Shown: positions 1-64,000 of the stretch, in pieces
Position numbering within the stretch: the stretch's first letter is position 1
Layout of the letters: each line of letters opens with the position of its first letter
Assembly (NCBI GenBank): GCA_019096065.1
Contig: JAGUCH010000008.1
Coordinates: forward strand, 501,001 to 565,000
DNA length: 64,000 nt
From: Paracyclopina nana
Taxonomy: Eukaryota; Arthropoda; Copepoda; Cyclopoida; Cyclopettidae
Reading direction: 5' to 3'
Position numbers and translations under genes: made by a program
The notes under the pieces: model-generated
Database searches by the model: none
What the model was told of the DNA's origin: nothing
The model's input: the letters and a program-made list of their open reading frames with translations, nothing else

Positions 1-840
1 CCTTGAATGCCCGTATACATTTTTGGCATAAAATTGCCTTTTTTAATATGATTTTTAGGCTGCAAAAAATATTTTAAGTATTTTAAAACACTTGATGAAT
101 TTAATAACAAAACAACCTATTTTTAAATTAAGCCTTACAATCTCTACAAACTTGCACTAAACCGGCAAAAATGACAAAGAAAATTGCAAATTTCAGTTAT
201 TTTCAGGCTTTTTTTCAAAATTCGCCTTATTTAAATTATATTAAGAAACTAAAAATGGAGGTTTCTTAATTATTTTTATATGAAAATAGCAAATTTCCAA
301 GTTTTTTGTATTATTATAAAGCCAAGTTAACTTAGATAAAAAAATAAGAGATGAAAGTTTTGCTGAAAAATAAAGCAATTAAAAAAATCGCCAAAAATCA
401 AAACAAGTAAAATTAAGATTCATTTTGTCTGAAAAAAAACGCCACTTCTGGCAACACTGCGCGACGTTCGTTGAGGAAAAACGCGAGTGCTCTGGCCGCA
501 GGCACGGCTGGGTCATCACACCAGCTGTAGGCATCCACCGATATCTACGCCTGCACTCCACGGCGCTCTACTCTTACGCGGCGAAGCCTAGCGCGAATCG
601 CCGGCTGTTGTGTTGGTGCTCTCAACTACACAATACGACTTTAGTTCACTCGTGTAGTTCACTGTGGCGGCAGCTAGAGCCGAGCTGTTACTTTTTTTGT
701 TCCACCAGCAGTTTGTAAACACTGGAAAGCCACGGCCTTCCACATTTGACCGTTGCGGCTTTCCACAATAGAACAGTGCTCCTTCCAAGCCTCAAGCCTG
801 TGGACAACCGGTTTTTAATTGGCGGAAAAAACATTAGGGT
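1..840. other. Upstream region of Hairless, no gene recognised
   Basis: The first 420 bases are very AT-rich with homopolymer runs and no convincing coding signal. From about 430 to 890 base composition shifts to GC-richer, CpG-containing sequence directly before the Hairless start codon, which fits a promoter/5'UTR. No TATA box was identified. Open frames here overlap on both strands and show no recognisable protein. Confidence 0.5.
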
Positions 841-841
841 C

Positions 842-883
842 ATGGCGCGTGCCATGGTGATGATGGTAATCAGCTGGCGATAG
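842..883 (+). promoter_or_regulatory. Upstream ORF in the Hairless 5' leader
   Basis: A 13-codon open frame (starting MARAMVMM, ending in TAG) contains four ATGs and stops 10 bases before the Hairless ATG at 894, in another frame. If the leader extends through it, ribosomes must leak past or reinitiate, which would lower Hairless translation. The frame is seen directly; the regulatory role is inferred, since the transcription start is unknown. Confidence 0.4.
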
Positions 884-893
884 TGGACATTCA

Positions 894-3800
894 ATGCAGG
901 CCGCGGCGGCGAGCAGCGAGCCGGTCAACGGCTCGGCGTCCCCGGGGTCACCGCCCGACTCGCCAATGGCCTCGGCCTCCTCCTCCTCCGCGGACACCAA
1001 CGACAAACGCATTCAAAACAACAACACTTCTTCTTACACCTCGGGAGGACGCCTCAAATTCTTCAAAGGTAGGGTCTTAAACTTAAAATTTTAAGACCTA
1101 ATTTAGAACCTATTTTAAGGCCTACTTAACAGTAGCTCTTGCGTAAGACTTACAAGTTCTACTCAGGACAGGATTTGAAAAGGCACAAAATTGTGAAAAC
1201 TTAAACTAAGTTTTTTTAAAGACTCTTAAGAACTTAAAGTTGTGAGGTTAGAAGGCTTAAGTTATCTTAAATTGAATTCGTTGTTCAACTTAGGTAAAGT
1301 CTTGGTTCTTAGTAACTGAAGTCATGTTTTTTAACTTTTAAGTTAATTTGGGAACTTTGACTTAAACTTTTTAAGCTTTTCTTATTGATTTGTCACCTTT
1401 TGTGCATTTTAAGTCTGCTTTAATAACTTTTTTCAAATCCGTTTTTAGGACTTGAATTCTTTGAAAATGGACTTAAAAATGCGTATTTTTTTTTTCAATT
1501 TCACTATTTAGAAAAAGGTATTTTTGACATCCTTCTTAAAGTTGTCATCAGCTGAACTCTGAAGGCGGTTTCTAAAGCGGATTTCCATTCAAAAAATGGT
1601 CAGCTGCTGAGCTCTGCAGGCTTGACAGATGGCAGTTCAATATCCATTCATAGGGAGAATGCTAAAAATAGGTGCAAAAATGGTCGAAAACATGGCTCAA
1701 ACGAAGAACTTTATGGTTTTATTGAACCTTTTTTTCTGCTTTACTTCCCCACTTTATGACCTTTTAAAATGGATGATGGCAAAAAAAAGCTAGATATAGT
1801 TCACATTTTACTGTCAAAGAAAAAAAAGCTTCAAATGTCAAGTGTTCCTTCAAATATATTAGGTGGAAAATATTTTGAATACTTAATTTAGTGTGAAATT
1901 CTTAGCTGAAAGCTCAGCTTATCAATTTGTCTCAGTTAGGGTCAGTTCTAAGCTTTTCTCAGTACTTCTCAGTTTTTCTCAGTATTTCTAAGCATTTTCC
2001 AGTTTCACTCATATTTACTCAGTTATGCTCAGTACTACTCAGTTCTGCTCAGTACTTCTCAGTTCTGCTCTGTGTTTCTCAGTTTTGCTCTATAAACAAA
2101 AGTTCAGTCGAGGTATTTTATGGCCTCAGTGTTTGCTCATGAGAACTGAGATTTCTCAGCATTTCTCAATTAGGCTGACTATTCACTCTACTTCTATGTT
2201 CAACTCAGCTCATATTAATTTAGCCAAGATGTTCTTCATTCAAATCATTATTTACTCATTTTTTCTAAATTCTACTCAGTTTTGCTCATTGAGTTCAACT
2301 CAGCATTATCTAATGTTACTTGGTGCAACTCAGTAACAATCAGTTTTCATATGTTTTTCTTAATTCAGCTCAGTTCTTCTTCATTCAACTCAGCATTAAT
2401 CAAGTTTGCTCAGTTTGTCTTCACTCATCTCAGTATCAATTAATTGTACTCAGCTTTAGCTCTTTTAACTTTGTATATATCGATTGTGCTCAGCATAAAT
2501 TAATTGTGCTCAGTTTTTCTCAGTTCAACTCAGTTTTTCTCAGTTCAGCTCAGTTTTTCCCAATTCAAATCAGCTATACTTTGTTCAACTTGGCATTAAT
2601 TGATTATACTTAATCAGTTCAACTCAGTAAGAATCAATTCATCTCTGTTTTTCTCAGTATCAATCAATTTTGCACAGCTTTCTTTGTTCAACTCAGCTGA
2701 AATAGATCCACACAGTTTTTCTCAGTTTTACTCAGCATAAATAGATCCACTCAGTTTTTCCCAGTTCAACTTAGTATCAATCAATTTAACTCAGCTTTTG
2801 TTTTTTCAACTCAGCTTAAACAGATCCACTCAGTTTGTCAACGTTCAACTCAACATAAAACAGATCCACTCAGTTTGTCAACGTTCAACTCAGCATAAGT
2901 CAGTTGCACTCAGTTGTACTCAGTTCAACTCAGTATGAATCACTTCAACTCAGTGTTCCTCAATTCCACTCACTTGTTCTCAATTCCACTCAGTTGTTCT
3001 CAGTTCAACTCAGTTTTTCTCAGTTCTACTGAGTTCTTCTCAGTTCAACTCAGTTTTTCTCAATTGTTCTCAGTTTTTCTCAGTTTAACTCAGTTTTTCT
3101 CAGTTTAACTCAGTTTTTCTCAGTTTAACTCAGTTTTTCTCAGTTCAACTCAGTTTTTCTTCGGTTAACTCAGCATAAATCATTGAGCTCACTTTTTCTC
3201 AGTTCAACTCAGTTTTTCTTTGTTTAAATCAGCATAAATCAATTCAACTCAATTCAACTCAGTATGTATTACTTCCAATCAGTTTTTCTCAGTTCAACTC
3301 AGTTGTTCTCAGTTCAACTATTCCACTCAGTTTTTCTCAGTTCCTCTCAGTTGTTCTTCGTTCAACTCCTGCAAAACTCGGTTGTTCTCAACTCTTCTCA
3401 GTTTTTCCCAATTTCTCTCAGTCTTTCATTGGCAGTGTTGAATTGCTCTCGTCTGAGCCGTGGCTGTGGTGGTGTAGGCTTACCAAAAGGTGCTCTAACC
3501 CTGTTTTGACTACATGTTATACACTGCCAAGGTTGCTGAGAGGAGAGCAGATGTTCGGCATTTCCCAACTATTTGGGGAATTGGAGTTGAAAAACAAGTC
3601 AAATGTTGTCTCATTTTTTTGGCATCATCATCACATGTTCTTCATTATTGAAGGGTGGCTGCTAACATTAACCGGAAATGATTACCTAATAATTGTCTTC
3701 TACCGGTTAAGACACTACACTATGTGTTAACTTGATGATGATTGTTTTCCTTGGCCTCAGGCTTTTAAAAAAAATCTTTTTCTCAAAACCTCATTTCATT

Positions 3801-6800
3801 ATGAATGATTTTTTAAAGTTTTCCTTCATTTTTCAGTTTTTGTATAAAAGTATTTTCATACGCCTTTTTACTCCTTTTTTATTAATCAAAATCAATTAAA
3901 AGTTATACCATTTAAATTGATAAGTAAACCATCAATTAATAAGCTATATAAAATATTTACTAAATAAGAATTTGAATTTTCTAATATTTTTATAAAATCT
4001 GCCTTTTTGGCCATTTTTATCATTTTTCATTCATCAAAATCAATTAAAAGTTATGATATTAAAGTTCATTAGTAAACAATCAATTAGTAAGCCATATAAC
4101 ACATTTACTAAATAAGAATTTGAATTTTGAATAATTTTCAAAAATCTGCCTTTTGGCCATTTAAAATACTTTTTTATCATTTTTCATTCATCAAAATCAA
4201 TTAAAAGTTATGATATTAAAGTTCATTAGTAAACAATCAATTAGTAAGCTATATAACATATTTACTAAATAAGAATTTGAATTTTTGAATAATTTTCAAA
4301 TATCTGCCTTTTTGGCCATTTCCTCATTTCCTGCATGGTAATAAAATATTTTTTTTCTTATTTTTCAGAGGGGAAATGCTTATTGGAATTAACCCATCGT
4401 AGCTCAAATGAAGGCCAAGACTCGTGGGTGCCCATCACAAAAAAGGTCTACTGGCCTCCACCGGGGCCAGTCAGGGCCGAAAGTTCCCCCTCAGTGCACA
4501 GCGGTAAGGATTCCAATTTTTTCCCAAACACCCACCATTTTTCCGGGGAATGATTGTGTGCGTAGTGGTCAAAAGAATTGATCAAGCTTTGTTGTGTTAT
4601 GGCGCGCGCACGCGCGCGCGCGCGCGCTCGGTCGAGCCAATAACAACTTTCAGCTGCTGCTGTTGACCCAGGATTGTGTCTTTTACTCTTGGCCAGTTTC
4701 TTTCACCTGGAATGAAGAGTTGTCTACCAGATTTTCGACCACCTCCTTTTGACGGAAAACTCGAGTAGTAGACTCACAGGGTGGTGGCGAAAAAAATTTA
4801 AAAAATTAACCAGTTTCGGATGAAAAAACCGTTTGAATTGATTTAGTTAAGCTGAAATAGTCCTTTAACAGAAGTAATATTTTTTAAATGACTGCTTTTT
4901 TTCAAATGAAAAAAGCCTTAAAGTCATATAATTATTAATTTTATGTCTATAAATTGTTTTCATATGGTTTCTTCTCAAAATTATAATATTTGAAAGTAAA
5001 CTTTTTTTAAAGTGTGCTTTTCTTTTGGATTTTTGAGGAAACTGAGTGATTTTTTTGAAAAGTGACTTTTTTTTAGTGAAAATACTTTTGTTGGTTGCTT
5101 TTCCAAAAATTAACCTTTTTTTCAAAATCTTGGGATATCGGTTTTTTTAAAAACTTAACTTTTCTATAATCAAAGCTTTTCAAAAGTAAGTAAAGGTTAC
5201 TGGACAACTTTCATTGATTCTTCTTTAAAAACAAAGCCCAAAATCACTTGGCTTTTTTTATTTTCAATGAGATCATTTTGAAGATGGTTTTCTGCAAGAC
5301 TTTGAAATTATCGAGTCTTTTTTTCCGGAGTCACCCTGTAGAGAATTGGACGCGTGTTTTGGTTTGGCTTGCAGCTCAAGTTGAGTGCACAGTGGGCATG
5401 CATACTTTTCAGAACTCCCACCTTTTCCAAAATTAAACTATCCCTAATTTTGCATTTGCGATTCAGATTTAGACGGTGCATCAAATTTAACATTTTTTAG
5501 TATTAGAAAATGCCACTTTGTGGTGCCTAAGGTTTTTGACTCCTGGCTGCTGCTGCTCTCAAGTTTTGTGCCTTGCGGGCTAAAAAGCACCTTGATGGTC
5601 AACAAAACAACAACAAAATCTCACCCAAGAAATGGATTCAGCTGCATTCTTTTGGCAGGAAAATTTCCTCCGATTTTCCCTCCCCACACAATTGCATGGG
5701 AAAAAGTCTCATCATTAATTCCACTTTTTACGCACACACCCTCAATAATTCAGACAATTTTGTATTTGGCCACAGGATCAATATAAAAAAAGGCAGCCTA
5801 AAAATTCCGCCAAAAAAATTACATAATAATCCTCTCTGACGACAAAAGTGGAAAAAGTGAGCGAATTCAAAAAACTCCTGCAAATTCCGCAAAAAAAATA
5901 TCTAAGCTTGGCATGCGCGCTCAAAACCAAAATAATCCTCCGTGGTAAAGTAAAAAGTAAAACAGTAAAAGTTGAACTTTTGAGGCCCTTTAACAAACAG
6001 AAAAAAGCACCTAAAAATTCCGCAAAAAATATCCAAACTTTGTAGGCGCGTTCAAAATAAAAATAATCCTCTGTGGCGAAAAAAGTGGAAAAATTGAGCA
6101 AATTCAGTAAAAGTTAACTTTTGAGGCCCTATTGATTGCATAGAAATACTTCAGAATTCCGCAGAAAAATATCTTAAATTTGGCATGCGCGTTCAAAACC
6201 AAAATAATCCTCTGTGGCAAAAAAGTGCAATAAGTGAGCAAATTCAGTAAAAGTTGAACTTTTGAGGTCCTTTTTTACTAACAATATAAAGCACTTAAAA
6301 ATTCCGCAAAAAAATATCTTAGCTTGGTATGCGCGTTCAAAACCAAAATAATCCTCTGTGGCTAAAAAAGTGCAATAAGTGAGCAAATTCAGTAAAAGTT
6401 GAACTTTTGAGGCCCTTTAACTAACAGAAAAAAGCACCTAAAAATATCCCAACTTGGAATGCGCGTTCAAAACCAAAATAATCCTCTGTGGCTAAAGAAG
6501 TGGAAAATATGAGCAAATTCAGTAAAAGTTGAACTTTTGAGGCCCTTTTGATAACAATTTCTGTTTGATTTGGAAGATAAGAGCGAGGCACATTATTTCA
6601 CTGTAATCAAGTCCATAAAGAATATCTATTTATAGCCTTGAACATGGAGCATTTGCGGCTTTAAAAATAATGCTTGGCACGTGTCTGTTTGGACTCATTC
6701 ATCCGGATGCTTTTTTCATAGGATGAAGTTTGGTAGAATCTGGCAGGTGTAGCAGTGGTGACTTCTTCTTCTTCTTCTTAGGTTTTGCACCAATGATTTA

Positions 6801-9800
6801 CAAATATCACACAGGAATCGGGACGCAGAACAACATCGACTTTGTTGTTCCGCTTGAATTGCATCGACGCTTGGAGCGACTCAGAGTTGGCATTTTTTGG
6901 CAGAGTCTTTGCGAAAATTGCTCGGACGTTTCCTCGTTCAAGTCGTTAATTGGGTGTCTTGAACGCTTGTTGAGTTTGAGTGGACATTGGTTACTACTTT
7001 GTTTTCCCTTTCGCGCTTCGAACAAAGGACTTGACAACGACAGCAGGTGGGAAATGATCAAAATTGAATATTTGAGAGACAAAGAGACCTTTTGAAGAAT
7101 TCTGAAATGTCGGCGACGACAGCTTTGCTTTTTTCATATGTCATATTAAGAATTATTCAAGCAGTATTTGTGGCTTTTCCCCATGCATAAAATATGAGGA
7201 GGAGCAAATATTCATTGATTGTCCGGAATGCCCTCTTTTTCGATGTCGTTGTTGTTGACGTTCTTTTGTCGTCATTGATTAGCGTTAAAGCACTTTTTAA
7301 ACGGCCAGCACAAACAAATATCGCAGCAATTTCTCCAAATGCTTTGCCACAAAATCCCAACTTGAAGTCACTCCAAGCGTCGATGTAAATTACGTGAAAC
7401 AATTGCGCCGTTGTCGATACTAATTCTCGGCCCACATGTGAGTTGTAAACCCTCCGTGTGAACTCCCAAAGGAAGTAATCCATGGATGGTTGCGATCTCT
7501 TCTCTCTCTCTCAGCTGCCTCCAAATCAGAGCTGCTGCTGGTGCTCCAAATCTTGAACTATGAATTGTCACACCTATAGAGCAGCATTCATAACTTCTTC
7601 ATGCTTCACAAATTTAGGAAATGACAATAATAATGTCTTCTTCGTCTATTTTTCAGCCTCGGAAGCTGGCAGCGATGCAGGCGGCTCCATCCCCTCACCG
7701 TGGACGCTGACCAGTGCGCCGGTCGCGTCAGCTGCTGCGCCGCCGCAGCAACAACAACAAACAGCTGACCAGCAGCGGCGCCCCTCGCGCAAAGAGCGCG
7801 GCAGCAAACCTGTGGCTTTCAAAAGGCAGCCTCTGTTCGTCCTCCATGAGCTTTGTTTCGCCATGAAACCCCCACCGTGCATTGTGTCCTTGCGCAAAAA
7901 AGTGCGCCATTTGCGCGCCAAATGGCGCGCACCGTTCAGCGCCATCCTCGTCGGCGCCTTCCTCATGCGCCTTGAGGCGCAGGCTGTGAAAAGTCGGCCT
8001 CCAAAGAGGCCGCTGGAAATGGACCGGATCAAAAAGGCCTCGAGGCTGGAGGCCACAGTGACCAAATTGACCTCGGTGAACAAGAGGTCAAGGCCGGTCA
8101 TCAACAATGTGCAAATCACGCCGTGGAAATCAAAACAAATAAACAAACAGCTGATCTACGCGTCAGCTGCGGCGCCCGCCGCCGGTCACCACGTGACCAA
8201 GGTCAAGTCCGAGTTGTGCCGAGTGACGGAGACGTGCACGGCGGCCACCCTGCCCCCGGCCACGCCCTCCACGCCCTCCGGCAAGAATCGAGTCAAAGCC
8301 GAGAAGACAGTGAGCATCAGCGCGACCTCGCTACTAAATCACCAGCAGCAGCAACAGCTGACTTCGTCGCACAACTCGGCCACGCCCTCCAGCCTCAAGA
8401 CACTCCCCATCACGCCCACTTTGGCGCGGATCAAGCAAAATTCGATCATGATGGGAGGAGACTTGCACACCTCGGCCAGCCTCATCAGTCCAGACATGCA
8501 GAGAGTCAAGGTGGAAATCGGCCACGCCCCCTTCAACTACAGGGCGGCCGACATGCCACGCCTCCCCACCAGTCCGGTGCCCAACTTGGACGGGCCCCAC
8601 TTCATTTCACCCCGGAAAAGGTCCATGCTTTCGCGGGACTTTGACAACGGCTCACCCAGCATCAAAAAGCACCGACTCAGCACTGACAGCAGGGGGAGTA
8701 GCAGCGAGGGGGGCGGGGCCGCAAGCCCCGCCTCCACCCCGCCCAGGCATCACCCCAACGGAGCTGCGAATGGGGGGCGTGTCAGCTCTTTCAGCATAGA
8801 CAGCATTATGAGCAGTTGCTCAAGTGGGGGCGGGGGTGGGAGTGGCTCCACGCTGCATAGGCCCGTCCCCCTTCCCGCAAGCCCCGCCCGCGTCAACGAC
8901 TTGCGCTCCAATGAGAGGAGTGGCGGGAAATCACCTCAACAACAGCACACGCCCCTCGTGGTGCCCATCACGCCCTATCAGTCCCGGGCCACGCCCTCCT
9001 CTAATCAAATCGACCCGCGCCTCGCCCACTTGGCGGGCGTGGCCGCCGACCCCCGATTTGGGCTCAACCCCACATTTTCCCCCGCAATGGCGGCTGTGAT
9101 GAGTTCGTATTATTCGCCCTTCGCCGCGGCCTCGATGGCCCAGCTGGCCGCCCACATGTGGGCGGGGTCGGCAGCCATGGCCGCGGCCACGCCCACAAGT
9201 ACAGTCACCACCTCGTCCTCCATGATGGCCAACAATCATCCGTCCTCGCCTGGAAGGACTTCCAGGCAGTCGAGTGGTAGCTCCCCGCCCCGGTCGGCCA
9301 CGCCCTCCTCGAGACCGTTTTCGCCCTGGGTGCCGCAGTACAGGGGCGAGCCCAAAGTGGCCACGCCCACTAGTGTGAAACAAGCGGAGCTGCAAGCCAA
9401 AATTACTGCCACATCTTCATCGGAGTCAGCTGGAGGTAAAAGCCTAAATTATGAAATCTTTAATGCGATGCTCATCTATTTTTAAAAGTGAATTCAATTG
9501 AGAATAATATAGTATAAAAGAAATTTGGGCCAGCATTGTTCAATTTTGATCATGCAAACTGAAAGTAAATTGGAAAGATGACACCTTTGTATCTGAACAA
9601 AGCAAATTGTTTGCTAACAGATTCAACGTCAAAAAATATTCAAGGCTTGACGAAATGAAAAATTGCGTCAATCGTTAGGTTTTGTTTTTTGTTTGAAACT
9701 TTTTTGGAGTCATTTAGCATATTGAAAAGGTATTCTTATGTCAACATAGCTTCACCGCATGACAAATTTAAAAATGTTGAGCCGTATACAGTCATTTTGA

Positions 9801-10102
9801 TTTGACAGTCTGTCAATGTAATCTAGGAAAATATCATCTAAAAGAAATTTTGGCCAGCATTTTTCAACTTCAATCATGCAAACTGAATGCCAATTGTAAA
9901 GATGCCAACTTTGTCTCTGTACAAAGCAAATTGTGCCTTGGAAGTTCCTACGCCAAAAAATTAAGTCAGAATTGAATATAGCTGCATATCGATACAATGT
10001 GTTACTGTTGTTTTGCTTAGCAACCATATTAATAATGATAATAATTAATGCTTTGCTTTCTTCTATTTTTCAGACCTGCCTTTGAACTTGTCGTTGAAGT
10101 GA
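894..10102 (+). CDS. H: Hairless, Notch-pathway co-repressor, four exons
   Basis: Exons join(894..1068, 4369..4503, 7657..9435, 10074..10102) give 705 residues; all three introns are GT-AG and phase 1. Hairless binds the CSL factor Su(H) in the nucleus and recruits Groucho and CtBP to silence Notch targets. The Su(H)-binding domain lies at residues 51-90, split by intron 1: GGRLKFFK | EGKCLLELTHRS ... DSWVPITKKVYWPPP. An eh1-like Groucho motif, FSIDSIM, is at 482-488. The protein ends in PLNLSLK (699-705), the CtBP motif, on a 29-base last exon. Between these the protein is basic, then Ser/Pro/Ala-rich and disordered, with poly-Gln and poly-Gly tracts. ATG 894 is the first in-frame Met. Exon 3 is far GC-richer than its surroundings. 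Family assignment is secure; the start and the absence of further exons are inferred. Confidence 0.93.
1927..3430. repeat. CTCAG minisatellite in Hairless intron 1
   Basis: About 1.5 kb built from the pentamer CTCAG followed by TTTTT or TTCAA, giving a 10-bp step and a 20-bp higher-order unit (CTCAGTTTTT CTCAGTTCAA). The most regular part is about 2990-3170; the edges are degenerate. The open frames here are Ser/Phe/Gln-rich translations of the repeat and are not genes. Confidence 0.9.
3870..4320. repeat. Three tandem ~150-165 bp repeats, Hairless intron 1
   Basis: Three successive copies share the words ATCAAAATCAATTAAAAG, CAATTAGTAAGC and CTAAATAAGAATTTGAATT and each ends near TCTGCCTTTTTGGCCATT. 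The last two copies (about 4014-4165 and 4176-4320) are nearly identical; the first is more diverged. The array stops about 45 bases before the exon 2 acceptor. Confidence 0.85.
4602..4628. repeat. (CG)n alternating tract
   Basis: 27 bases of almost pure alternating CG/CA dinucleotide at the start of Hairless intron 2, about 100 bases after the donor, in an otherwise AT-rich intron. Alternating CG of this length can adopt Z-DNA and is slippage-prone. Confidence 0.85.
5778..6560. repeat. Tandem ~105-146 bp repeat, Hairless intron 2
   Basis: Six diverged copies are marked by AATAATCCTCTGTGGC at about 5826, 5931, 6062, 6202, 6348 and 6476, with shared CATGCGCGTTCAAAACC and AGTAAAAGTTGAACTTTTGAGG. 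Apparent ORFs on both strands (such as the minus frame 5778-6101) are translations of the repeat. Confidence 0.85.
6560..7650. other. Rest of Hairless intron 2, no gene recognised
   Basis: Overlapping open frames on both strands (about 6730-7095 plus, 7157-7483 minus) have no recognisable domain and lie wholly inside the intron. A CT-rich tract at about 7495-7515 precedes the exon 3 region. The exon 3 acceptor TTTTTCAG ends at 7656. Confidence 0.4.
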
Positions 10103-10362
10103 TATGTTATTTCCACATGATCTCAGCATTTTATCACCACCACCACCATACTTTTTCATCAAGTGCCATCAACTTTGTTATTATGTTGCTCTCTTCTCCA
10201 CTCCTTTTCTGCTCTGTAACAATCAAAATTTCATGATCTCATGAAATGACCACTTTAGTATATTTCATGCTACTACCTCTCATTTATATACAAACAATTA
10301 ATAGATTGAATTCTTCTTCATTTCTCTATCCAATGATGTGATACACATATTATTATCAATAT

Positions 10363-10368
10363 AATAAA
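10363..10368 (+). terminator. Poly(A) signal of Hairless
   Basis: AATAAA lies about 260 bases after the TGA at 10100-10102, before the first mobile-element-like repeat. It is the nearest canonical signal downstream. Confidence 0.5.
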
Positions 10369-10450
10369 ATCACCAATATCTTTACTCAATCCGGATTTAC
10401 TTACTTCATATTAGCCCGTTCTCATATTTTTCTAGGTAGGCTCCCAAAAT

Positions 10451-10783
10451 GTTAAGCAAGGCTCTTTGGAGGCGCATGTCTCAACAACTACTGAGTCGAT
10501 CAGCACCAAACTTGGTAGGATTTGTCAGTAGACCCTAAAAATTGTTCAAGCCAAAATTAATCCAGATTGAAGGCCGATAAGCGAAGGCTATTTTTTCACG
10601 CTATGAATGTTAAGCTTAGGCCGCCTTGCTTCACATTTTAAACAGCCTCAATTTGAGTGCCTCGGATCGCAACCAAATTTGGCACCCAAATGTAAATAGT
10701 CCCGCAAAAGAATCTTACCAAGTTTAGTTCCAATCCAGATCAGTAATTGCTGAGGTATTCGCTTCCTAAGAGCCTTGCTTAAC
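10451..10783. mobile_element. Inverted-repeat (MITE-like) element, copy 1
   Basis: The ends are inverted repeats of about 24 bp: GTTAAGCAAGGCTCTTTGG at the left and its near-complement CCTAAGAGCCTTGCTTAAC at the right. The inner parts also pair partly (ACCAAACTTGGTAGG against CCAAGTTTAGTTCC), so the whole folds back. No transposase frame is present, so it is non-autonomous. Target-site duplication was not resolved. Confidence 0.75.
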
Positions 10784-10818
10784 TTCTAAGGGCAATGAGC
10801 TAACAAAAGCTCTTTGAA

Positions 10819-11149
10819 GTTGAGCAAGGCTCTCTGGCAGCAAATCGCTCAGCAATTGCTGAGTCGACAGATACCAAACTTGGTAGGATTCTTCAATGAG
10901 ACTATTACATTTGTGTGCCATAATTGGTTGAGATCCAAGACTGCTAACTGGAGCCCGTTTAAAATGTTAAGCAAGGCAGCTTTGCTTATTAAAATTATAG
11001 TGGAAAAAGAAGCCTCCACAAAGCGGCCTTCAATCCGGAATGAATTTTCGTACAAACAATCATGAGGATCCGCTGACAAGTCCTACCAAGTTTGGTGCCA
11101 ATCTACTCAGCTGTTATTGAGCTTTGCGCCTCCTAAGAGCCTTGCTTAT
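10819..11149. mobile_element. Inverted-repeat (MITE-like) element, copy 2
   Basis: A second, diverged copy 36 bases after the first: left end GTTGAGCAAGGCTC, right end CCTAAGAGCCTTGCTTATC, with the internal words ACCAAACTTGGTAGG and CCAAGTTTGGTGCC shared. Same orientation as copy 1. The short ORFs it contains are repeat translations. Confidence 0.7.
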
Positions 11150-11517
11150 CATTATTAGAACCTTGCTAGAAGATTATGATAAAAAAGCGTCATGTTTTCC
11201 TTAATATAATTATGTTTTTGCTCAATTTGCAAAATTAAGGTTCCTTCTGTTGAATCGAGCCACTTTATTTAAGGCGAATAATGATTGTTAATGGCTACTT
11301 TTGTACGTCAGCTGCTTAGCATCCGGTCTCAAACATCTTAATAATAAGTTTAATGAGGTTGTTACATATTTAAAACCATTTCATGTTTGTGTCATGAAGA
11401 AATCCTTAAAAAACTTTGAAAGTCCCATGTGTTGCCCAAAAAGGCCGCTAGGATCGCCCTACGTCAATGTTACTGTTATGATGCTAATGTCTATTAGGAA
11501 AAAGTGGCGGAATTTTT

Positions 11518-12737
11518 TTATTGGTCAGCTGATTTCCAGCAACAGGCGCAAATGGCAGCAATCACTGAGAGAACCAAGCTGATGAATCCAATGGTGATGA
11601 CAATGAAAGCAAAGGTGTAAGCAGTGTAATCACAAAATAATTCCGGATTGGTCTCTTCTTCATGACTGACTTTGCTGTAGCAATCGTACACATAATAACC
11701 GCCCACAATGAGCCAACAGGTGCTGAAAATCGAGGCCACGCTGTCAAAGGCCTTCATGGCCTTCAAGGCCATTTGCAGGTCTGGAGATGTGCCAGTCTCA
11801 GCGTCAGAGGTCTGCAAATTCAGCTTTGGTACCAGAAAGTGGGACATCAGCAGTCTCACCACCAACAGGGACAAACTGGTTGAGCCGGCCACTGAAATTG
11901 TTGTTTTGTTTACATTGAAAATTGGCGCTACGTGAGACTGATGCGTAAAAAATGGGACTCGGAATTTTGAATTTTAAATTTTAAATTTTGCTGACAGCAT
12001 CAGCAATATTTTTGGATTTTTAAACTGGTTAATCTTGCCACTTTTAAAAGTAAGCATTTTGCTATGAAAATAGATATTGACTGATGCATACAAAATGGGA
12101 CTAGGTTTTGACTGCATAAGAATTTCACCAGAATGGAAAAAAAAGTTTTTAAACTGGTTAATCCTCCAATTCAAAAGTAAACTTTTGCAATTGCAATAAA
12201 AATAGACATTGACTGATGCATAAAAAATGGGACTCGGAATTTTTGAATTCAACCAGAATGGAAAAAGGCCAAAAACTGTCTAAACTGGTTAATCCTACTA
12301 TTCAAAAGTAAACAAATTTATTACTTGCAATATAAATAAATATTGACTGATGCATAAAAAATGAAACTCTAACTTTCAATTGTGTGACATGATGAGACTA
12401 CTTCACACCTAAAAAAAAGTCTGATGCATAAAAACAGAACTGGTTAAATGTAAATGTAAAATTAGCTCAAAACATCCAAATCACAAAAAAGCCACAAATA
12501 GATATTGACTGACACCTAAAAAATGAGACTCTATAAAGGAAAATATTTACCTATGAGGTAAATTGGGACCATGGGCTGAATTGGGCACAGAAACAGTCCA
12601 TCCCCACCAACCACAATCATGGCCAAGTTCAAGGCCGCAAAAATGAGAAAACTGCAAGATAATCCCGACTTTTTGCGCCAGTCATCAATGGAGCCGAGTT
12701 CCAACAAACTTTTCTTCTTCTGCTCTGGAGCCGCCAT
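11518..12737 (-). CDS. TMEM272-like four-pass membrane protein, two exons
   Basis: complement(join(11518..11891, 12551..12737)) gives 186 residues; donor ATAG|GTAAAT, acceptor TTTCAG|TGGCC, phase 1, completing a Val in YLIVAGS. Four hydrophobic helices are visible: LSCSFLIFAALNLAMIVVGG, then VPIYLIVAGSTSLSLLVV, VASIFSTCWLIVGGYYVY and a long last one ending in AAICACCW. Segment CPIQPMVPIYLIV is typical of the TMEM272-like family (C-P-x-x-P-M-I/V-P-I-Y-L), whose molecular role is poorly known. The N-terminus (MAAPEQKKKSL) is short and basic, likely cytosolic. The AATAAA on the minus strand overlaps the stop codon itself. Family call rests on this motif and the topology. Confidence 0.72.
11938..12530. 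repeat. Tandem ~110-120 bp repeat in the TMEM272-like intron
   Basis: Several copies of a unit marked by TGACTGATGCATAAAAAATGG and AAACTGGTTAATCCT recur at about 11938, 12080, 12210 and 12345, with decayed copies to 12530. The repeat fills nearly all of the single intron. Confidence 0.8.
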
Positions 12738-12839
12738 TTTGATGCACTAAGCTAAAAATAAACACTTGAAAGAATCCACAGATGTTTTTAGGGATGACTT
12801 TCAAGTCTGGAGCGAAGCGGAGCCTATGCAACATTACAT

Positions 12840-13145
12840 TTTTATAAATAAAAAATTAACGGTTTTTCTTCATCTAGGAAAAAACTAACGTTTTTCAATA
12901 GTTAAGTTGACGTTTTTCAATTTTGGTGTAAATAACAAATGTTTTTCGATTTTGATCAAAAATAACTCGTATTTCAAATTATTAGTAAAAATTAACATTT
13001 TTTCAATTTTGAGCAAACAATAATGTGTTTATTTCATTTTTAAAGCAGAAAATATATGTTGCTGAAGTTGTAAAAATAAACGGTTTTTTTTTATTTCAAT
13101 CTAATAATTAACGTTTTTTCGGTTTACAAAATTAAATGATCTTCA
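12840..13145. repeat. Degenerate AACGTTTTTC minisatellite
   Basis: Repeated short words (AAAATTAACGGTTTTTC, CTAACGTTTTTCAA, GACGTTTTTCAATTTTG) recur every 30-50 bases upstream of the TMEM272-like gene. AT-rich, with no coding signal. Confidence 0.6.
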
Positions 13146-13479
13146 CTAGTATTCGAAAATAGGCGTGAGGCTGATGCACAAAAAATGAGACCATTTTTAT
13201 TTTAAATCTGCTGCAGAATTAACCTCAAAACCAGTATATTTGAATTTCCTCATTCTCAAAAAAATAAAGCAACACACCTATATTTCATGTTACACATTTT
13301 GGCTGTTGAAATACCTGAATTAAAATTAATCAATTTAGATTATCTTTCACAAGAAGCTGGAGATGTTAGTAAGGTGGATTACCATTAATTTTTTGAGGTT
13401 TTTTTTATTTTTTTTATTATTTAAATTGGTTTTTGTGTACATTTGAAGGCGAGCAGCATTAGCGCGTGCTTTGTCTGGG

Positions 13480-13516
13480 TATTTAAGCCACCTATGGGCT
13501 TGGCTTCGCCATCAGT
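13480..13516 (+). promoter_or_regulatory. Core promoter: TATA-like box and TCAGT initiator
   Basis: TATTTAAG at 13480 is followed 32 bases later by TCAGTC at 13512, matching the arthropod initiator TCAKTY at the expected distance. The MKAF start codon lies 44 bases further on. Confidence 0.65.
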
Positions 13517-13555
13517 CGATCCAAAAAGGAGCTTCTCGTCGCAATTCAAAGCAAC

Positions 13556-14544
13556 ATGAAGGCCTTTGTGAGTATTTTTTATTCTTTATCGCCAATTCAA
13601 GCGAGGTTGCGCGTGTTCAAAGCTCTAAATGTTCCGCGGAACATTTGCGTTCTTATCTACTTTAAGATTAAATTAACTACAAAATTTATTTTTACCATCC
13701 ATTATTTCTGATTAAATCGATGATCTAAACTAAGTATGACTACGAGGTTGCGTGACTCCTTTGAAAAATGTTCCGCGGAGCAAATACACACATCGGTTTT
13801 TAAACTTGCAATAAAAAATGGGCTTCTCTTATTAGAACTGGGAGGTTGCGAGACTTCGTTCCAAAAATGTTCCGCGGAACATTTACACGTTCTTAAATCA
13901 ATAATAATATTAAAGAAAACACTTTTTTTCACAAAATGACCATTAAATAATTAATTTTTTTTTAGATTGCTTTTGCCGCCATTGTGGCCGCTGTTTACGC
14001 CGAGGCCGAGGCCGAGGCCGACCCCGCCTACCTTTACGCCGCCTCTCCATACGGATACTACGGCTACGCCGGTGTCCCCGCCTACTACCACGCCCCCTAC
14101 ACTTTCGGCAAATCCGCCCCCTGTGTCAACGCCGCCAACCAGCCCGTCCCCTGTGCAGGATTTAACGGTTATGTGAAGCGATCAGCTGATTCTGAGGCCG
14201 AGGCCGAGGCCGACCCCGCCTACCTTTACGCCGCCTCTCCCTACGGTTACTACGGATACGCTGGAGTCCCCGCCTACTACCACGCCCCCTACACTTTCGG
14301 CAAATCCGCCCCCTGTGTCAACGCCGCCAACCAACCCGTCCCCTGTGCAGGATTTAACGGTTACGTGAAGCGATCAGCTGATTCTGAGGCCGAGGCCGAC
14401 CCCGCCTACTTTGCCGTGCCCTCCGCCTATGGATACGCTGCCACGCCCTACGGCCTCGCCCCCTATACTTACGGCCACTCCCTCGTCCACACCTCCCACT
14501 TTGGCGTGTGCACCAACTACGTGGGTGCACGTGTACCCTGTTAA
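13556..14544 (+). CDS. Secreted repeat protein with dibasic-bounded units (MKAF family member A)
   Basis: join(13556..13567, 13966..14544), 196 residues. Exon 1 has only four codons (MKAF) and ends GTGAGT; the intron is phase 0. Signal peptide: MKAFIAFAAIVAAVYA, followed by acidic EAEAEADP. The mature part has two nearly identical ~77-residue units: Tyr/Ala-rich PAYLYAASPYGYYGYAG, then APCVNAANQPVPCAGF (two Cys), ending in VKRSADSEAEA. A third, shortened unit ends in GVCTNYVGARVPC. The KR before each SADSEAEA is a plausible proprotein-convertase site, so the chain may be cut into separate Tyr-rich two-Cys peptides. AATAAA follows at 14611. Its role is unknown; a cuticle, mucus or matrix component is one option. 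High GC in exon 2 contrasts with the intron. Confidence 0.82.
13604..13884. repeat. Three copies of an AGGTTGCG + palindrome module in intron 1
   Basis: AGGTTGCG at 13604, 13745 and 13843 is followed 21-23 bases later by the 20-bp palindrome AAATGTTCCGCGGAACATTT (perfect at 13627-13646 and 13865-13884; altered right half at 13766-13785). Spacing within the module is kept while the sequence between modules is not. Candidate transcription-factor site cluster or fragmented repeat. Confidence 0.75.
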
Positions 14545-14610
14545 TCATCAGCTGATCAATTTTGCTCGTCCAAATTTTGTTTGCCTTTTTGACGCATTCT
14601 CAGCTTGAAA

Positions 14611-14616
14611 AATAAA
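14611..14616 (+). terminator. Poly(A) signal of MKAF member A
   Basis: AATAAA 67 bases after the TAA stop at 14542-14544. Confidence 0.75.
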
Positions 14617-14749
14617 TGCTTTGTTACAAAAATGTCATCAATTCATAGTAGATGAACGTCACATTAGATATAAACTCCAACTTTCTGTAACTTTATCATT
14701 GTTAAACGCTATAAACTATAAACGCGTTAACGCGCAAAACTTCTAGTTT

Positions 14750-15345
14750 CTGTCAGCTATGCGCGTTACGCTCCTTTCCATAGTGCACGTTACGCTTCTC
14801 TAAGCAGTGCGCGTTACTCTTCTCTCCGTAGTGCGCGTTAAGCACCTCTCCGCGCTACACTTTACGCATACGCATCTAATATTGTTGCGCATTACGCTCT
14901 TCGTGCGCTGCGCGTTAAGCTTCTTTCCGCGCTGCGCATTACGCTTCTCTCATTGTTGCGCGTTACGCCCCTCTCATCGTTGCGCGTTCCGCTTCTCTTC
15001 GTGCGCCGCGCGTTACTCTTCTCTCCGCGCTGCGCATAACGCTACTCTAATTGCTGCGCGTTACGATTATCTCTGAGCTGTGCGTTACGCTTCTCTCATT
15101 GTTGCGCGTTACGCTTCTCTTCGTGCGCTGCGCGTTACTCTTCTTTCCGCGCTGCGCATTACGCTTCTGTAATTGTTGCGCGTTCCGCTTCTCTCATTGT
15201 TGCGCGTTACGCTTCTCCCTGTGTTGCGCGTTACGCTTCTCTAATTGTTGCGCGCTACGCTTCTCTCATTGTTGTGCGATGTTGTGCGTTACGCTTCTAT
15301 GGTTGTTGGGTGTTACGCTTATCTCCGCGTTACGCTCGCGCTCCA
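14750..15345. repeat. GCGCGTTACGCTTCTCTC minisatellite
   Basis: About 600 bases of a roughly 24-32 bp unit, TGCGCGTTACGCTTCTCTCA with variable GTTGT or CGCGC spacers. CpG-rich in an AT-rich neighbourhood. The Arg/Ala/Leu/Ser/Cys-rich ORFs at 14807-15401 are its translation and are not genes. Confidence 0.9.
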
Positions 15346-15399
15346 GGACTCACTCCGCTCCACTCGAGACAGCCAACGCGAAAAAGGTCAAGTTTCTAT

Positions 15400-16800
15400 A
15401 AAATTCAAAGTAGATGAACATCACATTAGATAAAAAATGCATTATTAACAGACGGAGCGAGGGTTCAATGTACTTAGATAAGAGGCAGCTTTTTTAATGG
15501 CTGTCTGAAAGGATGTGTCCAAATTTGCCAATGAGATGAAATTTTGGCTGTGAGTGCTTTTTTTGTCAAATTAGTATGAAGTGATTAATGCTGCAGAAAG
15601 ACGACGGCATTCCTTGGAAACTGATAACTTGCAACAGGATTTGGGGGTCCTTTGTCATGTCAAGCCACTTTATATTGAACTATGAATATGGGGACATTTC
15701 CAATCATGCCACCCATCAGCCCACTGTGCCAATAATTATGAAAGAAATGTGACCTCAACATTTTGGAAGCTGTCCTAATTTAAAACTCTGATTCCTTTGG
15801 ATTTAGCCAGTTATTTCTAATTATTTCGCATGAAAAGGGCGGGAAATTGTAAATCAGCCAAATGCTAAAAATCCATTTTTTTCACCAGTTTCAACCAGTA
15901 TTTGCACTGTGGATTATCATGCCTTTTCACATTTTATGGCATGGAACCTTTGAAAGTTCAAAAAGACAATAAAAAAGTTATATTATGAAATATTTGGTTT
16001 AGGTATGCGCGGGGAAATGGCGAAATAGTCCACTGTGCATGGGAATGTGCTTGTAATTATTTCCAGTGACTTGCCAGCAATATATTGACCGCAAAAGCTC
16101 ACTGATGCTCAGAAAACCACTTCCAGTAAAGAAACTCTCCAAATATTGTTCAAATGTGAGCTCTTTTTGCCATGAACTGCGTAGATTTGCATTTAGATCA
16201 TAAAATATGCACTGTTTTCACTCCTGGCGCCAACCGGAAAAACCGTTAAGAGACAGTCTAGACATCTCGGCGCCTCAAATGGAAAAGTGATCGCTTGTTG
16301 ATTTTTCACGTGGCTCATTTCCCATGATGTTAATTAATGAGCGCAGGCGCGTTATGGTCGCCTTTTTGCTAAAAAGCCACATATGAGTGCTTTGGACCAA
16401 CCCAGGTGGTCCGCGTTCATCAAAAGCTCCAAGCTCGTATTCTAATCAAATCAGCTAAGCAAGGCACTTTCAAAGCTATTAGCTCACTACCTAATGAAAC
16501 TTTTGTCAACAAACAAAGAGTCTTTCATCAAAAATACCTAAATTGCCTAAATATCTTTTAGATCTTATGTTTTTTCCACTTGACTAAGCTATCTTAATTT
16601 TAAGATAGGTAGCTACAAGCAAAGCTATAAGCTTAAAAGCTTGTATATTTGCTTGGTTAATTCAACAATCCAAATGAGGTACACATTAAATTGACCAAGA
16701 ACTAAATGAGCTTTGAATTTCATCTTGCCACTCTTGACTGGCTTCACCTTGCTTAGTTTAAGCATGCGACCGAGCCTCAGGCCGCGTTCGCCACCACCGC
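15400..16800. other. Intergenic, nothing recognised
   Basis: Between members A and B of the MKAF family. No coding frame of note, no tRNA and no long repeat were seen. CCACTGTGC occurs at about 15721 and 16031 as part of a short word scattered through the window. Confidence 0.4.
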
Positions 16801-16825
16801 GGAAAAAGTCACCTTGAATGTAAGC

Positions 16826-16863
16826 TATAAAAGCTGGAAATGAACCCCAATGAGGCATCATTT
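16826..16863 (+). promoter_or_regulatory. Core promoter: TATAAAA and TCATTT initiator (member B)
   Basis: TATAAAA at 16826 and TCATTT (TCAKTY) at 16858, 32 bases apart, 24 bases before the ATG. The block from CCTTGAATGTAAGCTATAAAA to TGGAGCTTC is shared with member C, so the promoter was duplicated together with the gene. Confidence 0.8.
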
Positions 16864-16881
16864 GTTGGAGCTTCTGTTATC

Positions 16882-18091
16882 ATGAAGGCCTTCGTAAGTT
16901 GTCCAAAAAGTTTGAAAAAATTCCAAAAAATTCCCATTTTGATTTTTTCAGACCACTCTGTGTGCTCTCATTGCTGTTGTCCAAGTTCACGCTGAGGCCG
17001 AAGCTGAGGCTGATCCAGAGGCCGAGGCTGATCCAGAGGCCGAGGCTCAGTCTTTGTACTTGAGCTCATACGGCAGCAGTTTGAGGTCACCTTACTTATC
17101 TAACCCGTCGTACTTGAATGGATACTACAGCCAAAATTCCGCAACTGGGCAATATCCAGGCTATGCCAGTGCTTTTGGAATCACCAATCCAGCTTACCAA
17201 CAAGTGCTCGCAAATGCCTACATGCCACAATTTGGTGGTCTGAACCAGTTTTCCGCTGGTCCATATGGATCCGGTTACAACCAGTTTGGACCCAACCAGT
17301 TCGGAGGTCCTAACCAATACGGATCAGCTGGCCTTAACCAGTTTGGAGATTCTGGACTGAACCAGTTTGGTGCTTCTGGATTAAACCAGTTTGGCGCCTC
17401 TGGATTGAACCAGTTTGGCACCTCCGGACCTAATCAGTTTGGCGCCTCTGGACTTAACCAGTTTGGAGCTTCTGGTCTTAACCAATTTGGAGCTTCCGGA
17501 CCAAACCAGTTTGGAGCTTCCGGACCAAACCAGTTTGGAGCTTCCGGACTTAACCAGCTTGGAGCTGGAGGTCTTAGCCAATTAGGCGGATCAAACCAGT
17601 TTGGATCATCTGGGCTCAGCCAGCTTGGATCATCTGGACTTAACCAGTTTGGAGGAGGCAACAACCAATTTGGCCTAGGCGGTCCCGGTCAGTTTAGTGC
17701 TGGTCTTAACCAGTTCGGATCATCTGGTCTTAACCAGTTTGGATCAGCTGGCTTAAATCAACTGGGATCGTCAGGACTTAACCAGTTTGGATCCGCTGGA
17801 CTCAATCAGCTGGGACCTAATGGTATCAACCAGTATGGCTCAGGAGGGCTTAACCAATTGGGAGGCAGTGGGCTTAACCAGTTCGGATCCAATGGACTTA
17901 GCCAGTTTGGATCAAATGGACTTAACCAGTTTGGATCAAATGGACTTAACCAGTTTGGATCAAGTGGACCTTACCAGTCTTCAGTAGGAGCAACTCAGTA
18001 CCCTTCAACATCAGCAACTTCAAGATCTGGACTTTCACTAGCTTCAGTTAATGCAGCTGCCCTCAGAAGACAAGAATCTCTGTATTCATAA
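16882..18091 (+). CDS. Secreted GLNQFG-repeat protein (MKAF family member B)
   Basis: join(16882..16893, 16952..18091), 383 residues; a 58-base phase 0 intron follows the four-codon first exon (MKAF|GTAAGT). Signal peptide: MKAFTTLCALIAVVQVHA; then EAEAEADPEAEADPEAEA. A non-repetitive block of ~60 residues (SLRSPYLSNPSYLNGYY ... GYASAFGITNPAYQQVLANA) precedes about 35 short units of the type GLNQFGAS/GLNQFGSS, then a Ser/Thr-rich tail (TSATSRSGLSLASVNAAALRR). The repeat is Gly/Asn/Gln/Ser/Phe-rich and regular, like silk-, adhesive- or egg-coat-type proteins. It has no Cys in the repeat and no known domain. AATAAA at 18121. Secretion is well supported; a structural role is inference. Confidence 0.82.
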
Positions 18092-18120
18092 AAATGCTTT
18101 GTTGCCGTCTTATTTTGGTA

Positions 18121-18126
18121 AATAAA
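18121..18126 (+). terminator. Poly(A) signal of member B
   Basis: AATAAA 30 bases after the stop codon. Confidence 0.8.
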
Positions 18127-18339
18127 AATGTGATGTATCCAAAAGTACAATGATTGCCTAAAATTCTATTGGCTCTTCTTTTCATGGTCTAGTTTTTAAA
18201 ACCTGATATTTAATATCAATGAACAACAATGACTAATAATGCTTAGCGAAGTGGAAAAAACAAGTTCATGAACTCTATTTGCCAACTTAGTTTTACTTCC
18301 TATAAGATACTAAATTGCTTATTGAGTAAATTAGGGAGT

Positions 18340-18545
18340 GTTCAAAGTGCGCGACAAAAGTGCGCGAGAAAAAGTGCGCAAGAAAAAGTGTGCGACAAAA
18401 AAAGAGCGCACCAAAAAAGTGCGACAAAAAGTAAACAACAAAAAGAGCGCAACAAAAAGTGCGCGACAAAAAGTGCGCGACAAAAAAGTGCGTAACAAAA
18501 AAGTGCGCGACAAAAAGTGCGCGACAAGCGCAAATGCTACGTAAA
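18340..18545. repeat. GTGCGCGACAAAAA minisatellite
   Basis: About 14-bp unit GTGCGCGACAAAAA repeated some 14 times with drift (GTGCGCAAGAAAAA, GAGCGCACCAAAAA). The Lys/Arg-rich ORFs across it are translations of the repeat. Related GCGCGCACTTCGCGC words occur again at about 18785-18845. Confidence 0.9.
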
Positions 18546-18559
18546 ATGCGCGACTCATT

Positions 18560-19020
18560 TCATGCTTTCTTACCTGGTTTTTTGATAAAATAAAAACTTA
18601 AAATAAGATGTTTTTTTGCTTTTCAATGAGAAAATTAAGAAAAAATGCTCGAAAAAGCCATTTATATATCTTTTCAGGCGGAAAAATGCAAAAATATCAT
18701 GGTGTTTTTCCTAGAAAAATAAGCCAGAAAGAAACATTTAGACAGAAAAGCAAAATAATTGAAAAATATCGCAAATTAGGCGTTGCGCGCACTTCGCGCA
18801 CTTGAGTTATTTGTCGCGCTTTTCGCAAATGTCGCGCTTTTTAGTACGTCCCGTAAATTAGGTACATTTAATTTTGTTTAACGCGGGTTTCATTTGAATA
18901 AATTACTTGGTACTGATAAGGTCCCGTAAGAGTAAAGTTGCAATTTGGCGGCTTTATTGTCCTCTCTTTGAATTATCATCACTTCAAGTGATATGACCAA
19001 AAAACAAGTATTCTTCTGCG
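18560..19020. other. Intergenic, no gene recognised
   Basis: AT-rich spacer between members B and C with short CpG words (TTGCGCGCACTTCGCGC, TTTGTCGCGC). No domain-bearing frame seen. Confidence 0.4.
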
Positions 19021-19053
19021 TAAAGTGGAAAAAATCAACCTTGAAATGTAAGC

Positions 19054-19090
19054 TATAAAAGAGCCTTAAAACCAGAAAGTCCTATCATTT
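19054..19090 (+). promoter_or_regulatory. Core promoter: TATAAAA and TCATTT initiator (member C)
   Basis: TATAAAA at 19054 with TCATTT at 19085, 31 bases apart, closely matching the promoter of member B over about 80 bases. Confidence 0.8.
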
Positions 19091-19112
19091 GCTGGAGCTT
19101 CACGTAATTAAC

Positions 19113-20422
19113 ATGAAGGCCTGTGTAAGTTAATTCATAATTGGAGAAAAAAATGGTCAGAAAATATCAGTTTTGGTTTTTTCCAGATCACTCTCTGTGC
19201 TCTTTTTGGAGTCGTGCAAGTTCAAGCAAAGTCAACAAGTGAGGCTGACTCTGATGCTGAGGCTCAAACTTTGTTCTTGAACTCATTTGCAAACAGTTTG
19301 AGGTCACCTTTCATTCCAAGCCATTTACTTGGAAACGGATACTACACACAGTTTGCCGCCTTTCAACAATATCCAAGCTTTCTGGGAGCTTTTGGCGGAA
19401 CTAACCAAGCTTTCCAACAAGTGCAGGCAAATACTGGCTTCAAAGGAACATCATCATCAGTGCAAAATTCCCAGTTTCCAGCCAGTACTCAGTTCTTATT
19501 CGCCAATGCTCAGTTTGCCAATCCGCAGTCACAGTTTGCCAATCCGCAGTCACAGTTTGCCAATTCACAATCACAGTTTGCCAATCCGCAGTCACAGTTT
19601 GCCAATTCACAATCACAGTTTGCCAATCCACAGTCACAGTTTGCCAATTCACAATCACAGTTTGCCAATCCACAGTCACAATTTGCCAATTCACAATCAC
19701 AGTTTGCCAATCCTCAGACGCAGTTTGCCAATCCGCAGTCACAGTTTGCCAATCCGCAGTCACAGTTTGCCAATCCGCAGACGCAGTTTGCCAATCCTCA
19801 GATGCAGTTTGCCAATTCACAATCACAGATCACCAATTCACAATTACAATTTGCCAATTCACAGGCACAATTCAGCAATCCACAATTGCAATTTGCAAAC
19901 GGACGGTCACAATTCGCAAGTGGAAGATCACAGTTCTCCAATCCGCAGTCACAACTTTCCAATCCAGATTCGCAGTTCTCCAATCCACAATCACAACTTT
20001 CCAATCCAGATTCGCAATTCTCCAATCTGCAATCGCAACTTTCCAATCCAGATTTGCAGTTCTCCAATCCGCAGTCGCTACTTTCCAATCCGGATTCGCA
20101 GTTCTCCAATCTGCGGTCACACTTCAACAACCCAGGGTCACACTTCAACAATCCACAGTCACAGTTTCACAATCAAGAGTCGTCTTTTGCCAATTTTCGA
20201 CTCCAAAATACGTTTGATCCAACGTCTATCCCACCACCACCGCCTTTACCACTTGTGGGCAATGAGTTGAAAAGTCCTCGATTGGAGGTTGAGAGTGACT
20301 TAGGTCCTTTGGACTTTCAGCCTGGGCCTCAGTTCAAGGTTTACCCTGCAGTTCCAGACCTGGAAGTATCTGATGAATTACCTGGTGCCTTCAGGTCTGG
20401 CTTTAGACAACAAACACCCTAA
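19113..20422 (+). CDS. Secreted QFANPQS-repeat, Gln/Asn-rich protein (MKAF family member C)
   Basis: join(19113..19124, 19187..20422), 415 residues; same four-codon exon 1 (here MKAC), then a 62-base phase 0 intron. Signal peptide MKACITLCALFGVVQVQA, then SEADSDAEAQ. The next ~60 residues (SLRSPFIPSHLLGNGYYTQ ... GAFGGTNQAFQQVQANTGF) align with member B. The central part is a heptad array, SQFANPQ/SQFANSQ, about 30 copies, drifting to SQLSNPD and SHFNNPG. The tail is different: a proline stretch (IPPPPPLPL) and an acidic segment. Gln is about 17% of residues. Q/N-rich repeats of this kind can self-assemble; an extracellular structural role is inferred. AATAAA at 20587. Confidence 0.82.
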
Positions 20423-20586
20423 GCCAAAACTTGATCTTAATACTTGATTGCTTGCAGTAAGCTTTATTTTAAGCCCAGTTGCGGCGCTAGGGGGCGCTGC
20501 TAAAATTCGAACACCAAATTTTGGCGTATGAAGCGGGTTTATAGAAGTTTCTGCTTTTTCTTGATTCTTTCATAAATAGTCAGAGT

Positions 20587-20592
20587 AATAAA
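20587..20592 (+). terminator. Poly(A) signal of member C
   Basis: AATAAA 165 bases after the TAA; the nearest downstream canonical signal. Confidence 0.55.
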
Positions 20593-20599
20593 AGGTTAC

Positions 20600-21600
20600 A
20601 TTACAATCTTTCCAGCACCATTGAAGTAGATCAGACCCGAAAAAAGCGAAAAATCCAAAAAATGGGCTCAAATTACCATAAAAAAGATTGCCATTCCCAC
20701 TCACACAAATTCAGCCAGACAATTATTCAGCCACTACAGATATCTTTAAGGAGTTATTTCTTTCCCTTTTTGCAAATTTCTTGCTGTGATATAATATTTT
20801 CAGGAATTCACTACAGAAACAGTTCAAAATTGCAATTTAGGTTTAGTTTAGATCATTACATAATCTAATGGCTTTAAGAGCGCCAAGCATCTAACGCCAT
20901 CTGTGGCGGCTTCGACAACTAAATCGGCGCAGTGCAAGCAATCAAGTATTAACTTGTATAGCTTTCCATCCACTTTCATTTCTTTTGAAATGTATTCTAT
21001 TGTCCTGTATGCTTTGCTAGTCAACATACTTTGATAAATACACAAAATCAAATCAAACCTTGCTTATCTAAAAAAATTTACACTTACAAAAAAAATGCTT
21101 TTTGGAAAGCTTTCAAATTTGTAATTTTTCCTGAGAAAAACTTATTTTTGCAGTGTTTTTAAGTGATTTGGTAAAATAGGTATTTTTATTGCATTTGTTT
21201 GTTTATATCAGTAAAAAAGTTGCTTTGTTGCTAACAAAGAGCTTTTTTGGGCAAGTTTCTGACACTTGCATTACAAGGTGATGATGCTAAAGTGGTTTGG
21301 CAGTCATAAATAATATGGCCAAATCTCCTTATCTTATGATTGGAAATGACACAAAGAACTTCTTTGTTCTCTCTGTTGAGTACATGATATAGCTAAACTT
21401 AAACTTCAATACTCAATCTTGCCAATAAATGCAACTTATAAACCAAAAACAAAGTTTATATTTTAGTGGCTTCCATTCTTTACTAAAGTGAGTTGGAGAA
21501 TATGAAAGGTTGCGTGATTCCAAAATATTTTTTCCGCCATATTTAATTTTCTGTCATTTTTCAATTTGTCAATTTTCTCTAAAAAGATGCAAAAAAAAAA
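20600..21600. other. Intergenic, nothing coding recognised
   Basis: AT-rich spacer between the secreted-protein genes and the tRNA cluster. It holds one copy of the dispersed AGGTTGCGTGATTC ... TTCCGC word pair (21507-21537). Small ORFs have no recognisable content. Confidence 0.4.
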
Positions 21601-21604
21601 TTTC

Positions 21605-21676
21605 AGGTTCCACCGAGATTTGAACTCGGATCGCTGGATTCAGAGTCCAGAGTGCTAACCATTACACCATGGAACC
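21605..21676 (-). tRNA. tRNA-Gln (CTG)
   Basis: 72 nt on the minus strand starting GGTTCCATGGTGTAATGG and ending GGTGGAACCT. The cloverleaf is complete: 7-bp acceptor stem GGTTCCA/TGGAACC, A box with GGTTAGCAC, anticodon loop CTCTGAA (anticodon CTG), B box GAGTTCAAATCTC. No intron and no encoded CCA, as expected for a eukaryote. Confidence 0.95.
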
Positions 21677-21828
21677 TATCCTACTTAGCTACCTACTTAG
21701 CTATGTTTTCAAGCTGCATTAATAATAATTGATATTTCTGTAAATGTCAAAAAAAATGTTCAATTCAATTCAAACTTCATTAGCTATTAAAATTAATTAA
21801 AAAATGTCGAGTATAAGATCAAAACTCT

Positions 21829-21900
21829 AGGTCCCACCGAGATTTGAACTCGGATCGCTGGATTCAAAGTCCAGAGTGCTAACCATTACACCATGGGACC
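21829..21900 (-). tRNA. tRNA-Gln (TTG)
   Basis: 72 nt; differs from its neighbours in the acceptor stem (GGTCCCA/TGGGACC, a paired compensatory change) and in the anticodon loop CTTTGAA, giving anticodon TTG for CAA. All arms are intact. Confidence 0.95.
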
Positions 21901-22341
21901 TCACTGATTGTTTACACATTTGATTTATAGTATAAATTGAGAAAGTGAATTATCATTTCTATTTTTGAAGTTAAATAACCAAAATAAGTTAAAGAAGGAT
22001 GGATCAAAGAGCTGCATTAAGCATAAGATCAAAGGCTTCTCTTGGATTTTCTAATAAATGGATCAGCTCTTGAAAAGGCCAGAATTGGACTGAACAAGTA
22101 ATTTTCTACAACTTCAATGCAATCGAGCTTCAACTGAAGAGAAGACTCTTGAAATGAATGCAGTGCAGCTTTCAACTTGCAAAATACATGGGAGCGCCCT
22201 CTATGGTCAAAATATATGCATCTTTTGCTACTCTGCAAAAGTGCATCAAAAGATCTTTTGATGACTGCAGTACACACCAAAACTCACAACGTGGAGAAAA
22301 AGAAGGAAATCTAGATTTTGAAACTCCAACAGAAAAAACTT

Positions 22342-22413
22342 AGGTTCCACCGAGATTTGAACTCGGATCGCTGGATTCAGAGTCCAGAGTGCTAACCATT
22401 ACACCATGGAACC
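22342..22413 (-). tRNA. tRNA-Gln (CTG)
   Basis: 72 nt, identical over its length to the first CTG copy, with all stems intact. It is the first unit of a tandem array with a ~174-bp period that includes flanking sequence (GACTCTTGAAGCAGATTTTA). Confidence 0.95.
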
Positions 22414-22515
22414 CTTCATAAAATATAGACTCTTGAAGCAGATTTTATTATATTTTTGCAACATAATAGGTGAAAAAGCAGTTTTTCAACTCTTGAAACA
22501 GCCTGGAAAAAGTTT

Positions 22516-22587
22516 AGGTTCCACCGAGATTTGAACTCGGATCGCTGGATTCAGAGTCCAGAGTGCTAACCATTACACCATGGAACC
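22516..22587 (-). tRNA. tRNA-Gln (CTG)
   Basis: 72 nt, identical to the preceding copy; offset 174 bp from it. The flanking sequence is also nearly identical, so the duplication is recent. Confidence 0.95.
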
Positions 22588-22690
22588 CTTCATAAAATAC
22601 AGACTCTTGAAGCAGATTTTATTATATTTTAGCAACATAATAGGTGAAAAAGCAGTTTTTCAACACTTGAAGAAGCCTGGAAATAAAATT

Positions 22691-22749
22691 AGGCTCCACC
22701 GGATCGCTGGATTCAGAGTCCAGAGTGCTAACCATTACACCATGGAACC
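22691..22749 (-). pseudogene. Truncated tRNA-Gln (CTG) pseudogene
   Basis: 59 nt. A 13-base deletion has removed GAGATTTGAACTC (plus strand), that is most of the T-arm and the internal B-box promoter; one acceptor pair is also changed (AGGCTCC). The anticodon arm and A box remain. It cannot form the T-arm and should not be transcribed normally. Offset 175 bp from the previous copy. Confidence 0.9.
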
Positions 22750-22849
22750 TCGCACACTAAATCAATCTTTCCAAGCAGACTTTATTATGTTTAGCAACAT
22801 GTGTGAAAAAGCAGCTTTTCAAGACTTGAAAAAAGCCCGGAAAAAAATC

Positions 22850-22921
22850 AGGTTCCACCGAGATTTGAACTCGGATCGCTGGATTCAGAGTCCAGAGTGC
22901 TAACCATTACACCATGGAACC
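22850..22921 (-). tRNA. tRNA-Gln (CTG)
   Basis: 72 nt, intact cloverleaf identical to the other CTG copies, last unit of the tandem array; its flanks are more diverged. Confidence 0.95.
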
Positions 22922-23100
22922 TTACTTGCTCAATAGTTTAAAGTTGTTTGGTGATTTCAGCTAATGTTAAACACCAATAAGGGGGTATAGCTGGCGTTTT
23001 AGCAATGATTGTAATTGCTGATTGTTGATTGGGTGGCTCAAATGTTGCTACCTGTTTAGTATACAGTTCAGTTGTGGCTGCTACTGCTGAAGAAAAAACA

Positions 23101-23926
23101 ATGAGCTTCATAGCAAAAGCAGCCTTTTGGGGGCTGTTTTTGCAAAATGTCTCCATTTCTCCAATTGGTGGCTGCTCCTCATCAAAGCAGAGGCTTTTGT
23201 CTGAAAGTAAACAAGTTGCCACCAACGAGGTCAACGCTTTCCCAGACTTGTTTACAGTGGATTTGGCCAGCAATAGCAATCACCGTTATCTGAGGTCAAT
23301 GTGCCCAAAGGCGAGGCCATCGAGGACTTGCCAAGTGGTAAAAGTCAATTTGGAGGCTTTGAAGGCTGACAAAATGAGGTTTTTGCTGCCAGCAGCCACT
23401 GAAGAACCACTTGGTGGTATCAGCAGCACTGAGGACCAGCCCTTTGCCATGCTCAAGAAGACTTCACAACAAGGACTGGAGTTAGTTCTGCAAAGTCCCA
23501 CAGAGGGCGCCACTGCAACTGTCACCTACAAGGTAAATTTCCTTTTCTATACATTATGTCTTTATATGAATGTTTAGTATTGTCACTACTACCGCTTTAA
23601 TGGCACAAATGAAGAAATACCAGAAGTGGCTTTTTTGGTTATGGTTGCTTTTTGGCGTTTTTGAAAGCTGATTGACTACAAACATAAGACCAGTTCTGGA
23701 AAACGAGATTTCAACAGCATTTTATCAAAACTGAGACCTCTTTGTTGCTAATGCAAAAAATAAATGGATTTTTTTGTCATTTCAGCATAATGACCAGAAT
23801 GTGATATTTGTTGTGCAAAAGAGCCACATTTTTGGCAGCCTTGATGAGGCAACTTTGGGCAGGTTTTCACTGCAGCCCTGTCCTTACAATGAAACCTGCC
23901 ATTTACTGCTACAAAAGTTGCCATAG
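23101..23926 (+). CDS. Uncharacterised small protein, two exons
   Basis: Proposed join(23101..23532, 23786..23926), 190 residues. The 3' half is the better supported: donor TACAAG|GTAAAT, acceptor TTTCAG|CATAATG, frame kept (phase 0), stop TAG and an AATAAA at 23959, 33 bases on. The second exon reads HNDQNVIFVVQKSHIFGSL ... CPYNETCHLL. The start is uncertain: ATG 23101 gives MSFIAKAAFWGLFLQ, which could be a signal peptide, but an acceptor at about 23257 (TTGTTTACAG) would make 23101-23257 non-coding. An open minus-strand frame (22938-23279) overlaps this part. No domain recognised. Confidence 0.4.
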
Positions 23927-23958
23927 CAGCAGAAGAAGCATCAACAATTAATGATCTT

Positions 23959-23964
23959 AATAAA
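23959..23964 (+). terminator. Poly(A) signal of the 23.1-23.9 kb gene
   Basis: AATAAA 33 bases after TAG. Confidence 0.6.
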
Positions 23965-23969
23965 ACACA

Positions 23970-26130
23970 GCCGTTTTTCTGGGAAATTTGTAATTGCTAC
24001 CTGCCCACGTGGATTTGTATGTTAACTGCTGCCTTTTGACGCAAGAAGACAGCCCAGAAATTCCTGGGAATATATTAATTCTCAACTATACATCATCTAC
24101 CTGCTAAAATTAGGTTTTTTCCATATTGGGCTCAATTTGGGAGAATCTTACCCAAATACAGATTTTTTCTCAAGGCAAATTGTGCAGTAGGCATCATGGA
24201 AATACCAGATATTGAATTTCAATATCAGCTAGGCTGTCACAAACACAGAGAGCACCAAAAAAAAAAGTTTAATGAAAAAGGTCCTGAAGAAATTCTTGGC
24301 ATTCCATCATCATCATCATTTTTTCCACCAAAAATGGACTTTTAATAGAAGTGCCACTATTCTAAGGCTTGACCCTTGAATTTTGACATTCCATTGGGCA
24401 GTAAATGCTGGCCACAATTAAACCATATTCCAGTAGTTGAGTCGAGCTGTAAAGTGGGGCATTTTATGGCTTAAAACTGGCTGACTGAGAACTCTTGTTT
24501 TCTCACTGTGAGGTCTGTGATTGGGCAGTCTCTCATATATAAGCCAGGCACAACATGAAGGATATTATCATGTGACAGATGGTAATTTGGTATGGCAGAA
24601 AAGAAGCTTTGGTAATTATCTTCCACTTCATCTCAGCTTGTCGAAGAAAGCCCACAGCAACAGCATTGACGTGCTTGTCAAGGCAATTTTTTGTTGAATC
24701 AACAACTCTTGTGTAACTCCAACATGAGAGGAGGGTACACAAAAAATTGGCTGGAGAAACTTTGCAAGACTTCAAGTTTGAGCACTGGCGAAAAGTCGTC
24801 ATGCCAAATACTTACATTTGCTCCTGGCGCATATCATCATCCTGTTTGCGTCTAATGTACAATCTTCTTGTCGAATGGCATTCCAGACATTCCTTTGTAG
24901 GCATGAAAACCATGCAACCAATCCGGGGTGAACTGTAAGGTCTCCCAATGAATGAATTTCCAACTGGCATCTGTTGCGGCTATGGCATGAGTAGTACACC
25001 CATAAAGCAGATTGTAATGAAATTGGACTTGGCTCATGCCGAGTGCTTTCGAATGAATTCATGAAGATCAATGAATGCCTTGGATTGCACAGGCGGAACT
25101 TCCTGCATTCATCAGAAAGCACTTTGCATGAGACTAGTCCAATTTCATGACAAACTCTCTCAAGGGTGTTTACTTCATTGTTATCGCTGAACATTTACTC
25201 TAATATGCATTGACATGTCCCAACTCGGCCACACACGTTTCTGCAGGAATTTGTCAGGCCCATTCCCGTAAATAGTTTATAAAAATAGATGCGACAACTT
25301 TTTTTATAGGTAACGCTGACTCATGCTGCCAATAAGCGCTAAACACCCCAAAATGATAATTTTTCGCCAACTTTCAAATGAGACGTCTTGGAAAGTTTAT
25401 CACAGCAATTTTTTTGTTGTCCCTTTTCCAATTACGGATTAACATCAAGGTTGTTGACTCAACAAAGCAGAAGTCTTTCCAAGACGCAACACAATAATGA
25501 TTGCATGCAAAGCGAAAGCAATCTCAGCATGACAGTTGATCTTGCTCAAACAAGGAAGCTACCAAGACTCTGCAGCAGACTTTTTTTAGAGGATTTTCTC
25601 TGTATTTTTCATGAAAGGTAGTAGAAAGTTTGTGCTGTCATCAATGTTCTGAGAGGGAAAATTGGCTCAAAATTGCTACCCCATGCTGCAAACTAGCAGA
25701 GTGAACACTTTAAATTCCTTTGTCGGGCTGTTATTGTGGGGGTGGTAAGTGGATTCTTTTTGGTCACCAAAATCATCATCAGACCAGCATCATTCATTGA
25801 AGCTATTTAGCCCCTCGGATTTTCCCACACTGGAATGGAATGCGCGCCAGGCGCCATAGAACAATTATATCTAAGGCATTTCAGGCCTGGAGCAATTGTG
25901 TGTATACACATTCCACTCAAAAGTAGGGTGTCATATCTGAGAAAATGTATATGAGTGTGAAAAGGATTCATTCCTACTTGGAATATGCAAATGACTGAGC
26001 TGCATTATGGAAAGGTGCTAAGAAAATGGTATTTATCATGTGCACTAAGCAAACTAGAGGAGATTCTGGACACTTTCGCTACGTTGAATTTGTCTTGTTT
26101 TATAGCTGAGGGCAAACAACTTGACTTGCT
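23970..26130. other. Intergenic; possible decayed minus-strand coding near 24.5-25.2 kb
   Basis: Minus-strand frames at 24533-24802, 24799-25194 and 24852-25037 each read protein-like for a stretch (for example IDLHEFIRKHSA in one frame, followed by HAIAATDASWKFIHWE in another), but frames switch without convincing splice sites. This may be a pseudogene or chance. Nothing else recognised. Confidence 0.25.
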
Positions 26131-26139
26131 AGTCACTTT

Positions 26140-27412
26140 TATGAAGAAAAGTCACACAACTGAAGTAAAGTCACTTTTGCGAAGAAAAGTCACTCAACTG
26201 AAGAAAACTCACTCAACTGGAGAAAAGTCACTCAAATGAAGAAAGTCACTCAAATGAAGAAAAGTCACTCAAATGAAGAAAAGTCACTCAACTGAAGAAA
26301 GTCACTCATCTGAAGAAAAGTCACTCAACTGAAGAAAGTCACTCATCTGAAGAAAAGTCACTCAACTGAACACATCAACCTGAGGGCTACTGTAACCCAG
26401 AAAAAATTGCCCACCCAAAATATGTACATATTCTGAAAGCTAATGCTCTGGGGGTTCATTTGGTAGTAATTTTAAAATCCTGGCCTAGCGCTTCCCATAA
26501 CATAAAATTTAAAAAACTTCTAGCGCCAAAAGCATTGACTTGGTTGAATTTTTCCTGTTAAAATACCCCCATTAAAAGGACAAGATCTACCTTTCTTTAC
26601 TTCATAAGAAAATCGCTAGGATGCCCTGGAATCGAGATATATTGGTCAGATCGGCCGCTGATGAAGAGATATTGAATTCATGCCATTTGACAATAAAGAG
26701 AAATGCCACCGCTATATCTCGATTCCAGGGCATCCTAGCAATTTTCTTATGAAATGAAGAAACATAGATCGTGCAATTTTAGTGGGGGTACTTAAAGACG
26801 TAAAATCTGACTAAGTCCATACTTTCGGCGCTAGAAGTTTTTTAAAATTTTATGTTATGGGAAGCGATAGGCCAGGATTTTAAAATTACCGCCAAACAAA
26901 CCCCCATGGCATAAGCTTTCAGAATATGTATATATTTTGGGTGGGCAATTTTTTCTGGGTTACAGTAGCCCTCAGGTTGATGTGTGAAGAAAGTCACTCA
27001 TCTGAAGAAAAGTCACACAACTGAAGAAAAGTCACTCATCTGAAGAAAAGTCACTCAAATGAAGAAAAGTCACTCAAATAAAGAAAGTCACTCATCTGAA
27101 GAAAAGTCACACAAATGAAGAAAAGTCACTCAACTGAAGAAAAGGCACACAACAGAAGATAAGTCACTCAAATGAAGATAAGTCACTCAACTTTAAAAAA
27201 GTCACTCAACTGAAGAAAAGTAACTCAACTGAAGAAAAGTAACTCAACAGGAGGAAAGTCACTCAACAGAAGAAAAGTCACTCAACAGAAGAAAAGTCAC
27301 TCAAATGAAGAAAAGTCACTCAAATGAAGAAAAGTCACTCAAATGAAGAAAAGTCACTCAAATGAAGAAAAGTCACTCAAATGAAGAAAAGTCACTTTTG
27401 CGAAGAAAAGTC
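26140..27412. repeat. GAAGAAAAGTCACTCAA minisatellite, interrupted
   Basis: A 15-17 bp unit (GAAGAAAAGTCACTCAACT) runs 26140-26370 and resumes 26985-27412. The interruption is a 614-bp foldback element. Unit variants (CACTCATCT, CACACAACT, CACTCAAAT) are mixed. Confidence 0.92.
26371..26984. mobile_element. 614-bp foldback (MITE-like) element with 4-bp target duplication
   Basis: Left end CACATCAACCTGAGGGCTAC and right end its exact complement (GTAGCCCTCAGGTTGATGTG); the two halves pair over nearly 290 bp each (for example CGATTCCAGGGCATCCTAGC in the right arm). Directly flanked by TGAA (26367-26370 and 26985-26988), consistent with a 4-bp target-site duplication. No coding capacity, so non-autonomous. 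It splits the GAAGAAAAGTCACTC minisatellite, so it inserted after the array formed. Confidence 0.92.
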
Positions 27413-27419
27413 ACTCCCC

Positions 27420-28300
27420 ACATAAAAAAGGATTAAAGAAATAGTTGGCGTAAAAATTGCCAATTTAAGTCCCTGTTACCACGGATCAGAGTCATTTGTC
27501 AAGTCACCCCAAACTTTTGATTGACCCGTATATCAATCTGCCTTGGCACGCGGTTGCGGCGCGTGCACAGTGGGAAATGAAGCCGCGTGAGAAATGGCCG
27601 GAAGCCGAGCATTCCTAAGCAGTTTCAGCTAGGAAAGTCAAATACCATGTACCAATTTACATTTTGCATTATATTCTGCTTTCATCAAAGTCAAAGCAAC
27701 TTTTGAATTAAAGCAATTAATTCGCTCTCTCACTTTTGGAAACTTTGCAATTCACCTCTGACATTCGGTTAACCACAGTGGAATCTTCCATTCAAATTCA
27801 AGCCCAAATTTGCATAATTTCCAGGTTGCAAATGTACAAACCATATTTTTTCTTTTGCTGTGACTAAGAAATGTGAGGAACTTGAGAAATTCACTGAAGA
27901 AAATTCTTTCCTTTCTGAGAAAGTTGCACAATGAGTCATCTCATTATTTTGGCAAACTTTTTTTTCAAACTTAAAAAAAATCTGATTTTTTTTTCAATTT
28001 CTAAAATTAGTAAATATGAAATTTGATGAGGTTTAAATGTAGAATTTCTTCAAAATGCCCATTTTCGAGGTTTTATTGGGTCCAAAATGTCAGCTCTATT
28101 CTGGTCACGAACCAATTGCGTAGGCTGTGGAATAAAGAGATGATGATTCACGTTTTCCCCCTAATCAAGCTACCTAAAAAGTATTGGATTTGGGCGATAT
28201 CCTTTTCCAATGCCATTGCACAATGGATAATTTTCATTACTTGAAAGTCTGCTTAACTTGAAAATTGTGATTTTGGGCCGATTTCAATAAAAGGACACTA
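27420..28300. other. Intergenic, nothing recognised
   Basis: Mixed AT-rich sequence with one GC-rich patch (27540-27600, GGTTGCGGCGCGTGCAC). No gene, tRNA or long repeat seen. Confidence 0.4.
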
Positions 28301-28319
28301 ATTCAAAAGCTTGAAAAAC

Positions 28320-28860
28320 TATGGGCCCAAAACTACTTTTCTTAGCCAAAAAACTACTTTTTTAAACCAAAAACAACCCTTTTGAGCCAAAATACTACTT
28401 TTTTAAACCAAAAACCACTCTTATTAACCAAAAAACTATTAACCATAGAAAACCTGCAATTTTTTAGGCAAAAAAACCCAAAAATTTTTAAGCCAAAAAC
28501 CTACTTTTATGTCAAAAACTACCTTTTTAAGCCAAATAACTACATATACTTCTCTCAGCCAAATAACTATTTCTTTAGCCAAAGAACTACTTTTTGGAGC
28601 CAAAACACTACTTTTTAAGCCAAAACACTACTTTTTTTAGTCAAAACACTACGTTTCGAGCCAAAAAACTACTTTTTGAGCAAAAAATTCCTTTTTTATC
28701 CAAAAAGCTACTCGTTTTAACCAAAGCACTACTCATATTCACCAAAGATACCTACAATTTTTATCAAAAAACCTACCTTTTTGAGCCAAAAACCTAACTT
28801 CATTTAACCAAAAAAGCCAGCTAGCTATCTTTGATCCAAAAAACAATTTTTTTATGTAAA
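28320..28860. repeat. GCCAAAAAACTACTTTTT minisatellite
   Basis: A roughly 20-bp unit, GCCAAAAAACTACTTTTTGA, with drift over about 540 bases. Lys/Asn/Thr-rich ORFs across it are its translation. Confidence 0.88.
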
Positions 28861-29574
28861 ATATTCAAAAAATATATATAATGGTATAATATAATATAAT
28901 ATAATTATGATAATAATATTCAAAATATAAACTGTTTGCGCCTTCAAGCTCTATTTTAGTTTTGAAAAGCCCAATTTTTTTCCAGAAATCTCTTTTTTAG
29001 CCATACCAAAAAAACAAATTTCAACTAAAACTCTAATATTTCAATAGCTCATATAGTTTATAGCAATTTTCCGCCAAAATCGCTCAATGCAAAATTTCGT
29101 CAACCAAAAAGCTCAAATCTTACAAAATACTCTTCATTTGGAATGAAAAAAAAAATATTCCTGGGAATTGTCTGAGAGTGGAAAAAAGCCCACTGTGTTG
29201 ATCCCCTTTTTTAATCTTGTAAAAGGAAACATGCGTTGTTTTCCTGCCCTCAACAGTCTGATCAATGATGCTCTAGGATCTATGGGCCCAAGTTTCTTCT
29301 TCCCAAAGTGTATTTCAACAAGATGAATGGAGCGATAACAGAAGACCTGCACGAGGTTTTTTTGTTCTCTTTTTTTTGGGTGGGAAAAAGGCGCTGTAAA
29401 TAACCACTACATATTGAGCCAATTTTGAGATAAGACACAAAGGCATAATTTCCCAAAAACATAATTTTCCATTAATTTCTCATGGGCTCGGCCAAAAATC
29501 ACATTTTGCTAATTGGGAAGAAGTAAGAGAACTTGCGAATTTCTTCATTTTGGCGCGGTAAAAAAAGCTGAATT

Positions 29575-30085
29575 TTTAAACTGGCCCAGATTAACGATTT
29601 TTTAAGTTAGGCTAAAATAACGAATTTTTTAGTTGACCCAGAATAAACGACTTTTTTATCCGGCCCCGAATAACTAGCCCAAATTAACGACTTCTACAAC
29701 TGGCCAAGAATAACGACTTTTTAAGCTTGCCTCAAATAACGACTCATTCATTTAGCACAAAATAACGACTTTAATAGCTGGCCAAGCATAGCTAATTTTT
29801 AAGTTGGCTCAGAGTAACGACTTTTTAAGTAAGCCCAAAATAACGACTATACAAAATTGCCTTAAATAATGACTCTAAAAGTCAGCCCAAAATAACGACT
29901 TTTTTACTTGGCCCAAAAAACGGCTCTTTTGAAACTGCCCCAAAAAACGTTTTTTTAAGCTGGCACAAAAAAGCGACTTTAACTGGCCAAGAATAACTAC
30001 TTTTTAAGCAGGCCCAAAATAACGACCATACAAGCTTGCCTTAAATAACGACTTTCTTAAGCTGGCCCAAAAAACGGCCTTTCAC
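29575..30085. repeat. AATAACGACTTTTTAAGCTGGCCC minisatellite
   Basis: A 24-28 bp unit, TGGCCCAAAATAACGACTTTTTAAGC, repeated about 18 times with drift. No open coding signal. Confidence 0.88.
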
Positions 30086-30765
30086 CCGAGACGAAATAGA
30101 GAAATTATCTACCGTGAACATTAAGAGTATAAAAATTCATGCTTACCAATAAAGGAATTACCTCGTTAAAAGTTAATAGTCAGCTGTTGTCGTGTGCTCA
30201 AGAAGAGCGCGCGCGAGCGAGCCGAATGTAAACAAAGCGTGCCGCGCCGGGACGGGCGCACCACACTCAAAGAAAAAACGTAAACAAATGCTTCAATTTC
30301 ACGGAAATCCAATTGTTACAGCAAGAATCCAATTCAAAGAAAGGAATGTAAGTTTTTTTGGTGACATTACATTTTTGGTTTGGAACGCGGTGGAATGTTC
30401 AAGGAGATCGTCAATTTTAATTTTAAAAAGTGGTCAAAAATTAAGTTTTTGACACTTTTTGAAATCGTGGCAAACCAAAGAAAGTCATGAGAATTAACAT
30501 TCTTTGGTGGAATTATGGCATGTGCCAAACTTCTTCTACCAAATGTTCACACAACAATGGCTGGAATGTCGGGATTTTTCTCCCTTTTGCCCACCCATAC
30601 AAAGTGTGAGAACCGAATATAATGATCTTATTGCTACCTTCTGCGATGATTTCCCAGTTAATAAGTATTTCGAGCGGAGCGGAGCGACCGGCCGAAGCCC
30701 AATTAACCGTTTTTGCACTTTTCGTCGTTTACTTTTTATGGAACTAGTGAGAAAAAAATATGTTT

Positions 30766-31010
30766 TTGGAGGGCGGGCCGAAGGCCCGCCCTCCACATTT
30801 CGCTGTGACCTATGTCGCTCCCCCGTTTGACACAGGAAACTGCACCAGGAAACTGCACAAGGATATCGACCAGGAAGTAAATTCTAGTCTAGAAAAAGAC
30901 AGAAAAATGTTTGCCTCTTATGGGGTTTGAACCAGGGTCAGACAGTATGGCAATCGGACACTCTGTCACTGAGCCATCTTAACATCACACAAAACATACA
31001 ACTTTTGAGC
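30766..31010 (-). repeat. SINE-like element with tRNA-derived segment, copy 1
   Basis: Minus strand contains TGGCTCAGTGACAGAG (A-box-like) and GGTTCAAACCCC (B-box-like) about 45 bases apart, as in a tRNA-derived SINE head. Next to it lie GATATCGACCAGGAA and a palindromic GGGCGGGCCGAAGGCCCGCCC block (30772-30792). It is shared with copy 2 near 31.4 kb. No foldable anticodon arm was found, so it is not a working tRNA. Confidence 0.6.
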
Positions 31011-31309
31011 AATTTAATTCAAAGAAAATGTTGAACAACATTTTGGGATTGCCCCAACACCTAGCAAATTAAAATCATATGCTATGGCCACATTCAGCCC
31101 AGTCACTGGGCTGAATGCAACAGTGTTTGTTTTTCCATAGAGGGCATTTGAAAATTTGTCCCTCAAAAACTCAAATTGCAGTGCTTTCAAAAAAGTGACA
31201 AAGAGTTGGCAAAAGGTTTGCCCCCTCTCAATTTTTTTGTTTCTCAATTCAAAAAATTATTTTCACAGAATTATATTGTTATGTCAGAAGCCCTTCCATA
31301 GCATTGGTT

Positions 31310-31450
31310 TTGGGAGGGCGGGCCTAGATATCGACCAGGAATTAAATTGTTATCCAGAAAAAAACAAAAAAATTATTGCCTCTTCCGGGATTTGAACCTG
31401 GGTCGGACTGCATTGCAATCTGAAACTCTGTCACTGAGCTATCAGAGCAC
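31310..31450 (-). repeat. SINE-like element with tRNA-derived segment, copy 2
   Basis: Same layout as copy 1: GGGAGGGCGGGCC, GATATCGACCAGGAATTAAATT, then on the minus strand TAGCTCAGTGACAGAG and GGTTCAAATCCCGG. The tRNA-like part ends at about 31449. Copies differ at many positions, so they are old. Confidence 0.6.
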
Positions 31451-31559
31451 CAATTCTTTGCATTATGATTGAAATATAAAGTTGAGCAAATGTTTAGGAT
31501 TGCCCTTACACCAAACAAATTATGTTGACCACATTCAACAATATTCAGGCAATTTTTTT

Positions 31560-31810
31560 GGGAGCGGGCCAAAGAAGGCCTGCCCTCCAAATTTCACTAT
31601 GACTTATGTTGCTCCCTGTTCAAAAAACAGGAAACTGTAAAAAAAAGCGCCAACAGTATACATGCAATATTAGTGGGAGCGGGCCGAAGGCCCGCCCACT
31701 CTCATTATTTTGGGAGGGCGGGCCCTCAAAACTAAAACTGTAATACTATTAACAAACTGATTGATACATATTATTGGGAGTGGGCAAAAGGCCTACCCCT
31801 CTCTCCCTGC
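31560..31810. repeat. GGGAGCGGGCC / GGCCCGCCC palindromic fragments
   Basis: GGGAGCGGGCCAAAGAAGG (31560), GGGAGCGGGCCGAAGGCCC (31675) and GGGAGGGCGGGCC (31712) are further pieces of the element family seen at 30.8 and 31.3 kb; another lies at about 35247 (GGCCCGCCCTCC). Confidence 0.5.
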
Positions 31811-31973
31811 CCAGTAAGTCCTGTCTATCCAAGAAGTGTGTGTTCTAACAATCGATCCAAGGAGGATCCGTCTCTTTGATCTAGGGACCAACTACTATTC
31901 TAGCAAATAACATACTAAGTTGGGGCTAAATTGTGTAACCATGGCTGACTTAAATTCACCCCAGCAAGAAGAA

Positions 31974-34330
31974 CTGACTTGTGACTTAACTAGCTAGGAC
32001 TGATTTGGTTAAAAACAAACTACTTAGGAGTAGTAGCTAAGCCTAATTAAGCTTCACCTTGTGCAGCCACTTAAGGAGTGACTTGAGTCACCACCTCTGT
32101 CTTTGGAAACCATAGCTGACTTGAGCAACAATAGATTACTTGGATAACCATGGCTGACTTAGATTTGCCAGGACATTTTTAGATTTTGGGCAGCCAGGTC
32201 CAAGAACTGACTAATCTATTAGTTGGTCTTGGTCTTTCAGTTGGTCATGATCAGCATTTGTGATCAAAGACACTAGTCAGTCCATGTGGACAGTTGGGAC
32301 TCCTACCCTTGGATCCACAATGGATCATCCGTGGATAGACTACGACAAATTGGCCTCTCATGGACAAAACAAATCATTCTTGGATCAACTACTTTTACAG
32401 ATAATCCATTGATCAACACGATGGATCATCATAGGATCAACAGTCAGAGCACACAGGCTATAGATAGACCAGGACAGACATATATTGGGTTAGACAAGAA
32501 ATACCAACCCACATAAAAAAGCCTTTTCACGCTCACAAGAAATTCGGGTGAATTGGCCAAATTCTCATTTCAAGACCAATTTTCAGCATCTCATTTTTGA
32601 ATGAGTTCTTGGCTATCAAAAGTGTCCAAATTAGAAGTTATTGACAAATTAAGATGGAAATTGGCCTTAACAATCAATTTTTCCTGGATAAAGTCCATTT
32701 TTGGAGAAATAGTTGAACAGCTTGGCCATTTTGAGGCAATCAAGATATTGTGACAAAAAAAATAACCAAGACACCATTTCAGGATAATCAATTGAAATTG
32801 GACCCGGAAATTTGTGGAATGAGGAGCTATGATAGCCTGTTTTTAGCTTATGGCTATAAGAAAAAGGTGCCATGTCAAATTCGCAACTTTTTCGGGATGA
32901 GCATGAAAGCGGCATTTTCAACCACTACGCAACTGTACTTGAATCACATTAAGTTTTTGGATCGACAAACGGATCATCTTTGGATAGACATAAGGCGGAC
33001 AGCACTTGTGTCAACTCAACTAATCAGCCTTGGATCGATTGGGAAAACATACTGTTCTTGCATCGACTGAAAAATTTCACATTTCAGGCTTTTTTCAAAA
33101 AAAGGTGGTGAAAGTCACCATATTTAACAAGCTTTTTCAATTTTCTAGCTTCAAGGAATCTCAAGGTTTGTGCTGTTGTAGCTCAAGCTTTCAAGCCAAG
33201 CAGACACTCATTCCATCAATAACATTAAAATACTGTCTCCTGTCTCAAATCTAGCTATATAACTGACTTGTGACTTAACTAGCTTGGGCTAACTTGGTAA
33301 AACACAAACTACTTAGGACTGACTTGGGTAGCCAAGCCTTATTAAGCTTTACCTTGTGCAGCCCCTTAAGGAGTGACTTGAGTCACCATTTCTGACTTTG
33401 GAAACCATAGCTGACTTGAGCAGCAATGGATTACTTGGATAACCATGACTGATGTAGATTTACCAGGACATAGGTAGATTTTGGGCAGCCAGGTCCAAGA
33501 ATTGACTAATCTATTAGTTGGTCTTGGTCTTTCAGTTGGTCATGATCAGCATTGTGATCAAAGACACTAGTCAGTCCATGTGGACAGTTGGGACTCCTAC
33601 CCTTGGATCCACAATGGATCGTCCATGGATAGACTACGACAAATCAGCCTCTCATGGAGAAAACAAATCGTTCTTGGATCAACTAATTTTACAGATAAGC
33701 TTTTCATTGCTGAAACTGTTTTTTTCTAACCTGGCTTCGCTGATGAGCCAATCAAACTGCTGCTTTTGATCACATGACAAGTTTCACGTGCTACAGTCTT
33801 TCCAAATATGCTTGCCCAAAAAGCGCCATCTAGTGAAAAAGTTTTTCCCTCCAATGGCTTATAAAAAAAGGTGCCATGTCAAATTGGCGACTTTTTTGGG
33901 ATGAGCATGAAAGCGGCATTTTGAACCACTGTGCAACTGTACTTGAATTGGCTGGACAAATTGTTCTTGAATCAACTATGAAAACATAGTTTTTGGATCT
34001 ACAAACAGATCATCTTTGGATAGACAAAAGATGGACAGTATGTGCATCAACATGACTAGTCAGCCTTGGATCGACTGGGAAAACATACTGTTCTTGCATC
34101 GACTGAAAATTTCACTTTTCAAGCTTTTTTCAAACTTTTCACTATTTTACATAAAGGAAAAAATGGTGATTAAGTCACCGTATTCAAATAAGCTTTTTCA
34201 ACTTTCAAGCTTTTCAAAATTTGGTTCAAGCAATCCCAAGCTTTGTGCTGTTGTAGCTCAAGCTTTCAAGCCAAGCAGAAACTCATGCCATCAAAAAGCA
34301 TTAAAATACTGTCTCAAATCTAGCTATACT
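31974..34330. repeat. Tandem duplication of over 1 kb (two diverged copies)
   Basis: Copy 1 about 31974-33257, copy 2 about 33258-34330. Shared blocks in the same order: CTGACTTGTGACTTAACTAGC, CAGTCCATGTGGACAGTTGG, GGATCCACAATGGATC, GGTGCCATGTCAAATT, CTTGCATCGACTGAAAA, TGTGCTGTTGTAGCTCAAGC. Copy 1 carries about 200 bases lacking in copy 2, which has other sequence at about 33710-33850. The ORFs at 32286-34348 are non-coding translations. Confidence 0.8.
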
Positions 34331-34374
34331 TTTGCTGTAAGAGTCTAAATTTAGTAGCTGAGCACTTTCTCCAG

Positions 34375-34850
34375 CCATGGTAGTCTCTTTTGCCAGTCTA
34401 TCCAAGGATAGTCTGCTCTGCAAGTCTATCCAAGGACAGTATGTTTTTGTCAATCCAGGGACAGTTTGTTGCTGCATTCTAACAATGTACATACAATACG
34501 TTCTAGCTTTCAATCCAAGTATGATCCATTTTTTGGTGCAGGGACAATCAGTTATGTCAGGCTATCCAGTCACAGTTTGTTATACTTGTCCCAGGTCCTG
34601 CTAGGTCATACTAGTCTATCCAAGGACTATCCGTTTCATTGATCCAAGGACTGTTTATCTTCAAAGTTGATCCAGGGACTATGAGTTATGTCTGTCTATC
34701 CAAGGACAATCTGTTGCAGTCTATCTAAGGACAGTATGTCCTAGTTGATCCAAGCATGGCCACCTGATAGTTGGTCCTGGTTCTAGCAAACAGTTGGTTC
34801 TGGTCTGAGTTCGTCTCAGTTGATCCATGCATAGGACACAGGTCTTCTTA
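34375..34850. repeat. CTATCCAAGGACAGT interspersed short repeat
   Basis: The word TCTATCCAAGGACAGT and variants (TTGATCCAAGGACTGTT) recur at least eight times at irregular spacing. Related GGATCAACT/GATAGAC words run through the preceding duplication. Confidence 0.65.
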
Positions 34851-35334
34851 ATATTAGCATATTTGAACCTGAGTGCAACTACTAGTTCAACTGAATATCA
34901 GAGAGAGCGGCAATCTTGGCTAGCTGAGATCTACACGAGCCCTCCAAAATTTGCAAAGGTCGAACTTATTTACTTGGCGAGGTGGAGTGACAGAAAAATT
35001 GTCCTAAAAATCCTAAAAATTGTGCCACCTATGACTTTGACCAGTTTCAACCTTTGCAATCTGCTCAGCAATGTGTGTTGGAAGATTGCCGCTCTCTCTT
35101 ATAACATAGTTAAACTAGCAACTACACATATTGTGACTCAGCTCCATTTAAAAGTGAAGGTTGCTGAAGGAAAAAGCTTTGTGATATGAAGCATGCTTTC
35201 CATTTTTTTATTTAAATAAAGGGCTACTTTCAAATATTTCCGTAGGCCCGCCCTCCGCTGTCCATTTATGGACGCCTTTACCTAGTTAAAGTTTATTGAG
35301 GGAGAGAGAAATTTTCCGTTAAAATGAAGGCATT

Positions 35335-35412
35335 TTCGGACTTGAGAGGAATCGAACCTAGGACTTCTTGCACTGAAGCCCAGAGCCTATCAGTTGCGCC
35401 AATGAGACTTAA
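35335..35412 (-). repeat. tRNA-derived (SINE-like) fragment
   Basis: Minus strand carries TTGGCGCAACTGATAGGCTC (A-box-like) and CCTAGGTTCGATTCCTC (B-box-like) at tRNA spacing. The stems do not close as a normal cloverleaf, so a decayed tRNA or SINE is more likely than a functional tRNA. Confidence 0.45.
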
Positions 35413-35809
35413 CATAGAAAAACAAAAAGTATGTTAACAGCTCGATCGAATAATCCACGACGCTTTACACAACAGCCTGCTTTGGACGCCTAACTTGCCA
35501 TTTGAGCAAAAAAAAAGGGGGAAACGTTATTATTTTTTTCTTGAAATGGCAATTTTGGGGCAAATTGGGAAAGTTTAGCTTATTATTGTCAAGTTGTTGA
35601 GCACATCCTGTCTCCCACGATCTGAGCACGGGTCACAGCTCCACTTAATGACCGTTTCCTGTCTTCTACTTTTGAAAACCACACGAGTCTCAGCTGCATG
35701 ATTCAGGAATTTTTATGAAGAACTAGCCATGACAGGTGAACAGCACACTGGTCCTAGTCATTTACTCAGAACTCCAACTTAAGATTCAACCTCAGCAGCT
35801 CTCATAAAA

Positions 35810-37510
35810 AAATATGCTCAACTTTTCTCAGCAACCTTCTCAGCAAATCTTCTCAGCAAATCTTCTCAGCAACCTTCTGAGCAACCTCCTCAGCAACCTT
35901 CTCAGCAACCTTCATAGAAACCTTCTCAGCAATTCTTCTCTGCAAATCCTCTCAGCAAAACTTCTCAGCAAATCTTCTCAGCAATCTTCTCAGCAACCTT
36001 CTTAGCAACCTTCTCAGCAAACCTTCCCAGCAAAAATTTTCTAGAATACTTTTCTCAGCAAAGCTGTCTCAGTAGACCTTCTCAGCAGCAAACCCTTAAT
36101 CAACCTTTTTAGTAAAATTCTTTTTGAAATAGCTGAGCCATCCAAGTCAGTAAACAATCTCAGTATAACTTCTTATCATTATGAATTATGAAAATGTTGT
36201 TGGCTTCCTTCTCAGCAAATCCTCTTGGTTGACCTTCTCAACATTCCTACTTTGCAATCCCTCAGTGATGACCTTCTAAGTAAACCATCTCAGTAACCTT
36301 CTCAGCAAACCCTTTCATCAAACATCTGAGCAGATTTTCAGCGCAAATCTTCTCAGTCTTCCTAGTAACCAAACCGTCTCAGTATTAGCTCATCTCAGTT
36401 AACTTCCTTAGATAACTCTCAGCCTTTCTGCTGAGGAAACCATCAAATCATTTGACTTGCCTTGTCAGCAAACCTTGTGAGCAAACCTTGTCACAGCTGA
36501 CCTTCTCGGTAATCCAACTTTGGAAACCTTATCATGTACAAATCTCAAGTGACCTGATTTGCTAAGCTTATTAGCATTTTTCAAAGCTGATCATCTCAGC
36601 AAACCTTCTCAGCAAACTTATCTTACAACACTCTCAGCAGACCTTCTCAGCAAATTCATACTTCTACACTCTCAGCAAACCTTCTCAGCAAACTTTCTCA
36701 GCAAACTTATCTTACAACATTATCAGCAAACCTTCTCAGCAAACTTGACTCACAACACCATCAGCGAACATTCTCAACGAACTTATCTTAGAACCTTCTC
36801 AACAAACCTTCTCAGCAAACTTTTCTTACTAAATCTCAGTAGCCTTCTCAGCAAACTTATCTTACTACACTCTCAGCAGACCTTCTAAGCAAATTCATAC
36901 ATCTACACTCTCAGCAAACCTTCTCAGCAAACCTTCTCAGCAAACTTAACTCACAACACTATCAGTGAACATTCTCAGCGAACTTATCTTAGAACCTTCT
37001 CAGCAAACCTTCTCAGCAAACTTTTCTTACAACGCTCTCAGCAGCCTTCTCAACAAACTTATCTTACAACACTCTCAGCAGACCTTCTCAGCTAATTCAT
37101 ACTTCTACACTCTCAGCAAACCTTCTCAGCAAACTTTCTCAGCAAACATATCTTACAACATTATCAGCAAAACTTCTCAGCAAACTTGACTCACAACAAT
37201 ATCAGCGAACATTCTCAGCGAACTAATCTTAGAACCTTCTCAACAAACCTTCTCAGCAAACTTTTCTTACTAAATCTCAGTAGCCTTCTCAGCAAACTTA
37301 ACTAACTACACTCTCAGCAGACCTTCTCAGCGAATTCATACTTCTACACTCTCAGCAAACCTTCTCAGCAAACTTTCTCAGAAAAACCTTCTCAGCAAAC
37401 TTTCTCAGCAACCTTATCTTACAATATCCTCAGTAAACCTTCTCAGCAAACCATCTCAGCAATTTTGCACAAACAATACTAACAAAAAAATTTATCTCAG
37501 CATTTGATTC
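35810..37510. repeat. CTCAGCAAACCTT minisatellite
   Basis: About 1.7 kb of a 13-bp unit TTCTCAGCAAACC with a higher-order period visible in the middle (CTTATCTTACAACACTCTCAGCAGACC and CATACTTCTACACTCTCAGC recur every 200-300 bases between 36600 and 37440). Leu/Ser/Gln-rich ORFs here are its translation. It shares CTCAG with the Hairless intron repeat but has a different period. Confidence 0.92.
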
Positions 37511-38700
37511 TCTCAGCAATTATCTCATAGAGGGTCATCAACGTTCTCTTCATGATTTCTGCGTTATTTTCGGGCCAGTGTGCTTTTGTCGTCTTCCTGC
37601 TTGAGAGTGTTTATCTGTGCCAAAAGCGGCGGGAAAATGGGATCGTAGTAGCAAGAAAGAAAGAAGACTTTTGACCTCTATTTTTTAAACTGTAGCCACG
37701 ATGTATACCAAGAAATGATCGCCTGAGGGAAGAAACAGGGGAAAAAACTGCTGCTACCTTTACCAGACAAAAAGAAGACAACAACAAGGCGGGAAAATCT
37801 TGGAGCTATCAGCACCACAACGCGCACAGTGGCCGATTTCGGCGCGCATACTTTAAACCAATATTTTTTTAAATAATAACAATTAGATTTTGTTTAATGT
37901 AAACGATAGCAATTATTTTTAAAATGGATTTTGTGATTTTTAGGGTTAAATTACAACCACAGTGGATTTTTTTATCTTCATTAATTTTTGGTTTTTCATG
38001 AAGTTAGTTAAAAATAGTCCGCAGTTATTTCAATGATAATAGTTAGTATTAAGGGAGATTGTTCATAGCTCGTTTTTATTTCGAGAAAAAATGAATGTTG
38101 TTATTGTTAGTACGCGCAATTTACGTCACGAATAATAAACAAATCAATTTATTTTGGGCGCGGAATGCAGACAAGCCGAAAATACCCTAAAACAAAAACA
38201 AATGAATGAAGCTTGAAAAAATCCGCCATTTTTTTTTTTTTAAAGAAACTCAGATAAGAATTGTGACAGCTACTCAGTATACAAAAGTAAACAAAATTAT
38301 GTTTTCCCAATTTTAAAATTGGACATTTTCAATCAAATTTAAATTTGAATTTTCGCGCGCTTATTATTTAAATATATCCAAAAGCTTAAAAAAAGGATGC
38401 GCTCGTGCTTCATTTTTCCCACGGTGTGTGTGCACTGTGGTGTTTTCTTGCGCTCACCTCAGAGCACAGCGGGGTAAACTCCTCCTTAAACCCCCCACGC
38501 AGCAAAAATGAGTCATTCATGTTTGAAAAACTCCCGAAATGCCTGTTATTTAAGTGGCTTAATAATTTTTCCGCCAAAGTGAGGGGTGATGCGCGGTCCT
38601 TTATGTAGTACAAGTGCTCGCGCCCCGCTAAATTCGAATTAGTCATCGAAAATTCGGCCTTAAAAGTGAATCAGAAGCCGGCTGAAGTCTGACGCATCAT
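37510..38700. other. Upstream region of the ETS gene, no gene recognised
   Basis: AT-rich sequence with GC-richer ends. Overlapping frames at 38405-38646 on both strands have no recognisable content. The promoter of the ETS gene is presumably in 38.3-38.73 kb; no TATA box identified. Confidence 0.4.
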
Positions 38701-38729
38701 CCCTGCTTTGGAAAACCACCAGTCTCTCA

Positions 38730-40974
38730 ATGTCGGCTGCAGTGTCAACCCACTATTACAGTGATTTTTGCTCAAGACATTGGACTCATTCGGAGGAGGA
38801 TCAGCACTTCTTCTCCGGATTCTCAGATGTGGCATTGGAAATAATGTCATCATCAGCTGCTGATGACCATCATGTTCATCCGGAAGAAGAGCCTTCGCAA
38901 AGGCGAAGGTCACAAAGGCTGAAAAGGCGGAAAAGTGAAAGCAGCGACGAAGAGCCTCCAAAAGTTCCAATACGTAAGGAAATTTCAACTGCACGGACTA
39001 AACGCTGTGGAGAAAAGAGCAGCGAAGGCTTTTGTGTGTAAAGCAGACTTTTCCAATTGGCACTCGATGCTTGAGAAGTAATCGATGTTTGACTCATGCG
39101 TGCAAGCAAAGGCTCCAATTAGAGATTTGCTTTCACTAACTTAACACTTAATGAGCCTGAAAAAGACGGCTTGCCTTGAATTGATACAAATGGTGCTTGG
39201 TTTCATTAACCGATGCCAAATCCTTTGGTGGCTTTTTCAAGGATTACATTGTAATGATGACATTAGGGTTTTTTCTTTTGTAATGGCGGGTAACAAACCA
39301 TTACAAGTGCCAGCTCAGGTTTCCTGACGTGGAAGCTAATCTTTTAAGCGGGCCTTTGCTCAGACGCATGAGCTAAACATGCATTACTTTGCAAGCATCG
39401 AGTTACAGTTGGAGAAAACTGCTTTCCACGTGCAAGCCTTCCTTGCACTTTTCGCTGCAGCGTTTAGACCAAGCAGCTGAGATTATTACAATGACATCGT
39501 CATTCATTGTTCAAGGTATCGCAGAATGGAATGCCAACCACATCAAAAGCTGGCTACAATACACTACCAAAATGTTTGCTCTCAAGAAGATGCCTTCAGT
39601 ACAAAAGTTTCCCAAGACGGGTCAAGAACTCAGCAGGCTTTCGAGGTAGGTCTAAAATAGTATAAATACTGACTGAGCTGCAGCAAGAATCCCACTTTTC
39701 TCAGGCAAGAATTGCTGGAGCTCACTGGGGACTCAGAAGCAGCCACAACTCTTGCCAATTATTTGACTTGTCTTCAGGGCAAAGAAATTGCTACCTGCAC
39801 ACAAATGGATCAACCAATCATGCAGCCTTCATCTCCTCTTCCAGAGGCCCTTGAAGAGCAGCCTAGTCAAGAAGGGCTTTCAAGCAACATATTAGGTAAA
39901 TAATCCTGATATGAAAAAAGGAGCAGAGACTTGACTTTCCCTTTTCTAGAAATCAATGAGACAAACTACACTCAGTTCTTGCCAGCTGCTGGTTCAAGTC
40001 TTCCTTCAGGTCAAGTGCAATTGTGGCAGTTTCTGCTGGAACTCCTGGCTGGTCCTGACCAGCATGCTGACTACATTTGCTGGGAGAAACCACGTGGGCA
40101 CCAAGGGGAGTTTCGCCTGATTGACCCTGATGAGGTGGCCAAGCTGTGGGGCCTTCGCAAGAACAAGCCCAATATGAATTACGACAAACTCAGCAGAGCT
40201 CTAAGGTACAGTAAACACTGTTAAAACAGGGAATAGAGCAAACAGTCATAAAATAAGTTATCAGCCAAATTCAATTTCAAGCCAACCTTATTTTATCCAA
40301 CTTTCACCTAAATCTCACCAAATTTGAGCCATCGCTCCACTAAAGAAAGTTAAAAATTAAGCGCCGTCAAAAATCCAAAATGAAGCATTGTGCAAAAGGC
40401 CAATTGGAAAGCTGATTAGCCCAAAGTTGCTTAAATAACAAGGACTTATTTTTCAATTATGGCAGGGGCTTATTTTATGACTTTTTGCTCTAAATCAATC
40501 CGCTTAGAAAGTAGGCAGGAAAGTACAGTGGTGACTCATTGCAGGTACTACTATGACAAGGACATTTTGGCCAAAATCCAGGGGAAACGATACGCTTACA
40601 AATTCAATTTCCATGCTCTGTCTTTGGCTTGCCAAGCCCAGCAAAGTCCAACGCCCTCTGACGCCAAATTGGCGGACTTGAGCAAAATCCTGCAGCCACT
40701 TTTGCACACTGCTGACATTGAGACTTGCTCTGAGACAACAGCTGACTCATCTAACCTGCCTTGGTCAGCTGATGACCTGCCGGATTTGGGCAGCAATGTA
40801 TGGGACAGTTGGCAGCCAGCCAGGTCAGAGTCCGATTTGAATTTGCCGCCATTGCCGCCGCCCGCCTATGATGAACCAGTGGCGCCCTCTGTGGCGCATG
40901 CGCGAAGTAATTCGGTACCCGCAAATATCCTATTTTTTGACTTGGAAGATGACACTTGTTTATTACCCCTTTAG
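38730..40974 (+). CDS. ETS-domain transcription factor, ERG/FLI-like, five exons
   Basis: join(38730..38973, 39516..39645, 39705..39895, 39950..40205, 40545..40974), 416 residues; all junctions are GT-AG and phases match (1, 2, 1, 2). A Pointed/SAM-like domain lies at about 84-155: [19 protein letters not shown] ... [12 protein letters not shown] ... [18 protein letters not shown]. The ETS domain is at 209-290: [18 protein letters not shown], the DNA-recognition segment [19 protein letters not shown], and [38 protein letters not shown] and GKRYAYKF match the ERG/FLI1 group (fly Ets21C/Ets65A) best, though it is shorter and diverged. An acidic start is followed by a basic patch ([12 protein letters not shown]). 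The ETS helix 3 region is split by the last intron, as is common. AATAAA at 41181. Confidence 0.9.
38992..39480. repeat. Foldback element in ETS intron 1
   Basis: The left arm (38992-39106) and right arm (39363-39480) are diverged inverted repeats: GACTAAACGCTGTGGAGAAA against the complement of GCTGCAGCGTTTAGACC, and CTCGATGCTTGAGAAGTAAT against the complement of ATTACTTTGCAAGCATCGAG. The arms fill most of the intron. No coding capacity; probably an old MITE. Confidence 0.75.
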
Positions 40975-41180
40975 AAACTTTTAATTGAAATTTTTTTTTC
41001 TGCCATAATTGACATTAATTTTACCCTAATTTGCCCTAAAATCAAGTTTTCCCACGATAAAAATTGTAATTTTATCGTGACAACGAACTATTTAACTTGT
41101 CTAAATAGATGAACACCATATCCACATTTTTTATACCGTCAGATCTCAAATATGTAACATGAATTATTTTGCCAATCACC

Positions 41181-41186
41181 AATAAA
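41181..41186 (+). terminator. Poly(A) signal of the ETS gene
   Basis: AATAAA about 205 bases after TAG; first canonical signal downstream. Confidence 0.55.
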
Positions 41187-41230
41187 AATTAACATACCTG
41201 TTCTAATTTTGAAATTCCGGTATTTTTAAT

Positions 41231-41720
41231 AGGGCGGGTTCACCTGCTCCATGATACGCGATATTTAGGCCGAAACTTGCGCAAAAACAGCAATTTTTCG
41301 CGAATTTTATATTTTTCGCTTTTTTTCAGCCAAAATTGTCATTTTAAAGGAATTTTGAAAATTTTTTTCGCTTGAATCAGGGTTTTTTCAAAAGGGCGGG
41401 TTCACCTGCTCCATGATCCGCGATATTTAGGCCGAAAGTCGCGCAAATACAGCAATTTTTCGTGAATTTCATATTTTTTACTTTTTGTCTAGCCGAAATT
41501 GTCCTTTTAAGGAAATTTTGAATTTTTTTTTTCGCTTGAATCCGGTTATTTTCAAAAGGGCGGGTTCACCTGCTCCATGATCCGCGATATTTAGGCCGAA
41601 AGTCGCGCAAATACAGCAAAATTTCGCGAATTTTATTTTTTCACTGTTTATCCAGCCAAAAATGTCCTTTTAAGCCAATTCTCGATTTTTTTTTTTTTTG
41701 CTAAAATCAATAGCTAAACA
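41231..41720. repeat. Three tandem 162-164 bp repeats
   Basis: AGGGCGGGTTCACCTGCTCC starts copies at 41231, 41393 and 41557; each continues with CGATATTTAGGCCGAAA and GTCGCGCAAATACAGCAA and ends in a T-rich tract. Copies 2 and 3 are the more alike. Confidence 0.92.
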
Positions 41721-41759
41721 TATTTAAATAAATGAATTTAAATTTGGAATAAGGGTACA

Positions 41760-43340
41760 CTTTTGACGGGACACAAGGGACAAGTTGGGCGAGAGTGGCT
41801 TTTGCTTGATCGTGGCAGTTTTCCCCCTTGCGGAATTCAACTTCAAAGGGAATTGGTAAAGTTTTGGTGGGGTACAGCTTTTCTCGGGACACATTCTATT
41901 TTATTTTGTAGTACATCCTTGAGTAGAGTTGACTCACCTGCAGTTCCAAGAATTCCCTGCTACTACATACCAAGAGAAGCACCTGCTTTTAAAAACGCTT
42001 TGTCTTTTGGCGGAAAAAACCGATGGAAACTTTCAAGCCCATTTTTGTGTCATCGTGATGGAAAAAAGTTGGGAAATTGTTGGGAGGAAAAAAGTTGCTA
42101 ATGGGCGCCATTAGAAAAACGCCATGTAAATTCTCTCACCAAACTTTTCAAGTGCTGAACATCCAATGAAAAATGAATAAAAAAGTGTTTTATTTTTAAG
42201 CCTAGAAAAGAACAATTTAAAAAAAAAAAAAACTAGAAAAATACTAGCAAAAGTTGCTTTTTGATCTAAAAGCTTTCACCATTAAAAAGGTTTTTTTTTA
42301 CAAAATAGGAATTTTTTCAAAAAAAAGTTTTTGAGAGCAGTTTTTTTAATTTTTTTAATTATTTTTTTTTTGAAAAAAAACCATTTGAAAGGGTTTTTTA
42401 TAAAAAATCTTGAAATTTAAATAAAACAGTAAACTGATTTCTTAAAAACAAAGAATCATGGTATGATTTTTTGCACAGTGTTCTATTATGTGTCCAGTTT
42501 CACAATTGGGTAAATTATGGCGAATTCGCTGAGTTGCCTCTTTTTTCATTTACTTGATGAGCTGGGCTCAGCAAAAATATCAAAGTGATTGGAGATGGAA
42601 AATAAGAGGCCTCACTTTGACGCACAGTGGATAGTGAAACGCGCATCATCAAAAAATTCATCCATTCCATTAAGTAGCCGTAAAGTGATTTCCCAGGGTT
42701 ATAATTCAGTTTAGCTCATTTACTCGCTTTTTTGCGTTACACGCATTGTAATATACAGCCTGAGTCGTCAAATACTTTACACGTTACAAATACTTTTAGA
42801 TTGAAAGTGTCAAGTATTTGACGACTCAGGCTGTATATTCGTATATAAAGGCAAATCCCAAAAGTTGAAGCTTTTCTATGCCGAGCTTGCGATGACGGTA
42901 ATTTCACGCGCGGTAGGCTACTTTACAACCATATTTAAATTGGATGAATTCATTTAGGCCCGGTTTCAATAAGAAAAATCAGCATAGTTAGGACACATCG
43001 CTTGACTTTTTAGCACAGTCAGGTCACAGCTAGGGCGGGCGCTCAGGTCAAACCGACTTAACTTGTTCACCGTTGCGACCAGGCTATAAAGAAGTTTATA
43101 AACCAAATAAATATTATATACTGTTATATGAGAAAATCCATTTTCTCCTCAATTGGAAACAAAAAGAAATATGACATCACCGCGTGAAATTACAGATCTC
43201 GCCGCGCTCGGGTTGAAAAAGCTTCATGGGGTCTTTGGCTATGCGCGACCAAAAGCAAAATAGTCCATTGTGGATGTGGTGATTTTCGTAGAGTAGAAAG
43301 CTTGGCGCCGTCGAAGTCTTTCTCTTTTGCTGCACATCTC
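41760..43340. other. Intergenic, no gene recognised
   Basis: Homopolymer A/T-rich between 42170 and 42470. The frames at 41763-42114 have no known domain. Contains the hairpin at 42752-42837. Confidence 0.4.
42752..42837. repeat. Perfect 26-bp inverted repeat
   Basis: TATACAGCCTGAGTCGTC plus AAATACTT (42752-42777) is exactly complementary to 42812-42837, with a 34-base loop. It could be a tiny MITE remnant or a transcribed hairpin. No further copy was seen in the window. Confidence 0.85.
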
Positions 43341-43358
43341 AGTTGCAATTGTGAAATC

Positions 43359-46300
43359 ATGAGAGCTTTGCGCATTTTCTTGCTCGCCTGCTTGACCGGC
43401 CTGAATCAGCTGATGTTGACCCATGCTCTGCTGCCTCCATTTGCGTTCTCAGCAGCTGAAGCCATTTTGGGTGAGTATAAGCATTTATTTCCTATTTTTT
43501 AGCTTTTTTACTCCATTAAGCTGATTGAATCTGTAATCCCAAAGGAAATTTGTCTTGATGAAATTGCTTACTTTAATTTAAAAAATGTATTTTTTTCCCC
43601 AAATAATCCAACTTTCTAGTATTTTTGACAGAGCAAAGACTCAATTTTAATTATTGGGTAATGGGATTTTTTCAAATTATTGAAGAGCATTTTAAAAATA
43701 ACTTTTTAACGGTTTTTACAGCATCTCTCATTTCACGACAAAAATAAGAGCCCTAAAACTTGCTTGGTTTAGTAATTTGAAAGCAGACTGAAAAACAGCT
43801 GGATTTTCCTCATTTTCATAATGTGATGTTCATCTACTAAGCCATGAAAATTAGAATGCTTTCAATTTCACATTTATTTCAGATTTCAAATTGAAAGTTA
43901 TCAAGCCAATTTTGTAGCCAAAAATCCCTTTAAAAAAGCCAAAATCAAAATTAAATATGAAAAATAGTAGATGAATAACAAATTTAAGAGCTGCTTTAAG
44001 TAATGTTTGCTTAATGTCATGAAAGCTCTTTCAGGTAACGTTTTTTATAAAAAGATGATAACTTTTTTAAATACTTTTTAATGCTGCAAGTAGCAAAAGA
44101 GCAAAAGAGTAAAAGAGTACGATCCATAAAAAACAGAACTTTGCTTTGAAATCGAAACAAACACTCGAATTACACGGTGGCACAGTGGATAATTTGGCCT
44201 TTTTTCCCGCACCTCAAAAATCAGTAAAATTCAAATATATTTGAAATAATGGACATATTTTGAAGGCTGACATTTTATGAGTCAGACTCTACTTGATGCA
44301 ATGCTTAGTAAATAATGCAGAGTTTAAAATTTTATTTTTACGAAAAAAAACTATTTTTGCTTTTTTGGTTGGATATCAGCAAAAAAAGTTCTTTTTGCTC
44401 CATTAGCCTTTCTTTTATTTCAACTTTTGCTCTGCTCAAGTACTGTACTTTGTTGGGAGGAGACCATAAAAAGTTTGCTTACATTTACTGCTGCCCACAG
44501 TGGAGTATTTTCCCTCTTTTGCGCGCATACTCATAATATGCCTACTTTTTTCAAATATTTGAATTTTATTGTTTTTTGAGATGCGGGAAAAAAGGTCAAA
44601 TTATCCACTGTGCCACGATGTAATTCGAATTTCTCAAAGGTTAGCCCAGAATAGAAAATACAGCAATAATTTGATGTAGGGAAATTGAGTTTGCGCCTTA
44701 GAATTGTTTTCTCGGCCCCTCGGCCTCCCTTGGGCATTTATAGCTAATGCGGCCCTTTTTTCCTCGGCCAAAAAGAAGCAAAAAAAAACATCCTTTCCTT
44801 TTTTTTTTAAAGTCTGAGATTGAAAAAACGGGAGGCGAAAAAAGTTGCCATCTTCTTTCGCGGAAAAAAGTTTTTCTTCACACTTGGAACTTTCTAATTT
44901 TTCCAAACTACTCACCACTCTCTATATTATGGTGCACACTGGGATAATCTGTCATAAAAAACGCGCCTTTTTAGATCATTTTTAAAATCAAAAATCAGCT
45001 GAAAAGTGATTTTCTCAGGCTTAAATTATGTTGGGAAACATATCTGAATAATCCACTGTGTCCCTTGTTAGTGTCATTTTACCCTTTTTTTATTTGCTTT
45101 TTCAGGGCCAAGCAAGGAAATTCCCAAAATGCAGTAAGTCCTTTTTTGTTTGTATGCCTAGCTAAAAATATCAAAAAATCGCGAAATCACTCGGGTGGAA
45201 ATGCCTTTGAAGTCACTTTTGATCTTTTGCTGCTTTCCCTCCAAAATTGCAAAATATTACTAAAAAATGTCTTTTTTTGGTGCTCTCAGGTCCGAAATGT
45301 TACAAGAGGTGCTAGTGAAGCCACAAGATGCAAAAGAGCGCACAAAAATGGTGAAAACTTTCATGGAAGGCAAAATGATGCTGAGAGATGTCACATCGGA
45401 ACTTTCCGCAACAACAACCACGCAACCTCCCGAGCATTTAGGCGTGGGCGGTTTGGGCGGACTTTACCCCGCTGTGCGCAAATATGCAAAATGCCACAGA
45501 AATGGCACCACTTTTAGCCACGGAGATTCCGTAAGGATTTATTTCATAATTTTCCTAACTAAAATTTCCATTATCTTTACTTAAAAATACTTGGGCGTCC
45601 AAGGCGGCGAAATGTGTTTTTACCTGCCTTGGATTATTTGAGCGGCTTTTTAGAAATGTTTTTTTTTAAATATATATTCTAGCGTTTATTAGTCAGAATT
45701 ACATATTTAGAGACTGAGCATAAAAAGATTTAAAAAAAAAACTGACTTAAATAACATAAAGTATTTTTTTGGTATTACGTAACGTTTGCGAATTAACAGG
45801 AAATGACAAAAAAGCTAAAGTTTCAGCTCATATCAAATGACATGCATTAGGTTTTTTGTAACCTAACCTAACTGCGTAATGCTCTGATATCTTTTTTTAG
45901 AAAATTTAGCGCTATTTTTACTTTTTCTCCGGCTTTTTGAAGCATAACAACCAATACACAATATTAAGACTTTCAGGTTTTTCATTAATTAAGCGCTTTT
46001 CTCAGCAAAGTACAAAAAAGTTCACGTTATGGACTGGAAAAACTCCAGCTTTCTACACGTGTCTGGTTAATTTGCAAATGTAACGTAATTACCAAGATGA
46101 AAGGGCAAAAAATAGAGCGGAGCAAAGCGAGTCGGCGAAGGCGGCGAAGCGTCGCTTCAAAATCATTTATTTAATTCTAAGCAAAAAACATACCAGTTTT
46201 ATTTAAACAAAAAAAGGCCTAAGCGATATTTTACTCAAAAGTGGAAGCTCTCATCTCAGCTTATTTTGTTTAAGTATGAAGCTTTTTATGCTTTCAAAAT

Positions 46301-46788
46301 CAAATCTTAATCAATTGGCTGCAACTTTCAACTCAAGTGCACCTAAAAACTCAGATTTTCCTGAATCAGCTCTACGGAATATTTGGGTCATAAAATTACT
46401 TTATATCCCTCAAATTAGATTCCAGGGCCATAAAGTATTTAATATCCTCCAAAATGCTTAGAAAGAACTGTGACATAAAAGAGTTAAGTGGGATCGGTAA
46501 ACTGAATTATAGCGCGAGGAAATCGTATTGGGAGTATACATTTATATTCCGCTCAAATCATCCGAGTACCGCTCTCCGCCATGGACGCCCAACTAGAAAA
46601 CAGTGTTTATTTTTCAGGTATCCACAGGACATCCGTGCGATCAATGCAGTTGCAGAAATGGCAAAATTTCCTGCTTTTGGCAAGAATGCCTCGGATCTCC
46701 GGAATTCAATTGTGTCCCCCTTTTTGTTCCGGGCTCTTGTTGCCCTCTGTATTCTTGTGGAGGAGGATCCACAAAAAATGGAACTTAA
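43359..46788 (+). CDS. Secreted single VWC-domain protein, four exons
   Basis: join(43359..43470, 45106..45133, 45290..45530, 46618..46788), 183 residues, junction phases 1, 2, 0, all GT-AG; exon 2 is only 28 bases. The signal peptide is MRALRIFLLACLTGLNQLMLT. A charged, probably helical segment follows (EMLQEVLVKPQDAKERTKMV). The C-terminus is one von Willebrand factor C domain with ten Cys at 115, 134, 137, 139, 146, 151, 159, 168, 169 and 174: CHRNGTTFSHGDS, PCDQCSCRNGKISC, CCPLYSC. VWC proteins of this kind bind BMP-type ligands or act in the extracellular matrix; which applies here is unknown. The VWC domain is split between exons 3 and 4. AATAAA at 47045. Confidence 0.86.
44163..44632. 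repeat. Foldback element in VWC intron 1
   Basis: 44163-44242 and 44551-44632 are inverted repeats: TCGAATTACACGGTGGCACAG, GTGGATAATTTGGCC and TTTTTTCCCGCACCTC against their complements in the right arm. About 300 bases lie between. No coding capacity. Confidence 0.8.
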
Positions 46789-46789
46789 A

Positions 46790-47470
46790 AAAGCTGATTC
46801 AAAAAATATACAACTCAAATATATAAAGAGACTTCAGGTTGTATGTGGTATTTATTTAAAAATGGCCAATCATGTAGGGTGAATTGACTCTCTATTGGAA
46901 AAACCGCAAGGGCAAAATCGTTACGAAAATCGTTATCTAATTTTTTCGTAGAGTAACTAGCGACATCTAGCGGACTGTTTTGAAACTGAGGCATTTCAAA
47001 TTTTCCCTTATTTCATGACTAATGTTGCCTTTGTGGCTTTTTACAATAAATTCATAATTATCCTATTTTGGCCATTTTTGATAGTATAGCGGCCATTTTT
47101 GAGAATTTACAGAGTTTTTTGAGGAATTTTCACTCTTTGTGGCCGATTCGTCATTTCTAAATTAAACCAAAATGAGTCATACCAATGATTCATTTTTTAA
47201 TGTAGCTCAACTTTTAGTCCTAAAAAAGGTAGAATAGCAAAATAAGCTAATGAAGTAAGCAAACGAATTAACATAAAAAAATTTGCCATGATAATTAAAA
47301 TGTTTTCAAAGATTTGAAAGAGTTTCAAGGTGATGAATATAAGAATCGAGGTTGCGTGATTCAATTTTAAATCTTTCCGCTAACATAATCAAAACAATAA
47401 CAAATACAAACGCGGCGGTCTCTTATTCAGAGACTTGTTAACGAAATGTGATCTAATTACTCCTTAAAGC
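46790..47470. other. Spacer with poly(A) signal and dispersed motif
   Basis: Contains AATAAA at 47045-47050, the likely VWC poly(A) site, and at 47349-47380 one copy of the AGGTTGCGTGATTC ... TTCCGC word pair also found at 13.6-13.9 and 21.5 kb. No gene seen. Confidence 0.5.
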
Positions 47471-47471
47471 A

Positions 47472-49131
47472 ATGTCAAGGTGAGAAAATTTCAATATATT
47501 CAGTGCCAAGCAAAAGCCAAATGTTGTTTCATTAGATTTTTTTGTAATCTCTATGTTATCTATTCTAAATCATGCTGTTGAATTTCAGATTTGCTGAACC
47601 TGTGATCTCCATCAGTGATGCATTGGTTTACGAGTACCTTGAACAAAATGGCCATAAAGTCATTGCTAATGATCTTCGCAAAGCAAGAGATCGGGACCAA
47701 CTTCCAAATCTTCATGGAATCACCCTCAAAACTGTGACCAAATTGTCAATTCCAAAAGTCAACTTAAACGAGCATTCAAGCAAAGGTGACAAGTGCACCA
47801 ACAACTTTGTGCTCAAATATTTGCTCGTGAATGGGCATGTTGATGTTGCGAGAGAGTTCAAAAGTTGTACGCAATCCAGGCTGAAAGATGATGATCACAA
47901 AGAAATGCATCTGGAAGACCTTTTGGACTTCTACGAGACTTTCAACTACAATGATCGGAGTAAGTGGGTGCCAATTCAAGACATATTTCAGGACAAGGAA
48001 GAGCTAATCAATGAGCTTGATAATGGGCAATCTGAAGTTGCTAAAGTGTTGCGATGCATCTTGGAAACCAACATTCCAATTCGAGTCGAACAGATTAAAC
48101 CTTCTAAGCGAACCTTTAGCAAGAGCTTCAATTCCTATAATTTGCCATCGAAGGCTTTGCCTGGAATCAACACAAGAAGGTTTTCAGTTGCACGATTTGG
48201 AGAATCCTCCGAGGAATATCAAATCAACCAAGCTAAACATGAGCTTTTGGACATGGCGATGGTCCACAATGAAAAGAAACTGTACAAAGACTTGATCAAC
48301 ATTGATAAAACTCATCAATGGGCATTATGCATTGTCGGATGCTACTTGTCCAAATATTTGAGAACTGCAAGATATCCGCAAAAGGTGTTTGTGCAAGTTG
48401 CCAAGCCTGTTGTCTTCAATACCGGTGTATTTTCTGAAGAAGACATTGAAGTGATTTCAAAGCATGTTGCCTCCTGTGATGGGGTTGTCGATTATAACAT
48501 GATTGGAAAGAAACTCAATCGAGCAAAATCAGATCTGCTCAACTTTGTCAGAAAGCTCATTGAAAAAAGTGACAAGACACGAAAAGGAGCATTTACACTT
48601 CAAGAAGACACTTTAATCTTGAGATTTGTGCTGACTTTGAAAGTACCCCAAAGCCTTGAAGATTTCACAGAGATCCTCCAGACGCCAATTAATTTTGAAT
48701 CATTGGCTTCCAAGCTGAGCCGTTCAGCTGATTGCATTAGTGCAAGGTGGAATGCATACCTCAAGTCAGTCATTCTTTCGCTATTTCATGGAACACTTGG
48801 TGTTGATCATCGCTCTTTCTTCTTCAACTACCTTATTGCTAACAAAATTGTGTCCACTTCTCAAATTGATTGGGTCGAAGTGGAAAAGCTGTTTCCTAGC
48901 TGCACCAAAAAATATCTCACTGATATGATGAGTGGTATGATATCAAGCAGTGTGAAAAAGATTCCGCTTTATCAAATCTTAAGTAATAGAAGAGCAACCA
49001 CTAGAAATACAAAGACTGTTGAACGAAAAGTGGAAGTGGCTTCTGTGTTTGATGAGCTTCGTGGAATCAAACCTATGAGAGAAAGCACACAAAAAGTTTT
49101 GGAAGAATACAACCTCCAGTCCTTAACTTAG
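47472..49131 (+). CDS. LisH-like/Myb-like protein, tandem copy 1
   Basis: Proposed join(47472..47479, 47589..49131), 516 residues. Compared with copies 2 and 3 the local ATG is replaced by TTT (CAG|ATTTGCTGAA against CAG|AATGGATGAG), so the start must lie upstream: ATGTCAAG|GTGAGA at 47472 joins in frame to give MSRFAEPVIS. (Without splicing, ATG 47572 would give MLLNFRFAEP.) Two LisH-like helices follow: DALVYEYLEQNGHKVIA and FVLKYLLVNGHVDVAREFKS. Later come three Myb/SANT-like segments, including KGAFTLQEDTLILRFV ... LSRSADCISARWNAYLKSV (trihelical, with Trp), resembling TTF1/Reb1-type Myb repeats. A nuclear, DNA-binding role is plausible but unproven. About 60% alike to its neighbours by eye. 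Confidence 0.75.
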
Positions 49132-49171
49132 TTATGCTTTGCCAATTCTAACAATATTCTCCTTTTCCAGA

Positions 49172-50704
49172 ATGGATGAGGCTGTGATTTCTGTCAGTGA
49201 TGCCCTGGTTTTTGAGTACCTCAAACAAAATGGCCATGAGCTGATTGCAAGAGAGCTACTCATAGTAAGGAAACGAGACCAACTGCCAAACTTGCATGGC
49301 ATTGACCTCAAGGCTGTGATTGAACTAGCTCAAGTGAAGGGAGAATCTGAGAAGTCGCTATGCGAAGAAAACAAGTGTGCCAACAACTTAGTGTTCAAAT
49401 ATCTACTTGTGAATGGTCACATTGGTGTCGCAAGAGAATTCAAAAGTTGTACGCAATCAAGGCTGAAAGAAGATGACCACAAAGAAATGCATCGGAAAGA
49501 CCTTTTGCAATTCCACAATACATTCAATTACAAGGATCGAAGCAAGTGGATACCAATTCAAGAGGTATTTTGCGACAAGCTTGAGCAAATCAAGGAGCTA
49601 GATGATGGCAAATCTGAGGTAGCTAAAGTGCTACGGCACATTTTGGAAGCCAACATTCCAATTCGAGTAGCACAAATTACGGCTGCGATGCTGAACCTCA
49701 AGTTTAAGTTGGATGAACTGCAATATCCTGCAAAGGCTCTTACTGGCATTGACACAAGAAGGTTTTCTTTTGTAAGGTTTGGTGCTTCCTCCGATGAATC
49801 TTTAATTGATAAAGCTAATAAATCTCTTATAAGAGATGCTATGGTTTTGAATGAGAAGAGCTTTTTCAAAGATTTAGCAAAATTAATGAAAACTCATCAA
49901 TGGACAATGTCAATTGTGGGCTGTTACTTGTCAAAGCATTTGAGGACTGCTCGATATCCTCAAAAAGTGTGCATGAAAGTTGTCAAACCATATGTGTTCC
50001 AGACTGGTCCCATTTCTATCCAAGACTTTGATGTTATCTCAAGTCATCTAGCTTCCACAAATGGAAATGTTGATCTTGAACTTCTTCAAAAAAGTTTGAA
50101 TCGATCAAGATCAGACCTCAACAAAATTGTCAAAAGACTTTTGAGCAAGATGAAGAACACTCAAACAGGCCCATTTTCACTGTTTGAAGACTCTATGATC
50201 TTGAAATGTGTGTTAAATGGTGAAAAGCCCAAATCTCTTGAAGAGTTTGAAGAGTTATCTCAAAGATCTAGCAAGTCTTTGGATTCTCTTGCTCCCATCT
50301 TAAACAGAACTGGCCAATCCATCAAATCACACTGGAATGGATACCTGAAGACAGTGATCATTTCATTGTTTCATGGTAACTTATCTCAAGACTTTCGAAA
50401 GATTTTCTTCAACTATTTAATTTCTGCAAAAACTGAATCTATTTCTCAAATTGATTGGAATGAGGCAAAGAAGTTGCTACCAAGTTGCACCAAGCAATAC
50501 CTCACTGATTTAGTGTGTGGTGCCATCAGCAGTACTGAAAAGCAAAGGCCCCTATTCCAAATATTGAGTGACAATTCATCATCCAGAAAGTTGTCTAAGA
50601 GAACTGAAAGGAGAGTTGAGGTTGCTCAAGTCTTTGATGAGCTTCGTGGAAAGAAAGCAATGAGTGATACAACAAAAAAAGCTTTTGAGAATTTTGGCTT
50701 TTGA
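49172..50704 (+). CDS. LisH-like/Myb-like protein, tandem copy 2
   Basis: Single large exon, 510 residues from ATG 49172 (MDEAVISVSDALVFEYLKQN). LisH-like segments at about 7-33 and 70-92; SANT/Myb-like segments near 280-325, 333-402 and 404-450, with LNRTGQSIKSHWNGYLK as the recognition-type helix. It begins 40 bases after copy 1's stop; a clean acceptor TCCTTTTCCAG ends one base before the ATG, at 49170, with no room for a local first exon. The N-terminal ~100 residues are nearly identical to copy 3, while the rest is more diverged, which suggests gene conversion or domain-specific constraint. Function unknown; the family looks lineage-restricted. Confidence 0.8.
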   Translation: MDEAVISVSDALVFEYLKQNGHELIARELLIVRKRDQLPNLHGIDLKAVIELAQVKGESEKSLCEENKCANNLVFKYLLVNGHIGVAREFKSCTQSRLKEDDHKEMHRKDLLQFHNTFNYKDRSKWIPIQEVFCDKLEQIKELDDGKSEVAKVLRHILEANIPIRVAQITAAMLNLKFKLDELQYPAKALTGIDTRRFSFVRFGASSDESLIDKANKSLIRDAMVLNEKSFFKDLAKLMKTHQWTMSIVGCYLSKHLRTARYPQKVCMKVVKPYVFQTGPISIQDFDVISSHLASTNGNVDLELLQKSLNRSRSDLNKIVKRLLSKMKNTQTGPFSLFEDSMILKCVLNGEKPKSLEEFEELSQRSSKSLDSLAPILNRTGQSIKSHWNGYLKTVIISLFHGNLSQDFRKIFFNYLISAKTESISQIDWNEAKKLLPSCTKQYLTDLVCGAISSTEKQRPLFQILSDNSSSRKLSKRTERRVEVAQVFDELRGKKAMSDTTKKAFENFGF

Positions 50705-50738
50705 TTCTTCTTCAAAGCAAGCTTGATCTGTGAGATTC

Positions 50739-50746
50739 ATCAATAA
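50739..50746 (+). terminator. Poly(A) signal after copy 2
   Basis: CAATAAAC about 37 bases after the copy 2 stop and about 60 bases before the acceptor that precedes copy 3. Confidence 0.55.
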
Positions 50747-50808
50747 ACATAACATCCAAATACAATGTAGTATGAACTAAAATGTATAAAATAATTTTGC
50801 TTTTCAGA

Positions 50809-52341
50809 ATGGACGAGGCTGTGATTTCTGTCAGTGACGCCCTGGTTTTTGAGTACCTCAAACAAAATGGCCATGAGCTGATTGCAAGAGAGCTACTCAT
50901 TGCAAGGAAACGAGACCAACTGCCAAACTTGCATGGCATCAACCTCAAGGCTGTGATTGAACTAGCTCAAGTGAAGGGAGAATCTGAGAAGTCGCTATGC
51001 GAAGAAAACAAGTGTGCCAACAACTTAGTGTTCAAATATCTACTTGTGCAAGGGCACATTGGTGTCGCAAGAGAATTCAAAAGTTGTACACAATCAAGGC
51101 TGAAAGAAGATGAACACAAAGAAATGCATCTGAAAGACCTTTTGCAATTCTACAATACATTCAACCACAATGATCGGAGTAAGTGGGTGCCAATTCAAGA
51201 AGTATTTGGCGACAAGGTGAAACTGATTCATGAGCTTGATTATGGGCAATCTGAAGTTGCCAAAGTGGTGCGTTACATCTTAGAAAGCAATATACCAATC
51301 CGAGCAGAGCAAGTTGCTGCTGCCAAAATGAAATTAAAAGTTGACTTAGACAAATTTCATTACCCCACTAAGGCACCTCCTGGAATCAATACAAGAATGT
51401 TTTCCTTTGCTAGATTTGGTGCATCATCTGAAGAATATCAAATTGAGTTGGCTCGTCACGAACTTGTGTCCACAGCAATGGTTATAAATGAGAAGAAGCT
51501 GTACACAGATTTGTACAAATTATCCAAGTCATACCAATGGGCAGTTTCAATTGTTGGATGCTTCTTGTCAAAATATTTGAAAACTGCAAGGTATCCTCAA
51601 AAAGTGTTTATGAAGATTGCCAAGCCTTTTGTTTACAAATCCGGAAAGCTGTCTGAGGAGGACAAAGATTATATTTTGAAGTGTATGGAATCATCCAAGG
51701 GGGCCAATTTGAATTTGAAGTTGATGCAAAGAACTCTTCTTCGCTCAAGAACCGACATCCAAAAGTTTGTCAAAAAGCTGAGGGACAAGTGCGACAAGAA
51801 TCGAAAAGGACTATTTACATTATCAGAAGACACTTTGATTCTAAGTTTTGTGATGAAGTCAAAAGTACCCCAATGTCTTGAGGATTTTTGCAAATTCTAC
51901 AAAGACCCAATTTCATTTGATTCACTAGCTCCTCTACTGAGCAGAACAAGCCTTTCCATTGGAGGACGTTGGAATGGTTACCTCAAGACAGTTATACTTT
52001 CATTATTTCATGGATCACTATCCAGTGATTATCGCAAGATTTTCTTCGACTACCTCATTTCTTCAAAAACAGAATCCATTTCCCAAATCAATTGGAGTGA
52101 GGTGGAAAAGTTTTTGCCTTGTTGCACCAAAAAATATCTCACAGACATTGTCAGTGGTGCTGTTCCTTGGACTGAAGGAAGAAAACCACTTTACCAAATT
52201 TTGTGCAAAAAACAATCCTCTAGAAGAAGTTTGGCTCATGTTAACCGAAGAATTGAAGTGGCCAAAATCTTTGATGAGCTTCGAGGTGTGAAACCAATGT
52301 GTGACACAACAAGAGACTTGTTGAAAAAGCTGCAGAATTAG
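50809..52341 (+). CDS. LisH-like/Myb-like protein, tandem copy 3
   Basis: Single large exon, 510 residues from ATG 50809. As in copy 2, an acceptor (TTGCTTTTCAG, ending 50807) lies one base before the ATG. Order: LisH-like ALVFEYLKQNGHELIARELL, LisH-like LVFKYLLVQGHIGVAREF, a middle part (TRMFSFARFGASSEEYQ, then CFLSKYLKTARYPQKVFMK, strongly kept in all three copies), SANT-like KLSEEDKDYILKCM, Myb-like GLFTLSEDTLILSFV with LSRTSLSIGGRWNGYLK, and a third helical unit SQINWSEVEKFLPCCTKKYL. The conserved W and K/R residues of the Myb-like helix argue for nucleic-acid binding; this is inference. No obvious AATAAA close downstream. Confidence 0.8.
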   Translation: MDEAVISVSDALVFEYLKQNGHELIARELLIARKRDQLPNLHGINLKAVIELAQVKGESEKSLCEENKCANNLVFKYLLVQGHIGVAREFKSCTQSRLKEDEHKEMHLKDLLQFYNTFNHNDRSKWVPIQEVFGDKVKLIHELDYGQSEVAKVVRYILESNIPIRAEQVAAAKMKLKVDLDKFHYPTKAPPGINTRMFSFARFGASSEEYQIELARHELVSTAMVINEKKLYTDLYKLSKSYQWAVSIVGCFLSKYLKTARYPQKVFMKIAKPFVYKSGKLSEEDKDYILKCMESSKGANLNLKLMQRTLLRSRTDIQKFVKKLRDKCDKNRKGLFTLSEDTLILSFVMKSKVPQCLEDFCKFYKDPISFDSLAPLLSRTSLSIGGRWNGYLKTVILSLFHGSLSSDYRKIFFDYLISSKTESISQINWSEVEKFLPCCTKKYLTDIVSGAVPWTEGRKPLYQILCKKQSSRRSLAHVNRRIEVAKIFDELRGVKPMCDTTRDLLKKLQN

Positions 52342-52510
52342 CTTGGAAAATTGTCAGCTCTTTAAGTAATTGGAGTCTTCAATCAATACATTTTCCACTG
52401 AGGTAAGTGGTGTATAATCTTTTGCTTGTTAAGAACTCATTAGGCTTTCAAAGATAAAGTTCTAATGTTACAATTTAGGCTTTTAGTAGTTTAACAGTTG
52501 CAAGACAGCA

Positions 52511-53875
52511 ATGTGTTTTGAAGGACATGCTTACACTTTTGTGTCAAAGCTTGCACTTTTCCTTCTCTTGAGTATTGCATGTTTTTTCCAAGTCAAAGAG
52601 AGCTTTGAAAAGTACCTTGATGGGAGTAAAACTATAGCTACCAATTATGAAAAAAGAGAAAGCATCCCCTTTCCCATGTTTATTATTTGCCCAAGTGTCC
52701 CTTTCAAGAATGAGAGTGTTCAGAAGGAAGCAAATATGTCAATATTTTCCGTGGTCTCTGATCCAGGCTTCATTTATTGGCCAAATAAGCAGGAAAATGT
52801 TATTGAGGCATGGGATAAAATTACATTCAGCTTGGATGAAATGTTAACTTCCATGATATTTGAAGTCCATGGTTCACCTACAACGATTCATAGATCAGGA
52901 ATAGAAGATCTTGAAAAAGGCAACTTTTCATAATTCTATTTTTAAATGCGTCATTTCTTTTTGTACACAGGCAATACGTTTAAATTTGTTTCGTTTAAAA
53001 AACTTGGTACCAAGTTGGGTATTGTTCAAGTTTCGTGCAAACAAAAATTTATTTGATCATCAAGAAGTAAAATTGTATCTTTTGCCACATGACGGCTATG
53101 CAATTGGTTTTCAAGCATCATTATTTGATCATAATCCTCATGAAATATTTTTGCATGAGAGGGAAGAAACAACATTGTCAATAGAAGTTCATGAACATAT
53201 TTCTTATTCTGGATATGACTCTTGCGATTCAAACAGTGACCAAGCAAAGTTTGCCAAATGTTTTCGAGACTTTCAAAAGCAACATGTGTACAATCAGTCT
53301 GAATTCAATAGTTTGGTTCGATGCAATGGATCAACATATAAAAGCTGTCAAATTCCTCATGTAACTTTTCCAATCATAACTCAGTTTTGAGTCAGTAGCG
53401 ACAAATTTTTTTATCTCAGTTTTCAGGTGAAGTTGATTCTATGTGCACTGATGTTGAATCTGCAAGTTGTTCATTATCAATTGTGAGAAATTCTTATGGT
53501 CTTTTATTTGACAATGATTTCAAAGCTTGTAGAAAGCCATGTAAAATAGTCAAGTATGAGAGCAACAAAATCACTGTCCCATATTTACCACCGAGCAATG
53601 AGACTTGGTAATTGCTCTAAGAGTAATCAAGTCAGAGATTATAATGGAATACAACACATTTCAGGTTATATGTTATTTTTAATTCAGCCACTGTTGCTGT
53701 CCATACTGAGCTTTTACTTATGGATTTCAACTCAATTTTGGCTTCTGTGGGAGGATGATCAATGGGACTTTTCATTGGATTTTCTTTTCTTGACTCTTTA
53801 TTTTGTTTTGGTCAAGCTTTGTGCACAATCTTTTCAAACAATGCTTTCAATAATTTTCATGATAGGCGCTTTTAG
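52511..53875 (+). pseudogene. DEG/ENaC channel pseudogene (copy 1)
   Basis: Four exon-like blocks, about 52511-52919, 52971-53360, 53420-53607 and 53665-53875, align with the intact gene at 54303-55749. First block: TM1 (FVSKLALFLLLSIACFF) and PFPMFIICPS. Breaks: (1) the start of block 2 lacks about 15 residues around the conserved Gly-x-Cys-Tyr and is out of frame with block 1; (2) an in-frame TGA at 53756-53758 sits inside the TM2 motif, where the neighbour reads VGGSMGLF. Otherwise blocks 3 and 4 keep splice sites and sequence. AATAAA at 53879. It is most likely a recently disabled channel gene; alternative splicing could remove the first break but not the second. Confidence 0.78.
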
Positions 53876-53879
53876 GTAA

Positions 53880-54300
53880 ATAAATGTGTTTAAACTTAAT
53901 GACTTTTATTATCAATTTATTATGATATGTTGCTCCAATGGGTCTGAAAAATAGTTTGACAGTTCTAGAAAATGAAAGTTAAAAACCTGCAAAATGTACA
54001 AAATTGGTACATATGCTATTTAGTTAGGTCAATTGATCAAATATTTGAGTTGTGGATAATCAATCATGGTGGGTGTAAATGTACACATGTCAGACATAGA
54101 AAACAATAATTGATTTCTTAGATGACTGCCATTTTGGAGCTTGTAAGTTTTAAAGTTCTTGACAATAAAGGATAACTTAAGGTCAAGAAATTTTACCTTT
54201 TGAGTTAAAATGCTGAGTATCTTGCTAATTTTACTCCATGACCAAGCTCTAAAAAAGCCATTATAGGTGTGGCTTAATAGTGGAAATGTCTGAATTGAAT
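53880..54300. other. Spacer between the two plus-strand channel loci
   Basis: AT-rich; AATAAA of the upstream pseudogene at 53879-53884; no coding signal or repeat seen. Confidence 0.4.
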
Positions 54301-54302
54301 TA

Positions 54303-55749
54303 TTGAGTGTACATAAGAAAGTCAGCAGTTATACCAAAAAAATGCTCCTGACAGGTTCAAAATTCACTTTAGTAGTTAGAGTTTGTCTATATATTTTGTT
54401 AGGCATTGGATGTTTTTTCCAAGTGAAAGAGAGCATTGAAAAGTACCTCAATAAGAGTGAAACAATTGCTACCAACTATGAGAAAAGAGAAAGTATTCCC
54501 TTTCCCATGTTTATCATATGTCCAAGTGTCCCTTATAAGAATGCAAGCGTTCAGAAGGATGCAAATATGTCCATATTATCCACAATAGCTGACCCAGACT
54601 TGATCTCATGGCCGAACAAGCAAGAAAATGTAATTGAAGCATGGGACAAAATTACATTCAGCTTGAATGATATGTTGATTTACCTTGGCGTCAAATTGAA
54701 CGGTACTTGGACGGAATTGAATAATACACAAGAAATTCATGCACTAGGAAAAGGCAAACTTTTTGGCTTCATTTTTTAAGTTTTGTCATTGAAATTTTAA
54801 ATACATAGGAATTCCATTTGGTTTTTTTGCATCTGAAGTTTTTGGTACTTTGTACATGGGCAAATGTTACAAAATTATTATCGATACAAACTTCAGTTTT
54901 GGTGATGTTGTCATGTTGAAGTTTAATGCAAATAGGAATTTATTTGATCATAATGAGATCAAGTTGTACATATTGCCCAAAGGAGGATATGATGTTGGAT
55001 TTCAGGGATCGTTATTTGACCTAGACGTTCATGAAATGATTATACATGAAAGAGAAGAAATCACTGCAATGTTAGAAGTTCATGAGCATAACTCTTTCAC
55101 TGGATGTGACATGTGCGACCAGAACACTGACCAAGAAAAGTTTGCTATATGTTTTCAAGAATTTCGCGAGAAATTCATTAATAATCAGTCTGTTATCAAC
55201 TGTACTGAGAATTGCAATGGAGCAACATATACAAGCTGTAAAATTCCTCATGTAAGTATTGCTTATGAGTTTATAAAAAGAAATACTGGTATACTAATTA
55301 ATTTTGACGATAGTTTTCAGATGAAGTTGATTCTATGTGCACTGATAGCAAATCTGCTAGTTGCACATTTCAATTACAAAAAGACTCTTGGTACATCCAG
55401 CTTTTGAAAGATAACTTGATGGCTTGTCCAAGCCCATGCAAAATAGTCAGCTATGAAAGCAGAAAAATCACAATCCCTTACTTGCCTCCAGACAATGAGG
55501 CTTGGTGAATTTCATATCATACATTATGAAACTTGCACTAATAACTTGAGCAATTTCAGGTTTTACTTGAGCTTCAACTCAGTCACTGTGACAATGCACA
55601 ATGAGCAACTACTTATAGATTTCAACACTATTGTGGCTTCAGTGGGAGGATCTATGGGCCTTTTTGTTGGATTTTCTTTCCTTGATTTTCTATCAGCCAT
55701 TGGGCAAACTTTCAGCTCACACATTTGCAAACATCATTGTAACAAATAG
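54303..55749 (+). CDS. DEG/ENaC sodium-channel family subunit (copy 2), four exons
   Basis: join(54303..54753, 54809..55251, 55314..55504, 55560..55749), 424 residues. Two-pass membrane channel subunit: TM1 at about 21-40 (FTLVVRVCLYILLGIGCFFQ), the family's post-TM1 block PFPMFIICPS at 66-75, the G-x-C-Y turn (YMGKCYKI), a Cys-rich extracellular part (GCDMCDQ, CTENCNGATYTSC, CPSPCKIVSYE), and TM2 with VASVGGSMGLFVGFSF. Such subunits form trimeric amiloride-type Na+ channels (pickpocket/degenerin). Intron 1 needs a GC-AG splice (AAAAG|GCAAAC); exon 3 starts after GACGATAG. ATG 54345 is an alternative start. Shorter than most pickpockets. It ends 60 bases from the convergent minus-strand channel gene. 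Confidence 0.82.
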
Positions 55750-55809
55750 ATTAGTATATCTTGCATCCTTCAACCTTAAGATAAAGCATAAGCAACATTT
55801 ATTCTTTGG

Positions 55810-56889
55810 TTACTTAGAGTGCCTTAGTGTCATTAAAGATTTGTGCAAAATATCGGTTATGAAAAAAATTATGGATTGGCAAGACCAACCCAAAAAGAGT
55901 CCCATGCTGCCACCAACTGCCACCAAAGCTGAACTCCAATTATAGAGATATTTCTCTTCATAAACACTCACATCCATTGAGACAAAGTTGAAACCTACAT
56001 AACCATCAGTAACAGAGTCAAACACATGCTTAGGATAAGCATGACTGCTGAGCTTGTATGCAATGGATTCAAAAGGTGGCTTACAATCATTATAATAAGC
56101 CAGTTCTCGATAACTTTTTGTGAGAACTTGTAAGCCTTGATCAACTTGAGAGAGCGTTGTACAATTGGGATAGGGCACTGATATATTCAGCAATGGGAGA
56201 AATGGCAAAGAGCAATTTGTTCCATGAATCAAATCAGAATAGATTTTTTCCCTCACACATAAAATGTAACTGGATTGGTTCGTACTTTTTGAGTAAAATT
56301 CTCCATCATCATCTATGTGTCGTTGCTTCTCTTTCTTCATGTTGACCACCCATCCACCAGAATCAGCCATGCTCTTTGCTGAAATTTGTACAGTTGGCAT
56401 TTCATGTGGGTAAATATCAACCACAAGCCAAATTTCATGCCCTTTCTCATGGACCATTAACATCAAATCATCATTTCTTCTTATCTTCAAAATAGCGTAG
56501 TTGGCAAGTGTCAAAGCGGCATTCGGTTCTAGAGTGTAGCATAATCCATAAAATTTGGTATAAGTTGGCTTAAAATCTGATGATTTACTTCCAACCACTA
56601 CTTCATTCATGTCCATGTCAACATGCGCAGTATTGACAAAAAAGAGTTCATCAATTGTGAATGAATTTTGGAGAATATCCTCCAAAGTCACAAAGTTGTC
56701 AAATGTTTTCCATCCTTTGGCAGGACATATTGTAATTGAGGGTAAAGGTATTGTATTTGGATATTCGGTGCTAGTGCTTGTAATTAAATCTTTTTGCACT
56801 AATTGCTTCAAAATCACTCTAGTTTGAAGGCCCATCAACACAATGAAAGTCAAAGTGACCAAATATTTAAAAGTCTGAATGTAGTACAT
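55810..56889 (-). CDS. DEG/ENaC sodium-channel family subunit (copy 3), intronless
   Basis: 359 residues in one exon. TM1 at about 9-24 (YLVTLTFIVLMGLQT), LPSITICPAKGW at 49-60 (family motif), KFYGLCYTLEPN (the conserved G-x-C-Y), an extracellular part with only a few Cys (CVREKIY, NCSLPFLPLL, NCTTLSQV), and TM2 SALVAVGGSMGLFLGWSC with the pore-region Gly-x-Ser. The ectodomain is small compared with typical 500-residue members. Minus-strand AATAAA (55798-55803) lies just past the stop. Convergent with copy 2 and about 50% alike to copy 4 by eye; lack of introns contrasts with copies 1 and 2. Confidence 0.88.
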   Translation of the reverse strand: MYYIQTFKYLVTLTFIVLMGLQTRVILKQLVQKDLITSTSTEYPNTIPLPSITICPAKGWKTFDNFVTLEDILQNSFTIDELFFVNTAHVDMDMNEVVVGSKSSDFKPTYTKFYGLCYTLEPNAALTLANYAILKIRRNDDLMLMVHEKGHEIWLVVDIYPHEMPTVQISAKSMADSGGWVVNMKKEKQRHIDDDGEFYSKSTNQSSYILCVREKIYSDLIHGTNCSLPFLPLLNISVPYPNCTTLSQVDQGLQVLTKSYRELAYYNDCKPPFESIAYKLSSHAYPKHVFDSVTDGYVGFNFVSMDVSVYEEKYLYNWSSALVAVGGSMGLFLGWSCQSIIFFITDILHKSLMTLRHSK

Positions 56890-57186
56890 TTATGCTTTTT
56901 GAATAAACTGTTCCTAACATATGAGCCTATAGGCTGCATAACATTGTTGTTAGTAGTGAGTTGATTACCACTTTAGACTGGTGAATGATAGTAATGTAGC
57001 AACATTTCATGGCTTTCCTCATCAAAGTAATAGGCTCTGTATTTTCCATTCAAACCTAAATAGCTATTTGTCCAATAGACAACATTATGGCTTTCTAGTC
57101 TTCTATTAAGTTTTTTTTCCTAGCACTTTTAAAAAACCAATGAAAATTATCATGCTTGACATCAATAACATCAATTGCACATCTCT
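56890..57186. other. Spacer between the two minus-strand channel genes
   Basis: About 300 bases, no TATA box or repeat recognised; presumably holds the promoter of copy 3 and the 3' end of copy 4. Confidence 0.4.
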
Positions 57187-58305
57187 TCATAACTTATTGT
57201 AAAAGCAGGTCATCAGTATATTATGCATTTTATCAGTGGTGAAAAAAATTATGGATTGGCATGACCAACCCAAAAAAAGTCCCATGCTTCCACCGATTGC
57301 CACCAAAGCTGTGCTCCAATCATAGATGAATTTTTCTTGATAGATCCTCTCCTCCATTTCGTCAAAATTGATCCAAAGATGATAAAAATCATCGACAGAT
57401 CCGGATCCCAGGACGTTTTTGGAAAAACTGTCCACTTCAATTTTGTAATCGGTCTTTGTGCAAGGTTTGCTGCATGCATAACTGTTGTAAGCAATTTTCT
57501 TGAAAATATGGGTGAGCTTTTGTAAGCCATTTTCAACTTGGGAGAAAGTCGAACAATTGGCAAAGGGTACACTGATATTCACCAATGGATAAAATGGCAA
57601 ACTGCAGTTTGAATTTGCAATCATAAATTCTTTGATTTTTTGCGTCACACAAAAATGGTAATCGGAGTATTTGTCATAGTCGATACAGTTATCATGGATG
57701 TATTGGTACTTTTCTTTCTTCAAAACTACGCCACTTCCTCCATGATCAGGTTTGCTCATTGCTGCAATTTCTATCTTTGGTAATTTGAACGGGTAAATAT
57801 TAACCATAAGCCATATTTCATCTCCTTTCTCATGGAAGATTATGATCAAATCATGATTTCTTTTGGCATAAGCAATAGCGAATGCGTCAATTGATAAACT
57901 TTCATTTGTGTCAATTGTGTAGCAGATACCATAGAACCAAGAATAAGTAGGCCTGGCATCATTATAACTTTGTAAGAGCAAAACTATCGTATGGTCATAA
58001 TTTGAGCCATTCAAAACTACTTTAAAAAGTTCGTCAATCCGGAATGAGTTTTCCAGAATGGCTTCCAAAGTCACAAAATTGTCAGGTGTTTTCCATGCTT
58101 TGGCAGGACAAATTGTGACTGAGGGAAATGTCAAATGATCTCGATAGATTGTACTAGCACTGAAAATCACATCCTTGTTGGCAAATTGATGCATAATTTG
58201 CTGAGTTTGAAGGCCCATCAAAACCATGAGGCAAAAAGTGATGAAATATTTAAAGAGCTTGTAAGGCAAACTATGGGCCATTTTTGGATATCCAACCAAC
58301 CACAA
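57187..58305 (-). CDS. DEG/ENaC sodium-channel family subunit (copy 4), intronless
   Basis: 372 residues from ATG 58305; the second Met (MAHSLPYK, residue 9) may be the true start, as it aligns with copy 3. TM1 about 18-33 (LFKYFITFCLMVLMGLQT), FPSVTICPAKAW, WFYGICYTIDTN, a Cys-poor ectodomain with NCSLPFYPLVNISVPFANC, then ALVAIGGSMGLFLGWSC for TM2. Order and motifs match copy 3 throughout, so the pair arose by tandem duplication on the minus strand. Tail after TM2 is short (MHNILMTCFYNKL). Ligand or stimulus cannot be told from sequence. Confidence 0.88.
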   Translation of the reverse strand: MWLVGYPKMAHSLPYKLFKYFITFCLMVLMGLQTQQIMHQFANKDVIFSASTIYRDHLTFPSVTICPAKAWKTPDNFVTLEAILENSFRIDELFKVVLNGSNYDHTIVLLLQSYNDARPTYSWFYGICYTIDTNESLSIDAFAIAYAKRNHDLIIIFHEKGDEIWLMVNIYPFKLPKIEIAAMSKPDHGGSGVVLKKEKYQYIHDNCIDYDKYSDYHFCVTQKIKEFMIANSNCSLPFYPLVNISVPFANCSTFSQVENGLQKLTHIFKKIAYNSYACSKPCTKTDYKIEVDSFSKNVLGSGSVDDFYHLWINFDEMEERIYQEKFIYDWSTALVAIGGSMGLFLGWSCQSIIFFTTDKMHNILMTCFYNKL

Positions 58306-59230
58306 ATGGAGCTTTCAAAGCAATACATTACACCTACTTGGCTACATAATCAGTTTATTGACTACAATTCATCATCATGAGCTGATCATGGTAATTCAAA
58401 TGCTAGGTTTTTGTTAGTATAATTTGAGCACCCTATCCATTATTCATAAGGCAAAAAAGGCTAACATTTTTTTAAAATGGAATGATTACTTAAAAATCAC
58501 GCAACCTTTCAAGCAAAAGTCTTACCAAAAATGGGCACATTTTCAGCAATGAAAAAATACTTGAAATTTTTTTGATTCCTTTATGTACTGACATGACCTC
58601 AAGCATGTTTTTCCTTGGAATTTTTTAAAGTTTCCTACCAAGCTTGGCCATTTTGCCACCAAACTGTCTATTATACTCCTCATTGATGTCCACCTTGAGA
58701 AAAAACCATGCAAACCCCCATTTGCAAAAAAATCACAGATAAAAAATTCAGGCCAAAATTCAAGTTTACAATTAAGTACTTTTAGTGCCAGTTTACCCCA
58801 GTGTGCTGTGTATTCAACAAAGCTTGCGCTATGGGGCTTTTTCCTTGAAGTTTGTCCATCACTCATGTCCAGTTAGTTTTTGCATATTTTCGTGAATGTG
58901 TCTAGGCAAATTATTGTCTAGCACGAAAAAGGCCCAGCTCATGTATGTGAAATTGAAAAAGCCAAAAATGCTAACTATGAGCATATTTTGATACTGACCA
59001 CAAAAAAAGTTCAATGGTGGTGAAAGTTATTCACTGAATTGTTTTTGTTCTCAGGATTGTAAATATCAAAATATTCCAATTAGGCGTCCAAGTCGGGGAG
59101 CCGTGATTTGCGGCGCAGATAATTTGAGCGGAGCATTTTTACTCTATTTTTAGTTAAGCTAATTCTAACAAACTATTTGTTAAATAGATGCTCAAAATGA
59201 ATTAACTCCACAAAAAACAATGCTTTTTTT
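58306..59230. other. Intergenic, no gene recognised
   Basis: Contains ATCACGCAACCTTT at about 58496, the reverse complement of the dispersed AGGTTGCGTGAT word. A segment near 59090 (GGCGTCCAAGTCGGGGAG ... AATTTGAGCGG) resembles one near 45593 (GGCGTCCAAGGCGGCG ... ATTTGAGCGG), so it is part of a low-copy repeat. Confidence 0.4.
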
Positions 59231-59239
59231 ATCTTTTCA

Positions 59240-59310
59240 GCATGGGGGTGCGTTAATTCAAAAAGGAACTACAATGAGCAATAGTTCCTTTTTGAGTTAA
59301 CGCCCCATGC
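59240..59310. repeat. Near-perfect hairpin, ~30-bp arms, 10-base loop
   Basis: Left arm 59240-59271 (GCATGGGG ... AAAAAGGAACTA) pairs with right arm 59282-59310 (TAGTTCCTTTTTGAG ... CCCCATGC) with one mismatch and a 3-base bulge. The loop is CAATGAGCAA. A short MITE or a small-RNA-type hairpin are both possible. Confidence 0.8.
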
Positions 59311-59529
59311 GTCAAAAAACTCTCAAAAAGCTATGATTTCTTTTTTGGGAAAATTTAAAAAATCTAAAAAACGCTTTTCTCAGTTTCGCAGCCTCCTCCG
59401 CCGGTTCGTCACGCTCCGCTCGAAAGAAAAAGGGATACTTGAGCCGGCTATAGACAATTGTCTTTACTTTTGCCCATGATGACTTGTGGTTTTTTGCTAA
59501 ATGGTAAAATCCACACAATGTAAATTAAC

Positions 59530-60015
59530 CTGTCATTATAGGCGAAATCGTGACCTGCCAGTCCATCATGCTGGATTCCATGTATTTATTCTGATAGTTG
59601 ATTCCGGGGCCCAAATTATTGGGAAACCTGAGATCTTGCCATATCTTGAATGCAAATGATTTTCCATCAATCTTGGACTAATGAGAGTCTTTTCCTATCA
59701 TCAAATCCATCAATTCAATATGAGTCAAAAATACTTCAAATAGCAAAATAAACAATTTAACAATCTGTAGTCAATTTTACCTTGAGGGGCCCACAAAGCA
59801 TTATAGACCTTATCAGCTAAGTGAATGTGATAGGAAAGTTGCGCAATGCAGTTAAGATTGGGGATCTTGGAAAAGTCTGGACATAAAAATTCCCCCAGGG
59901 CTCTTGATACATACTTCAGTAGAGTCATGCATCCTATTTGAATTGTAAATATAGCAGCACACATGTCATTGTGCACCTTCCCACAATGGGCCATCTTTTC
60001 AAGGCTAGAAAGTTG
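59530..60015 (-). CDS. Possible partial gene, two minus-strand exons
   Basis: Exon-like block 59781-60015 opens after TTTTAG and reads LEKMAHCGKVHNDMCAA ... LNCIAQLSYHIHLADKVYNA, ending CCTCAAG|GTAAAA. It can join (phase 1) to 59530-59634, which reads RFPNNLGPGINYQN ... MMDWQVTISPIM, ending GACAG|GTTAAT. Both read like real protein, but the acceptor of the second block (GCAAG) is weak, and no further exons or stop were found. Family not recognised; it could also be a decayed gene. Confidence 0.3.
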
Positions 60016-60019
60016 CCCT

Positions 60020-62740
60020 AAAATTGTTTACACGAGGCGTAGTTAGCGTTCTTCGCGACAAAGCCAAATTCCGCTAGGATGACCTTGCAAGTTAGGTCTT
60101 TTGCTCACCCTCTTGCTTGAGCTCAATGAAGCAACTTTGCTTAGCAGAAAATCCCCATTAAAAGTGGATTTTGCTGCGAAATTCGGTGAAATGACTTGCC
60201 CCATGACTGACCAATTTGTCCCCATCTCAATTGCACGCCTTAAAATTGTCCACTCATGCAATCTTTTTCGTTTCTTCGCCGAAAGCCAAAACTCAAGCCT
60301 GTGACCTTGCTGAGTTTTTCAATGGTTTTATGGCCAGCTAGGAGTGAAATGAGCAAGTTTGGTATTTGGCATAAACCTATAGGTAGGTGGGAAAGTGATG
60401 AATCATTGCGAAATGGCATGTCACTTAACAGATCAATTTCCCTCGATCCCAAGACAATATACTGACTGTCTTTAAAAAAAATGTCCCCTGAGGAGAAAAT
60501 GATGAAATGTCAAGATTTGGAAATTCCTTCTTTTAAAGTGCTCATTTGTTTTAAAAGAATAATTCTCATGACTTTTGTGAGATGAAATTGAGAAAGAATC
60601 CTATAGGTCATTTTTCAATTGCAACACATTTTTTTATGTGTTCTGTGTTATGAGACCCTTAATTTCCACTGTGCCCTTATACAAACCTCCTCTTCATCTA
60701 ACCTACTTCATTTTGGCACCAATCTTTCCTCTTGACCCAGTTTTTAGTTCAATGACTCAATTTATTTATTTTCATGGCTTAGGATTTTGGTGTTTTTCTA
60801 AGAATTTAATTGACCCTAAGAAAATAGCTGAGGATTTACTTGATCCAGTTTGAACCAGCACACAGACCTGAAATAGACATGAATTGTCTGCTGACCATAG
60901 AGAATGGCCATGAAATATATTCCTTGGTTTGCCCTGAGGAAAACTTGATCTTTTTATTGTAAGCAATAGTAATAATAATGCTGCATAGCACAGCTAGGCA
61001 TGTAAATTTGCCATTCTTCAAGTACTACAAGCGGATGTCAGTTTTTTAGCAGCTGGAATGCTTAACAAAAAAAGGACACACCCTAGTTTTTTCTCATTAG
61101 AAGGTCTTATCCAAATGAAAAAAAAATACTTTTCTGCTGTAAGAATTGACATCAGGTGAAATGCTACTTGAAATGCACTTGACTTGGCTTAAATTGTGCA
61201 TTGTGAGTGTGCTCTATTATTATTACTTACATGAGCTACCTCTGAATCTCAATGGGCAAAAAAGTCTGGAAATCATTTATGTGATGGACAGACACTATCC
61301 ATTAGTTTGTCTAATGATGCCTTGCAAAAAGCTTTAATCAACTTTCATTCATGCAAATCCTCAGGCAACTGTTTGAAAACTCATCAAAGGGTGACTCAAA
61401 CATCACAAAAGTTTATCCTACCAATGGTTTTGCCATCATTTTTACTTAATGCCAAATCTTACAAAAGCTCTTTTTTGTGCTCATTCGATAAACATTCCAA
61501 ATCTTAGCGCTAAAAATACAAATTATTGATATACCTTAAGACACTTTTCTTATAATGACTTATATTGCATATCAACTTAAGCGCAAACTTGTTCAATATC
61601 ATGACCTTAGCGTGCTTTTATAATTCATAGCCAATTGTGAACAATCGAAAACATCCAAAGCTCAAAACTTGCCAACATTATTGCTTGTCACTTCTATGCT
61701 TCCAAGTGTAATCATATGCTTTACTTGTCGCTTCATTGAGAACATACTCAAAATTAGCTCATTAGTGATGGTTGTCAACTGCCATTTTGTACCACATGTA
61801 CCAAGGCCATTTGAGCTTTATTTTTGAGCCCATTTTTCCGTTGATTATTATTATGGGTCATGGCTGATTTTCTAGTGGGACCTTGGGTCTATCCTGGTAC
61901 AATGATGTAAGACCTTGGCTGGAGGAAAACTTGTTTCCTAAGGTCAGCAGCCCATGAACACAAATGCTGAAATTAATTTGTCTCTTGGCCATTTTGTGAA
62001 ATGCTAGGGACATTCATGGTTTCTTTTTGATTGCCTAAGAGAGATGATGTGATGAGCAAGGTCAACAAATCAAGGATGTGCTTGACATAACGGGAGATGA
62101 GCCGAGCCCACATTTCCCTCATGCCAATTTGTTTCATAACTGAGGTCATGCGCCAAAAATGCTAATGTGAAACTGCCCTAGTAAAAAGTCCACCAATCTC
62201 CAATGATGTAAGTCTGACTGACCTGAACTTGTAAGGTGACCATTTCTGTCCTTCCCTTTATTTTTTGCCTACCTTGCCTTGACGATGGAGTGGCCATTTT
62301 TAGTAGGCTAGGTCCCCTACCACAACTTTCGCTAACCTGCCTAAATTATGGATAATCACAGTGGGGTAAAGGCAAGATTGCAAGTCTGGCCTCAAAAGTT
62401 CATCAGCGATTGAAAAAGCATATAATTTCACTTGGAAGCAAAAAGCTGACGAGCAATTATGTTGGCAAGCAAATGACATGAGATGTTTTCGATTGTTTAC
62501 AATTGACGAAAGATTAGAATGTGGTTTTAAGGCACACGCTTAATCGTGACCCCGTATGCTGAAGAATCAGTTTGGCGAACTAAGACCTTGAAAGGTAAAT
62601 AAATGTATGATCTTCATGAACGAGTGGTCATCCAGATTTTCGTTGTACTTTTACAATGTAAGAAAAACAGTCTGAGCAAAGATTTCACCTCATTCAAAAA
62701 TGAAAACAAAACCATTGTGTAAACAAACTTTGGTGGTGCA
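60020..62740. other. Intergenic, no gene recognised
   Basis: Overlapping short frames on both strands at 60040-60465 and 60638-61507, none with a recognisable domain or convincing splice context. No tandem repeat or tRNA seen. Confidence 0.35.
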
Positions 62741-62744
62741 CTGG

Positions 62745-63150
62745 TCACTCTTTGATGAGAACTCCCTCAGTGATTATATTCTTGGCTTTTTTTGCTGCCA
62801 AAAAAAGTGTGTCCGGGTCAAATTTTGCCAGGGATTTTTCCACTTGATGTCTCAATGTCTGAAAAGAGGAATTAATTGACTTCATACGGTCTGAGTATGG
62901 CTTAATAATGATTCCGGCTCTTTTAGTGGCCATAAATTGCGAAAAATGAAAAATGGCATTCATTGCAACAACAGTTTTGCGAAAAATGTCGTGTTTTTCG
63001 GAATGTAAGCACGCGGCTACCATATAAGTGCATTTCTCAGTTTCACTCCAAATATGGAGCATGAGAAGTAAACAGCGATTTCTCATGTCATCTGGTAACC
63101 CTTTTTTTCTTATTGCGTTATTCAAAAAGGAAGTTATGACAAGAGTAGCA
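62745..63150 (-). CDS. Possible terminal exon of an unrecognised gene
   Basis: An open minus-strand frame of about 130 codons ending in TGA at 62745. It reads NNAIRKKGLPDDMRNRCLL, then TYMVAACLHSEKHDIFRK, FHFSQFMATKRAG and a charged helical tail (LAKFDPDTLFLAAKKAKN). Composition is protein-like and amphipathic; there is no ATG near the 5' end, so it would be a downstream exon entered at about 63150 after AAAGCAG. Family not recognised. The 5' edge merges into a local tandem repeat, so the exon boundary is doubtful. Confidence 0.35.
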
Positions 63151-63470
63151 TCTGCTTTGAGTTAGAGTTCCATTCAACAGAAACCAAGGCATCTGGTAGT
63201 GCTTTTTTCAAAAAGAAGCATCTGCTTTGAGCTAGCGCTCCATTTCAGCCAAATGGAGGCATCTGGTAACACTTTTCTAAGAATAATGCTCCAAAAATGA
63301 GCCAATAAAAAAGAATGGAACGATTCTCAAAGTTACAGTTGAGGAATATAAGAGGTATTTACAAGCCATCTGGTAACACTTTTTTATTATTGCGTTACCC
63401 CAAAAAGGAAGCGATGAAAATGCAAGCATCTGTTTTGAGGTAGAGTCCCAATTGGCATTTTGATGCCGTT
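63145..63470. repeat. AGCATCTG / GGCATCTGGTA local repeats
   Basis: AAGCATCTGCTTTGAG(T/C)TAG followed by a variant of GGCATCTGGTAACACTTTT occurs twice in tandem (63145-63212, 63219-63281); AGCATCTGTTTTGAGGTAGAG recurs at 63424. TTATTGCGTTA(T/C) with CATCTGGTAAC recurs at about 63090 and 63380. Several mini-duplications have occurred here. Confidence 0.65.
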
Positions 63471-63559
63471 ATTGATTTTGCATGGCAAGGCCACATTGTG
63501 GTGGAAATTTTCTGCATCTGGCAATTTTGGGTGATGATTATTGAAAGGTATAAGCTGAC

Positions 63560-64000
63560 ACTCAAAATGTAATATAATCATGTATATACCTGATGGTTTT
63601 GTATATCATATCCAAGGCCAAATTGTGTATTTGATGGACCCCCCAATAAAGCCTAAGGCTCAGAAAAAAAGACACTCTGGGCTCAATGGGAAAAATGTTG
63701 AGGTCATATTCAAGCCAAGTTTGTTGTGAGCTAGGCTCGGTTTGTGTACTTGACCTTTAGGGGCAGCACGTGCTCGTCTCACGTCTCGATCTGTCATTAT
63801 ACTACAAGAAATTGGCGGCTACAAGAGTTTGATGCACATTTGTACAGTTATCCTCTTCTTCAAGCTGGTTTCTTTTGTCCTTGGGCATAAAATTCCACAA
63901 GAAGAGCTTAATTAATCCTCTTAGTGTGTGTGAATTAAGCAAGAGCTCTTAAAAGAGAAAGAGATGTGAATCAGGTTGGCAAATTGCTCCAATTTGCTTG
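63560..64000. other. Window end, nothing recognised
   Basis: No gene, repeat array or RNA gene was identified in the last 440 bases. Confidence 0.4.

Follow-up and report, generated by a model that had tools for sequence, protein, structure and literature searches.

A first exon possibly shared by three tandem gene copies in the copepod Paracyclopina nana

Introduction

In the genome of the cyclopoid copepod Paracyclopina nana (GCA_019096065.1; 92 Mb in 10 contigs), three copies of one gene stand in tandem, of which only the first has a first exon. How could copies 2 and 3 be expressed? The locus lies in a 64,000-nt stretch of contig JAGUCH010000008.1 (C8:501001-565000), referred to here as the window; coordinates without a contig name are window positions. 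A preliminary description of this DNA offered three readings: a first exon shared between alternative last exons, an array resolved by spliced-leader trans-splicing, or acceptors retained as relics of duplication. The first of these fits best, and the other two are weaker. Judged from the sequence, the best explanation is a single promoter and a single exon 1, with three whole-gene terminal exons as alternative splicing partners of that exon, a reading that we hold with moderate confidence.

Organization of the Three-Copy Locus

All features of the locus lie on the forward (+) strand. Exon 1, ATGTCAAG, occupies positions 47472-47479, ends in phase 2 and is followed by the donor GTGAGA at 47480. 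Intron 1 of copy 1 (47480-47588, 109 nt) contains a branch-like CTAAA and ends in a CAG acceptor at 47586-47588; the second exon (47589-49131) carries a LisH domain. The stop codon of copy 1 (49131) is separated from exon 2 of copy 2 (49171-50704) by a gap of 39 nt (49132-49170), which holds a branch-like CTAAC at 49148-49152, a pyrimidine tract and a CAG acceptor. Between the copy 2 stop (50704) and exon 2 of copy 3 (50808-52341) lie 103 nt (50705-50807) with an AATAAA at 50742, a branch-like CTAAA at 50777-50781 and a CAG acceptor at 50805-50807. The phase of exon 1, the in-frame acceptors ending at 47588, 49170 and 50807, and the short spacing between copies 1 and 2 had all been pointed out before, and they are borne out here: coordinates and frames are exact to the base, and joining exon 1 to the three acceptors gives MSRFAEP, MSRMDEA and MSRMDEA, respectively. 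Exon 1 supplies two residues and part of a third codon, and all the rest is encoded by exon 2. Homologous 3' exons are thus arrayed in tandem, each with its own acceptor, and all acceptors are phase-matched to one upstream donor.

A Gene Family with a Characteristic First Exon

The three copies belong to a family of proteins of about 513 residues with a LisH domain, of which a protein search detected at least nine copies in the genome, seven on C8 and two on contig C3. This count is a lower bound from 12 protein matches, ten of which (E ≤5e-9) represent the nine copies, the matches at E 0.0995 and 0.293 having been dropped. All four other full-length C8 copies (p1101, p1108, p1268 and p1575) begin with an exon ATG[T/A]CAAG with donor GTAA, followed by a phase-2 intron of 55-165 nt and an acceptor; with copy 1 included, the pattern becomes ATG[T/A]CAAG with donor GTRA. 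Since these four dispersed copies share the first exon and the phase-2 intron, the structure of copy 1 is the family norm, and it is copies 2 and 3 that lack the first exon.

The LisH assignment (PF08513) of copy 1 has an E-value of 1.4e-4 and a score of 22.1 bits, above the gathering cut-off of 21.6, below which copies 2 (19.4) and 3 (16.8) fall; at E up to 1, LisH is matched in 7 of the 8 aligned family members. A regulatory or scaffolding role for these proteins would be a guess from this domain. A Myb/SANT identity found no support, a Myb-like stretch of copy 2 scoring 14.2 bits with PF00249, far under the cut-off of 24.4. An AlphaFold model of copy 2 built on the three copies in the window had a mean pLDDT of 47.4, too low for further use; one search of solved structures gave a single match at E 0.78 and another gave none, and a search for a viral relative gave 12 pattern matches, none of which was confirmed. 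On C3, the family paralog at C3:1149539-1161494 (L025, L026) is interrupted by an LTR-type insertion whose ends are identical over 200 of 200 bases, and which is probably recent. For the other C3 copy, the fetched stretch shows no match to the first 124 residues.

Tandem Duplication, Selection and Gene Conversion

Copies 1-3 group as a single clade (support 1.0). Because of this grouping and because copies 2 and 3 lack exon 1, exon 2 was evidently copied in tandem, taking the final stretch of its intron with it. Pairwise NG86 dN/dS among the three copies is 0.27-0.30 at dS 0.92-1.16, a rough estimate given that NG86 dS approaches saturation beyond 1. The tree and the dN/dS analysis omitted both C3 copies, and alignment A2 also omitted q1149, one of the two. 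By this measure copies 2 and 3 have been maintained as genes, apparently held under selection.

The likeness of copies 2 and 3 is unevenly distributed. Over their first 120 codons (49172-49531 and 50809-51168) they are 94-98% identical, and beyond this about 65% on average; dS between them is 0.30 up to alignment column 165 and 1.61 beyond it. In the 3' part, copy 3 clusters with copy 1 (support 0.954) instead of copy 2. This pattern points to gene conversion between copies 2 and 3, beginning at the exon boundary. The shared block beats 2000 of 2000 shuffles, but the test is unspecific for conversion and N-terminal constraint contributes to its result, because each of the four remaining pairs likewise outscored either every one of 500 shuffles or every one except a single shuffle. 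The contrast in dS is the better sign of conversion.

Acceptors and Start Codons of Copies 2 and 3

A branch-like CTAA[A/C], a pyrimidine tract and CAG are present ahead of exon 2 in all three copies. Among 5148 ATGs on both strands of the window and seven fetched loci, only three pass the full acceptor configuration, two of them being those of copies 2 and 3. The configuration comprises YAG, one base and ATG, at least 9 pyrimidines in 16 positions and a branch-like CTAAH, with no AG in between; its thresholds were set after the copies had been seen. A stricter tract threshold combined with a looser branch rule lets 13 of the 5148 ATGs pass, with copy 2 included and copy 3 excluded; on the stricter tract test, the acceptor of copy 1 itself scores the same as that of copy 3. 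A chance origin of the acceptors of copies 2 and 3 was rejected on the rarity of the full configuration.

The sequences preceding the acceptors also resemble one another. The last 36 nt ahead of CAG are alike beyond shuffles between copies 2 and 3 (P 0.0045) and between copies 1 and 2 (P 0.026), and those of copies 1 and 3 fall short of significance (P 0.085). By a longest-shared-word test, only copies 1 and 2 are significantly alike (P 0.0175; copies 1 and 3, 0.78; copies 2 and 3, 0.25). Such likeness fits an intron end that these copies would have inherited from their common source.

In copies 2 and 3 the base after the acceptor is followed directly by an ATG (49172 and 50809) in good context, with A at -3 and G at +4. 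Among the five copies that possess a first exon, the corresponding residue is F, L, C, Q or L. Were the start codon always provided by exon 1, a Met here would be unneeded, and its presence in copies 2 and 3 is therefore somewhat surprising. The C3 copy q1149, however, reads MTMEEAV with no intron at that place, so the Met of copies 2 and 3 may be old.

Donors, 3' End Signals and an Upstream Motif

By a donor score with approximate weights, 29 sites within 47000-53000 score above 4.5, and only two exceed 7.1: the exon 1 donor at 47480 (10.5) and a site at 52403 (11.9, the highest). Within 47000-50807 the exon 1 donor is the best, its runners-up (7.1) both lying upstream of exon 1. The best rival donor between 47480 and 50807 scores 6.8, and an additional leader exon equipped with a strong donor in that interval was therefore rejected. 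Pairing of intron 1 RNA with the gaps ahead of copies 2 and 3 showed no excess.

An AATAAA/ATTAAA signal is located at 50742 ahead of copy 3 and another inside the copy 2 ORF at 49817; none occurs in the 39-nt gap, nor from 52341 to 53600 past copy 3. With no such signal between copies 1 and 2, the copy 1 transcript most likely includes the acceptor of copy 2.

Upstream of exon 1, by about 100-125 nt, lies a possible promoter element (47348-47380, + strand), consisting of GAGGTTGCGTGA at 47348-47359 and TTTCCGC at 47374-47380. In the genome, GAGGTTGCGTGA occurs 422 times vs 6 for a reversed control. It is found 120-150 nt upstream of exon 1 in copy 1, p1101 and p1268, with GGTTGCG at -122, -125 and -145, respectively, and about 425 nt upstream in p1575. 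We infer that GAGGTTGCGTGA may mark promoters, as an imperfect marker, because it was not found near the first exon of p1108 and is about 425 nt off in p1575. At up to one mismatch, it is absent from exon 1 of copy 1 to the end of copy 3, the gaps included.

A bipartite form, GGTTGCGTGA-N8-16-TGTTCCG, has 114 genome-wide occurrences vs 0 for its reversed control; copy 1, whose second half is the variant TTTCCGC, lies outside these exact matches. It resembles a protein-binding site, possibly a promoter element, more than a repeat, because the spacers listed are mostly unrelated. Motif sites in the window are those at 13744 and 47348 (exact) and at 13842, 21506, 45418(-) and 58497(-) with one mismatch; the fetched loci hold sites at L021:5595, L023:4494 and L024:3993.

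A Shared First Exon and Its Alternatives

Taken together, these data favor a shared first exon, on account of the family first exon, the matching phase, the selection on all three ORFs, the kept acceptors of copies 2 and 3 and the lack of a strong rival donor, and further because no AATAAA/ATTAAA separates copies 1 and 2 and the upstream motif is absent near copies 2 and 3. Under this model, a single promoter and a single 8-nt coding first exon, ATGTCAAG, would serve copies 1-3 as one transcription unit, in which the large second exon had been duplicated in tandem along with the end of the preceding intron. The primary transcript would extend through copy 2 and sometimes copy 3, and the donor at 47480 would be joined to 47588, 49170 or 50807, producing MSR followed by protein 1, 2 or 3. 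Transcripts of copies 1 and 2 would end together close to the AATAAA at 50742, and copy 3 would need read-through beyond it. Against the model count the ATGs at the exon start of copies 2 and 3, the possible conversion of their acceptors, the non-significant likeness of the copy 1 and copy 3 intron ends, the imperfect association of the upstream motif with first exons, the lack of excess pairing between intron 1 and the gaps, and the missing AATAAA/ATTAAA past copy 3. Splicing of exon 1 to copies 2 and 3 is thus what we infer from sequence features, and the prediction is sharp: RNA-seq of the species should contain three junctions, ATGTCAAG joined to ATTTGCTG, to AATGGATG and to AATGGACG.

The leading alternative, unlikely yet deserving serious consideration, is that the acceptors are relics and that copies 2 and 3 are each transcribed from a promoter in the gap or in the last part of the ORF ahead of it, remaining unspliced and starting at their own ATGs. 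Those ATGs, at the exon start and in good context, suit such local transcription, and tight spacing is evidently tolerated here, the next gene (ATG 52511) beginning 169 nt past the copy 3 stop; the AATAAA at 50742 could also terminate copy 2 transcripts ahead of copy 3. Yet in the 39-nt gap there is hardly any space for a copy 2 promoter, and the motif found upstream of exon 1 is missing near both copies. The TATAAAA of copy 3 begins just 24 nt upstream of its ATG; at the spacing usual for TATA elements, a start directed by it would not fall upstream of that ATG. The branch-like site, tract and CAG are moreover all kept in both copies, though the sequence before CAG, which lies outside the conversion-like tract, has otherwise diverged. 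The weight of this last argument is reduced by gene conversion, which may have preserved CAG: if a recent conversion carried CAG along, the acceptors of copies 2 and 3 amount to little more than one observation, and the low dS of 0.30 at the exon start could account for the survival of both.

A second alternative, which we regard as improbable, is that a polycistronic pre-mRNA is resolved by a non-coding leader added in trans at 49170 and 50807. Spliced leaders have been reported in copepods and amphipods (PMC4664967, PMC7986045), and such trans-splicing would likewise use an acceptor near the ATG (PMC4664967). The layout is operon-like, with short same-strand gaps of 39 and 103 nt and an acceptor ahead of each downstream ATG; AATAAA, acceptor and ATG follow in order ahead of copy 3, and the ATGs belonging to copies 2 and 3 themselves fit a leader that is non-coding. 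The suggestion of trans-splicing nonetheless found no support: the two copepod leader cores searched for, those of CopepodSL and CopepodSL-like1 as given in PMC4664967, have no match in this genome when up to 3 mismatches are allowed. A loose 17-base core has eight matches, which fail to continue as the leader, and the five sampled 5S loci carry only 5S at Rfam cut-offs, with one Sm-like word seen in four of the five. Moreover, the family copies that have a first exon lack a constant acceptor ahead of their ATG. Were this reading true, the locus would be an arthropod operon; that it is one in the full sense, with one promoter, three paralogous cistrons and a novel leader trans-spliced at 49170 and 50807, we likewise regard as improbable. 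A 2021 paper states that operons had not yet been reported in copepods or amphipods (PMC7986045).

Improbable too, and the least likely of the four readings, is the translation of copies 2 and 3 from a read-through multi-ORF mRNA by reinitiation or internal initiation with no further splicing, for although copy 1 transcripts meet no AATAAA/ATTAAA ahead of copy 2, the kept acceptors would be needless and reinitiation works poorly once an ORF exceeding 500 codons has been translated.

Relation to Known Systems

A single first exon serving three tandem genes would be uncommon, although not unprecedented. In the vertebrate POLN/HAUS3 locus, a shared first exon is likewise joined alternatively to two ORFs, and one promoter is suggested; the HAUS3 coding exons sit inside the first intron of POLN, whose start codon lies in the second exon in a good Kozak context (PMC4591814). 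By that account, a start codon in exon 2 coexists with a shared first exon, so the ATGs of copies 2 and 3 are compatible with one too. POLN and HAUS3 are, however, different proteins that overlap in the 5'UTR (PMC4591814), whereas the present locus consists of three duplicated ORFs in tandem and has an ATG in exon 1. Insect serpins (PMC10513286) and Drosophila pip (PMC9013439) resemble the present locus in combining a constant 5' part with homologous, alternatively used 3' exons. The variable part of PpSerpin-1 comprises 44-50 amino acids and the constant part is large (PMC10513286), in contrast to a variable part of nearly the whole protein and a constant part of 8 nt here; pip is given there as a 3'UTR example, unlike the coding exons of this locus (PMC9013439). 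The predicted arrangement is of a known kind, unusual in that the shared part would be only 8 nt long and the alternatives almost complete proteins. A narrow literature search found no published array of exactly this form. If real, the array would stand midway between duplicated genes and alternatively spliced exons, with copies that never acquired separate promoters and yet remained under selection.

Neighboring Genes and Other Genomic Features

The strong donor downstream of copy 3 (52400-52408, + strand; GAG before GTAAGT), whose intron would begin at 52403, 61 nt past the copy 3 stop, may belong to the next gene (ATG 52511) or to a 3'UTR intron of copy 3. It could splice toward the ATG at 52511, in which case the first exon of the next gene would overlap or abut copy 3. 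The sodium-channel-like copy at 52511-53830 matches Pfam ASC and has an in-frame TGA at 53756-53758, in a stretch read as GGSMGLF by its neighbor at 54342-55750; it is possibly a pseudogene. Elsewhere in the genome, TTAGG, a telomere type that points to an arthropod, fills contigs C1 and C3 at their right ends and not at their left ends. The contigs searched for COX1 gave no match. A 5S rRNA array spans C1:913544-939931, in the sampled part of which (L033, L036) two 5S variants alternate in a unit of about 470 bp. Within the window, six tRNA matches, five strong and one weak, cluster at 21605-22921 (-).
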